From positions 248,001-312,000 of the forward strand of contig NZ_JHXO01000011.1 in assembly GCF_000621705.1 (NCBI RefSeq): a DNA stretch of 64,000 nt. The letters run 5' to 3'. Shown piece by piece: positions 1 to 64,000 of the stretch (positions are counted from its first letter, which is position 1; each line of letters opens with the position of its first letter). Made by a program: the position numbers and the translations under genes. The stretch comes from Prolixibacter bellariivorans ATCC BAA-1284. Its GTDB lineage: Bacteria > Bacteroidota > Bacteroidia > Bacteroidales > Prolixibacteraceae. The notes under the pieces were generated by a model. That model did no database searches. It was not told where the DNA came from and saw nothing but the letters and a program-made list of their open reading frames with translations.

Positions 1-61
1 GATTCCACAACGCGAAATTGATAAATCAGGTGGTTCAATTACCCAGAATCCCGGGTATTAA
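1..61 (+). CDS. SusD/RagB-family outer-membrane lipoprotein, C-terminal end only
   Basis: Reading from base 2, the frame gives a 19-residue tail, IPQREIDKSGGSITQNPGY, ending at a TAA (59-61). A tail of the form 'PIP..EI......QNPGY' is the standard end of SusD-like glycan-binding lipoproteins, which sit on the cell surface over a SusC TonB transporter. Everything upstream lies outside the window. This tail makes the following GH130, transporter and lipoprotein genes the downstream part of a polysaccharide utilisation locus. The fragment is short, so the call rests on this one motif and on the sugar genes that follow in the same direction. Confidence 0.8.
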   Translation, partial: IPQREIDKSGGSITQNPGY

Positions 62-81
62 TGATTAACAGATAACAGATA

Positions 82-135
82 AAAACAGGATGCCCCACAT
101 GTAGTATAGTCGGATATACGGGGCATCCTTGTTTT
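82..135 (+). terminator. Hairpin between susD and the GH130 gene
   Basis: A 10-bp stem pairs AGGATGCCCC (87-96) with GGGGCATCCT (120-129). It extends by AAAAC/GTTTT past one bulged T, encloses a 23-nt loop, and ends in TGTTTT. It lies 21 nt after the susD stop and about 32 nt before the next start. It could end the susCD transcript or act as a partial terminator that lowers expression of the downstream enzymes. The T-run is short, so read-through is likely. Confidence 0.65.
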
Positions 136-167
136 CACAATCCGGAAAGAAAGACAAAAAGCTAGTT

Positions 168-1211
168 ATGGATATTGCAAAGAGATTCGCCGGGAACCCG
201 ATTTTACGGCCGGGCGACCTGAAACCAAGTAAGGACGGATTGAAAATTGAATGTCTGCTCAATCCCGGAGTATTTCGGTATGACGGGAAAATCTGGATGT
301 TGCTACGGGTGGCCGAACGCCCGGAACAAAAGGATGGGCTGACTTCCTTTCCTGTTTACAGTGAAGATGGTGAGTTACAGATTATGGAGTTTAAGAATGA
401 TGATCCGGATTTGGATTTATCCGATCCGCGGGTTATCAGCTATCAGGGACAGGATTATCTGACGACTATCTCGCATCTAAGGCTGGTTTGCAGTGAAGAT
501 GGAATTCATTTTCATGAACCGGAAGGATATCCGTTGCTTACCGGCAAAGGTATTCACGAATCTTACGGTATTGAAGATTGCCGGGTATCACAAGTCGGGG
601 ATACATATCACCTTACCTACACGGCTGTTTCCCACCTGGGAGTTGGCGTTGGTTTGCGAACGACCAAAAACTGGAAAGATTTTGAACATCACGGGATGAT
701 TTTTCCGGCACATAATAAGGATTGTGCCATTTTCGAAGAGAAGGTTGACGAACGTTTTTATGCGTTTCATCGTCCCAGTAGTCCGGAAATTGGAGGAAAT
801 TATATTTGGTTGGCCAGTTCACCGGATGGTGATCACTGGGGAAATCATCAGTGTATTGCACAAACCCGAAAAGGGAAATGGGACAATGTACGCATTGGTG
901 CCGGTGCAGCCCCCATTCGCACGGATGAAGGCTGGCTGGAGATTTATCATGGAGCGAATGAGGATAATCAATATTGTCTGGGAGCCTTGCTGCTGGATAT
1001 AAATGATCCTTCCAACGTATTGGCCCGTTCCGAAGAGCCAATCATGGTGCCAACTGAAGAATATGAAAAGACCGGATTCTTTGGCAATGTCATCTTTACC
1101 AATGGACATCTGGTGGATGGTGATGAAATTGCCATGTATTACGGTGCGGCCGATGAAGTGATTTGCGGTGCAAAATTCTCTATCAGGGAAATTTTGGAAA
1201 CACTGCATTAG
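168..1211 (+). CDS. GH130 family glycoside phosphorylase/hydrolase (beta-mannoside active)
   Basis: A 347-residue five-bladed beta-propeller enzyme of GH130, the family of beta-mannoside phosphorylases and some beta-1,2-mannosidases. Visible family features are an N-terminal NPIL...LNPG stretch (10-34), the GIEDCR motif (134-139) whose Asp137 is the expected catalytic acid, AFHRPS (199-204), and GAGAAPI...GWLEIYHG (244-262). There is no signal peptide, so it should act in the cytoplasm on imported oligosaccharide. The open frame extends upstream to a TTG at 129, but ATG168 is preferred: it gives the normal N-terminus and has a purine-rich GGAAAGAAAG just upstream. I cannot tell phosphorolysis from hydrolysis without aligning the phosphate-binding residues. 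A transporter and a lipoprotein follow in the same operon. Confidence 0.88.
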   Translation: MDIAKRFAGNPILRPGDLKPSKDGLKIECLLNPGVFRYDGKIWMLLRVAERPEQKDGLTSFPVYSEDGELQIMEFKNDDPDLDLSDPRVISYQGQDYLTTISHLRLVCSEDGIHFHEPEGYPLLTGKGIHESYGIEDCRVSQVGDTYHLTYTAVSHLGVGVGLRTTKNWKDFEHHGMIFPAHNKDCAIFEEKVDERFYAFHRPSSPEIGGNYIWLASSPDGDHWGNHQCIAQTRKGKWDNVRIGAGAAPIRTDEGWLEIYHGANEDNQYCLGALLLDINDPSNVLARSEEPIMVPTEEYEKTGFFGNVIFTNGHLVDGDEIAMYYGAADEVICGAKFSIREILETLH

Positions 1212-1240
1212 AAAACGAATTACATCTCAACTGAGGAATT

Positions 1241-2476
1241 ATGCTGAAGAAACTGGTTAACGAATATCGCGTGTTCTATACCTATCCCAAGGGTATGCGG
1301 ATACTGCTGATTACAAATCTGATCTATTCGCTGGTATTACCGATTATCGAAATGTTTATCGGTGCATACATTATGCGAAATTCACATGAAGCCAAGCTGG
1401 TGGTTATTTTTCAGCTGGCTCTTTATTCCGGTATTCCGTTAACTTTTGCCATAAACGGTTTTCTTCTCCGGAAAATAAAGATTGCGTGGCTTTATTCCTT
1501 TGGGATGCTGCTTAGTGGCGTTTCCATGTCGGCCATGATGATGTTACACGAGCTGGATGCTACAGGCATAGGTCTTGCCGGATTGATTATGGGACTTTCC
1601 TACGGTTTCTTCTGGGCCAACCGCGATTTCCTGGCGTTGGAAACAACCAACGATAATAACCGTAATTACTATTACGGGCTGGAATCATTCTTCTATACAC
1701 TTACCGGGGTGATTGTGCCTTATGTAGTGGGTGTATTTATTGGGGCCACCGATGAACATCACTGGTTTGGAGGGAATACAAATGTTGCTTACCGAATCGT
1801 TACAGCGTCGGTCTTCCTGTTGACGATTATCTCCTCAATTGTGGTTCACAGGGGTGAGTTTGTTAACCCGAAACAGGAACGATTCATCTATTTTCGTTTT
1901 CATATTCTCTGGCGGAAAATGTTGGGACTGGCTACGCTGAAAGGACTGGCTCAGGGATACATTGTGACGGCTCCGGCCATGCTTATCATGAAGCTGGTGG
2001 GAAACGAAGATGTGTTGGGAACGGTTCAGGCGATTGGCGCAATTTTCTCGGCTATCGTTCTGTATCTTATTGGACGAATGGCGAAGCCGAAACATCGTAT
2101 CTACATCTTTTCGTTCGGTTTGCTGTTGTTTGCAACCGGTAGTTTCATCAATGCCGGGCTCTATTCGTCGCTGGGCGTGATTCTTTTCATGTTGTGTCTG
2201 GTTATGGCCCGCCCGCTGCTCGATGTAGCTTACTTCCCCATTCAGCTGAAGGTAATCGACAGGGTAGCAGCCATTGAAAAACGGAACCAATTTACCTATA
2301 TTTTGAATCACGAACTGGGATTGTACCTGGGACGTCTGATTGGTTGCGGACTTTTTATTTTGATGGCTAGTTACATCGGAGAGGACTTTGCGTTGAAATA
2401 TGCTTTAGTCATTATTGGTCTGTTGCAATTATTGTCCATTTTCGTTGCTAAGAATATCATCAATTCAAAATACTAA
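1241..2476 (+). CDS. MFS transporter, probably an oligosaccharide permease of the PUL
   Basis: A 411-residue polytopic inner-membrane protein with about 12 hydrophobic segments in two six-helix halves and a basic cytoplasmic loop near residues 205-225, as in the major facilitator superfamily. The sequence style is that of the YqgE-like MFS group, which is often found in Bacteroidetes glycan loci. It starts 29 nt after the GH130 gene and ends 3 nt before the next gene, so the three genes are almost certainly co-transcribed. The expected role is import of the disaccharide or oligosaccharide that the cytoplasmic GH130 enzyme then cleaves. The substrate is not visible from the sequence. Confidence 0.85.
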   Translation: MLKKLVNEYRVFYTYPKGMRILLITNLIYSLVLPIIEMFIGAYIMRNSHEAKLVVIFQLALYSGIPLTFAINGFLLRKIKIAWLYSFGMLLSGVSMSAMMMLHELDATGIGLAGLIMGLSYGFFWANRDFLALETTNDNNRNYYYGLESFFYTLTGVIVPYVVGVFIGATDEHHWFGGNTNVAYRIVTASVFLLTIISSIVVHRGEFVNPKQERFIYFRFHILWRKMLGLATLKGLAQGYIVTAPAMLIMKLVGNEDVLGTVQAIGAIFSAIVLYLIGRMAKPKHRIYIFSFGLLLFATGSFINAGLYSSLGVILFMLCLVMARPLLDVAYFPIQLKVIDRVAAIEKRNQFTYILNHELGLYLGRLIGCGLFILMASYIGEDFALKYALVIIGLLQLLSIFVAKNIINSKY

Positions 2477-2479
2477 ACC

Positions 2480-4210
2480 ATGAAGAGAATATTGTTGTTT
2501 GTTGCTGTCATCCTGATGCTGGCGTCCTGCACATCAAAGCCGGAGCTGCGTCATCAGGACAGAGTGCCGCAGAAAATGCTGGAGCGGATCGGTCAAATGT
2601 CCGATTTGCCGTCGCCTTATAAAATGCTTGACTGGAAAGCGAAAGCCCGGAAATTCGATCAATTGGTTTTCGATTCCACACAAACCGGCGATTACTGGCC
2701 GCTTATCTGGACGGACAATTCGCAAAAAAATTTCCCACAAAAGACATTTGGTCTGTATACCGCTATCGGCGATGTTCGCCAGGGACCAGACCATCATGAC
2801 GGAATTTTCCATGAATCACTGACCACGATGGGAGCGGTTCTCGGGGCCACCCTGATGGGCATTGACAAATCAAACCAGGATGGGAAAGATTACGTGAACA
2901 TGCTTCGGAATTATTTCAACAAGGATACGGGTTGGGATATCATGATGAACAATACCTGTCCTCAGGTGGCTCTGCTGGGAGGCGGTTACGGCCGCGACTG
3001 GTGGTACGATGTTTTTCCGAATGTCATCTATTACGGAATCATGAATTTCTATCCGAATGAGGAAAATGCCACTCCGCTGCTTCGGTCCATCGCAGATAAA
3101 TTTTTGGCGGCTGATTCGGTATTGAATGGTAACTATCATCATTCATTCTTCAATTACGGAAAACTGGAACCGGAAGACAGCCATATCTGTCCTCAGCAGG
3201 ATGCAGCGGCCGGACATGCCTATGTGTTATATGCAGCGTACAAAAAGTTCGGTGATAAGCGTTACCTCGAAGGTGCCAAATCTGCGTTGGACGCTTTATT
3301 AAGTCAAAAGGATAACACCTTCTATGAAATTTTGATGCCGTTCGGAGCGTATGTGGCTGCCCGTTTGAATGCCGAAGAAGGAACCCATTATGATTTTACC
3401 AAAATCATGAAATGGACCTTTAACGGAGATGCAAAATGCCGCAGAGGTTGGGGGGTTTTAGCTGACAATTGGAATGGTTTCGACGTTTCGGGACTGGTTG
3501 GCAGTACTTACGACAACGGTGGCTATGCTTTCCTGATGAATACTTTTGATGTGGCCTGGGCGTTGGTTCCTATGGTGCGCTACGATCCGACCTGGTCAAA
3601 AGTGGTTGGCAAATGGATGCTGAATGCGGCGAATGCGGCTCACCTGTTTTATCCGTACGAAATCCCGGACGATCATCAGACCATTCCTCAGTTGAAATCG
3701 GTAACCAAAGGTGTTATTGCTTACGAAGGTCTTACCAAGAAATCAGCTTACGAACAGTTTGCGGATATCAAAGCGCCGGTGGCGCAGGGAGATGGTCCCA
3801 ACTGGGTAAAAGGAAAGAATCCATGGGTAACCCAGTTCAGCGTGTATGGAAGTGCCCAGGCGGGTGTTTTCGGTAGCATTATCGATACCACCAATGTGAA
3901 AGGCATTCTTCAGCTCAACCTGTTGGCCTGCGATTTCTATCGCGATAAAGCATATCCTACTTATCTGTATAACAACCCTTATAAGGAGGCAAAAGCCATT
4001 AAAATTGATTGTGGTTCAGCTCCCGTTGATTTATACAATGCACTAACGCATAGCTTCATTCGGAAGAATGTAACCGGAAAAACCGAGTTTACGCTGGAAC
4101 CGAATGGCGTAGCCATGCTGGTATTGGTTCCGGCGAACGGAACGCCTGAATACAATGGAAACAAATTGTTGGTGAATAATGTGGTTGTTGATTATGCAAT
4201 CTCGAAATAG
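2480..4210 (+). CDS. PUL lipoprotein of unassigned family, possible alpha-toroid glycosidase
   Basis: A 576-residue protein with a lipoprotein signal (hydrophobic 4-14, then LASC with Cys17), so it is probably outer-membrane or surface anchored. I do not recognise the family. The central part (about 100-400) has repeated amphipathic helices with aromatic and Asp/His-rich turns, such as GPDHHDG near 106 and QQDAAAGHAY near 240. This is the look of an (alpha/alpha) toroid glycosidase or lyase; the last 120 residues look like a beta-sandwich. It directly follows the MFS gene (3-nt gap) in the GH130 operon, so a role in releasing the glycan cut later by GH130 is the natural inference. A binding protein is the alternative. 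The function is unproven. Confidence 0.6.
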   Translation: MKRILLFVAVILMLASCTSKPELRHQDRVPQKMLERIGQMSDLPSPYKMLDWKAKARKFDQLVFDSTQTGDYWPLIWTDNSQKNFPQKTFGLYTAIGDVRQGPDHHDGIFHESLTTMGAVLGATLMGIDKSNQDGKDYVNMLRNYFNKDTGWDIMMNNTCPQVALLGGGYGRDWWYDVFPNVIYYGIMNFYPNEENATPLLRSIADKFLAADSVLNGNYHHSFFNYGKLEPEDSHICPQQDAAAGHAYVLYAAYKKFGDKRYLEGAKSALDALLSQKDNTFYEILMPFGAYVAARLNAEEGTHYDFTKIMKWTFNGDAKCRRGWGVLADNWNGFDVSGLVGSTYDNGGYAFLMNTFDVAWALVPMVRYDPTWSKVVGKWMLNAANAAHLFYPYEIPDDHQTIPQLKSVTKGVIAYEGLTKKSAYEQFADIKAPVAQGDGPNWVKGKNPWVTQFSVYGSAQAGVFGSIIDTTNVKGILQLNLLACDFYRDKAYPTYLYNNPYKEAKAIKIDCGSAPVDLYNALTHSFIRKNVTGKTEFTLEPNGVAMLVLVPANGTPEYNGNKLLVNNVVVDYAISK

Positions 4211-4248
4211 ACAATAGAATATATTTTAGTTTAGTTTGGGTCAAATTG

Positions 4249-4290
4249 AAACGCGCCGCAGGTACACCCTGTTTGGCGCGTTTTTGTTTT
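4249..4290 (+). terminator. Rho-independent terminator of the GH130 operon
   Basis: A perfect 9-bp stem pairs AAACGCGCC (4249-4257) with GGCGCGTTT (4275-4283) around a 17-nt loop, followed at once by TTGTTTTTTT. It lies 39 nt after the lipoprotein stop and closes the plus-strand PUL transcript before the phased array begins. Confidence 0.85.
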
Positions 4291-4309
4291 TTTATGGTCT
4301 TCGTTTAGG

Positions 4310-4670
4310 GTGTGGTATTCTACCCCTGAGATGGAATTTTCTACCTCAGGGGATCCAACTTTCTACCTTTAGAGTAGACTTTTCCATGTTTAACCCGGAC
4401 TTTCCTGTTTTTAACCCAGGGCTTTCCGATCTCAGAAGAGAATCTTCCATTTTGGAAACGAAATCTTTCGGCCCAAAGGCACAATAATTCCCTCTTTCTC
4501 AGAAAATTTTTCGCATCGAAGAGAGAAATTTGAACCTTCTTCAGAGAAATTTCTCCCGGAAATATAGACTGTTTCGCCCCTGTAGGTGTAATCTTCTTTG
4601 TTTTTCGGAGAATTTTCAGTGTATAAAAACCGGCATCCTGAATCAGAGGTGGTGTTTTCTATTTCAAATA
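4310..4670. repeat. Phased non-coding array, ~17 degenerate units every ~21.2 bp
   Basis: This stretch lies between the convergent ends of the GH130 operon and the LytTR gene and holds no credible gene. A TTC-type core recurs at 4318, 4339, 4361, 4382, 4402, 4424, 4445, 4467, 4488, 4510, 4530 (TTG), 4551, 4573, 4594, 4615, 4635 (ATC) and 4657 (TTT). The steps are 20, 21 or 22 bp with a mean of 339/16 = 21.2 bp, which is two turns of B-DNA. Units look like 'AGA(C/A)TTTTCC' or 'GAGAAATTTC', with an A/G-rich left part and a pyrimidine-rich right part. The mixed steps break any reading frame, so it is not a coding repeat. Function is unknown; DNA-binding-site array or bent DNA are the options. 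Confidence 0.75.
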
Positions 4671-4682
4671 TTCAATCGTGAT

Positions 4683-5453
4683 TTACCGATCCAGCCAGTT
4701 GCGGAAGAAGCGGGCGCGCTCGCGGCTGACAATGATTTTTTCTTCTGACTCGGGTTTGGTTTTCACGATGAGTTTACCGTTGAACCAATTGTTCACCCGG
4801 CTTACCGCATCGATGTTGATGATAAACTGCCGGTTGGCCCGGAAAAACTGTTCCGGATCGAGTTGCTTTTCCAGTTTATCCAGCGGATGATCGACCACGT
4901 GATTCACTTGCTGAAAAGTCGTGGCGGTAGTGGTTTTTTGTGAGCTGTATAAATAGGCAATGTCGTTGACATTGATCTTCACAAAACCGTCAGCGGTGGG
5001 AACAGCCATCCGTGTACGGTATTTTTTCTGTCCGCTGAGCAATGCTTCAGCAAGATCTTTGTAATCCGAGCCCAACAGTTCGGTAGCTTTAACCTGTTTT
5101 TGCATCGCGTCAAGCTTCTCGATGCTCTTCTCCAGCATCGCTGGCTCAATGGGTTTCAGCAAATAGTCTACGCTGTTGACCCGGAACGCCTGAATGGCAT
5201 ATTCGTCGTACGAGGTAACAAAAATGACGAACGATTGCGGTTGAACGGCATCAAATATCTCGAAACAGATGCCGTCGGAGAGTTGAATGTCGGAGAAAAT
5301 GAGATCGGGATCGGGATGTTTTTTTAACCAGGCCACCGAATCACGCACGCTGTCCAGGCAGGCAAGGATTTGCCAGTCGGGCCTGAGGCTGGTGATGAGC
5401 TCGGTCATCATTCGCTGCGTAGGTAATTCATCTTCAATTATCAGCACATTCAT
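4683..5453 (-). CDS. LytTR-family response regulator
   Basis: A 256-residue two-domain regulator. The receiver domain (1-120) has the acidic pair E7-D8, phospho-acceptor Asp55 in FSDIQLSDG, the Thr80 switch and Lys100 in YLLKP. The C-terminal LytTR DNA-binding domain (about 150-255) contains the typical VNDIAYLYS and FFRANRQFIINIDAV stretches. It begins 12 nt after the stop of the LytS-type kinase gene and forms a pair with it. LytTR domains bind 9-bp direct repeats spaced by about two helical turns; the phased array begins immediately downstream of this gene. Targets are otherwise unknown. The family call is firm. Confidence 0.95.
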   Translation of the reverse strand: MNVLIIEDELPTQRMMTELITSLRPDWQILACLDSVRDSVAWLKKHPDPDLIFSDIQLSDGICFEIFDAVQPQSFVIFVTSYDEYAIQAFRVNSVDYLLKPIEPAMLEKSIEKLDAMQKQVKATELLGSDYKDLAEALLSGQKKYRTRMAVPTADGFVKINVNDIAYLYSSQKTTTATTFQQVNHVVDHPLDKLEKQLDPEQFFRANRQFIINIDAVSRVNNWFNGKLIVKTKPESEEKIIVSRERARFFRNWLDR

Positions 5454-5465
5454 AACAATGCGTAT

Positions 5466-6488
5466 TTAATCCAGAAGCGGGATTTGTACCGCGAATTCGA
5501 TTTCTGTTTCAATGATTTTAATGGTTTTACCAGACAATAACCGGTATCGATCGGATAAATTATTCAACCCGGTTCCGGCACTGTAAGTTGTCTTTTTTTC
5601 CTGCCGGTTATTCCTTACCTCCAACATCATCTTTTCGGCGTCAGTCTTCAGATTGATATGAAGCGGTTCCTTTTCCGTTGCCCGGTTGTGCTTGAGCGCA
5701 TTCTCAACCAGTATTTGCAAGGTGAATGGAGGAATGCGTGACTTTAACAATTCCGGCTCAATCTGGTTTTCCAAAAAGACAGCTTCACCTAGCCTGATTT
5801 TATGCAGAAAAATGAACTTTTCGGTGAATTTCAATTCTTTTTCGAGTGTAATGGTTTCGTCGTCGCGGCGTTGCAATACGTAGCGATATACATCGGCCAT
5901 CTTTCGGGCAAACTCTTCCGCTTTATCGGGGTTATACCGAATCTCAGAAATGAGCACACTCAGACTGTTGAACAGGAAATGTGGGTTCATCTGGTTCTGT
6001 AGAACCCGGTATTCCGATTTCAGTTTTTCCTGTTTTAGCTTTTCGTTCTCGATGAGTGAATTGCGCCAGTTGGAGAAGAAGCTACGCAGGAACAGAATAC
6101 TGTTAAAGATGAGGACGAAAATAGCACCGAAAGCATAGGTCAAAACAATTCCACGAAAGTGCAAATTGGGATGGATGGTGTCCCTTGGAAGGACAGTGAA
6201 CATCGCAAAGCCCACGATAGCTGTCCATAGCAGACTTAATGAAACCTGCTTGTATACCCTTGGAACAATGCGAAAGAACCACGGCGTTTTCCGGTCGAGA
6301 TACCGGTTAATGAGAATGTTTCCTTCGCTGAGCAGGTTGAAACCAATGATGGCCAGAATATACGGATATGAGTCGTTAAGCGGATTTTGCGTGGGCGTCA
6401 GAATAAAATTGACAAACTGAAGGGTCAGGAGGGCCAGTATGGACACAATGCCCAAACGTATCAATGTGAAGCGAAACTTATTCGACAT
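5466..6488 (-). CDS. LytS/YehU-type sensor histidine kinase (His_kinase PF06580 type)
   Basis: A 340-residue inner-membrane kinase with four N-terminal hydrophobic segments (about 10-30, 41-60, 82-100, 112-135), a coiled linker (140-165), the phosphorylation motif NQMNPHFLFNSL with His170, and a compact ATPase domain with the N-box LVENALKHN and G-box GTGLNNLSDR. The frame is open back to 6527, but ATG6488 is preferred because AAGGAAGG sits just upstream and the protein then starts shortly before the first helix. It pairs with the LytTR regulator downstream. The efflux operon ends 103 nt upstream on the same strand, which hints at shared regulation. Confidence 0.93.
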   Translation of the reverse strand: MSNKFRFTLIRLGIVSILALLTLQFVNFILTPTQNPLNDSYPYILAIIGFNLLSEGNILINRYLDRKTPWFFRIVPRVYKQVSLSLLWTAIVGFAMFTVLPRDTIHPNLHFRGIVLTYAFGAIFVLIFNSILFLRSFFSNWRNSLIENEKLKQEKLKSEYRVLQNQMNPHFLFNSLSVLISEIRYNPDKAEEFARKMADVYRYVLQRRDDETITLEKELKFTEKFIFLHKIRLGEAVFLENQIEPELLKSRIPPFTLQILVENALKHNRATEKEPLHINLKTDAEKMMLEVRNNRQEKKTTYSAGTGLNNLSDRYRLLSGKTIKIIETEIEFAVQIPLLD

Positions 6489-6591
6489 GATGCCTTCCTT
6501 TTTATCTCCGAGTCCGAAATATAGCATAATTCTTTACGTTCTAAAATTAGCGGATACGAATCCCTTCAGCCTGTCAATGAATCACCACAGG

Positions 6592-8049
6592 TTACTTCTG
6601 ATTGTTATTTGCTTGTTCATTAGCGGCCGGCACCAGCTTGCCAATGGTTTTCAGGTATTGTGTTACACTTAATTTGACATCCGATTTGGCATCGATGTTA
6701 TCGCTCAATGCTTTTTGCCACTGTGCTTGTCCTTCGAGGTAATTGGCCAGTGTTTCCATGCCTACTTCGTAATTATCCTTACTCTCTTTCAGATTTTCCT
6801 TGGCTTGCTCCAGTGCTTTTTCCGTCATGGTCAATCGGGTCACTGCATCCTTGAGGTTGAACCTTGCCTGGGCAATTTCCAGCATCATCTTTTCGGTGAT
6901 GTCCTGCAGATCGGTCTTTTGCATTTCCTGCTCGGCCTCTGCTGCCCTGATTTTGTTCCGTCCTTCGCCCCAGTTGAAAATGGGGATTTTAACGGAGGCC
7001 ATGGCCGTGAAAGAGGTATTGGAATAGTTCGATCCATTGATTTTTGGTCCTTCCAGGTAATTATACCCGGCTGATGCCCCCAGTTGCGGAAGGAAGTCCG
7101 CACGGGTCAGATCGACCTGCTTCTGTTTCAGTTCCACTTGCTTTTTCACGATTTGCCAATCGGGGCGGTTTTGAGGATTTTCATCTTCCGGGTTGGTCGA
7201 GGGAATTACTCCGACGGTCAAACTATCGACAGCTGTTACTGAAGTATTCAGCGGCAAACCGATAATGCGGCAAAGGTTCATACGAGCCAGTTCACGGCCG
7301 TGCTCTGCTTTCTGGATCATCAAAACGGCCTCATTCTTTTTCACTTCAGCTTTCAGCAAATTGTTGCGGGAGCTCATGCCGGTTGTATAACTGTTTTGCA
7401 AAATGTTGACCAGCTCATCCAGCATCTTCTCATACTTTTTTGCAGCTTTTACCTTGTCCTTCAACGTTAGGTAGGTCCAATATGCTTTATCACTTTCGTA
7501 GATGACATTCGATTGCTGCAACCGGATGTTCGAATCAGCCATATCTTCAGCCAAACCCGCCATTTCGTTTGCCTTGCGGATTTTGCCTCCCATGTAAATG
7601 GGTTGTTCCAGTTTTAATCCGGCCAAAGCCACGCCTTTGAGCCCGATTTCCAGGTTGACGTTGGGCATGAAGGCGTACATATTAAACACCGGATTCCCGT
7701 CTGAACCTATTACAGGTTGCCCTGTGGACGGATTAACCATTACGTTGGGCTGTAACTGCCCGCTGGCATCCGGCTTGTAGGTCGGCAGATAGCCTCCATC
7801 GATCGTGTAATCAATGGTCTTGGGCGTATACAGAAACGTTCCGGTAGCCGATAATTTCGGGAAATAGTTGGCCCGGTAAGCCTTCTTGTCATAGGTGGCT
7901 TTCTCTTTCTGTGTGTTGGCCTTACTGATCTGCTTGCTGTACTCCAGCGCCATTTCGCGGCATTTGTCCCGGTTGAGGGATAGCTGGGCATGAGCAACCG
8001 TTGCAGATGCAAGGAATACGAAAATGAATGTATGAATTCGTTGTATCAT
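6592..8049 (-). CDS. TolC-family outer-membrane efflux channel
   Basis: A 485-residue protein with a signal peptide (cleavage after about AHA, residue 21) and two long alpha-helical repeats rich in coiled-coil heptads (about 25-220 and 270-465), the architecture of the TolC/OEP family. The central PNVNLEIGL and GASAGYNYLEG stretches fit the beta-barrel strands. It is the third gene of the adaptor-pump-channel operon and starts 6 nt after the pump gene. It should carry exported substrates from the RND pump across the outer membrane. The last residues are rich in Asn/Gln, which is common in this family. Confidence 0.93.
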   Translation of the reverse strand: MIQRIHTFIFVFLASATVAHAQLSLNRDKCREMALEYSKQISKANTQKEKATYDKKAYRANYFPKLSATGTFLYTPKTIDYTIDGGYLPTYKPDASGQLQPNVMVNPSTGQPVIGSDGNPVFNMYAFMPNVNLEIGLKGVALAGLKLEQPIYMGGKIRKANEMAGLAEDMADSNIRLQQSNVIYESDKAYWTYLTLKDKVKAAKKYEKMLDELVNILQNSYTTGMSSRNNLLKAEVKKNEAVLMIQKAEHGRELARMNLCRIIGLPLNTSVTAVDSLTVGVIPSTNPEDENPQNRPDWQIVKKQVELKQKQVDLTRADFLPQLGASAGYNYLEGPKINGSNYSNTSFTAMASVKIPIFNWGEGRNKIRAAEAEQEMQKTDLQDITEKMMLEIAQARFNLKDAVTRLTMTEKALEQAKENLKESKDNYEVGMETLANYLEGQAQWQKALSDNIDAKSDVKLSVTQYLKTIGKLVPAANEQANNNQK

Positions 8050-8055
8050 GGTTGA

Positions 8056-11000
8056 TTACTTTTTAGATGCTTCCCGTTTGGGATGATGAATGTGAAAGAA
8101 AAGGGAATAGAGCACCGGTATAAAAATCAGCGTGATGAGCGTTCCGACCAGCAAGCCGGCCATAATGGTGACCGCCAGCGAGCCGAACATATCGTCTGGC
8201 AGGAGCGGAATCATACCGAGAATGGTGGTTAAGGAGGCCATCATCACGGGGCGTAAACGCGAAGCCGATGAGTCAATGATCGCCTGATAACGGTCTTTCC
8301 CCGATTCGATTTGCAGGCCTATCTCCTCAATGAGCACTACACCGTTCTTAATCATCATACCAATCAGTCCCAGGGCACCAACGATGGCGACAAAGCCGAA
8401 CTCTTTTCCCGACAAGAGCATTCCCGAAACAATCCCAATGGTAGCCAGCGGCAAACTGAGCAGGATGATAGCTGGTTTCTTGAAATCCTTGAACAAGGCA
8501 ATCAGGATACCAATCATCAGGATAATCGCCATGGGCAAATGCATGAACAGATACTTCTGCGATTCGCTGCTGGCTTCATATTCGCCCTGCCATTTTAGGT
8601 GGTAACCGTCGGGCAGTTTGATCGCTTCGATTTTGTCTTTGATATTTCGACGAACTTCTTCCGGCGAATGCCCGGGCACATTGTTGCACTGTGCTTTGAT
8701 AGCCCGTTCGCCATTGTACCGACGCACCACTGGTTCTTCCCATTGGGGAGAAATACCTTTGGTAGCCTGATTGAGCGGCTTACTTCCCATTGCTTTCTCC
8801 AGAAGATCGGCCTTGGTAGTCTGCCCGGTCAACAATCCCCGCAACTCTTGCGGACTAATATTGCCGATAGTGGGGGTGAGACTCCAGACCGGAATGTTAT
8901 CCAGCTTTTCAACGGGTTTGCCCTCTGCATTGGCACTCTTCAGATAAATCGGGAGTGTATGTCTGCCTTCGTGGTATTGACCGACGGGCAAGCCATCGGT
9001 GGCTGCCAGCAACGCCAGGCTAACGTCGCTTCGGGATAGTCCGGCCTGACGAGCCAATGGTTGGTAATAATCCACTTTCAGGTAAGGGGTTTCGGGCTCC
9101 CAGTTGTTGGTGACAAGGGTAGCCGTTGGCTCTGCTTTCATGATGTCTTCAGCTTTGCTTGCAAGCTGTTTCAGAACCGCCGGATCGGGACCGGTGAACT
9201 GTGCTTCGATGGGATACTCCTTGTACATCAGGTTATACCGCTTCATGCGTACATAGGCCTGAGGATAATGAGCTGTCAGGTATTTCTGCAAAGCGGGCAT
9301 TTTCTCTTTGAGTGCATCCGGATCGGTAAAATCGACGATCAGTTCACCATAATTGGAAGAGGGCAGTGTGATAGACCGAACCAGGTTATATCGCGCCGGT
9401 GTACCACCCACACTGGTAGTTACATGTGTCACTTCCGGTTGTTTCATCAAGTACTGCTCGATGCTGTGCAGGTCACTGTTCACTTGCTCAATACGGGTTC
9501 CGCCATGAGCCCGGTACTCGATGTAAAGCTGATTATAGCTCAAGTCGGGAAAGAATCCCTGTTTGACATATTTGAATGAGAAAGTGGTGATTATTAACAG
9601 CAAGATGGTGGCACCAATGGTGAGGATTCGGTGGTACAACAGGAAGTTCAGTATTTTCCTGAAGAAGTCATATATTTTACCTTCGTGTGCACCTTTTCCA
9701 TTCCCTTTTATTTTCGATTTCTTGAAGCGCTTTTCAGCGATGATGGGGATATGCGTTAGTGCGAGAACCCAGCTTAGCAGCAGCGATACGGCCAAAACGA
9801 TAAACAGGTCGCGGACATATTCGCCAGACGTATCAGGCGATAGGAAGATGGGGAGGAAGGCGATAATGGCAATCAGCGTAGCTCCCAACAACGGCAATGC
9901 TGTTTTTTTCGAAGTATTGCGTAAGGCCTTTGACTTCTTCACCCCATTTTGCAAATCAACCAGAATACCATCTACAATCACAATGGCATTGTCGACCAGC
10001 ATTCCCATGGCTACAATCAGTGAAGCCAGTGAAACACGCTGCAGTGTTCCATCGAAAAAGTTAAGGAACAGGAATGATCCCAATATGGTTATGATAAGTC
10101 CGCTTCCGATAAGAATACCGCTCCGCAGTCCCATGGTGATCATCAGGATGACAACCACAATCAACACCGATTCAAGCAGGTTAATCATGAAGCCTTTGAT
10201 GGCATCTTCCACTTTGTCGGGCTGAAAGAATACTTTGTGGAAGCTGATGCCGGCCGGAATTCTGGCTTTTTGCAATTCTGCCAGTTTATCATCGATTTTC
10301 TGACCTAAACTGATAACGTTACCGCCGGGTTCCATTGAGAATGCTATGCCTACCGCTTTTTGTCCGTCGTAACGCATTAGTTGGCTATAAGGTTCCTTAT
10401 AACCTCGGGTCACGGTGGCCACATCCTTTAACCGGATTTGGTCCGATTCGTGTCCCTGAATCAACAGATTCCTGATATCGTCAATGCTTTTGTAGGTATC
10501 GTTCACCGCTACCCGAAGACGCTTGCTTCCGGCGTTGAACTCTCCGGCATAAACCGTTTTGTTCTGGCTGTTCAGTGTGCTCAGTATTTCGGCCGGATGA
10601 ACGCCTAGATTGGCCATTTTATTTTCACGAAATTCTACGTTGACACAGGGTGTGCGTTCTCCGTAAATATGTACCCGGCTGACACCCGGTATATTCTGAA
10701 CTTCACGTTTTACCAGGTCAGCATAGTCCGACATTTTTTCGTAGCTGTAACCATCGGCCGTCATGGCATAAAACATACCATATACATCGCCGAAGTCATC
10801 GACAACCATGGACTGCTTTGCTCCATCGGGCATTGAAACTTGGGCATCGTGTATCTTCCGGCGAAGGATGTCCCATTTTTCCTCCAGTTCACTTTTCTTG
10901 GTCGTACTTTTCAGCTCGACCTTTATCTCGGAATAATTATCCAGCGAGCGTGATTCGACGGTTTTGATGTCACCCATCGAACGAATGGCTTTCTCCAGTT

Positions 11001-11196
11001 TGTCAGTTACCTGAAGCTCGACCTCATGGGCCGAAGCCCCCGGGTAAACGGTTATTACCAGGGCCTGCTTTACTTTGATTTCCGGGTCTTCGAGCTTGCT
11101 CATCTTGAAAAAGGAATAAGCTCCGCCGGCAATCAGGACGAAAAGCAGGAAATAAACCAGTGGCTTATTTTTAAATGCGCTTTCAGTCAGATTCAT
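8056..11196 (-). CDS. RND-family efflux pump, inner-membrane permease
   Basis: A 1046-residue AcrB/AcrF-type transporter with a first helix at 11-30, a long periplasmic loop (about 35-335), a helix bundle (337-540), a second periplasmic loop and a second bundle (about 870-1035). The TM4 proton-relay motif is GMLVDNAIVIVDG, with Asp402 kept but Asn403 in the place of the second Asp of AcrB. A Lys in GMMIKNGVV matches the TM10 Lys. Its start overlaps the adaptor stop by 1 nt (TAATG), so the two are translationally coupled. Substrate cannot be read: the family covers drugs, bile acids, dyes and metals, and the residue pattern is closer to drug exporters than to CusA/CzcA. Confidence 0.93.
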   Translation of the reverse strand: MNLTESAFKNKPLVYFLLFVLIAGGAYSFFKMSKLEDPEIKVKQALVITVYPGASAHEVELQVTDKLEKAIRSMGDIKTVESRSLDNYSEIKVELKSTTKKSELEEKWDILRRKIHDAQVSMPDGAKQSMVVDDFGDVYGMFYAMTADGYSYEKMSDYADLVKREVQNIPGVSRVHIYGERTPCVNVEFRENKMANLGVHPAEILSTLNSQNKTVYAGEFNAGSKRLRVAVNDTYKSIDDIRNLLIQGHESDQIRLKDVATVTRGYKEPYSQLMRYDGQKAVGIAFSMEPGGNVISLGQKIDDKLAELQKARIPAGISFHKVFFQPDKVEDAIKGFMINLLESVLIVVVILMITMGLRSGILIGSGLIITILGSFLFLNFFDGTLQRVSLASLIVAMGMLVDNAIVIVDGILVDLQNGVKKSKALRNTSKKTALPLLGATLIAIIAFLPIFLSPDTSGEYVRDLFIVLAVSLLLSWVLALTHIPIIAEKRFKKSKIKGNGKGAHEGKIYDFFRKILNFLLYHRILTIGATILLLIITTFSFKYVKQGFFPDLSYNQLYIEYRAHGGTRIEQVNSDLHSIEQYLMKQPEVTHVTTSVGGTPARYNLVRSITLPSSNYGELIVDFTDPDALKEKMPALQKYLTAHYPQAYVRMKRYNLMYKEYPIEAQFTGPDPAVLKQLASKAEDIMKAEPTATLVTNNWEPETPYLKVDYYQPLARQAGLSRSDVSLALLAATDGLPVGQYHEGRHTLPIYLKSANAEGKPVEKLDNIPVWSLTPTIGNISPQELRGLLTGQTTKADLLEKAMGSKPLNQATKGISPQWEEPVVRRYNGERAIKAQCNNVPGHSPEEVRRNIKDKIEAIKLPDGYHLKWQGEYEASSESQKYLFMHLPMAIILMIGILIALFKDFKKPAIILLSLPLATIGIVSGMLLSGKEFGFVAIVGALGLIGMMIKNGVVLIEEIGLQIESGKDRYQAIIDSSASRLRPVMMASLTTILGMIPLLPDDMFGSLAVTIMAGLLVGTLITLIFIPVLYSLFFHIHHPKREASKK

Positions 11197-12278
11197 TATA
11201 ACAGTCCTCCCACATTCGTTTTGCTAACGGGTGCCAGCGGTTGTACTTTCTGTCCTTCTTTCAGTGAATGAACACCGGCAGTAACGATCAATTCTCCTGG
11301 CTTTAATCCGGAGGTGATTTCCATCGTTCCATTACTGCGAACGGCTTTCGTAGTTACCTGCCGGGCTTTGATTTGATGAGATTCGGGTGAGTAAACCCAA
11401 ACCATGGAATTTCCATTTTTGTCGAAAACAGCAGTGACCGGAACCAGTACCAGATTCTGTTTTCCCGAAAGGTAATTGATGGTAATGTTGACACTCATGC
11501 CTGCTGCCACGTGCAGGTCCTGGGGAGGCTCTAAACGGAAACGAGCCTGGTATAGTTGGTTCATATTTGATTTGGGAACAATCTCCAGCAATTTCAGCGG
11601 AATAGGCTGATTGGGATATACATCCACCGTGCAGGAGAAGCCGGCGAATTGGTTTTGCCGGATATAATCGGTAGCCGGAATGTCGGCATTTACTTCAAAA
11701 TGTGCTGTGTTGAGGAACGAGACAATCGGATAACCGGCATCCACCGTTTCGTGATTGTCGTAGAATTTCTTCTGAATATAACCGTCGAAAGGAGCAACCA
11801 TCCGGGTATCTTTCAAAGCGTTTCGGTTGGCTGCGAGTTTGGCCGTAATGCGTTTCAGACCCGAAATAGCTTTGTCGTAATCGTTGGGCGTTACACTGTT
11901 GCGTTTGTATAGCTCTTTTACCCGGTCGGCCTGGGCTTTTACCTGGTCATATTCGGCCTGGGTGGCTGCCAGTTGTATCTTGTAATCGCGGGGATCGATT
12001 TCCGCTATCAGTTGTCCTTTCTTTACAAACTGACCTTCCTGCACCGGAAAATGGAGAATTGGTCCCGCAACGCGGAAAGCCAGATTCACTTCGGTGGCTG
12101 GTTTAATTTTCCCGGGATATTGAACGGATTGCATTTGACGACCCTGCATAACCGTATCGATTTTTACGGTTTGCATTGTGGTCTGTTCGGTCTTTTTCTC
12201 TTTACATGCGTTGAAAAACAGGATTATCACCGTCAATAAGCCTGTTGTCAGAAATCCTTTCACTGAGGTTCTCATCAT
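11196..12278 (-). CDS. RND efflux periplasmic adaptor (HlyD/AcrA family lipoprotein)
   Basis: A 360-residue membrane-fusion protein. It has a lipoprotein signal ending in FFNAC (Cys25), a barrel-sandwich half-motif with IAEIDPRDYKIQLAATQAE (about 90-110), a short helical hairpin (105-155), the second lipoyl half MVAPFDGYI near 160, a beta-barrel, and a membrane-proximal domain ending in GVHSLKEGQKVQPL. It is the first gene of the efflux operon and bridges the pump and the TolC channel. Two adjacent ATG codons (12278 and 12275) are equally possible starts. A TAATTTTG -7 box lies just upstream at 12301-12308. Confidence 0.93.
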   Translation of the reverse strand: MMRTSVKGFLTTGLLTVIILFFNACKEKKTEQTTMQTVKIDTVMQGRQMQSVQYPGKIKPATEVNLAFRVAGPILHFPVQEGQFVKKGQLIAEIDPRDYKIQLAATQAEYDQVKAQADRVKELYKRNSVTPNDYDKAISGLKRITAKLAANRNALKDTRMVAPFDGYIQKKFYDNHETVDAGYPIVSFLNTAHFEVNADIPATDYIRQNQFAGFSCTVDVYPNQPIPLKLLEIVPKSNMNQLYQARFRLEPPQDLHVAAGMSVNITINYLSGKQNLVLVPVTAVFDKNGNSMVWVYSPESHQIKARQVTTKAVRSNGTMEITSGLKPGELIVTAGVHSLKEGQKVQPLAPVSKTNVGGLL

Positions 12279-12300
12279 TATTTCACCTTTTGATTTTGGG

Positions 12301-12308
12301 CAAAATTA
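12301..12308 (-). promoter_or_regulatory. Bacteroidetes-type -7 box for the efflux operon
   Basis: On the minus strand this reads TAATTTTG, a match to TAnnTTTG, about 23 nt before the adaptor start. A clear TTTG -33 element at the expected distance is missing, so the call rests on the -7 box and its position. Confidence 0.4.
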
Positions 12309-12420
12309 TGACGTAAATGGCGGTGATCGGGATGAAAAAGGAGTGAACCGTCGATATCGTGACTTGAAATGAAATATGCTTTCCTGAAACGTTATTCAGA
12401 ATTGTAGTCAAATTAGGCAT

Positions 12421-12453
12421 AAAAAATCCCTTGCCCGACTGATGGACAAGGGA
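12421..12453 (-). terminator. Rho-independent terminator of ovoA
   Basis: The stem TCCCTTG (12427-12433) pairs with CAAGGGA (12447-12453) around a 13-nt loop. Six A residues at 12421-12426 give the T-run in the minus direction. It lies 24 nt past the ovoA stop. Confidence 0.75.
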
Positions 12454-12476
12454 CTATGTGATAGCTTATTTGCTTG

Positions 12477-14603
12477 TTAACGTTTTTCCCAGAAGGAAAT
12501 TTCGATGTTCTTCACTTCGTATTTTCGTTTGGAATAGGGCAACACGGATGGTAGATGTTCGTCTTTGTCAACCTGCTCGAAATGTTCTGAAAGCAATTGA
12601 TTCAACGCTTCCCGCGTCCAAACGGGTTCGCCGTCTTCGCGGTAGCCACCTACCCAATTGCTTTTCTCCGTTCGTTCCTCATCCCAATTGTACGAAGAAG
12701 CAATGACCAGCATGCCGCCGTCATTGAGTCTTTCGTGTACCTGATTGAGGAGTTTTGACGGATTGTACATTTCATCCAGAATATCATTCAATAAAATCAG
12801 ATCGTAACCGGTGTACAGGTCTTTCAGGTTGGATGCGTCGGCCTGGTAAAAGGCAACTTTTTTGGTCAAGGCTTCCATATTGAGGTCCTTCAGATTAATC
12901 TGATGATAAGAGACCAGTTCGCCCTCTTCCGGGAAAATGTATTGCATGTTTCCGTTTTCCTGAAGTTCGATAGCCAGTCGAATATTCCTTGCGGTGAAAT
13001 CCAAACCGGTCACTTCGTCGAAGGCTCGGGCCAGTTCCCAGGTCGAACGCCCGGTTTTACAACCCAAATCGAGTGCACGTCCGGTTTTGCCGTGCATTCT
13101 TTCGATGCACATTTCAGCTATTGCCTGATGGTAATTAGGGACCCCATGTAAGCCAGGTCCGTATTGAGCGTGGCAATAGCGTACCACTTCCGGATCGGTT
13201 TCATATACATCGCGTTGAATGACTACCTGATTTTCAGATTCCACATACCGGAAACCGGCATGTTGATAAAAGTGCCGGCGGAACGCATAACGCGCATCGC
13301 GGGTGGCTTCGTTTCCAGTAGAAATCCATGAGCCACCTTTGATGAGATTGTGTCGCAGATCGAATGTTGGCGTTGAAAAGTCGTCGTAGAACGGATGAAC
13401 TTTGAAGCCACCAAAGCCAGATATGGGCGTCTCTGTCCACTGCCAAACGTTGCCGATGATATCGTAGAAGTTGCCAAATGCGAATTCGTTCACCGGACAG
13501 GGACTCTGGTATTGCTCCATGTTGATGTTGCCGGGCGCTTTATCCCAGTATGGCTGATCGGGAATTTGTGCCAAATCGCGCATCCGATACCACTCCTCTT
13601 CTGTAGCTAACCGGATGGAACGGCCGGTTACTTCCGATTTCCAATTGGAAAAGGCTTTAGCTTCGAGGTAATTAATCTCGACGGGCCATGACCACGGCAT
13701 AGCTATTTCGTTGTAAACGAGCCGGAGTTTCCAAGCGTTGCTGTCTTTTATCCAGAATAACGGATGTTCGGCTTCTTTGTAGCTTCTCCAGCTCCAGCCT
13801 TCTTCGGTCCAGTATTTTTCTTCGCGGTAGCCGCCTGCTTCCACAAATTCCAGAAATTCGCCGTTGGAGCACAGATATTTCGAAGCTTTGAACGGCTTCA
13901 ACTCCACTTTGTGTTGGCCATATTCATTGTCCCAGCCATAAAGCGGATGTTCCCGGTCTTTTCCCATCTCAACCATCCCGCCGTCTACGGGAAGTAAGGT
14001 GTTGGCTGGTGCCTGACCATTTTCATCGCAAATTTTCCAACCTCCAACTGGCTTCAAATATTTCAGCGGAAGCTGACGGATTAAAACCGACGAGGTTTCG
14101 AGATGGATGCGCGCGTGCTCAATGCCCATCATTATAACCCAGAACGGACTTTTCCAGTTGACTGGAAGATTAAGCGGAGTCTCACGGATCACCTGGTCGA
14201 CGCGTTCACGAACCTGCTTCCGGTAAGCACGAACTTCATCAATCGGGGGCCAGTCGTAATGGTTCATATCCAAATCATCCCACGACATTTCGTCAACACC
14301 GACGGCGAACATCGATTCGAATTTTGGATTGATGCGGTTGTCAATGATTTTAGACAGAATGAGTTTATTGATGAAGAATACCGCGGTGTGACCAAAGTAG
14401 AAAATCAGCGGGTGACGAAGCGGATCGGCCCGTTTATACATAGCCGATTCGTCGGCAAATACTTCGAATAGATGTTCGTCTATATCAAATGTCTGGTGAA
14501 AATAGGATAATATCCGTTGCCGCATTTCATCGGCTGTTCCTGCATTGAGGATGAGGGTACGGGTATCGAAAAGTTCTTTTCGGTTGGCCGTTATTGTCTT
14601 CAT
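12477..14603 (-). CDS. ovoA: OvoA: 5-histidylcysteine sulfoxide synthase fused to ovothiol N-methyltransferase
   Basis: A 708-residue three-domain enzyme. The N-terminal DinB-like domain (about 20-190) carries the iron-binding HX3HXE motif His163-His167-Glu169, with His72 (FGHTA) as the likely third ligand. A formylglycine-generating-enzyme/sulfatase-modifying domain follows (about 200-455; GNVWQWTETP at 384, GGSWISTGNEATRDARYAFRR after 423). The C-terminal SAM methyltransferase (about 465-705) has motif I LDLGCKTGRS (511-520) and LILLNDILDEMY. This order matches OvoA, which joins cysteine to the imidazole of histidine with oxygen and later N-methylates it to give the antioxidant ovothiol A. 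EgtB, the ergothioneine enzyme, lacks the fused methyltransferase. The gene stands alone, with no clear OvoB sulfoxide lyase in the window. Confidence 0.9.
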   Translation of the reverse strand: MKTITANRKELFDTRTLILNAGTADEMRQRILSYFHQTFDIDEHLFEVFADESAMYKRADPLRHPLIFYFGHTAVFFINKLILSKIIDNRINPKFESMFAVGVDEMSWDDLDMNHYDWPPIDEVRAYRKQVRERVDQVIRETPLNLPVNWKSPFWVIMMGIEHARIHLETSSVLIRQLPLKYLKPVGGWKICDENGQAPANTLLPVDGGMVEMGKDREHPLYGWDNEYGQHKVELKPFKASKYLCSNGEFLEFVEAGGYREEKYWTEEGWSWRSYKEAEHPLFWIKDSNAWKLRLVYNEIAMPWSWPVEINYLEAKAFSNWKSEVTGRSIRLATEEEWYRMRDLAQIPDQPYWDKAPGNINMEQYQSPCPVNEFAFGNFYDIIGNVWQWTETPISGFGGFKVHPFYDDFSTPTFDLRHNLIKGGSWISTGNEATRDARYAFRRHFYQHAGFRYVESENQVVIQRDVYETDPEVVRYCHAQYGPGLHGVPNYHQAIAEMCIERMHGKTGRALDLGCKTGRSTWELARAFDEVTGLDFTARNIRLAIELQENGNMQYIFPEEGELVSYHQINLKDLNMEALTKKVAFYQADASNLKDLYTGYDLILLNDILDEMYNPSKLLNQVHERLNDGGMLVIASSYNWDEERTEKSNWVGGYREDGEPVWTREALNQLLSEHFEQVDKDEHLPSVLPYSKRKYEVKNIEISFWEKR

Positions 14604-14727
14604 GATTTATGGTTCGGTGGTTACTGTGTTGATAACACGATAATAGGGGGGAATTGTTTATTTTATCCTCATAAAAAATGTGAAAAAACAGCGATTTGTC
14701 AGATTACTTGCTGATTACTACATTCTT

Positions 14728-15261
14728 TTAAAACAACATACGAACCTCTTTTTTTAATTCAGCCAGCGCAATGGCTACCGGCTGCTCCTCCAGCTCCATG
14801 TATTGCTTGAAAATCTGGTTGCTCAGTGAAATGGCGGGATCGTCCTTCTTTACTTCATCAGCTGCCTGGTTGATGAGCATGATTAACGATTCTTTTGCTC
14901 CTCTTAGTGCTTCCCACGCCGGAACTGATACGTATATCTGTTGCGAAAGGTTGTGTTCGTATTCCTGCCGGATTTGCTTAAGCAATTCGTAATGAAATTG
15001 GGCGGCCGAAATATCAGCCGATAAGGTGCGGTTTAAAAGCGATTGGGGTGAAATACGCTCGAGAAACATCGTTAGCCTTTCATAGGCCTGCAACCGGACG
15101 GGTGTTACTTGTCCCTGATTTTCGACCCTGAATTCAAATTCTCTTTGTCGCTGACTATTTTCGAGCATATCGCGAAACAAAAAATAAGCGGTTAAGAATA
15201 CAACCAGGGCCGGTAAAGTAATTTTCAAGATTTCATAAAAACTATTGATATTGCCATCCAT
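14728..15261 (-). CDS. Conserved Bacteroidetes single-pass membrane protein (DUF7935-like)
   Basis: A 177-residue protein with one membrane helix (about 12-32, ITLPALVVFLTAYFLF) and a long helical, charged cytoplasmic tail that contains VTPVRLQAYERLTMFLERI and QIYVSVPAWEALRGAKE. I believe this matches the DUF7935 family, which is common in Bacteroidetes and has no known function; that name is from memory. It sits between ovoA (same strand, 124 nt away) and the divergent aspartate aminotransferase gene. Nothing in the sequence suggests a catalytic site. Confidence 0.75.
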   Translation of the reverse strand: MDGNINSFYEILKITLPALVVFLTAYFLFRDMLENSQRQREFEFRVENQGQVTPVRLQAYERLTMFLERISPQSLLNRTLSADISAAQFHYELLKQIRQEYEHNLSQQIYVSVPAWEALRGAKESLIMLINQAADEVKKDDPAISLSNQIFKQYMELEEQPVAIALAELKKEVRMLF

Positions 15262-15472
15262 TTGAGAAAATTTTAAATTTTTCCAGACGAAAACTGTTAA
15301 TCTGTTAAAATATGATGAACTTTTTTGTCAATTGTCCATTTAATAGAGTCGGGGTCCAATAAAAATTTCTACTTTGCCCTCGGAAACTATAACAATTATA
15401 AAGAAATTTACCGAAAATTCACCGGAACATAGTTTGGCCGGTAATTGAACAAATTTTCTGATTCAGACTATT

Positions 15473-16666
15473 ATGGAAAAAGTTGCCGACAGGATTGCAC
15501 GTCTATCCGTTTCACAAACCCTGGCCATGGCCCAAAAAAGCCGTGAATTGAAAGAACAGGGAATTGACGTAATTAGTTTGGGAGTGGGTGAGCCCGATTT
15601 CGACACACCCGAATTCATTAAGGAAGCTGCCAAGAAAGCAGTTGATGAAAATTTTTCGCACTATTCTCCGGTTCCCGGATACCCGGTGTTGCGAAATGCC
15701 ATCGTCAATAAGTTGAAACGCGACAACGGTTTGGATTATACTCCTGACCAAATCGTGGTTTCCAACGGTGCCAAGCATTCACTTGCCAATGTGTTGCAGG
15801 TGGTGGTCGAAGAAGGTGACGAGGTTATTGTACCGGCTCCTTATTGGGTTACTTACGTTGAACTGGTAAAGCTTTCGGGAGGTAAAAACGTGGTGATTGA
15901 AACTTCGGTTGATTCCGATTTCAAAATTACGCCGGCTCAACTCGAAGCAGCTATTACACCTAAGACACGAGCCTTTCTGTTCAGTAGCCCCAGCAATCCT
16001 ACCGGGAAATTATATACCCGCGAAGAATTGAAAGCTTTTGCTGACATTTTTGCCAAGCATCCAAATATCATTGTCATTTCCGACGAGATTTACGAGTACA
16101 TCACTTATGGCGGAAAACACGAATCCATCGGTCAATTCGATGCCATCAAGGATCAGGTTATCGTAGTAAACGGTGTCTCGAAAGCATACGCTATGACTGG
16201 TTACCGGATTGGTTACATTGCTGCTCCAACCTGGATTGCTAAGGGATGTAACAAATTGCAGGGACAGTATACATCAGGACCGAACTCGGTCGCTCAGATC
16301 GCTTCGGCCGCTGCTATTAACTCCGATAATTCCGAGGTATTCAAAATGGTTGCTCAGTTCGAGAAACGCCGCGACATGGTGATGGAGCTGATGGCGGAAA
16401 TCCCCGGATTGAAAACCAGCAAGCCCGATGGCGCTTTCTATGTGTTTCCGGATGTAACTCATTATTTTGGAAAGAAAGTTGGCGACACTGTGATTAACGA
16501 CGCCACCGATTTAAGCATGTATTTGCTGAATGAAGCGCATGTTGGTGTGGTTACTGGTGCTGCTTTTGGTGACCCGAATTGTTTGCGGATTTCTTATGCT
16601 GCTTCGGAAGCCGAATTACGCGAAGCGATTTCCCGTATCAAGAATGCGCTGAGTAAACTTGCATAA
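15473..16666 (+). CDS. aspC: Class I PLP-dependent aspartate aminotransferase
   Basis: A 397-residue fold-type-I aminotransferase of the AspAT 1b group, with the N-terminal LSVGEPDFDTP-type sequence (here SLGVGEPDFDTP, 35-46), YSPVPGYPVLR (64-74), the PLP-contacting SPSNPTGK with Asn175, SDEIYEYI with Asp204, the Schiff-base lysine Lys237 in NGVSKAYAMTGYRIGY, and the substrate carboxylate Arg in LRISYA near the C-terminus. It interconverts aspartate and oxaloacetate with 2-oxoglutarate and glutamate in the cytoplasm. It is monocistronic and ends at a strong bidirectional terminator. OvoB is also a PLP enzyme near this fold, but this sequence looks like a plain AspAT. Confidence 0.92.
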   Translation: MEKVADRIARLSVSQTLAMAQKSRELKEQGIDVISLGVGEPDFDTPEFIKEAAKKAVDENFSHYSPVPGYPVLRNAIVNKLKRDNGLDYTPDQIVVSNGAKHSLANVLQVVVEEGDEVIVPAPYWVTYVELVKLSGGKNVVIETSVDSDFKITPAQLEAAITPKTRAFLFSSPSNPTGKLYTREELKAFADIFAKHPNIIVISDEIYEYITYGGKHESIGQFDAIKDQVIVVNGVSKAYAMTGYRIGYIAAPTWIAKGCNKLQGQYTSGPNSVAQIASAAAINSDNSEVFKMVAQFEKRRDMVMELMAEIPGLKTSKPDGAFYVFPDVTHYFGKKVGDTVINDATDLSMYLLNEAHVGVVTGAAFGDPNCLRISYAASEAELREAISRIKNALSKLA

Positions 16667-16687
16667 ACTCCCGTTTATTATCATATA

Positions 16688-16720
16688 AAAAAGAGGAGGG
16701 CCGAAAGCCTTCCTCTTTTT
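16688..16720. terminator. Bidirectional terminator between aspC and the ABM gene
   Basis: A 14-nt stem AAAAAGAGGAGGGC (16688-16701) pairs with GCCTTCCTCTTTTT (16707-16720) with one G-T pair and the tight loop CGAAA. The A-run on the left and T-run on the right serve both converging genes. Confidence 0.9.
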
Positions 16721-16723
16721 GTT

Positions 16724-17056
16724 TTATTGTTCGTCGCTATTTCTCTCAAAATCATAATCGCGTTCAATCTTTGCGATCCGGGTTTTAAAGCTTTGATACC
16801 AATCTCTTCTCCCTTTTTCTCTTGCTACTGTGTGCTCCGCATTTTCCTTCCATTTTCTGATGGAATCCAGATCACGCCAATAAGAGACGGTAATTCCTAA
16901 CTCATTGCGGGCACTTTCCACGCCGATAAACCCATCTTGCTGTTTCGCCAACTCGACCATTCTATCGGACATGGCGGCATATCCATTGTCTCCCTCGGTT
17001 CTTACCGAGCTAAAAATAACGGCATAGTAGGGTGGCTTGGGTGTTTTTGCAATCAT
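16724..17056 (-). CDS. Antibiotic-biosynthesis-monooxygenase (ABM) domain protein
   Basis: A 110-residue single-domain protein with the dimeric ferredoxin-like ABM fold pattern: a beta strand YYAVIFSSVR, the helix with MSDRMVELAKQQDGFIGVESAR, the ITVSYWRDLDSIRKWKENAEH strand-helix typical of the family, and a C-terminal strand. Members include heme-degrading and quinone monooxygenases as well as proteins of unknown role. The substrate here cannot be read. It follows a small membrane-protein gene with a 15-nt gap, so they form a two-gene unit. Confidence 0.8.
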   Translation of the reverse strand: MIAKTPKPPYYAVIFSSVRTEGDNGYAAMSDRMVELAKQQDGFIGVESARNELGITVSYWRDLDSIRKWKENAEHTVAREKGRRDWYQSFKTRIAKIERDYDFERNSDEQ

Positions 17057-17071
17057 AACAACTACTAATTT

Positions 17072-17509
17072 CTATTTGAGCGAATCCTTCATCGGTGCTT
17101 CCTGTTTTACCGCCGGTTTTTCACCTCCATTGCGGATAAAATGATTGTACTGGAAGAATACAGCAATTGCATAGGCTACTGCTAAAATGGCCAATATAGA
17201 ATACCGTTTGCTTTTTCGCTGCCGCAGAAGGATGGAGAATAACGCCAAAATTCCGGCAATTCCGGCTTGCCATCCTAACGCGAGTACCTGAAAATCGACT
17301 GGCATATTTCCGTCGGGTAACGGGTGGGGATTCAAATCGCCGAAAAGATTCACACCCAGAGCGAAAAGTCCCGTGGCTACAATGGTCAGCCATCCGGCGA
17401 TAGATAGTTTTCCTTTCTTTTCCACATAGCCGAAAATCACCAGCCCAATTCCCAGGAAAATTGCCCATTGGGGAATGATGGTATAGAGGTAAAACGGATT
17501 ATTACTCAT
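17072..17509 (-). CDS. Small four-helix integral membrane protein, function unknown
   Basis: A 145-residue protein with four hydrophobic segments (about 9-27, 36-54, 73-92, 103-121), charged connecting loops (VEKKGK, RQRKSKR) and a basic/acidic tail (GGEKPAVKQEAPMKD). No signal peptide or motif is visible and I do not recognise the family. It is the upstream partner of the ABM-domain gene. Transcription would start in the roughly 140-nt gap shared with the divergent HAD phosphatase gene. Confidence 0.75.
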   Translation of the reverse strand: MSNNPFYLYTIIPQWAIFLGIGLVIFGYVEKKGKLSIAGWLTIVATGLFALGVNLFGDLNPHPLPDGNMPVDFQVLALGWQAGIAGILALFSILLRQRKSKRYSILAILAVAYAIAVFFQYNHFIRNGGEKPAVKQEAPMKDSLK

Positions 17510-17652
17510 TTGTTATTTCAATTGATTGTTACGGCGAAAAATAGGGAATTTTCAGCAGTTTGGTCAGTCATTTTAAGTTTTCTTAAACTAATTGCTACGT
17601 GATAGGCAGATAACGAAGGATTCGTTATTTTTACATCTATTTTTATTTCTTT

Positions 17653-18264
17653 ATGAATTACAAGTTAGAAGTTGATCCGCGGGCTCGCGGGCTTATTTTT
17701 GATATAGACGGGACGATTTGCGATACAATGCCGGTGCATTATATTGCATGGAGGGACACTGCGAAAGAGTATGGCATTGATTTCACGATTCCTTTGTTTG
17801 AATCGGTGACAGGAATGCCAGCACTGGAGACGTGTCAGCTACTGAAGGAGAAATTCAACAAGAATTTTGCCCCGGAAGAGTTTGCCCGAATCAAGGAGTT
17901 GCGTTATGAAGAGAATATTCATAAGGTAAAACCAGTGGAGCCGGTTGTCGAATTGATTCATGAATACCACGGGAAACTGCCCATGGCATGTGGCACCGGT
18001 GGTTACAGGCGGTTGGCGTGGATGGCTTTGGAAAAAGCCGGAGTAAAAGAATGCTTTGAGCATTTGGTCGCGGCGGAGGATGTAACGCACCATAAGCCAG
18101 ATCCCGAAACATTTTTGACTGCTGCCAAGCTGATTCAGGTAAATCCAGCTGATTGCCAGGTTTTTGAAGACGGAAAACTTGGATTGCAGGCTGCTGAATC
18201 TGCCGGAATGATTGCAACTGATGTTACCAAATACTATGAAGTTACCATTGGCCGTGAAGTATAA
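17653..18264 (+). CDS. HAD-superfamily hydrolase, beta-phosphoglucomutase-like
   Basis: A 203-residue subfamily IA HAD phosphatase or mutase. Motif I is FDIDGTICDT with Asp17 and Asp19, a helical cap follows (about 27-85), motif II is near ACGTGG (about 114), motif III is HHKPDPETF, and motif IV is FEDGKLGLQAAESAGM. The arrangement is that of YqaB/beta-PGM-like enzymes that act on small phosphorylated sugars. It overlaps the start of the next gene, so the two are probably translationally coupled although their functions look unrelated. Confidence 0.85.
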   Translation: MNYKLEVDPRARGLIFDIDGTICDTMPVHYIAWRDTAKEYGIDFTIPLFESVTGMPALETCQLLKEKFNKNFAPEEFARIKELRYEENIHKVKPVEPVVELIHEYHGKLPMACGTGGYRRLAWMALEKAGVKECFEHLVAAEDVTHHKPDPETFLTAAKLIQVNPADCQVFEDGKLGLQAAESAGMIATDVTKYYEVTIGREV

Positions 18265-19288
18265 TCGTTTTTTCTTAGCGATGATGTTGGCGGGAAGCCT
18301 GCTGCTCATCGATTCGTGTAGTACTCCCAGAAAGAGTGAACCAAAAGTAAAAGCTACTTCGGTGGTTTTCTACAATGTGGAAAATCTGTTCGATACCATT
18401 AATAATCAGGGCGAACGTGATTTTGAGTTCACTCCCGAATCTCCCAAAAAGTGGAATAGCGAACGCTATACGAAAAAGCTGAATGATATCTCGCATGTTT
18501 TAATGGATGTGGATACGGTTGGTGAACCGGGATTAATCGGATTGGCTGAAATTGAAAATCAGTCGGTGCTGAATGATTTAGTCCGGACCAAGCGAATGGC
18601 TCCTGAAAAATATCAGATTATTCACGAAGAGAGTCCCGATTACCGGGGCATTGATGTGGCATTACTTTATCGCCCCGACATCTTTAAAGAGATAACGCAT
18701 ACGGTTATCGGGATTCACTTTAAAGATGATCCGGATTATCATACGCGTGACATTCTTTACGCGAAATTATTGACAGGTAAACATGACACGCTTCATGTGT
18801 TTGTGAATCACTGGCCGTCACGTCTGGGGGGACTCGAAAAATCGCAACCCAAACGCGTCTTTGTCGCTTCTGTACTTCGGGCGCAGGTTGATTCATTGCT
18901 TGCGATTAATCCCCGGAGCAAGATCATCATCATGGGCGATATGAACGATGAACCGGAAAACAAGAGTCTGTTCGATGTGTTGAAAGCGATTCCGGGTACG
19001 GATGGCACGTTGCACAGTCTGCTTTACCAGGCTTCCATGAAGGGAAAAGGAACCTATTATTTCCGTGGTAACTGGAACATGCTCGATAACCTGGTTGTGT
19101 CGCATGATTTGTTGACAGCGAAAAATGGGTGGACTACCGTTCCGGCCTCAGGTATGGTTTTTCATGAAAAATGGATGGAATACCATAATAAAAAGGGAGA
19201 AATGGCACCTAACCGAACCTATGGCGGACCGAATTATTACGGTGGTATCAGCGATCATTTTCCGGTGTATTTTATCCTGCATCGGTAA
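18236..19288 (+). CDS. Endonuclease/exonuclease/phosphatase-family lipoprotein
   Basis: A 350-residue protein with a lipoprotein signal (FFLAMMLAGSLLLIDSC) and an EEP fold: FYNVENLFDT, GLAEIENQ (catalytic Glu), GIDVALLYRP, FVNHWPSR, IIMGDMNDEP and the terminal GGISDHFPVYF with the catalytic Asp-His. Such proteins are secreted nucleases or phosphodiesterases. ATG18236 lies inside the HAD gene by 29 nt; an in-frame GTG at 18254 would shorten the overlap and keep the signal, so the start is uncertain. A strong hairpin terminator follows. Confidence 0.87.
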   Translation: MKLPLAVKYNRFFLAMMLAGSLLLIDSCSTPRKSEPKVKATSVVFYNVENLFDTINNQGERDFEFTPESPKKWNSERYTKKLNDISHVLMDVDTVGEPGLIGLAEIENQSVLNDLVRTKRMAPEKYQIIHEESPDYRGIDVALLYRPDIFKEITHTVIGIHFKDDPDYHTRDILYAKLLTGKHDTLHVFVNHWPSRLGGLEKSQPKRVFVASVLRAQVDSLLAINPRSKIIIMGDMNDEPENKSLFDVLKAIPGTDGTLHSLLYQASMKGKGTYYFRGNWNMLDNLVVSHDLLTAKNGWTTVPASGMVFHEKWMEYHNKKGEMAPNRTYGGPNYYGGISDHFPVYFILHR

Positions 19289-19310
19289 TTAAATAATAGG
19301 ATTTACATAG

Positions 19311-19343
19311 AGTTCTCCTTCCGGCCGGAAGGAGAACTTTTTT
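19311..19343 (+). terminator. Rho-independent terminator after the EEP gene
   Basis: A perfect 28-nt palindrome, AGTTCTCCTTCCGG (19311-19324) directly followed by its complement (19325-19338), then TTTTT. It insulates uvrB from the HAD/EEP pair. Confidence 0.9.
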
Positions 19344-19382
19344 GTATATTACTCGTTCGGTTTAAACGAATAACCGTTAGCT

Positions 19383-21428
19383 ATGAAGTTTAAAATTGTC
19401 TCAGAATATCAACCTACCGGCGATCAACCGGAAGCAATTAATCAACTGGTTAGGGGATTGAACGATGGAGCGAAGCACCAGACATTGCTGGGTGTTACGG
19501 GCTCGGGAAAGACGTTTACTATGGCCAATGTGATTGAACGGGTTGATCGACCTACGTTGATTTTGAGCCATAACAAAACATTGGCAGCGCAGTTATACAG
19601 CGAAATGAAGCAGTTCTTCCCGGATAACGCGGTGGAGTATTTTGTTTCGTACTATGATTATTACCAGCCGGAGGCCTATCTTCCGGTTACGGATACATAC
19701 ATTGAAAAGGATTTATCGATCAATGATGAAATTGAAAAGTTGAGGCTGAGTACTACTTCGGCCTTGCTTTCCGGACGTCGCGATGTGATTGTCGTTTCGT
19801 CGGTTTCGTGCCTGTATGGTATCGGTAATCCTGAAGATTTTCATCAGAATGTGTCGACATTAAAAGTTGGTGAAACCGTTAGCCGGAATGCTTTTCTGCG
19901 TCAGCTTGTCGATGCGATGTATTCGCGCAACGAGGTCAGTTTTAACCGGGGAACCTTTCGTGTGAAAGGCGATACGGTGGATGTGTATCCTGCTTACGCC
20001 GATTATGCCTACCGAATTGTTTTTTGGGGCGACGAGATTGAAGAATTGATTTCGTTTGATCCAGAAACGGGACAGGGAATTGATGAGCATGACAATATTA
20101 TAATTTATCCGGCGACCATTTTCGTTACCACGAAAGAGCGCACGCAATCAGCTATCCGGCAAATTCAGGACGATTTGGTTAAGCAGATTGAGTTTTTCGA
20201 AAATGATGGCAAACGACCGGAAGCGAAGCGAATTGACGACCGGGTGAACTACGATTTGGAAATGATTCGTGAGTTGGGGTATTGTCCTGGTATCGAGAAT
20301 TATTCCCGCTATTTTGATGGTCGTAAAGCCGGAACCCGTCCTTTCTGTTTGCTCGATTATTTTCCGGATGATTTCCTGATGGTTGTGGACGAGAGTCACG
20401 TGACCATCTCGCAAATCAGGGCGATGTATGGTGGCGATCGCGCACGTAAAGTCAATCTCGTGGAATATGGATTCCGGCTACCTGCAGCAATGGATAACCG
20501 GCCCTTGAAGTTCGAGGAGTTCGAGGATATTATCAATCAGATTGTCTACGTTAGTGCAACACCTGCGGAATATGAACTGGAAAAAAGTGAAGGGGTTGTG
20601 GTGGAACAAATCATTCGTCCAACCGGCTTGCTCGATCCGAAAATTGAAGTTCGTCCCAGCACCAACCAGATTGACGATTTGATGGAAGAAATTCATCAGC
20701 GGGTGCAGAAGAGCGAACGCGTTTTAGTCACAACACTGACCAAGCGGATGGCAGAAGAGTTGACTACCTATTTCACCCGGATGGATATTCAAACCCGTTA
20801 TATTCACTCCGATGTGGATACGCTGGAGCGCGTGCAGATCATGGAAGATCTCAGGAAAGGAGTGTTCGACGTCTTGGTCGGAATCAACCTGCTTCGCGAG
20901 GGATTGGATTTACCGGAAGTTTCGTTGGTCGCTATTCTGGATGCTGATAAGGAAGGTTTCCTCCGTTCGGAACGCTCGCTGACACAGACGGCCGGTCGTG
21001 CCGCAAGAAACCTGAATGGTTTGGTCATTATGTATGCCGATACCATCACCAAATCGATGCAGCGGACCATTGATTCAACGAATCGCCGTCGTGCCAAACA
21101 GATGGCTTACAACGAAGAGAACAACATTACCCCGCAGCAAATCATTAAAGCAACCCGTGAGATAATTGGTTACGAATACCGCAAAGAGAAAGAAGCTGCT
21201 TCTTCCGCGAAAGCGTATGGCGGACCGCCACCGGCTGATGTGGCTGCCGATCCGGTTGTGAAGTATATGACAGTGGATGCATTGGAGAAAGCCATTGCTA
21301 ACACGAAAAAAGAGATGGAAAAAGCAGCGAAGGAACTGGATTTCATCGAAGCTGCCCAGCTGCGTGATGAGATGTATCGCCTTCAGGAGTTGCTGAAGCA
21401 ACGCTCGGGAGAGAAAAGCAGGCGGTAG
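19383..21428 (+). CDS. uvrB: UvrABC excinuclease subunit B
   Basis: A full-length 681-residue UvrB: Walker A GVTGSGKT (37-44), the damage-probing beta-hairpin region [12 protein letters not shown] near 93-104, the DESH helicase box, motif [11 protein letters not shown], and a C-terminal UVR domain that binds UvrC (about 635-672, [12 protein letters not shown]). It loads onto DNA with UvrA, verifies the lesion and recruits UvrC for nucleotide excision repair. It is a single-gene unit bounded by terminators on both sides. Confidence 0.97.
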
Positions 21429-21465
21429 AAATATCGAATCTTCAGACTACGAAACATATAGACAT

Positions 21466-21492
21466 AAAAAAGCCCCGCTCTTTGGCGGGGCT
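21466..21492 (-). terminator. Terminator for rpoD (minus direction)
   Basis: AGCCCCGC (21471-21478) pairs with GCGGGGCT (21485-21492) around a 6-nt loop. The A-run at 21466-21470 gives the T-run in the minus direction, about 50 nt past the rpoD stop. Confidence 0.8.
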
Positions 21493-21517
21493 AATCTTAT
21501 ATGTATAAGATTTTTTT
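21493..21517 (+). terminator. Terminator for uvrB (plus direction)
   Basis: AATCTTATA (21493-21501) pairs with TATAAGATT (21504-21512) and runs into TTTTTTT. It abuts the rpoD terminator, so two back-to-back hairpins separate the converging genes. The stem is AT-rich and weaker than its neighbour. Confidence 0.7.
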
Positions 21518-21541
21518 CTTGAATGGATGCTTCGGATCGCT

Positions 21542-22402
21542 TTATCCAAGGTACGTTTTTAACAACTTGCTGCGAGAGGTGTGTCTCAGGCGGCGGATCG
21601 CTTTTTCCTTGATCTGGCGAACACGTTCGCGTGTCAATCCGAAACGTTCTCCGATCTCTTCGAGGGTCATTTCCTGACAGCCAATTCCGAAGAACATACG
21701 GATAATGTCGGCTTCCCTTTCGGTGAGGGTCGCAAGAGCACGGTCAATTTCCCTTGCCAGCGATTCGTCGATAAGTGAGCGGTCGGCATTGGGTGAATCA
21801 TTGTTCACCAATACGTCCAGCAGACTGTTGTCTTCACCGTCAACGAACGGAGCATCAACCGATACATGGCGACCGGAAACACGCAGGGTGTCGGCTACCT
21901 TATCAGCCGGGAGATCGAGCTCTTTTGCCAACTCCTCAGGTGAGGGTTTGCGCTGATGTTCCTGTTCAAACTTCGAGAATGCCTTGTTAATTTTGTTCAG
22001 TGAACCTACCTGGTTCAAAGGTAAACGGACAATTCTCGATTGTTCGGCCAGAGCCTGAAGAATAGATTGACGAATCCACCACACCGCATACGAGATGAAC
22101 TTGAAGCCTCGTGTTTCATCGAATTTCTCTGCGGCTTTTATCAATCCCAGGTTACCTTCGTTAATCAAGTCAGGCAAACTTAAACCCTGGTTCTGATACT
22201 GTTTAGCCACGGAAACAACGAAACGAAGGTTGGCTCGTGTCAGTTTCTCGAGTGCTGCCTGGTCGCCTTTTTTGATACGTTGCGCCAATTCGACTTCTTC
22301 CTCAACGGTAATCAGTTCTTCTTTACCAATCTCCTGAAGATACTTGTCGAGCGAAGCACTCTCGCGGTTCGTAATAGATTTTGTAATCTTAAGTTGTCTC
22401 AT
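21542..22402 (-). CDS. rpoD: Primary sigma factor RpoD (short Bacteroidetes form)
   Basis: A 286-residue sigma-70 with regions 1.2 to 4.2 but without region 1.1 or the non-conserved insert of proteobacterial RpoD, the usual form in Bacteroidetes. Region 2 reads [18 protein letters not shown] and [16 protein letters not shown]; region 3 [16 protein letters not shown]; region 4.2 [27 protein letters not shown]. It directs core RNA polymerase to TTTG/TAnnTTTG promoters. Its own promoter at 22423-22454 is a textbook example, which suggests self-transcription. Confidence 0.96.
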
Positions 22403-22422
22403 GCTCTCCGATTAAAAGTCCG

Positions 22423-22454
22423 CAAATTTACGAAACAATGAATTGCCACGCAAA
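22423..22454 (-). promoter_or_regulatory. Primary-sigma promoter of rpoD
   Basis: On the minus strand it reads TTTG (22454-22451), 20 nt of spacer, then TAAATTTG (22430-22423). This is an exact match to the Bacteroidetes housekeeping consensus TTTG-N19-21-TAnnTTTG. The predicted start lies near 22416, about 14 nt before the rpoD ATG. Confidence 0.85.
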
Positions 22455-22494
22455 TAATAAGTCATCAGAATTATGCGGACTTTGACAATTCAAC

Positions 22495-23958
22495 TTATTG
22501 CACTCTAAAAACATAGTAGGCCCATTGTCCATTTGGATAAACTCCTTCAATCAGAATCGGACGGCCTTCCTCTGTTTGGTTGAGTGCACGTTTTACATCA
22601 TCAACCGTAGAAACAGGTTTTTTGTTTATCTCGGTGATGATAAATCCTTCTTTTACTCCTAAATCTTTTAATTTTCCTTTGGATAACTCATCTACCTGAA
22701 TTCCACTGTCCAATTGCAAGCGTTGCATATCCTGATCGGAAACGGGGCCAAATTTGGCGCCAAGTACTGAAAAGGATTCTTTGAGAATACTTGTGTCTCC
22801 TCGTGTATTACGGAGGACTACTTTGTATTGTTTCAGTTTGCCATCCCTTTTGATGGTCAATGTTACCTGGTCGCCCGGACGATGTTTGGCAAGTTGTTCC
22901 ATCAGTTCCGGATTGGTGTTCACTACCGTATTGTCAATCTTCAGAATAACATCGCCTTCGCGAATTCCAGCTTCTTTTGCGGCGCCATGTTCAGTAACCT
23001 TACCGATATAAATACCTTCAATTTTTTTAAGGTCATGATCTTTTGCTACTTGCGAGGTAACTCTCTGAATCGATACGCCAAGTAATGCACGCTGAACTTC
23101 ACCATATTCCTTCAGATCACTGACTACTTTCTCGGCGATGGCAGATGGAACTGCAAAAGAGTAACCGGAATAAGAACCGGTACGGGATGCGATGGCTGTA
23201 TTGATACCAACCAGTTCTCCGCGCGTATTAACAAGTGCACCTCCGCTGTTACCTGGATTCACGGCTGCGTCGGTCTGAATGAATGATTCCAGTGGCATTT
23301 TTCCTGCGTTAATGCCGATGGCACGCCCTTTTGCACTGACAATACCTGCAGTAACTGTTGAAGTAAGATTAAACGGATTACCTACCGCCAGAACCCATTC
23401 ACCTAATTTCAAGGCATCAGAATTTCCCCAGGTAAGGTAAGGAAGATTTTTTGCGTCAATCTTTACGAGGGCGATATCTGTATTGGGATCGCGACCGACA
23501 ACTTTAGCATCGTATTTTTGATCATCGTTGAGGATAACCTCAATGTTTTCTGCGTCGTCGACTACGTGGTTGTTTGTAACAATATATCCATCAGGGCTGA
23601 TAATGACACCGGAACCTGATGCTCGGGTGTATTGAGGTTGTTGTTGTTGATATTGTCCTCCACGGTTGCCGAAAAAGAAATCGAAAAAGGGATTTCCGCT
23701 ACCATCACCGTACCCCTGGTTTTTAATCATGGTCTGGATATGGACTACTGCATGTACTGATTTTTCGGCAGCAAATGTTAAATCGGGAACCTGCCCCTGA
23801 GGTGCACTAGGAAGACTGGTTAATTGCACCGGTTGCGAAGGTTCCTGAACGGTGACAACTTTTGTTTTGCCAATTGTCGTTGAATAAATAGCTATTGCGA
23901 TGACTGCTCCTGCAAAAGCGATGAGTAAATTAGTTGTTACTTTCTTAAATTTATTCAT
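22495..23958 (-). CDS. HtrA/DegQ-family periplasmic serine protease
   Basis: A 487-residue Do-type protease. It has an N-terminal membrane anchor or signal (11-27), a Gln/Gly-rich linker (80-110), and a trypsin-like domain with the catalytic triad His131 (TNNHVV), Asp161 (NTDIALVKI) and Ser238 (GNSGGAL). Two PDZ domains follow (about 290-385 and 395-487, with GVKEGFIITEI in the second). It degrades or refolds misfolded envelope proteins. It is transcribed toward rpoD but the 92-nt gap holds the separate rpoD promoter, so the genes are independent units. Confidence 0.95.
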   Translation of the reverse strand: MNKFKKVTTNLLIAFAGAVIAIAIYSTTIGKTKVVTVQEPSQPVQLTSLPSAPQGQVPDLTFAAEKSVHAVVHIQTMIKNQGYGDGSGNPFFDFFFGNRGGQYQQQQPQYTRASGSGVIISPDGYIVTNNHVVDDAENIEVILNDDQKYDAKVVGRDPNTDIALVKIDAKNLPYLTWGNSDALKLGEWVLAVGNPFNLTSTVTAGIVSAKGRAIGINAGKMPLESFIQTDAAVNPGNSGGALVNTRGELVGINTAIASRTGSYSGYSFAVPSAIAEKVVSDLKEYGEVQRALLGVSIQRVTSQVAKDHDLKKIEGIYIGKVTEHGAAKEAGIREGDVILKIDNTVVNTNPELMEQLAKHRPGDQVTLTIKRDGKLKQYKVVLRNTRGDTSILKESFSVLGAKFGPVSDQDMQRLQLDSGIQVDELSKGKLKDLGVKEGFIITEINKKPVSTVDDVKRALNQTEEGRPILIEGVYPNGQWAYYVFRVQ

Positions 23959-24026
23959 ACTCTGTATTTTTAGAGATTAATTATATTTCTGCCAATTTTG
24001 CCGGCAATTTGTGTACCATTGCAGAA

Positions 24027-24034
24027 CAAATTTA
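24027..24034 (-). promoter_or_regulatory. Possible -7 box of the htrA-type protease gene
   Basis: The minus strand reads TAAATTTG, a match to TAnnTTTG, about 69 nt before the protease start. No TTTG lies at the standard upstream spacing, so this is a weak call. Confidence 0.35.
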
Positions 24035-24112
24035 TTGAAACAAACAATTCAGATAGCCGTTGTATCGTCCTGATTAAGATATTTTAACTAACTTTTTGAG
24101 ATGTTAGAACTC

Positions 24113-24895
24113 ATGAAAACAAAGTTTTACAAATACCAGGGAGCAGGAAACGATTTTGTTATCCTCGATAACCGTGATGAACACTTCGATGGAGACAATG
24201 TGGAGCTGGTTGCTTCCATTTGCGATAGAAGGTTTGGTGTGGGAGCAGATGGAATGATGTTGCTGCAGTCGCATCCGGAACATGATTTTGTGATGCGCTA
24301 CTTCAATGCCGACGGACGTGAGGCTAGTATGTGTGGAAACGGAGGACGATGCATCGTGGCTTTTGCCCGGAAATTAGGGCTTATTCATAATAAAACCCGC
24401 TTTTTGGCCGTTGATGGTATACACGAAGCGGTCATTGATGACAATGATCTGGTTAACCTGAAAATGCAAAATGTTCCGGAGGTTGAAAATGGGGAAGATT
24501 ATTTCTTTTTGGATACAGGGTCTCCGCATTACGTTCGGTTTGCAGATGATGTTGATGCGATTGATGTGGTGAAAGAAGGTAGAAAAATCAGAAATTCACA
24601 ACGTTTTGCTGCAGAAGGAACCAATGTCAACTTTGTTCAACTTCGTGATAACGGTATAAAAGTTTATACCTACGAACGTGGTGTAGAGGATGAAACCCTG
24701 GCGTGTGGAACCGGAATTACTGCATCGGCTTTATGTGCGGCCATAAAAACAGGAAAAAACGAAGGTTATTTTCCGGTGGAAGCCAAAGGCGGGCAGTTGG
24801 AGGTCGCATTTAAACGTACAGAAAATCAGTTTACCGAGATTTGGTTAAAAGGTCCCGCCACTTTTGTTTTTGATGGAACAATAGCAATTGACTAA
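24113..24895 (+). CDS. dapF: Diaminopimelate epimerase
   Basis: A 260-residue DapF that interconverts LL- and meso-diaminopimelate for lysine and peptidoglycan synthesis. It shows the N-terminal KYQGAGNDFV, the first catalytic cysteine in EASMCGNGGRC and the second in ETLACGTGITAS, with the pseudo-twofold beta-alpha barrel halves around them. ATG24101 four codons upstream is also possible; 24113 is chosen because family members begin a few residues before the KxxGxGNDF motif. A histidine kinase gene follows 24 nt later on the same strand. Confidence 0.94.
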   Translation: MKTKFYKYQGAGNDFVILDNRDEHFDGDNVELVASICDRRFGVGADGMMLLQSHPEHDFVMRYFNADGREASMCGNGGRCIVAFARKLGLIHNKTRFLAVDGIHEAVIDDNDLVNLKMQNVPEVENGEDYFFLDTGSPHYVRFADDVDAIDVVKEGRKIRNSQRFAAEGTNVNFVQLRDNGIKVYTYERGVEDETLACGTGITASALCAAIKTGKNEGYFPVEAKGGQLEVAFKRTENQFTEIWLKGPATFVFDGTIAID

Positions 24896-24919
24896 TCCTT
24901 TTATCTTTAATACTCTTCG

Positions 24920-27307
24920 ATGAAAGAAAAAATGCGGGAACACTTGAAGCTTTTTAAGTCGGTATCGATGCCCGGGTTTTTCGGTCGCGCATTTTTTATT
25001 ACTTTTTTGGTTACCTTCCTTTTAGTCTTTATCGTTTACAATTTTTCGGAATGGCATAGATTTCGGGTAAACAGGGAACTTCGTATTAACCAGATTTTTA
25101 ATCAGGAGAAGTCAAATCTTGAAACGAAAGTTGATGGAGAGATTGATTATATCACCTATCGTCGTGGGGAATACATCGACAACCTGAAATCATCCCTTTC
25201 GCGAAGCGTTGAATCCGCCGCTAATATGGCTACAGCCATGTGGGCTAAATACCATAATGTCTATCCGGAGCAAAAGGTCAGGGAAATGATACTTACTTCG
25301 CTGTCTGCTTATATCGGACCGGGAATGAGGGGGCAACTGTTTGTCAATACACTTGATGGTAAGAGCGTCATCTTACCGGGGCAGGGAATTGATAAGGGAA
25401 AGAACCTAACGAGTTTTCAGGATTCGCTGGGAAATTACGTCGTTAGAAAAGAATTAAAACTACTTCGGGAGAAGGATAGCGGATTTCTGGAGTATTACAA
25501 TACGAACAATCAACATCTGGATAAAATAGCTTTCGTTAAGCGTGTTGATGCTTTGGGATGGTATATCGGACATCGGGTTTATCCTGAGGATTTTGTGGAC
25601 GAAATTCAGAAAAGTATCGTTCATAAGTTGACTGAACAATGGAAGAACTCGGGTGATGTCATCTTTATCAACAGATTCGATGGAACCCCCGTTATTATGG
25701 ATGGTTTACCTTACAAGGGGAAAGAGAATTTGTTAACCAATGCTCCTGAAAACAAAATTTCAGTATTTCAGCAAGAACTGAATTTGGTAAAGCAAAATAA
25801 GAATAGTGGTTTTTTCCAGTGCAGTTGGTACAACCGGGTGCGAAAGACTTCTGATAGTATCCTGGTTTTTGTGCATTCAGTTCCTGAATGGCACTGGATT
25901 GTCGGCGGTGTAGCCTATATGTCGGATGCCCGGAAACTCGCGGAAGTGGAAGATCAGCAACTAAAGAGTAAGTACTTTAAAACGGTTGTGACCACATTGG
26001 TGGTATTGAGTGTCTTTTCACTCATATTTTTCTTCTTCCTGAATTTCTACTACAAGCGGTTTTATGACGATATCAACTGGTTTATCAGTTATTTCCGACA
26101 CCCGAAAGGACGTTATATTCAGACCGACAAAATTCATTTTAAGGAAATTCGTGCTTTGGGCGACTCGGCTAATACGATGATGACTGCCCGATTAAGAATT
26201 GAAGATGAACTGATTTTTAATCAGCGGGCACTCAAACATCTGTTTAATGTCGCTCCGGTAGCAATGGTCGTGGTTGTCGACGAAGACCAAATCGAAATGG
26301 CTAATCATGCCTTTGAAAAACTTTTTGAGTTTTCTCAGCAAGAGGTGATTGGTAAATCACTGAGTTCGTTGGTTTGTGAAGATGCATCTGATTGGATTTC
26401 GCTGAAGGACATTGGAAAGGATGGCAATCGAGCCGGCTTGGAACGTGAACTTATCCGTTATACAAGAACAGGCAAAAAGTTACTTGTTTCGGCCATCTTT
26501 ACATTGCTTAGCAGCGATGAGGGAAAGAATCAAATGCTTCATATTTACCGGAATATTACGGATGAACGCAAGCGGGAAAAACAGCTGAAAAGCGCATTGC
26601 ACAAAGCGGAAGAAGCTGATAAACTGAAATCGGCCTTTTTGGCGAACATGTCGCACGAGATACGCACCCCAATGAATGCGATCTTCGGTTTCACTGAATT
26701 GTTGGGGGATTCTGATATCACATCTGATGAACAGCAATTGTATATTACATATATACAGAAGAGCGGTGATACCTTATTGCATCTGATCGATGATATCATT
26801 GATTTTTCGAAAATTGAAGCCGGACAGTTGTCACTGACCAAAGCACCTTTTGAAGTGAATGAAGCACTAATTGATTTGATTCGGCTTTATCAGAAAATGA
26901 TAGCTGATGAAAAAGGAGGGAAAGTAGAGATGCGTTTTCATCCGGGTCTTCCTGATTCGTTGAAGCTGAATTCTGATGTGGTACGTGTTCGACAGATTCT
27001 GAGTAACTTACTGTCTAATGCATTCAAATTTACTTCAGAAGGGCATATTGTTGTGACGTATGAGGTGAAGGGTAATTACGTGGTATTTAAGGTGGAAGAT
27101 ACTGGTATTGGCATTGCCAAAAAGAATCAACAACTCATATTCGAACGTTTCCGCCAGGCGGAACCTGCCTACAACCGAAGTTTTGGCGGTGCCGGACTGG
27201 GCTTATCGATTTGCAAAGGTTTAGTGGAATTACTTGGCGGTGAAATCGGCGTAGAATCTGAATTTGGCAAGGGGGCCGTCTTTTATTTTACCATCCCGCT
27301 GGACTAA
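24920..27307 (+). CDS. Membrane sensor histidine kinase with double Cache and PAS domains
   Basis: A 795-residue kinase: helix 1 (about 22-42), a large periplasmic region with two Cache-like modules (about 60-340; repeated GFLEYYN/GFFQCSWYN and GWYIGHRV/HWIVGGVAY strands), helix 2 (356-377), a linker, a PAS domain (437-550), and HisKA with His579 in ANMSHEIRTPMNAI. The HATPase domain follows, with N-box NLLSNAFKFTSEG, DTGIGI and GGAGLGLSI. There is no receiver domain and no response regulator gene beside it, so it is an orphan kinase by position. The Cache region implies sensing of a small periplasmic ligand. It follows dapF by 24 nt. Confidence 0.92.
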   Translation: MKEKMREHLKLFKSVSMPGFFGRAFFITFLVTFLLVFIVYNFSEWHRFRVNRELRINQIFNQEKSNLETKVDGEIDYITYRRGEYIDNLKSSLSRSVESAANMATAMWAKYHNVYPEQKVREMILTSLSAYIGPGMRGQLFVNTLDGKSVILPGQGIDKGKNLTSFQDSLGNYVVRKELKLLREKDSGFLEYYNTNNQHLDKIAFVKRVDALGWYIGHRVYPEDFVDEIQKSIVHKLTEQWKNSGDVIFINRFDGTPVIMDGLPYKGKENLLTNAPENKISVFQQELNLVKQNKNSGFFQCSWYNRVRKTSDSILVFVHSVPEWHWIVGGVAYMSDARKLAEVEDQQLKSKYFKTVVTTLVVLSVFSLIFFFFLNFYYKRFYDDINWFISYFRHPKGRYIQTDKIHFKEIRALGDSANTMMTARLRIEDELIFNQRALKHLFNVAPVAMVVVVDEDQIEMANHAFEKLFEFSQQEVIGKSLSSLVCEDASDWISLKDIGKDGNRAGLERELIRYTRTGKKLLVSAIFTLLSSDEGKNQMLHIYRNITDERKREKQLKSALHKAEEADKLKSAFLANMSHEIRTPMNAIFGFTELLGDSDITSDEQQLYITYIQKSGDTLLHLIDDIIDFSKIEAGQLSLTKAPFEVNEALIDLIRLYQKMIADEKGGKVEMRFHPGLPDSLKLNSDVVRVRQILSNLLSNAFKFTSEGHIVVTYEVKGNYVVFKVEDTGIGIAKKNQQLIFERFRQAEPAYNRSFGGAGLGLSICKGLVELLGGEIGVESEFGKGAVFYFTIPLD

Positions 27308-27318
27308 TATTTACTATA

Positions 27319-27903
27319 TTATTTCTTCCCCGGAACATCAAACCATTTGGCTTTGAGTTCTTCGGGTTGATAATTCTCTACATAATTCATTGCATCTTTT
27401 GCATCAGCTGCCACATAGTACATTTTCTTGTACTCTTCTCGGGCAAATGTTTCATCGTACGAGCGTTGAAATTGCTGTAACAATGCATCATAAAATCCAT
27501 CCGTATTGATGAATACAATGGGCTTATTGTGATAATGAAGCTGTTTTAAGGTGATTACTTCCAGTATTTCCTCCAGCGTTCCAAATCCGCCCGGAAGGGC
27601 AATAAAGGCATCTGATCGTTTCCGCATCAGGTATTTGCGCTCGCGCATATTAGGCGTTACAATCAGTTCGTCGTCGTGCTCCGAAGCCAGGTTGCGGTCG
27701 TGAATGGATTGCGGAATAATGCCCAGCGAAACGGCTCCTGCCTGGCGTGCGGCATCGGCACAGGCGTGCATCAATCCTACATTCGAACCACCGTATACAA
27801 TGTTATGGTGGTTGTCACCGATGAAGGTTCCCAGCAACCGGGCTTCCTCAAAATAAACATCAGCAATGGCATTGCTCGAAGAGCAGAAAACACAGATATT
27901 CAC
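27319..27903 (-). CDS. LOG-family protein (Rossmann fold, putative nucleotide phosphoribohydrolase)
   Basis: A 194-residue member of the TIGR00730/LOG family. The defining PGGFGTLEEILE motif is at about 103-114 and an N-terminal VFCSSSNAI is present. Family members release nucleobase from nucleoside 5'-monophosphates (cytokinin activation in plants; purine 5'-nucleotides in bacteria). It is convergent with the histidine kinase (11-nt gap) and lies downstream of the gyrB terminator. Confidence 0.9.
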   Translation of the reverse strand: MNICVFCSSSNAIADVYFEEARLLGTFIGDNHHNIVYGGSNVGLMHACADAARQAGAVSLGIIPQSIHDRNLASEHDDELIVTPNMRERKYLMRKRSDAFIALPGGFGTLEEILEVITLKQLHYHNKPIVFINTDGFYDALLQQFQRSYDETFAREEYKKMYYVAADAKDAMNYVENYQPEELKAKWFDVPGKK

Positions 27904-27930
27904 GACTCAACAATTTAAAAATGAAACATT

Positions 27931-27957
27931 AAAAAAGGCTGGCTTTAGCCAGCCTTT
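27931..27957 (-). terminator. Rho-independent terminator of gyrB
   Basis: AAAGGCTGGC (27934-27943) pairs perfectly with GCCAGCCTTT (27948-27957) around TTTA. The A-run at 27931-27936 gives the minus-strand T-run. It lies 5 nt after the gyrB stop. Confidence 0.88.
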
Positions 27958-27962
27958 AAGCT

Positions 27963-29939
<1,977 letters not shown>

Positions 29940-30087
29940 TTAAATTCTCAATCTCGCCGGAATTTTTTCGATTCCAAGCCCAACCTGATTACCAAAAAAA
30001 CAAAATTGGTTTGCGGAGAGGGCCTTAGAAACTGCCTGTATATCGACAGGTTAAGCACCGCATTTTCAGGTTTTTTTTCATGGTAGG

Positions 30088-30095
30088 CAAATATA
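30088..30095 (-). promoter_or_regulatory. -7 box of the gyrB promoter
   Basis: The minus strand reads TATATTTG, a perfect TAnnTTTG, followed by CC as is common in this phylum. No TTTG lies at 19-21 nt upstream. Use of it would give a leader of about 150 nt for gyrB. Confidence 0.5.
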
Positions 30096-30186
30096 GCAAA
30101 ATAATCCCGGTTAACCTGATGTTTTTGGCCCTCAAAATCGGGTTTTTATTAACAAGTCCTTGTGGGTTAAGTGTCAGATTATCAGG

Positions 30187-30216
30187 TAAAAATAAACCCC
30201 GAAAATGCTTCGGGGT
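30187..30216 (-). terminator. Terminator of the TPR/barrel operon
   Basis: ACCCCGAA (30196-30203) pairs with TTCGGGGT (30209-30216) around a 5-nt loop. In the minus direction it runs into TTATTTTTACC. It is 29 nt past the stop of the barrel gene. Confidence 0.85.
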
Positions 30217-30244
30217 AAAACAGGACTGAAATGTCTTAATATGC

Positions 30245-32038
30245 TTAAAATGACCAGCTTGCACCAACCATAAATCGCATTCCCTGTGAGGTGTATCCTA
30301 ACCATCTGTCATAGTGTTGGTTGAATACATTGTCGAGGCGGCTGAAAAGCTTCAAACGATAAGGTAATTCATACTCTGCTCCGATATTCATATTTACAAT
30401 CGGATCAAGTGAAACGGTTTCCCGTAAGGGAGAAGCCATAGCTGAACTGAGTGGATTGTTCTGATATAGAATTACGGCCTTCCGGTTTCCGGTAATCTGC
30501 ATGTCAACAAATCCGGTTAAACGGGGTGTAAGCCGTACTCCGGACGAAACTGTTGCGTCGAAATTGGGTTTGTAAGAAGCGACATTCAGGCTGTCGAGCG
30601 TATAGTTGTAATAATTCGCCTTGACTTGAAGGTAGTAATCGCTCCCGCTGAAATAGGAAACCTCGGCATTCAGATTGAGGATACCGGCATCATCGTATTC
30701 CACATCGAAATCGTTCCGGTACAGCCATTCGTTGGTGGCAATGGGATAAGTTGGACTCAGCGCGGTCGGGTAGGCATTCGTGACAAAGAAATGCATATTA
30801 TGAGCCTTGCTGTATTTCACGCCGGCTTTGTAACTGATTTGCGGGCTGATTTTTCCCTTGAAACCACCAAAGACGATGTATTTGTAGTCGGTGTTGCGGA
30901 TATCGTGCCGTGGGTTGGCCCATGGGTTTTCTTTTGCTATCGCGGAATAGTTGTTATTCTGCAAGTAGCCGTCGGCTCCGACATACAACGTCATGATATT
31001 TTCCACCGGCGTCAATTCGATGTCGAGTTTGGGATACACCTTGAAAATGGCGTTCCGGTCGTCGTCTGAAACCGACCAGGTATTTAGTCCGGCACGAATT
31101 TTCCATGCATCGCCGCTCAGCAACACGGAGGGATTCAGTTTGAACCAAATGCTGTTGCGCTTCACGGATGCCGGATTATCGAAATTGTTGATGCTGTCTG
31201 TCGAATAATAATCGAGCGACGATTCCAAAAGACCATGCAGGTTGCCGAAATCGTTGTCAAACTCGGCAATCATCCCGGCATTGTTTTCGGTTTGTCTTGT
31301 CTTCGTGTTGAAGTTGGAATAATGCAAACCGGCTTTGTATTGCAACTCACTCCGGGAGTTTTCACTGCTTTTCAATCCAACATTGAACCTCCAGTTTTGC
31401 ATTCGCTGCTTGTCATTGAAATAAGCATAACCGTTATTCTTAATGTAAGCTGGAATGGAATCCGGGTAACCGTAAAACTTCACTACGTTCCGGTCGTAAT
31501 TCAGGTTAACCGAAAACACCGATTTCCTGAAAAAGTATTTCCCGAAAATCTCCAGGTTGTTGTGACTGTAAGGTGCATCGACCTTCTCTCCACCTCCATT
31601 CAGCTTCACACTACCGGTTGAAGAAAGGTGGCGGTAATGGACTCCGAAAATGGAGTTCTTGCCTTTGGGCTGATTGAAGAAGAATTCTCCGTAAGGAGTA
31701 TTGTAAGTTCCCATCCCAAGTTTCAGATACCCATAACCATTTTCAGTTGACTCGTGCAGATTGATGGTTGCCGCAGAAACAGGTACGGTTTTAAAGCCGG
31801 TTGTTACAGGCTCGCTGTCGATGTGGTAGTCGAACTGTGGCCTGAAATGGGTTGTGTCGTCAATTTCCGGCATCGGGCTGATTTTGTAAGCATCCGACAC
31901 GCTCGGGCGATAGGCTTTCACCACTTCCACCTGTTTGTTGATGGTTGTATCTTGTTTCTGGGCAAAAGTGATTGCTGTACTTCCCAGCCCAATCGCCGCA
32001 GTTAAAAATATGCTGAGTGAAATATTTTGATGTTTCAT
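30245..32038 (-). CDS. TonB-dependent-receptor-like outer-membrane beta-barrel without plug
   Basis: A 597-residue protein with a signal peptide (cleavage near TFA, residue 26), then a short lead VEVVKAYRPSVSDAYKI and about 20 amphipathic strands ending in MRFMVGASWSF, a typical outer-membrane C-terminus with a terminal Phe. The barrel strands resemble TonB-dependent receptors, but there is no carboxypeptidase-like domain and no recognisable plug (no TonB-box/VVKGP-type segment). It starts 12 nt after the giant TPR gene and ends at a terminator, so the two form one operon. The likely role is a channel or anchor that works with the TPR protein. Substrate unknown. Confidence 0.8.
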   Translation of the reverse strand: MKHQNISLSIFLTAAIGLGSTAITFAQKQDTTINKQVEVVKAYRPSVSDAYKISPMPEIDDTTHFRPQFDYHIDSEPVTTGFKTVPVSAATINLHESTENGYGYLKLGMGTYNTPYGEFFFNQPKGKNSIFGVHYRHLSSTGSVKLNGGGEKVDAPYSHNNLEIFGKYFFRKSVFSVNLNYDRNVVKFYGYPDSIPAYIKNNGYAYFNDKQRMQNWRFNVGLKSSENSRSELQYKAGLHYSNFNTKTRQTENNAGMIAEFDNDFGNLHGLLESSLDYYSTDSINNFDNPASVKRNSIWFKLNPSVLLSGDAWKIRAGLNTWSVSDDDRNAIFKVYPKLDIELTPVENIMTLYVGADGYLQNNNYSAIAKENPWANPRHDIRNTDYKYIVFGGFKGKISPQISYKAGVKYSKAHNMHFFVTNAYPTALSPTYPIATNEWLYRNDFDVEYDDAGILNLNAEVSYFSGSDYYLQVKANYYNYTLDSLNVASYKPNFDATVSSGVRLTPRLTGFVDMQITGNRKAVILYQNNPLSSAMASPLRETVSLDPIVNMNIGAEYELPYRLKLFSRLDNVFNQHYDRWLGYTSQGMRFMVGASWSF

Positions 32039-32050
32039 AATGCTTTCGGA

Positions 32051-35000
32051 TTATTGGTTGGAACGAATGGAATCGGTTGAGGAAGTTGTAACAGAGTCTT
32101 GCTGGCTTTGTGCAGCCGATTGTGCTTTCTGTTTTGCTTCCAAATCTTTCAGATAAAGTTCCGACTCCTTAATGATTCCATCGTCGGGCTCTCCGTAATT
32201 TTCGATGATACTCTGGAGGGTATGTGTCGCCTGAAACAGGTCTCCTTCCTTTTCATACACGTGGGCCAGCAGGATGAAACTTTTGGCCAGCCAATATTGG
32301 TGCGGCGTATTTTTATCGATGAAATTCATGACCTCATTCTCCGCGGCCTTCAATTGGTTGTGATCGTAATAGTATTGACACACCTGATATTTAGCTTCGG
32401 CACCCTCGGCCGTTTTGGTGTCCTTCGATAGCTTGCGGAACAACGTGTAAGCCTTGGTTGGTTCATTGAGTGATTGGTAAGCTTTGGCCGCTTTATATTC
32501 CGCTTCACGCGAAATTTCTTCCGGCACTTTCTCCGTATTCCGGATTTGCCATCCGGCTTCGGTTACCGCCTGATAATTTTTCAATTCGTAGTTACAACGC
32601 AGTATTCCGGTTAAAGCAATCAAATTGTTTTTGGAATTATTGGATTGCTTTTCGAGACGAGTGTACAAGGCAAGCGCTTTGCTATAGTCTTTTTCCCGGT
32701 AGGCAATTTCGGATGCTTTGACCAGTGCCGGCTCAGAGAAGATATTTTCACCACGACTTAACACGTAGTCGTAATCGGTGGCAGCCTGTTCAAGGTTTTG
32801 TTGATTGTAAAACAGTTCGCCGCGGTAGAAATGTGCATTGATGGCAAATGCTCCATCCGGGAAGCGGCTGAGATAACTTGTCAACGCATCCATTGCTTTG
32901 GGGCTTTGCTTCATGTAGAGGTTTTCAGCCGAAGTGTACAGCAGTGAATCTTGTTCTGATTGCGAAGGCGTGGCGGTTTTTCCTAAGCTTTGGGCATAAG
33001 TGAAATAATCCTCGACCTGGTTCAGCTCCACATAATTGTTCCGGATACCGGTCAATGCAGCTTTTGCTTCCGGTGTATTTGGATATTTCTCGACTACCTG
33101 TTTGTAATACGACAGTGAGTTGTTGTAATCGTTTTCGTTAAAACTGATGAGTCCCAATTGCAAAAGCGCTTTCGACTGATATAGACTGTTCGGATAATTG
33201 ACGATCAGATTTTTGAAGCTCTTCTTCGCATTGTCATCATTGTTTGCCCGTTCCCAGGCACGACCGGTTTCGAAAATTGCATCATCGCGATAGCGTGAAT
33301 CGGGGAATTGAATCTGCAACTTATTCAGGTCGTTAATTTTTTGCTGTTGTTTATGCAGGAGGCCATAACAGAACGCTGTCTGAAATAGTGCGTAGTCCGC
33401 ATCGTAGGTGTTCATTTCGTAAGCTTTCTGGTATTGTGCAATGGCATCCTGGAAGTTGCGTTGTACGTAAGCACAGTCGCCAAGCCGGTTGTAAGCATCG
33501 GCGACCTGCTTGGGGTCTTTGGAATGCGGAAAGGTCAGGAATTTTCGGAACCAATTTTCGGCTTGCCCGAATTTATCCTGATCGAAATAGGCATATCCGA
33601 TGTTGTAGTTCGACAAGGCATATTCCTGCTTCATCCGGTAGGACCCGGCTGTACTCTGGAAACGCCGGTAATCGAGGATAGCGGCTTCTTTATCCTTGAG
33701 GCGGTATTCCGCTTCTCCTTTCCAGTAATAAGCCAGCGCTTTCAGCTCATCGTTGTATTGACTGTATTGCAGCGATTTGTTGAATAACTCGATGGCCTGG
33801 TTCAGGTTCATGTCGCGGAAGAATTCCAGTGCCCGGTAGTACGCTACCCGCTGATAAGCTTTTTTGATGGCCGGACTTTTCACCTTGATTTTGTCCAGCG
33901 AAGCCAGTGCATCTTTGTAGTTGCGTGTCGTCATGAACACCTTTACCAGGTAGTCATAGGCCACATCATTCCGTTCCGAATTAGGATACAATGTGATGTA
34001 TTTATCGAACGCTTTGATGGCTTCGTTGAAGGGCGAATAGTCGAGTTCGTATGTGATTTTTGCATACTGGAACAATGCATCTTCCTTAATTTTCGGATCG
34101 AAATTCATTTCCGACGCATTGGAAAAAGCCATCATCGCTTTTTGCTTTTGATCCTGTTTTAGGTAAGCTCCAGCCAAATGGTAATAGGCGTTCTGTGCTA
34201 CCGCATCTTTGTCACGAGTGGCCCGTTCCAAATCGGATACGGCCTGTTTGTAGTCGCCGGTTTCGTATTCACAAATCCCGATAACATAGTAATCGTCAGC
34301 TGTTGGTTTATCCGTATTCTTCATGTAATCGCTCAGATACGGAAGCGCCTTGCTATATTGTTCAGTTTGAAAATATGAGTTCCCGATGATTTTGGAGATA
34401 TCGATTTTGCGCTCCGGTGAAGCCGCTTGCAGCAACGGCGGAGCCATCTTGATTACCTCATCGTATTTTTTCTGCATGAAATAGATCTGCGCCGTGTAAA
34501 ACGGGACAATTCCCGAATACTGCCGATCGTCTTTCAGCTTTTGAAATTCCAGCAGTGCCGTTTCGTAATTTCCTTCGAGGTAATTGATGTGAGCCCAGTA
34601 ATAGGTTGCCGCACGGGAAAATTTACCTCGTTTGCTCTTCAAATCGTAGAAATAGGTTTTGGCTTTTTCGTTCTCTCCGTTGTCCAGATAGCAATAACCC
34701 AGCTTGAATTTATACTCGTCGCTTTCGGCCTTGGGCAGAAGGTAAGCATCTACTTTCTCGTAATCCTTCATTGCCTGCCGATAGCGTTTGTTGGCAAATT
34801 CCACATTTGCCAGACGGAAATGAGCCATGGAAATCTGTGGAGAGTTGGGATATTTATCGATGAAGTTTTCCAACTCCTGTTTCCCGTTTCTGTTTCCCAT
34901 TTCCAGTGCACAAACAGCTTTGTAGTAAACAGCTTCGGCATACATCCCCGATGAGGACTCGCTTTGTTTGATAATTTTATCAAACTCCTGGTAAGCAGAG

Positions 35001-35146
35001 CTGAATTTTCGAGTCTGGAAAAGCTCCAGAGCTGTCCGGTAAGTTTCGTCAATGCCAGTAGGACTGGTTACCGGCTGCGCATAAGCTGCCAGGGTAACGA
35101 ACAATACCAACCAAAGCGTAATAAACGATTTCGAAATGTATTTCAT
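32051..35146 (-). CDS. Giant secreted TPR-repeat protein
   Basis: A 1031-residue protein with a signal peptide (cleavage near AYAQ, residue 23) followed by about 25 tetratricopeptide repeats throughout (for example the run of 'A..Y..LG.CYL..GEYEKA'-like units), and a Gln/Ser-rich C-terminus. TPR superhelices bind protein partners, so a periplasmic or outer-membrane scaffold is likely. Composition and domain content recall the TPR partners of envelope assembly machines, but I cannot assign one. Translation is close to the downstream barrel gene. Its start faces ftsE across a 165-nt divergent region. Confidence 0.85.
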   Translation of the reverse strand: MKYISKSFITLWLVLFVTLAAYAQPVTSPTGIDETYRTALELFQTRKFSSAYQEFDKIIKQSESSSGMYAEAVYYKAVCALEMGNRNGKQELENFIDKYPNSPQISMAHFRLANVEFANKRYRQAMKDYEKVDAYLLPKAESDEYKFKLGYCYLDNGENEKAKTYFYDLKSKRGKFSRAATYYWAHINYLEGNYETALLEFQKLKDDRQYSGIVPFYTAQIYFMQKKYDEVIKMAPPLLQAASPERKIDISKIIGNSYFQTEQYSKALPYLSDYMKNTDKPTADDYYVIGICEYETGDYKQAVSDLERATRDKDAVAQNAYYHLAGAYLKQDQKQKAMMAFSNASEMNFDPKIKEDALFQYAKITYELDYSPFNEAIKAFDKYITLYPNSERNDVAYDYLVKVFMTTRNYKDALASLDKIKVKSPAIKKAYQRVAYYRALEFFRDMNLNQAIELFNKSLQYSQYNDELKALAYYWKGEAEYRLKDKEAAILDYRRFQSTAGSYRMKQEYALSNYNIGYAYFDQDKFGQAENWFRKFLTFPHSKDPKQVADAYNRLGDCAYVQRNFQDAIAQYQKAYEMNTYDADYALFQTAFCYGLLHKQQQKINDLNKLQIQFPDSRYRDDAIFETGRAWERANNDDNAKKSFKNLIVNYPNSLYQSKALLQLGLISFNENDYNNSLSYYKQVVEKYPNTPEAKAALTGIRNNYVELNQVEDYFTYAQSLGKTATPSQSEQDSLLYTSAENLYMKQSPKAMDALTSYLSRFPDGAFAINAHFYRGELFYNQQNLEQAATDYDYVLSRGENIFSEPALVKASEIAYREKDYSKALALYTRLEKQSNNSKNNLIALTGILRCNYELKNYQAVTEAGWQIRNTEKVPEEISREAEYKAAKAYQSLNEPTKAYTLFRKLSKDTKTAEGAEAKYQVCQYYYDHNQLKAAENEVMNFIDKNTPHQYWLAKSFILLAHVYEKEGDLFQATHTLQSIIENYGEPDDGIIKESELYLKDLEAKQKAQSAAQSQQDSVTTSSTDSIRSNQ

Positions 35147-35250
35147 GAGATTTTTTTTCAGTTCTGATTTTTTTCAGGGCGTAATCAGGTTAAACACTGT
35201 TTGTTCCGGTTTAAAGAAGAGAATCCACACAATTGTTCCGCAAAAAAACT

Positions 35251-35258
35251 TAGTTTTG
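35251..35258 (+). promoter_or_regulatory. Possible -7 box for ftsE
   Basis: TAGTTTTG matches TAnnTTTG and lies 53 nt before the ftsE start, inside the divergent region shared with the TPR gene. No -33 TTTG is seen at the usual distance. Confidence 0.35.
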
Positions 35259-35311
35259 TCTGAAGCGGCCTCATACAAAAATATAATTTTCACTTAAACT
35301 TTCGATTACTA

Positions 35312-36031
35312 GTGGAAGCAATCATTGAACTGAAAGGTGCAGATATTTATCAACGTGAGAATCTAATCCTGAAAGATGTTAATCTTCAGGTAGAAAAGGG
35401 AGAATTCCTGTATATTATTGGGAAAGTGGGAAGTGGAAAATCCAGTCTTCTGAAAACTTTTTATGTTGAATTGCCTCTGATTGAAGGGGAGGGAGAAGTT
35501 GTTGGATACCAACTGCAGTCCATTAAACGGAAAAATGTTCCGTTTCTTCGCAGGAAGCTGGGAATTGTTTTTCAGGATTTTCAGTTGTTGATTGATCGGA
35601 GCGTTTATAAGAATTTGGAATTTGCTCTCAAGGCTACCGGCTGGAAACAGGAGCGGGCTATTAAGGATCGTATTCGGGAAGTGCTCGAGATAGTTGATAT
35701 GCCGCATTCCGGTTCGAAAATGCCGCATCAATTGTCGGGTGGAGAACAGCAACGCATTGTCATTGCCCGGGCTTTACTCAATAATCCGGAGGTGATTCTG
35801 GCCGACGAGCCTACCGGGAATCTGGACCCGGAAACATCAGAAGCGCTTCTGAATGTTTTGAAAGGAATTAATCAAGAAGGAAAAACCGTCATCATCGCAA
35901 CACACGACTATCCGTTGATCAGGAAATTCCCGGCAAGGAAATTAGCCTGCGAAGATGGGACCGTTCGGGAAGTAGGCGAGGAGGAAGAAACGATAGATTT
36001 CGAATCGTTACTCAACGACGGGCTGTCCTGA
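35312..36031 (+). CDS. ftsE: Cell-division ABC ATPase FtsE
   Basis: A 239-residue ABC ATPase: Walker [10 protein letters not shown] (37-45), Q-loop FQDFQLL, signature LSGGEQQR, Walker [13 protein letters not shown] and H-loop ATHDY. It is much closer to FtsE/LolD-type than to import ATPases, and the N-terminus [17 protein letters not shown] is the usual Bacteroidetes FtsE form. FtsE works with the membrane partner FtsX to control cell-wall hydrolases at the septum; no ftsX is present in the window. The start is a GTG, with no better ATG in frame. Its 3' end overlaps the convergent glycosyltransferase gene by 24 nt. Confidence 0.88.
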
Positions 36032-37141
36032 TTCTTCCAGGAATGGGGCATAAATGGCCGCCAGTTTTTTCTCTTCGTTTTCCCAACACAATTCCCGTGC
36101 TGCCAGCGATGCATTCTCTTCCCATATTTTCCGGTGTTCTTTTGCCGAAAATAATTCGTTGATTTGTTGGGCAACTGCTTCGGGTGTCCGCTCTTTCAGT
36201 ATTTCACCCACTTTGTAATTCTCGACCAGGCGGCGCATTTCCGGTAAATCGGAAACAAGTACCGGAATGCCGGCGTGGATGTAATCGAACAATTTATTGG
36301 GTAGCGCAAAGTGATAACTTAATCCCAAATCTTCTTCAAGCGAAATGCCCAAATCGGCCTGTGGTGTCAGGAAATGGAGTTCCGAAAGCGATAATCTTCC
36401 GAGAAAGACCACTTTGCCTCCCAGATTTTCCCTGATAACCAGTTCCTGAAGTTCTTCTTTTTTGTCACCGTCGCCGGCGAGCAGTAAAATACTTTTGGGA
36501 ATATACTTCATGGCTTGAATCATCATCTCCAAACCACGTCCCATATTCAATGCTCCCTGATAGAGAATGATTTGCTGATCACCAAAATCCATCTGTCGGT
36601 CGCCCGGAATGAAAGTTACGGGCGAAAAGCGCGGCATATTCCGGATAACGGTAAATTCTTTCCGGTAAACGGACGAAAGGCATTCCGAAATGGATTGACT
36701 GACTGTATAGGCAGAATGTACATGTGAAAGCGAAAGCTTCTCCAGTCGTTTCCACATCCGTTGTACCCAGGGACGTTTGATAACTTCCGGAACTTCGGTG
36801 AAGAGTTCGTGACTATCGTATACGATTGGCAACTTGCGCAGACTGGCTGCGGCAGTTATTCCCGGAAGGGTATCCAAATCGTTGGCAACCAATACATCGT
36901 ATTTTCCGAAAAGGACATGAAAAAAGAGTCGTATATTAAAGGTTGCATAAAAGAGCGGGCCTTTATTGAAAAGCAAACGGTATCGCCGGGTTTGGTACGG
37001 TCGTGACAGGGAGCCACTTTTTCGGAAGCGTCTTCCCAGAAGTGTTACTTCGAAGCCCATTTTTTGCAGCGATGAGGCTACTTTATGTACACGGTGATCG
37101 GTAACGAGATCGTTTGTTACTGCCAGGAGTATTTTTCGCAC
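36008..37141 (-). CDS. Glycosyltransferase family 4 protein
   Basis: A 377-residue GT-B enzyme. The N-terminal domain has a Rossmann-like start RKILLAVTNDLVTDHRVHKV; the C-terminal half has ILYQGALNMGRGLEMMIQAM (donor-domain start near 195), LLLAGDGDKKEEL and the nucleotide-sugar signature EEDLGLSYHFALPNKLFDYI followed by HAGIPVLVSDLPEM. It likely transfers a sugar to a cell-surface glycan or lipid carrier. It stands alone next to murB (divergent) and ftsE (convergent), so the acceptor pathway cannot be inferred. Confidence 0.88.
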   Translation of the reverse strand: MRKILLAVTNDLVTDHRVHKVASSLQKMGFEVTLLGRRFRKSGSLSRPYQTRRYRLLFNKGPLFYATFNIRLFFHVLFGKYDVLVANDLDTLPGITAAASLRKLPIVYDSHELFTEVPEVIKRPWVQRMWKRLEKLSLSHVHSAYTVSQSISECLSSVYRKEFTVIRNMPRFSPVTFIPGDRQMDFGDQQIILYQGALNMGRGLEMMIQAMKYIPKSILLLAGDGDKKEELQELVIRENLGGKVVFLGRLSLSELHFLTPQADLGISLEEDLGLSYHFALPNKLFDYIHAGIPVLVSDLPEMRRLVENYKVGEILKERTPEAVAQQINELFSAKEHRKIWEENASLAARELCWENEEKKLAAIYAPFLEESGQPVVE

Positions 37142-37207
37142 AGTTGTCTAATTCTAGTTGTAAAGATACGCAGTTATAAAAGGAAACGTAAATATCCCTG
37201 CTTCTAT

Positions 37208-37215
37208 TATCTTTG
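37208..37215 (+). promoter_or_regulatory. -7 box of the murB promoter
   Basis: TATCTTTG, followed by CC, matches TAnnTTTG exactly and lies 18 nt before the murB ATG. No clear -33 element is present at 19-21 nt upstream. Confidence 0.5.
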
Positions 37216-37233
37216 CCATCAAAAATTTAAGGT

Positions 37234-38253
37234 ATGTTTCTCCTCTACCACGATTATTCCCTGTTAGAACGGAACACATTTGGCATCGATGTCAAAGCTA
37301 AATCGTTTCTGTCGTTTTCTGATCCCCAGGGACTGATTCAGTTTTACCAATCAAATCCTGAGTATCGGGACATGGAGCATCTGATCGTTGGTGGAGGAAG
37401 CAATTTGCTTTTCCTGCATGATGTGGATGAGCTGGTTTTGTCTTCGGACGTTTCCGGAATTGAGATTCTGAAAGAGGACAAGGAATCGGTTTGGGTAGAG
37501 GCTGGTGCCGGCATCGACTGGGATGAGTTCGTTGCATTCTGTGTAGGAAACGGTTGGGGAGGCGTTGAAAATCTTTCTTTGATTCCCGGTAAGGCAGGAG
37601 CAGCTCCTGTTCAGAATATTGGTGCATATGGCGTGGAAGTGAGCTCCGTTATCCGGGAAGTTCATGGTGTTGATCTGCAAACGTTGCAGGAAAAAACGTT
37701 TACCCGTGAGATGTGTCAGTTTTCCTACCGTAACAGTATTTTCAAACAGGAGTGGAAATGCCGCTTTGTTGTTACTTCAGTGGTGTTTGAATTAACCAAG
37801 AAGCCCGAATTCAAGCTCGATTATGGTGATGTGGCCGCCGAAGTTGAACGTTTGGGAAAAGTTTCTCATTCTAACATTCGAAGAGCGGTAATTGCCATCC
37901 GCGAAAGAAAGCTGCCTGATCCTGATATCATTGGAAATGCCGGTAGCTTTTTCAAAAATCCGGTGGTGGAGGATGAAAAAGCCCATACATTAAAAGCAAA
38001 ATATCCGGATGTTCCGCTTTATCCTGCAGGTGCAGGAAAAGTGAAAATTGCGGCAGCCTGGTTGATTGAGCATGCCGGCTGGAAAGGAAAGCGTATCGGT
38101 CAGGCCGGAGTGCACGATGGTCAGGCATTAGTGCTGGTCAATCACGGCGGCGCTACCGGACAGGAGATCTTTGATCTGTCCGAACAAATCCGTACTGATG
38201 TGGAAAATAAATTTGCGATTCAGCTCGAACGTGAGGTGAATGTAATCGGCTAA
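37234..38253 (+). CDS. murB: UDP-N-acetylenolpyruvoylglucosamine reductase
   Basis: A 339-residue type I MurB that reduces UDP-GlcNAc-enolpyruvate to UDP-MurNAc with NADPH and FAD in peptidoglycan precursor synthesis. The FAD-binding N-terminal part has MEHLIVGGGSNLL (about 48-60), GAGIDWDEFV, IPGKAGAAPVQNIGAYGVE, and the substrate part has FSYRNSIFK, GNAGSFFKNP (catalytic Ser) and the terminal EREVNVIG with the conserved Glu. It converges on mltG with a gap of only 11 nt. Confidence 0.96.
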   Translation: MFLLYHDYSLLERNTFGIDVKAKSFLSFSDPQGLIQFYQSNPEYRDMEHLIVGGGSNLLFLHDVDELVLSSDVSGIEILKEDKESVWVEAGAGIDWDEFVAFCVGNGWGGVENLSLIPGKAGAAPVQNIGAYGVEVSSVIREVHGVDLQTLQEKTFTREMCQFSYRNSIFKQEWKCRFVVTSVVFELTKKPEFKLDYGDVAAEVERLGKVSHSNIRRAVIAIRERKLPDPDIIGNAGSFFKNPVVEDEKAHTLKAKYPDVPLYPAGAGKVKIAAAWLIEHAGWKGKRIGQAGVHDGQALVLVNHGGATGQEIFDLSEQIRTDVENKFAIQLEREVNVIG

Positions 38254-38264
38254 GCTTACTTTTC

Positions 38265-39326
38265 TTATTTAAAAATGCGATTTTTATTCAACGCTCGCTG
38301 GTAGCGCGCTGCATTCCGGTTGTGCTCTCTCAATGTGCGAGAGAAATTGTGGTAGCCTGAAAAATCTTCCTTTGCACAGAAATACAAGTATTTACTTTTC
38401 TCATAATTCAGTACGGCATCAATACTTTTCGGATTCGGAAAATTAATGGGGCCGGGAGGTAAGCCTTTGTATTTGTATGTGTTGTAAGGCGATTCAATTT
38501 CGAGGTGTTGATTGAGAATGCGCTTGATACTAAAATCTCCAACGGCAAATTTCACGGTCGGGTCGGCTTGTAACCGCCATCCACGCTTTAACCGGTTGAT
38601 GTAAACGCCCGCAATTTTGTGCATTTCATCCGGTTTAACCGTTTCTTCCTGAACAATAGAAGCCAGGGTTGTTGCCTGAACGGGTGTCATACCTGCTGCT
38701 TCCGCTTTCTTTTTCCGTTCATCATTCCAGAAACGGTCGAACTCTTGTTTCATCCGGTCGACAAATTCTACCGGTGTCGTTGTCCAGTATAACTCGTAGG
38801 TGTTGGGAATAAACATTGCCGGAAATGAGGCATACGTGAAGCCATATTTTTGGGCCACAACGGTATCAGTTAGCTCTTTCAGAAAAGCGGCTGAATCTGC
38901 TTCGAGATAATGTGATAAACGAGCTGCCAAATCTTTCCTGAATCGAATGTTATTGAAGGTCACTTTAATGGGAGTCTGGGCGCCGGAACGCAACACATCA
39001 ATCAGTTTGTTGTTGCTCCAGTTCTTTTCAAGTTTGTACGCCCCCGGTTTTATCAAATCCGGATACTTTTTTTTATTCGCTACCCATTTGATGGACTTGT
39101 AGTTGGCCAAAAAATCACCAGCCTTCAGTGAGTCAATTACCTGATCATAAGTCGCACCATCGGGAATGTAAACAAAGCCTGTATGTTTTACATTATTCTC
39201 GAAAATGTACCCATACAGCTGAAAAGCACGAATGCCTGCCACAATAAATCCGATGCTAACCAATATAATGGCCCATTTTCCCATGCGGGGGAAAACCATT
39301 AGTCTATTTCTGCGCTCAATTCCCAT
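38265..39326 (-). CDS. mltG: Endolytic murein transglycosylase MltG (YceG-like)
   Basis: A 353-residue inner-membrane protein with one helix (about 15-37, WAIILVSIGFIVAG), a LysM-like periplasmic part and the YceG catalytic region: YGFTYASFPAMFIPNTYELYW, TTLASIVQEETVKPDEM with the catalytic Glu, and VYINRLKRGWRLQADPTVKFA. It cuts nascent glycan strands and sets their length. The frame is open to 39377; ATG39326 gives a short cytoplasmic tail as in homologues, so it is preferred. It is adjacent to murB, so both cell-wall genes converge here. Confidence 0.92.
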   Translation of the reverse strand: MGIERRNRLMVFPRMGKWAIILVSIGFIVAGIRAFQLYGYIFENNVKHTGFVYIPDGATYDQVIDSLKAGDFLANYKSIKWVANKKKYPDLIKPGAYKLEKNWSNNKLIDVLRSGAQTPIKVTFNNIRFRKDLAARLSHYLEADSAAFLKELTDTVVAQKYGFTYASFPAMFIPNTYELYWTTTPVEFVDRMKQEFDRFWNDERKKKAEAAGMTPVQATTLASIVQEETVKPDEMHKIAGVYINRLKRGWRLQADPTVKFAVGDFSIKRILNQHLEIESPYNTYKYKGLPPGPINFPNPKSIDAVLNYEKSKYLYFCAKEDFSGYHNFSRTLREHNRNAARYQRALNKNRIFK

Positions 39327-39504
39327 ACTTAGTCTTTTACGGTGGGTAAAAATAGTAATTTCAGTCGAACTCCCCATTTCATGCTCAGAGGTTGTTTATT
39401 TATGTTTTGTTGACAATTATTCAACGGTTTACAGCCAAATATTTTATATTTTCGTGCCTGAATCTGAAAACCAAAAAATCGTTAACTGTTTGGAGGACAA
39501 TTTT

Positions 39505-40695
39505 ATGCATCAGGTAAAGCTTGCAGATGAAATTTATTATGTAGGAGTAAACGACCGGAAAACACACCTTTTTGAAAATTATTGGCCGCTTCCACACGGA
39601 ATGGCGTACAATTCGTATCTCATTGTTGATGAGAAGGTCGCTTTGATGGACACCGTTGAGCGTACGTTTATCGACGAATATCTTTCGAATATTAAAAATA
39701 TACTGGGTGACAGGAAGGTTGATTACCTTGTTATTAACCACATGGAACCTGATCATTCCGGAGCAATCCGCAGCATCGTTGCCGAATATCCTGATATCAC
39801 CCTCGTCGGGAACAAGAAAACTTTTCCGATGCTGGAAAACTTTTACCAGATTAAGGAAAATACACTGGAAATTGGTGATGGTGATGAACTTCCGTTAGGA
39901 AAAAATACCTTAGAGTTTTACACCATCCCGATGGTCCACTGGCCCGAAACGATGGTTAGTTTCGAAAAGACGAACGGCATCCTATTCTCAGCCGATGCTT
40001 TTGGAGCCTTTGGCACGCTCGATGGTGGAATTTTCGATGATGAGCTGAATCTCAGTTTCTACGAAGAGGAAATGATGCGCTACTTTACCAATATCGTTGG
40101 AAAGTACAGTCCGCATACGCAACGTGCCATGAAAAAGCTGAGTGGTTTGGACATTAAAATGATTGCTGCACTTCATGGTCCAATCTGGCGTTCGCATACC
40201 GATTTTGTGCTTTCGCGGTACGATAAATGGAGCAGTTACCAAACGGAAGAAGGTGTCGTGATTGTGTATGGTAGCATGTACGGTAATACCGAAAAAATGG
40301 CCGATGTAATTGCCCGTCAGCTGGCAGTTCGTGGCGTGAAAAATATTCGCGTTTACGATGCTTCGAAAACGCACCAATCGTATATCATCAGTGATATTTT
40401 CAAATACAAGGGATTTATCGTGGGAAGCGCTGCTTATAACAACGAAATGTTCCCGAGTGTGGAAGCGTTGGTGACCAAAATTGAGCACATGGGCATCAAG
40501 GAGCACCTGTTGGGTGTTTTTGGCTCATTCTCCTGGAACGGTGGTGGCGTGAAAAACCTGATGAAGTTTGCCGAGAACATTAAGTGGGATGTGGTTTATG
40601 AGCCGGTGGAAGAGAAAGGCGCTTTGAAAGCGGATAAATTCCAGATGTGTATCGATTTGGCGAATGCGATGGCAGACCGCTTGAACGCAGAGTAA
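39505..40695 (+). CDS. A-type flavodiiron protein (FprA/Rubredoxin:oxygen oxidoreductase)
   Basis: A 396-residue two-domain enzyme. The beta-lactamase-like domain carries all diiron ligands in the standard places: His79-x-Glu81-x-Asp83-His84 (NHMEPDHSG), His145 (PMVHWPE), Asp164 (SADAFG) and His224 (ALHGPIWR). The flavodoxin domain (about 250-390) binds FMN through GSMYGNTEKMA. Such proteins reduce oxygen to water or NO to nitrous oxide and protect anaerobic metabolism. ATG39505 is chosen because TTTGGAGGACA is a good ribosome site; the upstream open frame is fortuitous. The gene is alone and ends at a bidirectional terminator. Confidence 0.93.
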   Translation: MHQVKLADEIYYVGVNDRKTHLFENYWPLPHGMAYNSYLIVDEKVALMDTVERTFIDEYLSNIKNILGDRKVDYLVINHMEPDHSGAIRSIVAEYPDITLVGNKKTFPMLENFYQIKENTLEIGDGDELPLGKNTLEFYTIPMVHWPETMVSFEKTNGILFSADAFGAFGTLDGGIFDDELNLSFYEEEMMRYFTNIVGKYSPHTQRAMKKLSGLDIKMIAALHGPIWRSHTDFVLSRYDKWSSYQTEEGVVIVYGSMYGNTEKMADVIARQLAVRGVKNIRVYDASKTHQSYIISDIFKYKGFIVGSAAYNNEMFPSVEALVTKIEHMGIKEHLLGVFGSFSWNGGGVKNLMKFAENIKWDVVYEPVEEKGALKADKFQMCIDLANAMADRLNAE

Positions 40696-40713
40696 TTTAT
40701 TTTGAACCCGATA

Positions 40714-40749
40714 AAAAAGGCTGTCTTCAGAGATGAGGACAGCCTTTTT
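40714..40749. terminator. Bidirectional terminator between the flavodiiron gene and uxaA
   Basis: AAAAAGGCTGTC (40714-40725) pairs perfectly with GACAGCCTTTTT (40738-40749) around a 12-nt loop. It serves both converging genes. Confidence 0.9.
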
Positions 40750-40770
40750 CTATGTTCAGGTGTGGCGTTA

Positions 40771-42258
40771 TTAAAGGGTTACGCCCGATTTGAAAATGGC
40801 CATTTCGCGAAAACCGCTTTTTTCATGGTTTAGCTTTTCGCCGCTGGCCACGTTGATGATATATTGTACAAATTCGTCAAGTAATTCTTCCATGGTTTGC
40901 CCGTTGACTAACTCTCCGGCGTTGAAATCGATCCAATGCTTTTTCTTTTCGTAAATCGGGGTGTTGGTTGAGATTTTCATGGTGGGAATAAAACTGCCGA
41001 ACGGTGTTCCCCGTCCGGTGGTAAACAGCACCATTTGGCATCCGCTGAAACCAAGTGCCGACGTAGCTACCAAATCGTTTCCGGGAGCAGATAAAAGGTT
41101 CAATCCTTTTTTGCTAAGTGGATCACCATATTTCAGCACATCCACGATGTTTGCATTTCCGCCCTTTTGCGTACAGCCCAGCGATTTTTCTTCCAGTGTG
41201 GTAATCCCGCCGGCTTTATTTCCCGGCGACGGATTTTCGTATACCGGTTGGTTGTGTGCAGCAAAATAATCTTTGAAATCGTTGATTAGGCTGACGGTCT
41301 TACCGAAGATGGCTTCGTTTTCAGCTCGTTCCATGAGTTGCTTCTCGGCACCAAACATCTCGGGTACTTCAGTGAGAATCGTAGTTCCGCCGGAAGCGGT
41401 TAGGAAATCGGAGAAAGCGCCCAACAACGGGTTCGCGGTGATGCCGGAAAAACCGTCGGAACCACCGCATTTCAATCCAATGTTTAATTCGGATAGGGGT
41501 AGTTCAACGCGTTGGTCACGACGCATAACCTCGTAGAGTTCCTTCAGTATTTTGACGCCTTCCTCAATCTCATCCTCTACTGCCTGGGCTTTCAGAAAGC
41601 GGACACGTTCTTCATCGAAATCGCCCAGCGAATCCCGGAAGTCTTCCATCTGTAAATTTTCGCATCCTAGACTCAGGACTAGTACGCCACCGGCATTCGG
41701 GTGTTTGGCCATATTTCCCAATACTTTTCGGGTATTGGCATGGTCATCGCCCAACTGCGAACAACCGTAATTGTGCTTGAATACCTGAACGGCATCAATG
41801 TCATTCGGGTGAACTTCTGATTTGAAGATGTCGAGAATTTGTTGAGCCTGACCGTTCACGCAGCCAACCGTTGGTATAATCCACAGCTCATTCCTGATTC
41901 CGGCTTTTCCGTCCTTTCGTAGGTAACCCTTAAACGTGCGCGAGGGCTCACCTTCGGAAAGCTTTCTGAAATTTGGATGATACGTGTACTCCAGGTTTCC
42001 TGATAAGTTTGTCTTCAGGTTATGGGAATGTACATGTTCACCAACTTCAATCGTAGAGGTGGCGTGACCAATGGGTTCGCCGTATTTCAGAATCAATTCG
42101 TCCGTTTCAATTTTTTGAATGGCGACTTTGTGGCCGGCCGGAATTTCCTGCAAAACGGTAATCTGCTGGCCGTCGACTTGCAGTTGCTCACCTGAACTGT
42201 GCGGTTGGAGGCAGACGACTACATTATCTTTTGGCGAAATGCGAATAAACTTTTCCAT
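40771..42258 (-). CDS. uxaA: Altronate dehydratase
   Basis: A 495-residue full-length UxaA/GarD-family dehydratase with an N-terminal SAF domain (about 1-95) and a C-terminal catalytic domain holding the conserved Cys/Glu-rich metal region: GCVNGQAQQILD, HNYGCSQLGDDHANT, LSLGCENLQ, GLKCGGSDGFSGITANPLLG and LLSAPGNDLVATSALG. It converts D-altronate to 2-keto-3-deoxygluconate, the step after UxaB in galacturonate catabolism. It is the second gene of a uxaB-uxaA operon (77-nt gap). Confidence 0.93.
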   Translation of the reverse strand: MEKFIRISPKDNVVVCLQPHSSGEQLQVDGQQITVLQEIPAGHKVAIQKIETDELILKYGEPIGHATSTIEVGEHVHSHNLKTNLSGNLEYTYHPNFRKLSEGEPSRTFKGYLRKDGKAGIRNELWIIPTVGCVNGQAQQILDIFKSEVHPNDIDAVQVFKHNYGCSQLGDDHANTRKVLGNMAKHPNAGGVLVLSLGCENLQMEDFRDSLGDFDEERVRFLKAQAVEDEIEEGVKILKELYEVMRRDQRVELPLSELNIGLKCGGSDGFSGITANPLLGAFSDFLTASGGTTILTEVPEMFGAEKQLMERAENEAIFGKTVSLINDFKDYFAAHNQPVYENPSPGNKAGGITTLEEKSLGCTQKGGNANIVDVLKYGDPLSKKGLNLLSAPGNDLVATSALGFSGCQMVLFTTGRGTPFGSFIPTMKISTNTPIYEKKKHWIDFNAGELVNGQTMEELLDEFVQYIINVASGEKLNHEKSGFREMAIFKSGVTL

Positions 42259-42270
42259 CTGTTGTTTTGT

Positions 42271-42296
42271 AAAGCCGGGAAATACTCCCGGACTTT
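42271..42296 (-). other. Intercistronic hairpin between uxaB and uxaA
   Basis: CCGGGA (42275-42280) pairs with TCCCGG (42286-42291), extended by AAAG/CTTT flanks. In the minus direction there is no good T-run, so it is more likely an mRNA stability or processing element than a terminator. Confidence 0.45.
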
Positions 42297-42335
42297 TTCA
42301 TTCATCACAGTTAATCAATCATTCAAAACATGTAC

Positions 42336-43817
42336 TCAGGCAACTTTCTTCTTCGGATTTCTTCTGCCCAGTACTGATTTTACAGCTTGCTTCATGCCTG
42401 TCTGTTCAATCAGGTAGAGGTAGCCGGCTACCGCTTCGGTGAGTCCGGAAATCTGGTTCAAATCCTGTTTCCAAAGTTGTTTCAGATTCAGTACTTTGGT
42501 CGTTAGCTGATGCATTCCTTCCGGAGTTCCATCATAAGCTTCCCATACTTCACCGTAGAAGTCCAGAATCCATTGGTCATCATTCAGTGTATATGCAACT
42601 CCCTCAACGCTTCCTTTGTAGTAGGCAATGGTTGCTGCCAGCGAGAAAACCAGCTTTTGCGGTAAGCGACCTTCTTTTTCAAAATAATCGAGCAGTGAAG
42701 GCAGATTACGAGTTTCCCATTTCGACATGGAGTTGAGGGCAATGCTCTTCCATTCGTGGCGGATATACGGATTGTAGAAACGTTCCAGAATTTTTGTTGC
42801 AAAAGCTTCCAGTTCAGTTCGGTTTCCCTGAATTCCCACCAGAATCTCATCATAAACCATTTCCTTCATGAAGCGGCCGATTTCGAGGTTTTCGATGCTT
42901 TCGCGAACGGTTGGCAGGCCATATAGCAGCGACGTAGCGAAACTTCCGGTGTGGCATCCGTTCAGCACACGTACTTTCTGTTCGCGGTAGCGGGTCATGT
43001 CTTTTACAAATTTTACCTCCAGACCTGCTTCCTGTGCCGGAAATTCTTTTTGCACCCATTCCGGTCCTTCAATGATCCACAGGTGAAAGTATTCGGCTTC
43101 GGTGACTAAATTATCTTCGTAGCCCAGCTCTTGCTGAATTTCCTTAATGTTTTCTTTCGGGAAACCGGGAACAATACGGTCGACCAGTGAATTACAGAAT
43201 GCGCATGAATTTTCGAGCCATTCGGTAAAGGCCGGTTCGAGCTTCCAGTTTTCAGCATGTTGTAACACGTACTTTTTTAGGAAATCGGCATTCCGGTCTA
43301 TCAACTCGCAGGCAATGACGATTAGTCCTTTGGCCGGATCGCCTTTAAATGTTTTGAAACGCTGATATAGCAGTGCGGTCATTTTTCCCGGGAAGGATTT
43401 CTGAGGTTGCATCTCCAGTCGGTCATTTTCATCGAATACAATGCCCGCTTCTGTCGTATTGGAAATGACAAAACGGAGTTCCGGATTGTCGATTACTTCC
43501 CGGTAGGAATCGAATTCGGTGTACGGATTGATTCCCCGATTGATGCAGTCAATCAGTTCGGTTTCTTTTACCGGCTGACCGTTTTTCATTCCTTTCAGGC
43601 ATACATGATACAAACCGTCCTGTGCATTGAGCATATCCACCATTCCCCGCTCAATGGGTTGAACAACGGTAATTCCTGCGTTGAAACCGGCCGTTTTATT
43701 CATTCGGTTCACCATCCAGTCGGTAAATGATCGTAAAAAGTTGCCTTCTCCGAATTGTAGTATCCGTTCGGGATAAATAGGAAGGTCGGCTACATTGCTG
43801 CGGTTCAGTTTTTTCAT
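42336..43817 (-). CDS. uxaB: Tagaturonate reductase (mannitol-dehydrogenase family)
   Basis: A 493-residue long-chain NAD-dependent dehydrogenase. It has the N-terminal ILQFGEGNFLRSFTDWMV, VQPIERGMVDML, and the family's catalytic region VRVLNGCHTGSFATSLLYGLP, with a helical C-terminal domain. UxaB reduces tagaturonate to altronate with NADH. Fructuronate reductase UxuB is the close alternative; pairing with uxaA favours UxaB. It is the first gene of the operon and two palindromic sites lie just upstream (43839-43888). Confidence 0.9.
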   Translation of the reverse strand: MKKLNRSNVADLPIYPERILQFGEGNFLRSFTDWMVNRMNKTAGFNAGITVVQPIERGMVDMLNAQDGLYHVCLKGMKNGQPVKETELIDCINRGINPYTEFDSYREVIDNPELRFVISNTTEAGIVFDENDRLEMQPQKSFPGKMTALLYQRFKTFKGDPAKGLIVIACELIDRNADFLKKYVLQHAENWKLEPAFTEWLENSCAFCNSLVDRIVPGFPKENIKEIQQELGYEDNLVTEAEYFHLWIIEGPEWVQKEFPAQEAGLEVKFVKDMTRYREQKVRVLNGCHTGSFATSLLYGLPTVRESIENLEIGRFMKEMVYDEILVGIQGNRTELEAFATKILERFYNPYIRHEWKSIALNSMSKWETRNLPSLLDYFEKEGRLPQKLVFSLAATIAYYKGSVEGVAYTLNDDQWILDFYGEVWEAYDGTPEGMHQLTTKVLNLKQLWKQDLNQISGLTEAVAGYLYLIEQTGMKQAVKSVLGRRNPKKKVA

Positions 43818-43838
43818 TCTCTCTTTGATTTATTGATT

Positions 43839-43854
43839 TCGTGTTCGTACACGG
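43839..43854. promoter_or_regulatory. Palindromic operator-like site 1 upstream of uxaB
   Basis: TCGTGTTCGTACACGG is a 16-bp near-palindrome (6 of 8 pairs) with a central CG. It lies 22 nt before the uxaB start, close to where a promoter would be. A second copy of the same pattern lies 34 bp away between centres. A LacI-type regulator is possible because of the central CpG, but none is encoded in the window. Confidence 0.55.
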
Positions 43855-43872
43855 AATTGCATTTTAAAAAAT

Positions 43873-43888
43873 CCGTGTGCGAACACGG
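43873..43888. promoter_or_regulatory. Palindromic operator-like site 2 upstream of uxaB
   Basis: CCGTGTGCGAACACGG is a 16-bp near-palindrome (7 of 8 pairs) with a central CG, sharing CGTGTnCGnACACGG with site 1. The two sites also pair with each other as a larger inverted repeat. Their spacing, about three helical turns, suits cooperative or looped repression. Confidence 0.6.
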
Positions 43889-44078
43889 AGTCAGCTGCTA
43901 AAGTATAAATTTATGTTGTTGCTCCATCACTAATGGTGAGAGCGTATTTGTATTTTATTTATTATCAATAGAATAAAAATGATAATTAATGATAAATTAA
44001 TTTTATCATCTGTCGCAGGATGTTTATTCAAAATGTGAACGCATATTATTTCTAAATTAGGAGTAGAATTATGATGAA

Positions 44079-44612
44079 ATGGTTTATGTTTTGACTGGTG
44101 GTCCCGGATTTGGAAAAACCGCGCTTGCAGAGAAGCTTGCGCTGAAAGGATACCAAATCGGTCCTGAAATTGCACGTGTATTGATTGATGAGCAACTAAA
44201 AAAGGGGGGAGAGATTTTACCCTGGCGGAATTCCCGGGAGTTCGAACGTCGGGTGATGGAGTCGCGCATTCGTTTTATTCAGCAGATTCCTGATAAAGAG
44301 ATTGCTTTCGCCGATCGGGGCTTGCCGGACCAGGTCGCTTTTTCACTGTATAAGGGGAAACCAGTTTCGGAGCCATTAGCTGCGGCAGTAAAGAACCATC
44401 GGTATGCCGAAACTGTTTTTATTACACCTCCGTGGCGCGAGATATACACGGAAGATGACATCCGGAAGGAAACGTTCGAAGAGGCTTGCCGAATTCATGA
44501 TTGGATTGTAAAAGCTTACCGGGAAGCAGGCTACCATTTGGTGGAAATCCCGAAAGGCAGTGTTGACGAGCGGGTGAAGTTTATTGCCGATTTTGTTTCA
44601 TCGGCCATTTGA
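44079..44612 (+). CDS. P-loop ATPase/kinase of the AAA_28 type
   Basis: A 177-residue single-domain P-loop NTPase with Walker A TGGPGFGKTALAEKL (6-20), a hydrophobic Walker-B-like EIAFADRGLPDQVAF and a helical lid with DDIRKETFEEA. Members of this family resemble small-molecule kinases, such as nicotinamide riboside kinase-like ATPases, and their substrates are mostly unknown. It diverges from uxaB across about 260 nt of AT-rich DNA and precedes the SGNH hydrolase gene by 51 nt on the same strand. The two may be co-transcribed. Confidence 0.82.
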   Translation: MVYVLTGGPGFGKTALAEKLALKGYQIGPEIARVLIDEQLKKGGEILPWRNSREFERRVMESRIRFIQQIPDKEIAFADRGLPDQVAFSLYKGKPVSEPLAAAVKNHRYAETVFITPPWREIYTEDDIRKETFEEACRIHDWIVKAYREAGYHLVEIPKGSVDERVKFIADFVSSAI

Positions 44613-44663
44613 TAAGTGAATTTCCTTTGTATTAAAACATAGTAAACGATAAAAACGAAGCGC

Positions 44664-45449
44664 ATGAAAAGAACCGATCGTCGCGAATTTTTGAAACAGA
44701 CGGCCATAAGTGCCGGAGCTCTCACTGCCATCCCTGGAATTATTGCGGCTAGCGCGCAATCTGCCAATGCGCAGGTGGAAACAGAGATATTGTCTGAAGT
44801 TTTCTTGAAAAAAAATGATGTGATTCTTTTTCAGGGTGACTCCATTACGGATGCCGGAAGAGAAAAGAAAGATCAGCGGCCAAACGATCCATGGGGATTT
44901 GGTCCCGGTTATGTTTTCCTGGCAGCATCGCGACTGCTGGATCAGTTTGCCGAAAAAAATCTGACCATTTACAACTGCGGCATTAGCGGAAACAAAGTTT
45001 TTCAATTGTCCGATCGTTGGGAGACTGATTGTTTGGAACTAAATCCCAAACTACTTTCTATCCTGATTGGCGTGAACGACTATTGGCACATGCACGATGG
45101 TAAATATGACGGTACCATCGAGGTGTACGAAAACGATTACCGCGAACTGCTAAGGCGAACAAAAGCTGCTATGCCTGATGTGAAACTGGTGATTGGTGAG
45201 CCTTTTGCCGTTTTGGGATGCCGTGCTGTGGATAACACGTGGTTTCCCGCATTTGATGCCTACCGGAAAGTTGCCCGTAAACTGGCTAAAGAGTTCGATG
45301 CGATTTTTATTCCGTATCAATCGGTTTTTGATGAAGCGTCGAAGAGAGTCGAGCCGACATATTGGACGGCAGATGGCGTTCATCCCACAGTAGCCGGTTG
45401 TCACCTGATGGCGGCCGCCTGGTTGAAAGCGGTCTTTGGAATGGAATAA
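44664..45449 (+). CDS. Tat-exported SGNH/GDSL-family esterase
   Basis: A 261-residue secreted hydrolase. The N-terminus DRREFLKQTAISAGA is a twin-arginine (Tat) signal, with cleavage likely near SANAQ. All four SGNH blocks are present: FQGDSITDAG (Ser nucleophile), GISGNKV, IGVNDYW and DGVHPTVAG (Asp-His). Close family members remove acetyl or other acyl groups from glycans such as xylan and pectin. The neighbouring galacturonate genes make a pectin-related deacetylase an attractive but unproven guess. Confidence 0.88.
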   Translation: MKRTDRREFLKQTAISAGALTAIPGIIAASAQSANAQVETEILSEVFLKKNDVILFQGDSITDAGREKKDQRPNDPWGFGPGYVFLAASRLLDQFAEKNLTIYNCGISGNKVFQLSDRWETDCLELNPKLLSILIGVNDYWHMHDGKYDGTIEVYENDYRELLRRTKAAMPDVKLVIGEPFAVLGCRAVDNTWFPAFDAYRKVARKLAKEFDAIFIPYQSVFDEASKRVEPTYWTADGVHPTVAGCHLMAAAWLKAVFGME

Positions 45450-45460
45450 GAAATACAAAA

Positions 45461-45489
45461 AAATCCCCGGCCAAAACAACCGGGGATTT
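45461..45489. terminator. Bidirectional terminator between the SGNH hydrolase and transketolase genes
   Basis: AAATCCCCGG (45461-45470) pairs with CCGGGGATTT (45480-45489) around a 9-nt loop. An A-run precedes it (45457-45463), so it works best for transketolase on the minus strand and serves the SGNH gene less well. Confidence 0.8.
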
Positions 45490-45509
45490 CCATTGGTAAC
45501 AAGTGCAAG

Positions 45510-47540
45510 TTATTTTCCAAGGAATGCTTTTACCTGTTTGTATACGTTTTCGCCGTTGAATCCCAATTCTTCATCAAGCACGGAATAAGGTGCAGAGAAT
45601 CCAAACGAGTTGAGGCCCCAGACAGCGCCATCATCACCAACAAGTCCTTTCAGGGTAACCGGCAAACCAGCTGTCATCCCGAATTTCGGTACATCAGCAG
45701 GAATTACTTCTGACTGGTAGGCTTTGTCCTGTGTGCGGAAAAGTCCTTCGGAAGGTACCGAGACTACCCGAACTTTCAAGCTGTCGCGTTCGCGTAATAA
45801 AGCTGCACCACTCACGAGCGTAGCTACCTCTGAACCGGAAGCCAGTAAAATAACGTCCGGGTTGGCGTCATTTTCAACAATGTAAGCTCCCTTTTCAGCT
45901 TCCAGTGCATCGGTGTAACGATTGCTGTTGGCCGGTAAGTCTTTTATATTCTGACGAGATAGAATCAATGCGGTAGGCGTGTCAGTATTTTCCAGCGCCA
46001 TTTTCCATGAAACAGTCGTTTCAGGTCCATCGGCCGGACGCAGAACCAGCATGGAATTTTCGCCGTGGTGATTTTTCAATTGTTCGAGCAGACGAATTTG
46101 TGCTTCCTGTTCCACCGGCTGGTGAGTTGGACCATCTTCTCCTACACGGAAAGCATCGTGTGTCCATACATATTTTACCGGAAGTTCCATCAGAGCTGCC
46201 AAACGAACTGCAGGTTTCATGTAATCGGAGAATACGAAGAAAGTTCCGCAAACCGGAATCACACCACCGTGAAGAGCCAAACCATTCATGACACATGCCA
46301 TGGTCAATTCCGAAACACCTGACTGCAGGAAGGCTCCGGTGAAATCATTCTTGGTAAACGGATGTGTCTTTTTCAGGAATCCATCGGTTTTATCGGAGTT
46401 CGACAAGTCGGCGGAAGCCACAATCATATTTTCGATTTCATCCGCGAAAGCGGCTAAAACGGCACCTGATGCTGCGCGAGTTGCCGTGTTGGCTTTTTGT
46501 TCCAATGCGGCAAAATCAAATTCAGGAATATCACCGGAGAGGAAGTTTTCCAGTTTCTCGGCCAGTTCCGGATTGGCTTTTTCCCATTTTTCTTCTTCTG
46601 CTTCAAACTCTTTTACCCACTGACGAAGCTCATCCTGACGCTTTTTGTAAAGCTCCTCCACTTCAGGGAAGATTTGGAAAGGCTCTTTCGGATCGCCGCC
46701 CAGATTGGCAACGGTTTTGTCGAGTGAAGCGCCTGCTGCGGAAAGTGGTTGTCCGTGAGTCGAAACTTTTCGTTCGAAATTTTCGCCACCTTCGGTAACC
46801 GCACCTTTTCCCATAATGGTTTTACCAATGATGAGGGTCGGTTTTTCCGTCTCTTCATTGGCGGCTTTTAGTGCTGCACGGATTTCATCGGCATCGTTGC
46901 CTTTGATGGTTATGACCTTCCATCCCCAGGCTTCGTATTTTTTTGCGGTGTCTTCGTGACTAACTTCATTGGTTTCGGAAGAGAGCTGGATGTCGTTGGA
47001 GTCGTAAAACATTACCAGATTGCTCAATCCGAGGAAACCGGCCAGGCGACCTGCTCCCTGAGAAACTTCCTCCTGAATACCACCATCAGAGATGAATGTA
47101 TACGTTTTATGTGCCATCCATTCGCCAAAACGAGCCACGAGGAAGCGCTCGGCAATAGCTGCTCCAACGGCCATGGTATGTCCCTGTCCCAGCGGTCCGG
47201 AAGTATTTTCCACACCCCGCTCGGTATCCAGTTCCGGGTGTCCGGGAGTAACCGAACCCCATTGACGGAAATTCTTCAGGTCTTCCATCGAGAATTTTCC
47301 CGAAAGGGCGAGCACAGAATAAAGCATCGGAGACATATGACCCGGATCGAGGAAGAAACGATCGCGGAACGGCCAGTTCATGTCGTCCGGGTTATATTTT
47401 AGAAATTCAGAATACAAAACGTTGACGTAATCAGCTCCGCCCATGGCACCGCCCGGGTGACCCGATTTTGCTTTGTCGACCATAGCGGCCGATAAAATTC
47501 GAATGTTGTCTGCTGCTTTATTGGTTAAATTGTTCTTCAT
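45510..47540 (-). CDS. tkt: Transketolase
   Basis: A 676-residue thiamine-diphosphate transketolase. The PP domain has AKSGHPGGAMGGADY, a TPP/Mg site ISDGGIQEEVSQGAG and FYDSNDIQLSSET; the PYR domain has EVSELTMACVMNGLALHGG, THDAFRVGEDGPTHQPVEQ and the C-terminal domain ends in LNGENVYKQVKAFLGK. It moves two-carbon units between sugar phosphates in the non-oxidative pentose phosphate pathway. It is monocistronic but lies near gnd and gluconate genes on the same strand. Confidence 0.95.
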   Translation of the reverse strand: MKNNLTNKAADNIRILSAAMVDKAKSGHPGGAMGGADYVNVLYSEFLKYNPDDMNWPFRDRFFLDPGHMSPMLYSVLALSGKFSMEDLKNFRQWGSVTPGHPELDTERGVENTSGPLGQGHTMAVGAAIAERFLVARFGEWMAHKTYTFISDGGIQEEVSQGAGRLAGFLGLSNLVMFYDSNDIQLSSETNEVSHEDTAKKYEAWGWKVITIKGNDADEIRAALKAANEETEKPTLIIGKTIMGKGAVTEGGENFERKVSTHGQPLSAAGASLDKTVANLGGDPKEPFQIFPEVEELYKKRQDELRQWVKEFEAEEEKWEKANPELAEKLENFLSGDIPEFDFAALEQKANTATRAASGAVLAAFADEIENMIVASADLSNSDKTDGFLKKTHPFTKNDFTGAFLQSGVSELTMACVMNGLALHGGVIPVCGTFFVFSDYMKPAVRLAALMELPVKYVWTHDAFRVGEDGPTHQPVEQEAQIRLLEQLKNHHGENSMLVLRPADGPETTVSWKMALENTDTPTALILSRQNIKDLPANSNRYTDALEAEKGAYIVENDANPDVILLASGSEVATLVSGAALLRERDSLKVRVVSVPSEGLFRTQDKAYQSEVIPADVPKFGMTAGLPVTLKGLVGDDGAVWGLNSFGFSAPYSVLDEELGFNGENVYKQVKAFLGK

Positions 47541-47668
47541 CTGATTGTGGTTAAAATATTTTCGACGTAAAAATAGGAATTTTTGATTATTAAAATGGCA
47601 ACAATAGGTGTAAATAATACACTTTACTTTTGTCGTTTTTATAGACTGATTTTAATATGCGTCCATAT

Positions 47669-47710
47669 AAAAAAGAAACACCCCAAAACAGTTAAGGTTT
47701 GGAGTGTTTC
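47669..47710 (-). terminator. Rho-independent terminator of serA
   Basis: GAAACACCCCAAA (47675-47687) pairs with TTTGGAGTGTTTC (47698-47710) with one mismatch. The A-run at 47669-47674 gives the T-run in the minus direction. It lies 22 nt after the serA stop. Confidence 0.85.
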
Positions 47711-47732
47711 CTATCTAAATCATTAAAGATTG

Positions 47733-48911
47733 TTATTTCTGTCCGGGAAGAATGCGAACCATGAAGATGCCTTCAATTTCGCGAAGTTTATCACCAACTT
47801 CGGGATTCAATTCATTTCGGTCGATATCAATGATGTTGTAAGCAATTCCGTTGCGATTGCGGTTCATCATGTCGGCAATGTTCACACTGTAGCCAGCCAG
47901 CAGGGTGGAAATCTGGCTTACCATGTTCGGAACGTTCTTGTTCGCGATAAGGATGCGGGCACCACCGTTACGGTTCATGATTACATCGGGGAAGTTCACC
48001 GAATTACGGATATTTCCGTTTTCGAGGTAATCACGTACTTCGCGGACTGCCATTACTGCACAGTTGGTTTCCGATTCTTCAGTGGAAGCACCAAGGTGCG
48101 GAATGGCAATCACATTCTTCATGTTAATGACATCTGCATCGGGGAAATCGGTTACATACCAGCCTACTTTTCCACTTTCGAGCGCGGGTTTCAAATCGGC
48201 ATTCGAAACGAGTCCGCCACGGGCAAAGTTCAGGATGCGTACCCCGTCTTTCATCATGGCAATTTTCTCTGCATCGATGAAATTTTTGGTTTTATCCATC
48301 AGTGGAATCTGAAGAGTCACGTAGTCGGCCTGTGCCAGCAGTGCTTCGATGCTTTCGGCACGGGCGATATTCTGGTTCAGTTCCCAGGCATGCTCAACGG
48401 AAATATAGGGGTCGAAACCAATTACGTTCATGTCGAGCGCTTCGGCTGCATTGGCAACCATTACTCCAATGGCACCAAGTCCGATGATAGCCAGTGTTTT
48501 TCCTTTGATTTCGTTGCCGGCAAAGTTCGATTTTCCTTTCTCTACCAAAGCAGCCACATTGTCTCCTTCACCTTTCAGTGTTTTGGCCCACTCAATTCCG
48601 CCGGCAATATTACGGGAAGAAAGAAGCAAACCGGCAATCACCAGTTCTTTTACTGCGTTGGCGTTTGCACCCGGGGTATTGAATACAACAATCCCTTTGT
48701 CGGTACATTTGTCTATCGGAATGTTATTGACCCCGGCTCCGGCCCGGGCAATGGCTTTCAACGAGGAAGGAAGTTCCATGTCGTGCATTTTGTAACTGCG
48801 CAACACAATGCCTTCCGGATTGGTTACCTCTCCGCCTACTTCGTAAGCATCAGCCGGAAAAAGTTTTAATCCTCTTTCGTCAATTTTGTTCAGTGTCTGA
48901 ATTTTGTACAT
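47733..48911 (-). CDS. serA: D-3-phosphoglycerate dehydrogenase
   Basis: A 392-residue 2-hydroxyacid dehydrogenase. The substrate domain opens with IARAGAGVNNI; the NAD domain has IIGLGAIGVMVANAAEAL, LNFARGGLV with the catalytic Arg and PHLGASTEES with the catalytic His. A C-terminal ACT domain (about 320-390) ends in MVRILPGQK. SerA commits glycolytic 3-phosphoglycerate to serine. The ACT domain implies feedback control by serine. A long antisense frame covers almost the whole gene but is a codon-bias shadow. Confidence 0.93.
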   Translation of the reverse strand: MYKIQTLNKIDERGLKLFPADAYEVGGEVTNPEGIVLRSYKMHDMELPSSLKAIARAGAGVNNIPIDKCTDKGIVVFNTPGANANAVKELVIAGLLLSSRNIAGGIEWAKTLKGEGDNVAALVEKGKSNFAGNEIKGKTLAIIGLGAIGVMVANAAEALDMNVIGFDPYISVEHAWELNQNIARAESIEALLAQADYVTLQIPLMDKTKNFIDAEKIAMMKDGVRILNFARGGLVSNADLKPALESGKVGWYVTDFPDADVINMKNVIAIPHLGASTEESETNCAVMAVREVRDYLENGNIRNSVNFPDVIMNRNGGARILIANKNVPNMVSQISTLLAGYSVNIADMMNRNRNGIAYNIIDIDRNELNPEVGDKLREIEGIFMVRILPGQK

Positions 48912-49025
48912 GTTGAGTGGTGTTTCGTGGGACGTATTTTACTGTGGAATGACAAAGGTCATAAAAAGTATGGAATCATTTAAGCGAATAAATGATTAAT
49001 TGTCCATCCTTAAGAATTTTTTTAC

Positions 49026-50381
49026 CTAGACGAAAAAACTCAGACCAAGGCTGAAAATTAATCCCGAAACCGAGATGATGGTCTCCATCACTGTCCATGA
49101 TTGAAGCGTCTGTTTCTCGTCGATGCCAAAGTACTTCCCTACCAGCCAGAATCCACTGTCATTTACATGTGAAAGGATGGTTGCCCCGGCAGCAATGGAT
49201 AGGACAATCAATGCCCGGTGAGGTGCCGAAAGATCGAATACTTCCAAAACAGGAGCCATGATGCCGGCGGCCGTAATCATAGCTACAGTAGAACTACCTT
49301 GCGTAATACGAACGACTGCGGCCAATAGCCAGGCCAGTAATAACGGAGGAAGAGCTGAATTGGCGATGGAGTTGGCCAGCATTTTCCCGATACCTGAATC
49401 GATAAGTACTTGCTTGAATACACCGCCGGCTCCGGTTATCAGGATGATGATACCGGCCGGGCCCAGTGCTTTGGTACTGATGTCCAGCAATTCTTTTCCG
49501 GATACCCCTCGTTTGGTACCCAGAAAATAAAGTGAAAGCAGCGTCGCCAATGTTAGGGCTGTAAACGGATGCCCCAAAAAAGCGATAATGTCTGTCGTTG
49601 TACTGGCGCTGATGATTTCTTTGCTTACCAGCACGCCGGAAATGGTGTTGGCCAGAATCAACAGCAACGGAACACCAATTAGCGCAGCGATAATGCCAAA
49701 ACCAGGTAATTGTGTAGTATCAGTTGGTTCTTCCTCTTCATTACTGAAAGCGAGCGGAGAACCGGAAATCCGTTTACTAATATATTTGCCGAATACCGGT
49801 CCGGCGATGATGGCTGTGGGTACTCCAATGATAAAACCAAGTAGAATCACCCAACCCAGGTTGGCACCGACAATTTCGGCAACAGCCACCGGTCCGGGGG
49901 TCGGTGGAATAAAACTGTGTGTAACGGCAAGTCCCGCCAGTAGCGGTATGCCGTAATACAGTACCGGTTTACCCGTATCGCGCGAAAGCGCATAGACAAT
50001 GGGTACCAAAATGATGAAACCCACATCGAAGAAAACCGGAATGGCCACGATGAAACCGGTGAGCACCATGGCCCACGGAGCTCGTTCGTATCCGAACTTC
50101 CCGACCAGGTAATGAGCGAGCGAACGTGCTCCTCCACTATGTTCGAGCAATGCTCCGAAAATAGCTCCAAGGCCTACCACGGTAGCAACAAAGCCAAGTG
50201 TACCGCCCATGCCATTTTGTATGCTCTGAAGCACACTGGCGGGTTTCATGCCGGTGGCCAGACCGACATACATGCTCGTAACAATGAGCGCGATGAAAGC
50301 ATTGATTTTGAATCGGAGGACGAGAAGTAAGAGGAGGGCAACCGCCGAAATGACAATCGCCAGAAGCATCAACTGGCTCAT
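49026..50381 (-). CDS. GntP-family gluconate:H+ symporter
   Basis: A 451-residue polytopic permease with about 12-14 hydrophobic segments. The N-terminal LLLVLRFKINAFIALI, the central VGLGAIFGALLEHSGGA and the loop-helix GIPLLAGLAVTHSFIPPTPGP are typical of the GntP family (gluconate and related aldonate permeases). With gnd, the KDG-type kinase and a LarA homologue nearby, gluconate or mannonate uptake is the likely role. A 95-residue membrane protein gene lies 35 nt upstream. Confidence 0.9.
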   Translation of the reverse strand: MSQLMLLAIVISAVALLLLLVLRFKINAFIALIVTSMYVGLATGMKPASVLQSIQNGMGGTLGFVATVVGLGAIFGALLEHSGGARSLAHYLVGKFGYERAPWAMVLTGFIVAIPVFFDVGFIILVPIVYALSRDTGKPVLYYGIPLLAGLAVTHSFIPPTPGPVAVAEIVGANLGWVILLGFIIGVPTAIIAGPVFGKYISKRISGSPLAFSNEEEEPTDTTQLPGFGIIAALIGVPLLLILANTISGVLVSKEIISASTTTDIIAFLGHPFTALTLATLLSLYFLGTKRGVSGKELLDISTKALGPAGIIILITGAGGVFKQVLIDSGIGKMLANSIANSALPPLLLAWLLAAVVRITQGSSTVAMITAAGIMAPVLEVFDLSAPHRALIVLSIAAGATILSHVNDSGFWLVGKYFGIDEKQTLQSWTVMETIISVSGLIFSLGLSFFV

Positions 50382-50416
50382 ATGAATTAGTTTATCAGGT
50401 TGAAAATCGGTTCTTG

Positions 50417-50704
50417 TTACCGCCGCCTGGAAAAACGGCTGAACAGAAATACACCTAAAAATAGGAAATATAACAACCCGCCCATAATGGCGAAGATGAA
50501 TCCAAGCTCATACAGCGAGGGAAGGGCCGCCATGCGCACCAAACAAAACAAGGACAGAAAAAACCAGGTAAGGGAATGGAACCAGCGCAACACAAAGTTC
50601 ATAAACTTATCGGTCCGGGTTTTGACCGGGAGCGGTCGGGGGGCGTAACGTAAATAGATGATGGCAATTGCCATGCATCCGATGAAGAGCCAGGTCCAAT
50701 TCAT
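50417..50704 (-). CDS. Small membrane protein, function unknown
   Basis: A 95-residue protein with three hydrophobic stretches (about 3-19, 43-58 and 66-88) separated by Arg/Lys-rich loops (RPLPVKTRTDK, FSRFSRRR). No motif is recognised. It is on the same strand as gntP with a 35-nt gap, so co-transcription is possible. Confidence 0.6.
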   Translation of the reverse strand: MNWTWLFIGCMAIAIIYLRYAPRPLPVKTRTDKFMNFVLRWFHSLTWFFLSLFCLVRMAALPSLYELGFIFAIMGGLLYFLFLGVFLFSRFSRRR

Positions 50705-50913
50705 ATTGCAGGTTTTTCCCGCTAAGATATAATGGTTTTGGAAATTTTGATGTGTGAGTGGAATTGATTGTCGCCAATGTGAGATGCTTCGGGTATGATT
50801 ATGGCTGGGGGAAAATTAAGAAATGATGGGAGACAATGCATTGTGAATTCCATTTATGCAGAATGGCTGCATCTTTTATCGATTGACTACTCTCATCTTT
50901 GTCTGTTCCGTAA

Positions 50914-51584
50914 TTAATTCGGCCGTGTGGATTCTTGTTCCCGTTTAAATTCTTCTGTCCTCTTAATTTGTTCTTCCAGATTCCATTCAAAGTTGAACCG
51001 TTTTTTTAGAAATTCGGCGATGGGACCGAGCCCTATCGCTGCCCTTCGTTTATCGATATTCACGGGATCGTATACGGGCCATACATTGAAGGTTTTCGTT
51101 TCGGGGTAATATTTCATCTGCCCTCCATAGATTTGCAGGTCGCCTCGTTCTGTCGCAATTCTGTCTTCTGCTCTGTCCAGGAATCGTGGTTCCAGTTTAT
51201 GGTCTTTTACCGCTTGTTTCATCAGTGGAAGATACTTCAGCCGGGCAGCATTATCTGAATGTTGAATGACATTACATATGGTCCAATTGTCCTATTCTCC
51301 AATCATTTCTTTGGTTGGCCAACCGTATTGATCGAGCATGTTTTTACTATCTGCTCATTTATCTTGTGGTTCTGCTTATAGATCGTCTGATACTTGTGAA
51401 ACTGTTTTGAATCGGCACCATAAATTCTCATTAATGAATCCCTTAAATGGATGGGAGCTTGTTCTGTCTGCCAAACCTTATCCAGCACAGCCTTGAGATT
51501 TTCGGTCGTTTGAAGATTTTGTGCTTTGCTGAAAGTTGAATAGGCCATTGTTAATCCTGGAATGACAATGAATCGTGTTCTCAT
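50914..51584 (-). pseudogene. Broken DUF6624-family gene (frameshift plus in-frame TAG)
   Basis: Two fragments on the minus strand join into one decayed gene. The 5' part (51584 to about 51341) encodes a signal-like MRTRFIVIPGLTMAYSTFSKAQ and a helical region. At the run GTAAAAAC (near 51340) one base is missing: inserting an A restores MLDQYGWPTKEMIGE, followed by a TAG where a Gln codon is expected (before DNWTICNVIQHSD), then LEPRFLDRAEDRIATERGD and IDKRRAAIGLGPIAEFLKKR. The C-terminal part matches the intact paralogue at 53515-54447 (VDKRRAEIGLGPLKPYLKER). Two independent lesions make it a true pseudogene rather than a read error. Confidence 0.85.
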
Positions 51585-51696
51585 AAATCTTTTTGTCTTT
51601 AGGTTGATAGTGCCCCTGTAGAGATTGCCTCAAACGTCAGGGGTTACGGCGTTTCAATCGACTCCTGTCAAAGAACCGTTGAAGAATAAATAGTAA

Positions 51697-53340
51697 TTAA
51701 CTTTTCTTCTTCCCTATAATCTTCTGACCGCCTTTATATATGATGAATGAATCAATGTTGCCACTATCATTTTCAATGAACTCTATTTCAGCATCAAAAA
51801 CTTTAGGAAAGAATTTGGTTTCTGATTCAGGATAAACCTGAAATTTCTGCCGTCCTGTGGCTTGTGTCATTAATTTTCCATTCTCAAAAGTAACACTGAT
51901 GTTAAATCCAGGTCGTATTTCGTAAACACCAATGTAACGCTTTAATATTTCCGGACTTACTTGTATTTCATTGTGCAACGGAATCGGTTTATCCGTTTTT
52001 ATTCCCTTTGTCTTATTTATCCGATTGGAGAAACTTGCTTCCATCTGATTTCCTTCTTCCTGAAATTGAATTTTAGACAAACTATTTTCGAAGAAAAAGG
52101 TATTTCTCTTTATTGGATATAATCTCTTTTTACTACTTCCGGTTCTTTGACTGTACAGATTATTATCATGTAGCGTTATAATTCTGGTTGTGTGGTCTTC
52201 AAACTCATACACACCAACTAATTTTTTAAGATATTCATTGTCAACAGCTATTGCATCTTTCTGGGTGGGATATGGTTTATTAATGGCAAGTGCTGCCATC
52301 CTGGTTGAAACCTGCCCTGGATCATGACAATCACAATTTGAAAAGACTGCAACAAATACATCTTCATTTGGAAGATAGATTGAGTTGGTAGCGTAGCCGA
52401 AAATCCCACCACTATGTTCAATGGTTGGACTCCCATTAATGTCATTCAGGCCCCAGCCATAACCATAATTTATTTTCTTACCGTTGTTTAATTCATAATT
52501 GGTGAACGCTAAATCTATTGATTCCTTTTTTACCAGTTTGTTGGAGCGAATTGCCCGGTTCCAAATAAGGAGATCTTCGACCGTTGACATCAGGGCGCCA
52601 GCAGCATACGGTTGTGTAAAGCTCAGGTAGTCGGCATTCTTATAGTCTCCCCGTTTTTGGTAACCATAAGCTCTGTTTTTAATGATCTTGGAATGACTGC
52701 CGTAGAAAGTGTGGTGCATTCCAAGTGGTTCGAAAATATTAGACTTGACAAATTGTTCATAGGTTTGCCCTGATACCTTTTCAATAATGTAGCCAAGAAT
52801 AAAATAGGCGGAATTATTATATCTCCATTCCTCCCCGGGAGCAAAATCCATGGGCTCATTCTTGAAAAAATCGATGAACTCTTTTGGTTTAAAGTCTTTT
52901 CTCCAAACTGAAAACCAGTTCTTCATCGATGTATAACTTTTTATTCCGGAGGTGTGCGTTAGTAAATGATGAATACTAATGTGATAACCATGAGTAGGGT
53001 AGTCCTTGATGAATTTGGTGATGTCATCATCCAGATTCAGTTTTCCCTGCTCCATCAACATTAATATGGAGACAGCAGTAAACTGTTTTGTTATCGACCC
53101 TATTTCATACACCATCTCCGGCTCTGTTTTAACGCCTAATTCTAAATTGGCCATACCAAAGGCCTTTTGATAGATGATTTTGCCATGAATTGCTACTAAT
53201 GCCGTTGCTCCAGGCCCCGATGGCGGGAACTCCTTTTCGAGCATTTTATCAAATTGTTTTTCGAGTTTTTGAGCATGAGCTGTAGTTGACAATCCAGAGA
53301 AAAGAATAAGTATGTATAGTGTTTTTTTCAGGTAGTTCAT
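51697..53340 (-). CDS. Class-C beta-lactamase-fold serine hydrolase with C-terminal DUF3471-like domain
   Basis: A 547-residue secreted protein with a signal peptide (cleavage near AHAQ, residue 23). The catalytic domain shows Ser82-Ile-Thr-Lys85 (GSITKQF), Tyr174-x-Asn176 (WRYNNSAYF) and the HSGG triad near 318, the three motifs of penicillin-binding protein/class C enzymes. The last 150 residues form the beta-rich DUF3471-type region. Such proteins are mostly peptidases or esterases rather than antibiotic-resistance enzymes. It sits between the broken and the intact DUF6624 genes on the same strand. Confidence 0.88.
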   Translation of the reverse strand: MNYLKKTLYILILFSGLSTTAHAQKLEKQFDKMLEKEFPPSGPGATALVAIHGKIIYQKAFGMANLELGVKTEPEMVYEIGSITKQFTAVSILMLMEQGKLNLDDDITKFIKDYPTHGYHISIHHLLTHTSGIKSYTSMKNWFSVWRKDFKPKEFIDFFKNEPMDFAPGEEWRYNNSAYFILGYIIEKVSGQTYEQFVKSNIFEPLGMHHTFYGSHSKIIKNRAYGYQKRGDYKNADYLSFTQPYAAGALMSTVEDLLIWNRAIRSNKLVKKESIDLAFTNYELNNGKKINYGYGWGLNDINGSPTIEHSGGIFGYATNSIYLPNEDVFVAVFSNCDCHDPGQVSTRMAALAINKPYPTQKDAIAVDNEYLKKLVGVYEFEDHTTRIITLHDNNLYSQRTGSSKKRLYPIKRNTFFFENSLSKIQFQEEGNQMEASFSNRINKTKGIKTDKPIPLHNEIQVSPEILKRYIGVYEIRPGFNISVTFENGKLMTQATGRQKFQVYPESETKFFPKVFDAEIEFIENDSGNIDSFIIYKGGQKIIGKKKS

Positions 53341-53436
53341 TGTTTTTTATTGTGTGTAGCGGATAAGCTGGTGATTTTAATTACGATTCAAATTATATGT
53401 CTGGCTTGTTGGTGAACACCACGTTTTATCACAAAA

Positions 53437-53485
53437 AAGAGGCTCCAATGAATCAGCCGGTGGCATTTGGCGTAGTCCATTGGAG
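53437..53485 (-). terminator. Possible terminator of the DUF6624 gene
   Basis: CTCCAATG (53443-53450) pairs with CATTGGAG (53478-53485) around a 27-nt loop, and AAAAAAGAG on its left gives a T-run on the minus strand. The long loop makes this a modest call. Confidence 0.5.
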
Positions 53486-53514
53486 GCTATATGATTGTTG
53501 GTCGTTCTTATGGC

Positions 53515-54447
53515 CTACTTCTTTTCAGCAGTCGGCCAATCGATATTAAACCGTTCCTTTAGATAGGGTTTCAAAGGACCTAATCCAATTTCGGCTCTGC
53601 GCTTGTCCACCTTTTCAGGCTCCTTTATGGGGTAAGGTTTCCGCACCATATTATCGAATTTCATTTGCGTACCATACAATTGTTCTTTTCCCTCTTCTAC
53701 CAGCAACCGGTCGCACATTTTGGCATATCGGAGCGGTTGTGCTTCTCCATTTTTAAAGGCCTTTTCCAGCATCGGAAAGTATTTGGCCCGGAGCTCGTGA
53801 CTGGCATGGTTGATGATAAGCGCTGCTCCTGCTGCGGCAACCTCTGTCACCGCTGATGCTGTTGGCCAGCCGTATTGGTCCAGAAGTTTCAACAATTGCT
53901 CTTCGTTTTCCTTTTTGTTCTTCTCTTCCATAGCGAGAACAGGAAAAATGGCCGGTGTACTAAAATACCCTCCGTTCTTCATGTACTTCCTTCGTTCAAT
54001 ATTTCCTGCGTACATCATCCCCTGGTCTTTGATGATCATTCGGAACAATTCCCGGGCAAATGGCTCATTTTTGATGGGACCGTTTTTCGCTTCATATTTT
54101 TTGAACTGCGCATCTTCAACTTTCTCCCATCTCGGGTCATCAATGACGCTTAAAAAATCGGGGTTGTATAATGGTTCCAGTGAGGAGTCGTTTTGAAGTG
54201 CGATGTTTAGGAAATAGAAAGTGGTGTCTCTCATTTGGGAGGTCCATAAAAGCGCGGTTGTTGACGCAATCTTATACGACATTTCTGTTGAAGGATGCTG
54301 CGCCATTGCTTCGCCGTACTTCATTAAAGCGGGCATTAAAAGTCCTTCATTTTTCAGGCTGTCCGCCGTACTTGTGTTGTTTTGTCCAAAGGCTGCCTGA
54401 AAAAAGAGCAGCGTTAACGAAAGTGCGATTAGTTTTTTCATTGTCAA
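53515..54447 (-). CDS. DUF6624-domain secreted protein (intact copy)
   Basis: A 310-residue protein with a signal peptide (cleavage near AFGQ, residue 22). Residues 24-110 are helical with TPR-like spacing; the C-terminal half shows DUF6624 features: LLDQYGWPTASAVTEVAAAG, LIINHASHELRAKYFPMLEKA, MCDRLLVEEGKEQLYGTQMKF and VDKRRAEIGLGPLKPYL. The function of the family is unknown. It is the intact paralogue of the pseudogene at 50914-51584, with the serine hydrolase between them. The 41-bp phased array lies in its upstream region. Confidence 0.85.
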   Translation of the reverse strand: MTMKKLIALSLTLLFFQAAFGQNNTSTADSLKNEGLLMPALMKYGEAMAQHPSTEMSYKIASTTALLWTSQMRDTTFYFLNIALQNDSSLEPLYNPDFLSVIDDPRWEKVEDAQFKKYEAKNGPIKNEPFARELFRMIIKDQGMMYAGNIERRKYMKNGGYFSTPAIFPVLAMEEKNKKENEEQLLKLLDQYGWPTASAVTEVAAAGAALIINHASHELRAKYFPMLEKAFKNGEAQPLRYAKMCDRLLVEEGKEQLYGTQMKFDNMVRKPYPIKEPEKVDKRRAEIGLGPLKPYLKERFNIDWPTAEKK

Positions 54448-54800
54448 TTTTATTTATGTTTTGTGACAATGATAAAGTGTTTGGGTAGTTGAAAAATAAA
54501 AAATCGGCAAATTGCAGGTTTAGCTATGGATTCGACGATTTTACAACTTTGAGTATAAAATCAGCTTTTGTCCATTTGTCTTTTCCGGCTGTTTTGTGAG
54601 TTGCCGTTTTCATTACAGAAACAACACGCAACGAACTACCCGGATTTATCCTGATTATTTCATTGACATGTGAAGATGTGTTATCAGGTATTCATTCCAT
54701 CCCGTTTGCGTCTAACGAACCACTTTTAGTCACCTGAATGGCTTCACCCGCATCTGGCGGAGCACGCTGAATGACTGAAAGTGGCTCAACAGATGGTGAC
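54448..54800. other. Non-coding region upstream of the DUF6624 gene
   Basis: About 350 nt between the DUF6624 start and the well-ordered array. It has no credible gene. Weak ~20-bp periodicity appears in the right half and grades into the array. No promoter match of the TTTG/TAnnTTTG type stands out. Confidence 0.5.
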
Positions 54801-55185
54801 GAAGCGCCTTTAGTAACCGGGATCACTTTGTCAAATCGTGATGAATTACCTCTGGCAACTCAGGCGCTTCATTTCAATCGAATGAAGCACTCGTATCTGT
54901 CCAGACTGTTCGTGCACGCTGCATGAAGTGCTCGTATTTGTACAAGACGTTTGTGCACGCTGCACGGAATGCTGGTATGTGTACGGGACGCTCATGCGCA
55001 CCGCTTGAAGTGCTCATATTGATGCAGGCTGTTCATGCACGCGGGATGAAGTGTCTTTATGTATCCAGACTGTTCTTGCACGCTGCATGAAGCGATCGTA
55101 TTTGTACAAGACGTTTGTATGCGCTGCACGGAATGCTGGTATGTGTACGGGACGCTCATGCACGCTGCTGAAGTGCGTCAGTTTC
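54801..55185. repeat. 41-bp tandem array of paired ~9-bp half-sites
   Basis: Two half-site types alternate. Type A (ACTGTTCGT-like) starts at 54905, 54946, 54987, 55028, 55069, 55110 and 55151, exactly 41 bp apart each time. Type B (AGTGCTCGT-like) starts at 54886, 54927, 54968, 55009, 55050, 55091, 55132 and 55172 (41, last 40). A to B steps are 22 bp and B to A steps are 19 bp. A 164-bp (4-unit) block near 54933-54997 recurs at 55097-55161 with few changes, so copies spread by duplication. Weaker copies continue to about 54801. A 41-bp period is not a multiple of 3, so it is not coding. Confidence 0.85.
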
Positions 55186-55271
55186 GGGAAGATACTTGTC
55201 ACGCAGCAACGGATACCTCCCGGAAAGCCAGGTACTTTATCTGATGACGGTGGAGTATCTCTGTGGGCTGT

Positions 55272-55304
55272 AAGGATGTCATCCCCCCGAGGGATGACAT
55301 CCTT
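55272..55304. terminator. Strong hairpin downstream of the copper-type TonB receptor
   Basis: AAGGATGTCATCCC (55272-55285) pairs perfectly over 14 bp with GGGATGACATCCTT (55291-55304) around CCCGA. No T-run follows on either strand, so it may terminate through another mechanism or act as an RNA end-stabiliser. It lies 45 nt past the receptor stop. Confidence 0.55.
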
Positions 55305-55348
55305 TAATCAGTATTGGTAAAATCTTACAATTGTAGCGGATTAATCCT

Positions 55349-57412
55349 TTATAGGGTGACCCTAAGCCCGATATGGAAGCTTCTCCCCGGTTCGTAGTAG
55401 AGATTTCCGGTTTCGGCTCCCCTGTTTTTATAGGCCCGGCTCAGGTGTTCCACATAGTTTACATCGAAAATATTGGTGACCGAAGCGTTGATGCTGACTG
55501 CTTTTACAGGGCTGTACGAAAAATCCCAGTCGAATACCGAGAAGCCGGGCGTTGTGCTTTCGGCAAAGGTTTTCGAAACCCGGTTTTGGTCGGCAGCAAA
55601 GCGACCATGGAGGCGCGTTTGCACTTTTTTAGTTTCGAAAGCGATAAAGCTGTTGACCGTAAACGGCGGTATCTCCGGAAGTGGCTCGTTAAGCGTACTG
55701 TTCTGCGCATAGGTGTAAGCAGCCGACAAGGAATAGGTAAAATTGTTCAGGAACCTCACTTCAGCTCCGGCTTCGAAACCGGTCATAAAAGCCTTATCGA
55801 TATTGGTAAACACTTTGGTCCCGTAAGGCGGGTTGCACGCCATAAACTTTTTATGAATCGAAGTGTCCAGCTTCGCGCTGATGTAGTTGGTTAAATATGA
55901 ATAAAAGGCATCGCCGTAGACCTTCAGATTATCGCTCTTGTATTCGAGACGCACATCGCTCTGGTGATTGGTTTCCGCTTTCAGATTGGGATTTCCAAGG
56001 TATTCGTAGGCATCGGTCCCAATACTGAGGTGGTTGATGAACACTTCGCTCAAATCGGGTGCCCGCTGCGCAATGGCAATGGCCCATTGAAAACTCCAGT
56101 CGCGGTTGATGTACCAGTTGAGCCTGCTACTGACCGAAGGAAGGATCTTGGCTTCAGGCTGAACGTCGTTGTTGTATTGTGCTTTGAAATCGTCGGCCGG
56201 ATCGTTGATTTGGTAAGAAGCCCTGTCTGCACGTAATCCGGATATCCATGAAACACTTTTGCTGATTTCAAATCGGTTTTCAGCAAACAAACCTACATTG
56301 TCCTTTTTGCTGTCTTGCCAGATTTTATCAACGGCGTTCATCGGAGATGGCAACGTGACTCCTGTACACGGATTGATGATTACCTTGCGGTTCCGATTGC
56401 CCTGTTTGGCAATTTCTTTGAAGTCGGCTCCGGCGTAGAGCGTATTCCGGCTTCCGGTGGTCAGTTTAAATTCGGTTCTTCCGCCATAAACCTGTGCCTT
56501 CAGGGGCGACACCGCTTCCACCATTTTCCAGGAAGGCCGCCTTCGTGTTGACATTTGGTGGTCAACCAGTGAAGTGTACAGTTTTACCTTTAAGTTTTTG
56601 ACGACTTTCGATACATCTGCCAGGTTATAATCCAGCGAGCCGATGGTGCTTTTGTCGAAATCGGCATCCATGGGCAGGCCTGCATATAACACATCGCTGG
56701 CTTTACCTTGTCGGAATGCAAGCTGCAGCCTTTGCTTGGCGCTGATGTTCCATCCGGCTTTCAAAGTGTAATCCCACCGGCTGAAAGATGAAGGGATAAC
56801 AGTTCCGTTGCCGCTTTTGTAGCTTCCGTAATCTTTGTACCCGGCATTCATCAGGAAGTCGAACTTTTTTCCTGCATAAAGCGAATTGATATTCCCGTAG
56901 TAATTGTTCCCGTTCGACTGGTAGCCAAGGTCGATTTTCGTATCAACTGGTCTATTGGGATGGTATACCGGTCGCTTGCTGACAATATTGATCAGTCCCC
57001 CGAACGACTGGTACCTCATGTCGTAAGGGCCTTTTACCACCTCTATTTTTTCAATATCCTCGGGTGAGATTTGAGAAATCGCCGGGTCCATGCGGTTGGG
57101 GCAGGCATTAGCCGAATTCACACCGCCGTCGAATTGAACATTTAGTTGGCTGTATTTGAACCCCCGGAGAACCGGGTCCATTCCGTAATTCCCCTTTTTA
57201 ATAATTCCAAATCCACTCTGGTTTCTGAAAATCGCCCCTACATCGTGAGGACTTTCAATTTGAATGGATTTTAAGTCGATATCGGTTCCCTTTAGGTTTT
57301 GCTGAGAGACAACAAGGACTTCTTCAATGGCAATGGTGTCAGGTTGGGTTTGAGCGTGGATAGTTGCAATACCAATAAGCAGAAATACTGCAACCAGGTA
57401 CATTTTTTTCAT
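55349..57412 (-). CDS. TonB-dependent receptor of the copper (OprC/NosA) type
   Basis: A 687-residue outer-membrane receptor with a signal peptide (cleavage near IHAQ, residue 20), a TonB-box-like IAIEEVLVV (28-35), a plug (about 45-150: VLRGFKYSQLNVQFDGG, IEKIEVVKGPYDMRYQSFGG, LINIVSKRP) and a 22-strand barrel ending in a hydrophobic strand. No carboxypeptidase-like domain is present, so it is not a SusC. The plug has Cys104-Pro-Asn-Arg-Met108 in NACPNRMDP and an outer loop has His285-Gln-Met287 in DHQMST. These are both halves of the CxxxM...HxM copper site of OprC, and the 181-residue spacing is within one residue of that protein. Copper uptake is therefore the likely role. It is monocistronic. 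Confidence 0.85.
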   Translation of the reverse strand: MKKMYLVAVFLLIGIATIHAQTQPDTIAIEEVLVVSQQNLKGTDIDLKSIQIESPHDVGAIFRNQSGFGIIKKGNYGMDPVLRGFKYSQLNVQFDGGVNSANACPNRMDPAISQISPEDIEKIEVVKGPYDMRYQSFGGLINIVSKRPVYHPNRPVDTKIDLGYQSNGNNYYGNINSLYAGKKFDFLMNAGYKDYGSYKSGNGTVIPSSFSRWDYTLKAGWNISAKQRLQLAFRQGKASDVLYAGLPMDADFDKSTIGSLDYNLADVSKVVKNLKVKLYTSLVDHQMSTRRRPSWKMVEAVSPLKAQVYGGRTEFKLTTGSRNTLYAGADFKEIAKQGNRNRKVIINPCTGVTLPSPMNAVDKIWQDSKKDNVGLFAENRFEISKSVSWISGLRADRASYQINDPADDFKAQYNNDVQPEAKILPSVSSRLNWYINRDWSFQWAIAIAQRAPDLSEVFINHLSIGTDAYEYLGNPNLKAETNHQSDVRLEYKSDNLKVYGDAFYSYLTNYISAKLDTSIHKKFMACNPPYGTKVFTNIDKAFMTGFEAGAEVRFLNNFTYSLSAAYTYAQNSTLNEPLPEIPPFTVNSFIAFETKKVQTRLHGRFAADQNRVSKTFAESTTPGFSVFDWDFSYSPVKAVSINASVTNIFDVNYVEHLSRAYKNRGAETGNLYYEPGRSFHIGLRVTL

Positions 57413-57476
57413 AAGAATAATTGATGAATAATATTAGTTGAAAAATCAGGGTAACTTTGATGCCCTAGTAATGTCA

Positions 57477-57488
57477 TTTGGCGCCAAA
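57477..57488. promoter_or_regulatory. Perfect 12-bp palindrome upstream of the copper receptor
   Basis: TTTGGCGCCAAA is self-complementary over its whole length. It lies about 65 nt upstream of the receptor start, where a regulator could bind. Which protein would use it is unknown. Confidence 0.35.
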
Positions 57489-57695
57489 ATGTTCATGACG
57501 TTGCGTGAAATTTCTGTATATCGGCAAATCGTTCACGTCAGGGATTGAAATGGTGAGGTTGTTTCGACCGCAATAGCGTTGTGATTCATCAGGGGAGAAC
57601 AACAGAAACTCTTTTAACGATAGAAACAACAGAAACCGTAAATCCATCCTGAAACCAGTCTAATGTCTCTCATCTAGTATCTAACATTTTCCCAC

Positions 57696-57729
57696 AAAAA
57701 AATCCCGGAAAGAGACTTCTTCCCGGGAT
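57696..57729 (-). terminator. Rho-independent terminator of the gnd operon
   Basis: ATCCCGG (57702-57708) pairs with CCGGGAT (57723-57729) around a 14-nt loop. The A-run at 57696-57702 gives the T-run in the minus direction. It lies 22 nt past the gnd stop. Confidence 0.8.
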
Positions 57730-57751
57730 GAATATGTTTGATTATCGTGTT

Positions 57752-59206
57752 TTACACGTTGTAAGTCGACGATGCAGTGTCGCCACCGTGACCAGTCCAG
57801 TTGGTGTGGAAGAACTCGCCACGTGGTTTGTCAACACGCTCGTAGGTGTGTGCTCCGAAGTAGTCGCGTTGTGCCTGCAACAGGTTGGCGGGCAAACGCT
57901 CACTGCGGAAACCGTCGAAATAGTTCAGGGCAGTGGTCATAGCCGGGGCGGGTACGCCGTTCATCACAGCGGTTGCTACCACACGGCGCCATCCTTCCTG
58001 GGCGGCTTCAATTTTTCCTTTGAAGAAGTCGTCGAGCAGGAGGTTCTCCAAATCACCGTTCTTGTCGTATGCTTTCTTGATATCGCCCAGGAATTTCGAC
58101 CGGATGATACATCCACCGCGCCACATCAGGGCAATGCCTCCGTAGTTGAGGTTCCAGTTGTGCTCTTTGGCTGCCTCGCGCATCAGGTCATAACCTTGTG
58201 CATAGGAGATGATTTTGGCTCCGTACAACGCATCTTTCAAATCTTTCAGGAACTGCTCACGGTCGCCTTCAAAGTTGGCTTTCGGTCCGCTCAGCGCTTT
58301 CGATGCGGTGACACGCAAATCTTTTTGTGCCGAGAGGCAGCGGGCAAATACAGCCTCGCCAATCAAAGTCAACGGAATGCCTAAATCGAGTGCCGAAATT
58401 CCGGTCCATTTTCCGGTACCTTTCTGTCCGGCGGTATCGAGAATTTTCTCTACCAGCGGATCTCCCTGCTCATCGCGGTAGCCGAGAATATCGCGGGTAA
58501 TTTCGATGAGGTAACTGTCCAGATCGCCTTTGTTCCACTCGGCAAATACGTCGTGCATTTCGTCGTAGTTCATGCCCAGCAGGTCTTTCATAATCTGGTA
58601 CGCCTCGGTAATGATCTGCATGTCGCCGTATTCAATACCGTTGTGCACCATTTTCACAAAGTGACCGGCACCATTTTCACCTACCCAGTCACAGCAAGGC
58701 GTTCCGTCTTCTACCTTGGCGGCAATCGACTGGAAAATGTTCTTCACAAACGGCCATGCTTCGGGCGTTCCACCGGGCATCATCGACGGGCCGTGCAGGG
58801 CACCTTCTTCGCCGCCGGAAACGCCTGTTCCAATGTAGCGCAATCCTTTGCTTTCGACATATTCGGTGCGACGCATGGTGTCGGGGAAGTGCGAGTTACC
58901 ACCATCGATGATGATGTCACCTTCTTCCAGGTGTGGAATGATTTGCTCAATTAATGCATCAACCGGATTACCTGCTTTTACCAGCATCATCACCTTGCGC
59001 GGGCGCTCCAGGTTGGCTGTCAACTCTTCGATGGTGTGGCAGCCGATGAAATTTTTCCCGGCGCCGCGGCCATTCATGAATTTATCTACTTTTTCGGTGG
59101 TACGGTTATATACAGCAACAGTAAAACCTTTGCTTTCCATATTGAGCACGAGGTTTTCGCCCATTACTGCGAGGCCGATGAGGCCAATGTCTGCTTTTTC
59201 TTTCAT
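57752..59206 (-). CDS. gnd: 6-phosphogluconate dehydrogenase, decarboxylating
   Basis: A 484-residue long-form 6PGDH with NAD(P)-binding GLAVMGENLVLNMESKGF (11-28), the substrate-binding VSGGEEGALHGPSMMPGG, and the catalytic lysine in NGAGHFVKMVHNGIEYGDMQ. The C-terminal helical domain ends in NWTGHGGDTASSTYNV. It oxidises 6-phosphogluconate to ribulose 5-phosphate with CO2 release. It is the last gene of the sugar-acid cluster and starts 38 nt after pdxB. Its product links gluconate use to the pentose phosphate pathway, where transketolase (45510-47540) takes over. Confidence 0.95.
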   Translation of the reverse strand: MKEKADIGLIGLAVMGENLVLNMESKGFTVAVYNRTTEKVDKFMNGRGAGKNFIGCHTIEELTANLERPRKVMMLVKAGNPVDALIEQIIPHLEEGDIIIDGGNSHFPDTMRRTEYVESKGLRYIGTGVSGGEEGALHGPSMMPGGTPEAWPFVKNIFQSIAAKVEDGTPCCDWVGENGAGHFVKMVHNGIEYGDMQIITEAYQIMKDLLGMNYDEMHDVFAEWNKGDLDSYLIEITRDILGYRDEQGDPLVEKILDTAGQKGTGKWTGISALDLGIPLTLIGEAVFARCLSAQKDLRVTASKALSGPKANFEGDREQFLKDLKDALYGAKIISYAQGYDLMREAAKEHNWNLNYGGIALMWRGGCIIRSKFLGDIKKAYDKNGDLENLLLDDFFKGKIEAAQEGWRRVVATAVMNGVPAPAMTTALNYFDGFRSERLPANLLQAQRDYFGAHTYERVDKPRGEFFHTNWTGHGGDTASSTYNV

Positions 59207-59244
59207 GTGTTTTTATGTTTTGAATACGATTAAAGTGCTTTTAT

Positions 59245-60369
59245 TTATGTCGTTTTAAAACCGAACGTTTTAAGTTGTTCCATTGTTTCCGGCGAACTGT
59301 TAAGAAGCGTTATCTGGTATACCGGGAATTCGCGGCGGACCGGATAGTCGCCCCGTTGTTTCTCAAAGCTTTCCGGCGAAAGCCGCAACCGTTTATCATC
59401 CTCGTGAATGTCATAAGTTTTCAAAACAGCTTCTTTCAAAACTTCTTCGGTACTTTTACCAGATTCCTCGATGGTGATTTCGGTCGATGCCGGAAGCTCC
59501 ACATTTTGGCAGGTCCAGTCGTCAATGCCTAGACCGAAAATGCGGCTAACAGCCTGTACACTCATGGCGGTACCGTTGGCTTTCCCGTCTTTGGAATAAC
59601 CAGCGATGTGCGGTGTGGCGATGTCAACCCTATCGAGCAATTCGCGGTCGATGTCGGGTTCATTCTCCCAGCAGTCGATTACCGCACCGGCTATTTGGTC
59701 AGCTTGAAATGCTTTTTTCAGCGCTTCAGTTTCCACTACTTCGCCGCGGCACGAGTTGATGACGAATGGTTTCTTTTTCGCTTTCGCGAAGAAGGCGTCA
59801 TCGGCCAGGTGAAAAGTTTTGTCTTCACCGGTCATGTTTAGCGGTACATGCAGTGTGATGATATCGCTTTGTTCCAGAATCTCGTCCAGCGATACGAAGT
59901 CCCCTTTTCCTTCCGCTCGTTCGCGGGGCGGGTCGTTCAGCAAAATCTTCATGCCGTACGCTTCAGCAATGCGGGTCACTTTCTTGCCGACATTTCCGAC
60001 GCCGACAATGCCAATGGTTTTTCCGCTTAGCGAAAAGTTGTGTTTGTGACTAAGAACTGCCAACGCTGAACTAATGTACTGTTCCACCGAGCCCGAGTTA
60101 CAGCCCGGGGCGTTGGTCCATTTAATGCCAGCCTCGCGGCAGTATTCAGTATCGATGTGGTCGAACCCGATGGTTGCCGTGGCAATAAATTTTACGTTGG
60201 AACCTTCCAGCAGTTGCCGGTTGCATTTGGTGCGTGTCCGGGTAATCAGCGCATCGGCATCTTTCACTACTTCCGGAGTTGTTTGGCTTCCCGGCAGGTA
60301 AACCACTTCGGCAAATGGTTCCAGTGCCCCTTTGATATAGGGTATCTTATCGTCAATTATAATTTTCAT
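59245..60369 (-). CDS. pdxB: 4-phosphoerythronate dehydrogenase
   Basis: A 374-residue 2-hydroxyacid dehydrogenase of the PdxB type. NAD-binding GIVGVGNVGKKVTRIAEAYG, catalytic Arg in INSCRGEVV, acidic Glu in DCWENEPDID, His in ATPHIAGYS, and a C-terminal dimerisation domain (about 290-374) that separates PdxB from SerA. It oxidises 4-phosphoerythronate in the pyridoxal phosphate pathway. Its place in a gluconate/KDG cluster is unusual; a role on another aldonate phosphate is possible but PdxB architecture is clear. Confidence 0.9.
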   Translation of the reverse strand: MKIIIDDKIPYIKGALEPFAEVVYLPGSQTTPEVVKDADALITRTRTKCNRQLLEGSNVKFIATATIGFDHIDTEYCREAGIKWTNAPGCNSGSVEQYISSALAVLSHKHNFSLSGKTIGIVGVGNVGKKVTRIAEAYGMKILLNDPPRERAEGKGDFVSLDEILEQSDIITLHVPLNMTGEDKTFHLADDAFFAKAKKKPFVINSCRGEVVETEALKKAFQADQIAGAVIDCWENEPDIDRELLDRVDIATPHIAGYSKDGKANGTAMSVQAVSRIFGLGIDDWTCQNVELPASTEITIEESGKSTEEVLKEAVLKTYDIHEDDKRLRLSPESFEKQRGDYPVRREFPVYQITLLNSSPETMEQLKTFGFKTT

Positions 60370-60422
60370 CGTTGCTTCACTTTTGTGTGAATAACAGGTT
60401 AATCGGGTTACGGGTTCGCTGG

Positions 60423-61415
60423 TTATTTGCCGGAATAAAAGTTGCTGACCATTTTGTCCATAGCGCGACTGGTTCGTGCAGCGCTTTCTCCAGTCGACGC
60501 TGCTTTTCCGCTACCGCGAAGTTCGTCCACAATGGTTTGTAGCAAATTTTGCTGAACGTGATCCGGGGCAGGGAAAGGGAATTCTTGCTTCCCGGATGCC
60601 GTCTCGATGATAACCGGCGTAAACTCAAAAGTCGACAACCGGATGTTTCCGGTACTGCCGATAATTTCGATTTCGTCGAGCGTCTTCTGCTCTGAAGTGG
60701 TGAAGCACCACGTTCCGGTTCCGGCCACACCTGTTTCGTGCAACCAGTTGCCCAGGACCATATCTTCTGCGGGATAGGCTTTAGCCTGGTTGAATGCTTG
60801 TCCGCGTACATCGCGGATAGGACCAAACCAATCGTCGAGAATATCAAGTTGATGCGCTGCTAAATCGAGGAACAAACCTCCGCCGGCTATTTCAGGGATG
60901 ACTCGCCACGGCAGATTTCCCTCGCTGTATTCTTCTTCGTGAAAAGTCCGGTAAAAGCGAATGTTGACTAACCGCACATCGCCAATGGCTTTGGCCTCCA
61001 ACAATTCTTTCACTTTCAGAAATCCGGGTAACCGGCGACGATAATAGGCAACAAATAGCGGCATTCCGGTCTCCTTCGAAACGTGGTTCATCTCTTCACA
61101 TTCCTGAAAGTTGAGGGCCATCGGCTTTTCTACATAAACCGGTTTTCCGGCTTTCATGGCCTGTATGGCATATTTAGCATGCGTCTCGGGCGGAGTTGCC
61201 ACATAAACGGCATTCACTTCCGGATCATTGATGAGTGCATCCGCATCGCTATACCATTTGGGCACATTATGTCGCTTCGCATAATCTTCCGCCTTTTCGG
61301 CCGAACGGCGCATCACTGCGACCAACCTGGAGTGCTCAATCTTTTGCAGTGCCGGACCACTTTTGACTTCCGTCACTTTTCCGCATCCGATAATTCCCCA
61401 CTTGATTTCTTCCAT
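60423..61415 (-). CDS. Gfo/Idh/MocA-family NAD(P)-dependent oxidoreductase
   Basis: A 330-residue enzyme with the N-terminal Rossmann WGIIGCGKVTEVKSGPAL, the family's EKPMALN motif (near 95) that carries the catalytic Lys, a conserved GGGLFLDLAAHQLDIL region, and a C-terminal beta-sheet domain. Such enzymes oxidise or epimerise sugars, polyols or sugar acids. The frame runs upstream to 61472, but ATG61415 gives the normal MEEIKWGIIG start. It lies between the LarA homologue (26-nt gap) and pdxB, so a sugar or sugar-acid substrate is likely. Confidence 0.87.
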   Translation of the reverse strand: MEEIKWGIIGCGKVTEVKSGPALQKIEHSRLVAVMRRSAEKAEDYAKRHNVPKWYSDADALINDPEVNAVYVATPPETHAKYAIQAMKAGKPVYVEKPMALNFQECEEMNHVSKETGMPLFVAYYRRRLPGFLKVKELLEAKAIGDVRLVNIRFYRTFHEEEYSEGNLPWRVIPEIAGGGLFLDLAAHQLDILDDWFGPIRDVRGQAFNQAKAYPAEDMVLGNWLHETGVAGTGTWCFTTSEQKTLDEIEIIGSTGNIRLSTFEFTPVIIETASGKQEFPFPAPDHVQQNLLQTIVDELRGSGKAASTGESAARTSRAMDKMVSNFYSGK

Positions 61416-61441
61416 GACTGTTTTTGCTTGGCAATTTGTAA

Positions 61442-62728
61442 TTAATCCTTGAACCGGTCTTTGTAAGCCCATAGTCCCAGCGCCGGGTTCGAGATGTAAA
61501 AAATTTCTTCGCCGTTAGGCAACTGGTTCCATCCGTCTTTTAACTGATGAGGATCGTATATCTGAATCATTTCATCCAGATCTTTGTATTGGAATCCCAC
61601 ACTTTCAATCTCTTCGCGGGTCAGGTTTTCCTGGTTATTTCCCGGGCAGTAGGTAATGGTGAATCTGCCTTCGGAACTACCGTGAATGAGGTGTGCTGCG
61701 GCACTGAGGTTCTTTCGTAGCTCAGAGTTTTTCTCAACCATTTCCAGGGTGTGTGGAGTGCCGTGATAACCGTATTTCCTAATCAGTTTGTCAATTTCCG
61801 GGTCTTCGCCGAATTCTTTCAGGGCTGGAGCCAGAACGACTAACTCGGCATCGTCGGCCAATGCCATCCGGGTACGGTAAACCGCTTTATTGCCCAACCA
61901 TGTCGATTTGAATTCGGTAGGGTCTAGATAAACAACTGCTTTTTTGATGGGCTTGTCGAGCATCTCGAAATTGACTTTCACCGAAAGGGCTGCGGCTTTG
62001 TCGAAGGCTTCAAAATCGTCGCCAATGAACAGGCCGCGAACTTTCAGCTTACCATCGCCGTCGGCTTCCACCACAGTTAAAACGTAGAGGATGGGCAATT
62101 CGGATGCGACTTTTTCGCTGGCGTAGTTAAACACGCGGCGTACCGGTGTGTCAGAGCGTCCCATCATTTTTTCCATGCCGTAAACGGCCCCGAGGAAATG
62201 GCTCTTGTTGATTCCTTCTGCTCCTCCGGTTCCAACAAAAATATTCTTGTTGTAGTTGGCCATACCGACTACTTCATGAGGAACGACCTGTCCAACGGAG
62301 AGAATCAAATCGTGGCCGCCGTCGCGCAGTAATTTGTTCACCTGCACCGGCCACGCATAATCAATGGCTCCTTTGGACACTTCCTTCACATATTCACCGG
62401 GAACTTCGCCTAAGGTAACCACGTCGTTTCGCCAGTCGTGCTCACGAAACAGTTCCATCGGAGTGCGGCCGAACATGTGACTGATTTGCTTTTCAGTCAT
62501 GGGACTGTGCGTGCCCAAAGCCGGAAGTATATCGGTGAGTTTGTCACCGTAATATTGCCAGGCAAATTCGGTCAACTCACCGGCGTGTGACGGATATCGG
62601 GTATAGTCTGGCGGAATGGCCAGCACTTTACCGACATCCCCGATTTTATCAAGCGCCGTAAACAGGCCTTCCTGCAGGTCAACTGCACTCAATTCCTGTT
62701 CGGGCGATCCTGTTTCGTAGTAAATCAT
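61442..62728 (-). CDS. LarA-family nickel-pincer racemase/epimerase
   Basis: A 428-residue member of the LarA (lactate racemase, DUF2088) superfamily. Relative to LarA (His108, His174, Lys184, His200) the residues are His74 (LGTHSPMTE), His151 (QVVPHEV), Lys161 (ANYNKNIFVG) and His177 (NKSHFLG). The spacings between the last three (10 and 16) are the same as in LarA, so the nickel-pincer cofactor site looks complete. Also visible are IPPDYTRYPSHAGE and SSEGRFTITYCPG. LarA homologues catalyse racemisation or epimerisation of 2-hydroxy acids; its neighbours (KDG-type kinase, SDR, gnd) suggest gluconate/mannonate C2 epimerisation. The cofactor genes larB, larC and larE are not in the window. Confidence 0.85.
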   Translation of the reverse strand: MIYYETGSPEQELSAVDLQEGLFTALDKIGDVGKVLAIPPDYTRYPSHAGELTEFAWQYYGDKLTDILPALGTHSPMTEKQISHMFGRTPMELFREHDWRNDVVTLGEVPGEYVKEVSKGAIDYAWPVQVNKLLRDGGHDLILSVGQVVPHEVVGMANYNKNIFVGTGGAEGINKSHFLGAVYGMEKMMGRSDTPVRRVFNYASEKVASELPILYVLTVVEADGDGKLKVRGLFIGDDFEAFDKAAALSVKVNFEMLDKPIKKAVVYLDPTEFKSTWLGNKAVYRTRMALADDAELVVLAPALKEFGEDPEIDKLIRKYGYHGTPHTLEMVEKNSELRKNLSAAAHLIHGSSEGRFTITYCPGNNQENLTREEIESVGFQYKDLDEMIQIYDPHQLKDGWNQLPNGEEIFYISNPALGLWAYKDRFKD

Positions 62729-62813
62729 GTTTTTTATTTAAGGCTCAGGCGAAGGCAGAGGCACAGCACAGTACCAGACCTAAGCAGATTATTTTTCATG
62801 AGAATAAATCGAG

Positions 62814-63893
62814 TCATCTCTTAACTCTCGCATTCCCTTCCCAAATACTCCAAACCATCTCTTCATCGGCAGGCTGAGCGTAATCCGTCAGGAATGTCGT
62901 GGCTAATGCACCGGTAGCCCATCCAAACTGCGGCCATTTTTCGGCTTCCCAACCTTTCAGGATACCATATAACAGACCACCAACAAAACCGTCGCCACCG
63001 CCAATACGGTCGAGTACGTTGATTTTTCGTGGCTCGATGATTTGCCATTCGTTGCCGGCCAGCATGACAGCTCCCCACAGGTGTTCGTTCGTGCTGACTA
63101 CCTGACGGAGAGTTGTAGCGAATACCGATGCATTCGGGAATGATTTTTTTACATTCGAAATCAAACCTTTGAAGCCTTCAATTTCAGCTTCGATTCCCTG
63201 ACCGCCGGCTTCCGGACCTTCGATACCAAAGCAGAGCTGAAAATCTTCTTCATTCCCGATGAGGATATCGGCTACAGAGGCAATTTCTGTAAAGTTTTTA
63301 CGCAACTCTTCGGCCCGGCCTTTCCAGAAGGAAGCTCGGTAATTTAAATCGAAAGAGATGCGGGTTCCGTGTTTTTTTGCAGCACGGGCAATCTCCAGAC
63401 AGAAAGCGCTGGTTTCGGGTGAAAGGGCGGCAATTAATCCCGATAGGTGAACGATTTGAACACCTTCCTCACCAAAAATGCGTTCCAAATCAAAATCCTT
63501 TACATTCAGGGTACGGCCTACTTCACCGGACCGATCGTTCTGAACACGTGGTCCGCGGGAACCGTAACCGCTGTCGGCAATGTTAAACTGGTGACGGTAT
63601 CCCCATGGATCGCCCTGAGCTACTTCCGGCCCTTCGTAATCCATGTGCCGGCTTTTCAGGTTGCTTTTAATGAATTTGGCAATCGGACTTCCTTTTACGA
63701 ACGTGGTTAGGACTTTTACGGGTAATCCCAGGTATGAAGCAATGCTGGCCACATTGGTTTCGGCGCTGGTAGCCTGCATTTCGAACAGGTGACTACTATG
63801 TACCGGTTGTCCGTTTACCGGCGTAATGCGCACGCCCATGCTGGTTGGAACCAGCAATGAATATTGACAATTTTGTTTTAGTTGAAGATCCAT
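62814..63893 (-). CDS. kdgK: PfkB-family sugar kinase, 2-keto-3-deoxygluconate-kinase-like
   Basis: A 359-residue ribokinase-fold enzyme: SMGVRITPVNGQPVHSS, ISFDLNYRASFW, VADILIGNEEDF and the nucleotide/catalytic GGGD motif in DRIGGGDGFVGGLLYGIL. The KDG kinase call rests on general family appearance and context (SDR, LarA homologue, gnd) and is less certain than the fold. Starts at 63947 and 63932 are also possible; the first leaves only 16 nt from the preceding gene. ATG63893 is preferred because the conserved LVPTSMG then lies near the N-terminus as in relatives. An inverted repeat lies just upstream (63913-63941). Confidence 0.75.
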   Translation of the reverse strand: MDLQLKQNCQYSLLVPTSMGVRITPVNGQPVHSSHLFEMQATSAETNVASIASYLGLPVKVLTTFVKGSPIAKFIKSNLKSRHMDYEGPEVAQGDPWGYRHQFNIADSGYGSRGPRVQNDRSGEVGRTLNVKDFDLERIFGEEGVQIVHLSGLIAALSPETSAFCLEIARAAKKHGTRISFDLNYRASFWKGRAEELRKNFTEIASVADILIGNEEDFQLCFGIEGPEAGGQGIEAEIEGFKGLISNVKKSFPNASVFATTLRQVVSTNEHLWGAVMLAGNEWQIIEPRKINVLDRIGGGDGFVGGLLYGILKGWEAEKWPQFGWATGALATTFLTDYAQPADEEMVWSIWEGNARVKR

Positions 63894-63912
63894 TACGTGT
63901 GGTTCGTTTTGG

Positions 63913-63941
63913 GATGATTGGTTGTTTATCATCCAATCATC
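63913..63941. repeat. 9-bp inverted repeat at the start of the kinase gene
   Basis: GATGATTGG (63913-63921) pairs with CCAATCATC (63933-63941) around an 11-nt loop. If translation starts at 63893 it is a leader hairpin that could affect initiation or serve as an operator; if it starts at 63947 it is within the coding region. Both readings are open. Confidence 0.45.
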
Positions 63942-63963
63942 AGTCATTCATAATTTAATTTTC

Positions 63964-64000
63964 TTATACGCCGCTGTACGCGTTAAATCCTCCATCAACG
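63964..64000 (-). CDS. SDR-family oxidoreductase, C-terminal end only
   Basis: Reading leftward from 63999 on the minus strand gives the tail VDGGFNAYSGV and a TAA (63966-63964). A tail of the form VDGGF.AYSGV is typical of Bacteroidetes SDR oxidoreductases of the fructuronate/mannonate or gluconate 5-dehydrogenase type. The rest is outside the window. It is upstream of the kinase in the same direction, so it is probably the same operon. The short length limits confidence. Confidence 0.7.
   Translation of the reverse strand, partial: VDGGFNAYSGV

Follow-up and report, generated by a model that had tools for sequence, protein, structure and literature searches.

Plasmid iterons are helically phased direct repeats of about 21-22 bp; they share a single conserved sequence, which a replication initiator binds. 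The operators of LytTR-family regulators, as the sections of PMC6193735 drawn on here describe them, consist of one pair of direct repeats just upstream of a promoter, the two mostly 12 bp apart and in some cases 11 or 13, which amounts to a spacing of ~21-22 bp from centre to centre. Within the Bacteroidales, Porphyromonas gingivalis W83 carries tandem repeats of 22, 23 and 41 nt, including BrickBuilt and 464/PgRS, and the 23- and 41-nt repeats within two P. gingivalis MITE types have no mutual homology. BrickBuilt itself is intergenic and has one shared sequence with a leader, a tail and terminal inverted repeats; it occurs 19 times in one genome, with both ends kept in 4 of the 19 copies only (all as given in the sections of PMC4596501 drawn on here).

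How does a diverged repeat tract from another member of this order compare with these systems? Here we describe such a tract in Prolixibacter bellariivorans ATCC BAA-1284, in a stretch of 64,000 nucleotides (contig NZ_JHXO01000011.1, 248,001 to 312,000) that we call the window. The tract shares phased direct repeats of ~21-22 bp with plasmid iterons, but it is chromosomal and diverged. With the LytTR operators of PMC6193735, in the sections cited, it shares the centre-to-centre spacing; those are a single pair before a promoter, whereas the tract runs to ~17 units, lies 3' of both convergent genes and is not always retained alongside the protein. The array class to which we assign the tract resembles the P. 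gingivalis repeats of PMC4596501 in its order, in its unit lengths and in a copy number that varies at shared places. It differs from BrickBuilt, as described in those same sections, in that the tract is single in its genome, that terminal inverted pairs of at least 12 nt were not found around it (4100-4900), and that the class falls into many sequence clusters. In the titles and abstract openings that we surveyed, with subscription journals mostly outside the survey, no statement of unit-size classes as a rule for the noncoding arrays of this group was found.

The Locus and Its Periodicity

Two convergent genes end on either side of a gap, 4211-4682, bounded by their stop codons, and the tract occupies part of it. 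We compared four Prolixibacter genomes: that of the window (G000), G112 (presumably P. denitrificans DSM 27267), G113 and G114. The features of the window are:

2480 to 4210, forward strand: convergent neighbour of 576 aa, without a Pfam match at E 0.001 (ORF list, Pfam).
About 4250 to 4293, forward strand: terminator-like bulged hairpin (ACGCGCC / GGCGCGT) with a T-run, 5' of the tract (read by eye).
4318 to 4678, no strand assigned: the tract, ~17 units of 20-22 bp, each running from pyrimidine-rich to purine-rich with TTC at its start (autocorrelation, TTC chain).
4318 to 4400, no strand assigned: first four units, the best conserved, 74-79% identical to G113 in 42-bp steps (alignment).
4401 to 4610, no strand assigned: interior units, 33-52% identical to G113 in 42-bp steps, net length unchanged (alignment).
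4611 to 4682, no strand assigned: last units, 55-57% identical to G113, reaching the stop codon of the regulator gene (alignment).
4683 to 5453, reverse strand: response regulator with receiver and LytTR domains (ORF list, Pfam).
5466 to 6527, reverse strand: histidine kinase gene (PF06580) beside the regulator gene (ORF list, Pfam).
54700 to 55260, no strand assigned: a second array, of 41-bp units, with 7.2 copies at 54882-55176 (Tandem Repeats Finder, autocorrelation).

An earlier note on this DNA had the tract span the whole gap, but the terminator-like sequence takes up ~4250-4293, and sequences resembling it are present in G112, G113 and G114. A simple terminator scan, whose loop limit is 8, reported none, and the two sub-threshold Rfam matches both lie over the terminator region (4176-4293) and leave the tract uncovered. 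The one promoter-like match, against 0.8 expected, falls outside the tract.

The same note had counted 17 positions with a TTC-type core at intervals of 20-22 bp. Exact TTC stands on 15 of these 17 lattice positions (4318, 4339, 4361, 4382, 4402, 4424, 4445, 4467, 4488, 4510, 4551, 4573, 4594, 4615 and 4657), in steps of 21, 22, 21, 20, 22, 21, 22, 21, 22, 41, 22, 21, 21 and 42 bp with a mean step of 21.25 bp; the two remaining positions, near 4531 and near 4636, are degenerate. The comparison with shuffled controls that the note had proposed bears the periodicity out. A TTC chain of 15 was matched by none of 5000 dinucleotide shuffles, the longest shuffled chain being 9, and the base-identity autocorrelation of 4284-4682 at lag 21 (0.421, against a shuffle mean of 0.265 and an sd of 0.023) was likewise reached by none of 5000. 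An additional peak lies at lag 42-43. Reduced to pyrimidine and purine, the sequence correlates positively with itself at lags 21 and 42 and negatively at 10-11 and 31-32. Self-similarity is strongest at lags 212, 106 and 21; as the first two are as strong as the third, the tract contains a hidden five-unit repeat of 106 bp.

Units 1-5 (4318 to 4423) make up one such block. It is this block that has been amplified in G113, where it also occurs at a second locus. Tandem Repeats Finder recovered only 2.4 copies (4377-4427), a low count that follows from the strong divergence among units. The tract consists of head-to-tail copies of one unit in a noncoding gap, as a minisatellite does. A protein-coding repeat can be rejected, because the ORFs over the tract are short and the 20/21/22 steps disrupt the frame.

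Conservation in Other Prolixibacter Genomes

The tract is periodic with a 106-bp block, it is orthologous in three of the four Prolixibacter genomes (G000, G113 and G114, but not G112), and its family occurs at a second locus in one sister species. Relatives thus keep what was first noticed in the window, a degenerate noncoding tract whose phase is close to two helical turns. The intergenic region measures 472 bp in both G000 and G113, and the two tracts align with no gap inside the tract despite the low interior identity. The better-conserved part runs from the terminator to the fourth unit. The proposal that spacing rather than sequence is conserved stands in part only: identity to G113 is 74-79% in the first four units and drops to 33-52% in the interior, with no net change in length there, and to 55-57% at the far end.

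The intergenic region of the tract shows 3 gaps to 188 substitutions, against 211 to 4336 across 100 aligned intergenic regions (five of 105, with length differences above 200 bp, were excluded). This low rate is suggestive only, since several other regions are equally low and the ungapped alignment hides what is likely a compensated one-base shift at units 4/5, where a step of 20 precedes one of 22.

Copy number and unit identity differ among the relatives at the same place. The G113 tract comprises 3.4 copies of a 106-bp, five-unit block, that of G000 is diverged, that of G114 is partial, and G112 has none. Probably the G000 and G113 tracts descend from one array of five-unit blocks, of which one has been homogenised and the other worn. 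The G114 match to the window tract extends to about 4411; there the tract family adjoins the same convergent gene and lies ~4.5 kb from lytTR, with other genes in between. In G112, the terminator directly abuts the lytTR stop codon, and a search for the tract family across that genome returned no significant match (best E 0.07). A second copy of the window tract in its own genome was likewise not found at significance (best other E 0.15). The second G113 locus, at 999.37-999.51 kb, has the same run of units. Its neighbours are presumably genes of exopolysaccharide type: on one side what we take, from translations, to be a nucleotide-sugar dehydrogenase and a flippase-like protein, and on the other, past short ORFs, a presumed chain-length-determinant-like protein, also named from its translation.

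Downstream of lytTR in G114 (L011), a second lytTR 3' end lies beyond the genes inserted between lytTR and the array, as if the insertion had duplicated that end. By eye, we take the inserted genes to be MazF-like and AbrB-like.

A Wider Class of Noncoding Arrays

Is the window tract one of a kind? Intergenic regions were scanned for ungapped self-similarity in G000 (C9, C3 and C5, 1.25 Mb), G113 (0.56 Mb), G112 (0.24 Mb) and G114 (0.1 Mb), and in one genome from each of seven other Prolixibacteraceae genera (0.1 Mb each). Gene calls were by longest ORF only, so that arrays within spurious ORFs are missed (one was seen, at G113 72.8-73.2 kb), and intergenic regions with tRNA genes and CRISPR-like regions (four in G113 at 345-353 kb, one in L091) were dropped before counting. 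The CRISPR-like arrays at G113:C1 345174-352764 (L176) have a repeat spacing of ~64-67 bp.

At a score cut of 20, under which the window tract itself falls with 18.8, the best period lay near a multiple of ~21 in 14 of 25 regions in G000, in 13 of 13 in G113 and in both of those in G112 and G114, where 20% would be expected; this set of periods was picked after the first scans had been seen. The seven other genera gave 5 of 10, against the same 20%. Shuffled intergenic regions of the Prolixibacteraceae sets produced no hits. Among 79 loci, nearly all from other Bacteroidota, 5 of 13 lay near a multiple of 21 (p 0.1), with one shuffled hit.

The restriction is sharpest in the longer arrays. When arrays of at least 3.6 copies in the scanned Prolixibacteraceae DNA are counted by fundamental unit at a cut of 18, 29 of 33 have units of 21-23, 41-42 or 106 bp (27 on the multiple-of-21 set and two at 23 bp), some of those counted being orthologues or common to one family; the other four have units of 12, 14, 14 and 18 bp. 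Below 2.6 copies units are more scattered, with 8 of 15 arrays on the multiple-of-21 set. BLAST clustering at E 1e-4 placed 32 of the 33 arrays (the 106-bp array lies just below the unrounded cut) in 25 clusters, 21 of which have units of 21-23 or 41-42 bp.

C5 of G000, scanned last, had 5 of 13 regions on the multiple-of-21 set; of the remaining eight, three lay at 23/46 bp and five at 24, 17, 14, 98 and 14. A 23-bp unit measures 2.2 turns, not two turns of 10.5. Given these C5 results and the 23-bp units, the safe statement is that there are two size classes, 21-23 and 41-42 bp, rather than a strict two-turn rule. The description of the spacing as exactly two turns accordingly suits the window tract and does not carry over to the wider class, which includes units of 22-23 bp.

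Several families recur. A 23-bp family has no matches in G112 or G114, and ten in each of the other two genomes, G000 and G113; it includes array C5 7391, one of the 27 counted on the multiple-of-21 set (fundamental unit 22, best period 23), which BLAST clustering keeps separate. A 41-bp family occupies two loci apiece in G000, G113 and G112, and G114 has none. The second array of the window, also of 41-bp units, has a G113 counterpart at the same place with changed units, as well as relatives elsewhere; its G112 matches lie on the lytTR contig, ~53 kb from lytTR as against 50 kb in the window. A similar 21/42-bp tract is found on a Carboxylicivirga MAG contig (L109). At C3:358089 of G112 (L240 1494-1535) stands a perfect two-copy 21-bp duplication that resembles, on the opposite strand, the core of the window tract's units and may be a nascent array; the gene downstream of it is presumably ECF-sigma-like, a name taken from its translation.

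Two further arrays deserve mention in their own right. At G113:C1 (L159 12888-15019), a transposase-like gene pair, which by eye we take to be IS3-like, is flanked on either side by 21-bp arrays from a single family, and a stretch with a matching repeat profile appears close to the opposite end of the record (L186, near 5131900); the IS may have landed in the array or carried it. At G000:C5 36684-37752 (L244 16684-17752), the palindromic cores of a 23-bp array change from one to the next while keeping to a single lattice (examples are GATCCTTATAAGGATC and GGTAGTTAGTACTACC), with a covariation p(max) of 0.02. A pattern scan of viral contigs for viral spread gave 0 matches.

Origin of the Tract

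What kind of element is the tract? We think it rather probable that the tract belongs to a class of minisatellite-like intergenic arrays in Prolixibacteraceae, of which it is an old and diverged example, and that such arrays are shaped by tandem growth and by copying in register, the geometry of two or four DNA turns acting as a filter on unit length. An array of this kind would begin from a short duplication, and slippage or unequal exchange would lengthen it by whole units and by blocks. In-register copying or conversion would then homogenise it with its length unchanged, and arrays would be kept or amplified mainly where the unit comes to about two or four helical turns. The filter might arise from a preference for that register on the part of the copying machinery or of a DNA-coating protein bound at every second turn.

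The alternative that fares best, possible though on balance unlikely, is an architectural element, in which two-turn spacing would be under selection either for the binding of a nucleoid-type protein (e.g. one of the HU family) at every second turn or for the bend that pyrimidine/purine steps in phase give to DNA. The conserved place and length of the tract fit this idea, as does the pyrimidine/purine alternation, with its 10-11 bp antiphase, in all three tract-bearing species. Curvature predicted from wedge parameters exceeds that of dinucleotide shuffles for the tract in G000, G113 and G114 (z -3.2, -5.6 and -6.4) and reaches z < -2 in 9 of 18 other arrays. However, curvature sums in any 21-bp tandem repeat, which makes the shuffle null too easy, unit sequences vary between arrays, and G112 does without the tract. 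The other nine of the 18, including all five tested Prolixibacter 41-bp arrays (C9b, C9c, C9d, C3a and G113e), are not predicted to be bent, and on that count we dismiss curvature as the general cause of the class. Bent DNA, one of the earlier suggestions, is possible for the window tract and does not extend to the class.

Could the tract be a BrickBuilt-type MITE? Its unit size class and intergenic place match those of the P. gingivalis repeats (as described in the sections of PMC4596501 used here), and some repeat families, such as the 23-bp one, are dispersed over several loci. Yet the tract is single in its own genome, no inverted repeats of at least 12 nt were found in 4100-4900, where degenerate ends could escape, and the window shows no enrichment of BrickBuilt ends (3 matches to the end sequence, where 5.0 are expected). 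We regard this origin as improbable.

A structured RNA, a row of ~21-nt hairpins, is more doubtful still and has very little probability in our estimation. The tract family does contain unit dyads, as the cyclic palindrome of the 43-bp G113 consensus shows (p 0.0025), and against dinucleotide shuffles the folds reach z -2.3 and -1.2 by strand for the window tract and about -4.4 on both strands for that of G113. Unit covariation gives p(max) <0.05 in 6 of 25 arrays, a test that the shared ancestry of units inflates. Set against column-shuffled units, by contrast, the window tract shows no excess of folding on either strand (p 0.105 and 0.35), and the structured-RNA alternative raised at the outset is not supported; Rfam also has no match on the tract. 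The same column-shuffled test is not significant on either strand in 16 of 19 other arrays and gives p <0.05 on a strand in three, the T1 orthologue, G074 and G114. As to dyad symmetry of the units in general, the cyclic-palindrome test of consensus units is clearly significant in the T1 family, with few low values elsewhere, and the shared ancestry of units limits what it can show. As a general rule, RNA hairpins are ruled out by the fold tests.

Least probable of all, and in our judgement very improbable, is a link to the adjoining regulator, whether as a row of sites bound by the LytTR protein or as a sponge that titrates it. The step of 20-22 bp does fit the centre-to-centre spacing of LytTR direct repeats 11-13 bp apart (PMC6193735, in the sections cited above), and a LytTR gene adjoins the tract in G000 and in G113. 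But the G112 protein, 95% identical to that of the window, has no tract beside it, in G114 the tract lies ~4.5 kb from lytTR, and at 999 kb in G113 the tract family has no LytTR neighbour, the nearest G113 match being at 1054 kb. Nor does the gap suit an operator: it lies between two stop codons, the tract holds no promoter, and its interior motif is not conserved between G000 and G113. A regulon would need further copies, and the tract is single-copy in its own genome. There, a narrow paired-core pattern occurs once, inside the tract itself; elsewhere it matches G112 at two places and G113 at one, and it misses the G113 tract.

The wider class shows no such association. Only one of 21 arrays with listed neighbours, the window tract, borders a LytTR gene, and all four arrangements of flanking genes are seen among the 21. 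G000 has 19 LytTR matches, six of them within the scanned stretches (C9 at 159.7 and 252.7 kb, C3 at 173.9 and 292.7 kb, C5 at 164.2 and 217.4 kb), and only the window's own borders a several-copy array; the C3 gene at 173.9 kb has a 2.7-copy, 23-bp repeat ~2 kb off. What is seen in G112 and at the second G113 locus, together with the searches of the tract's own genome, leads us to dismiss the suggested LytTR operators or sponge, and the neighbouring regulator appears incidental to the tract. Two-turn repeats beside a LytTR gene should not be taken for operators.

Implications

We return to the tract as a probable old member of a minisatellite-like array class. As a minisatellite it is ordinary; it is unusual as part of a class with restricted unit lengths and differing sequences. 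Why would length be restricted where sequence is not? One idea, which we put forward only tentatively, is a Bacteroidales array class set by a physical ruler and not by sequence, in which a duplicating enzyme or a DNA-coating protein that measures two or four turns would build or preserve arrays of unrelated sequence, with units of 21-23 and 41-42 bp and an interior that can be rewritten at constant length. The ruler may be a protein or the duplication process.

The most interesting outcome is the agreement in unit size, across families, between the arrays described here and the P. gingivalis repeats. If unit length is constrained but sequence is free, these arrays would be a natural assay for a length-measuring process acting on bacterial DNA. 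Since the size classes match those of P. gingivalis repeats described by length alone, one cause may act across an order.
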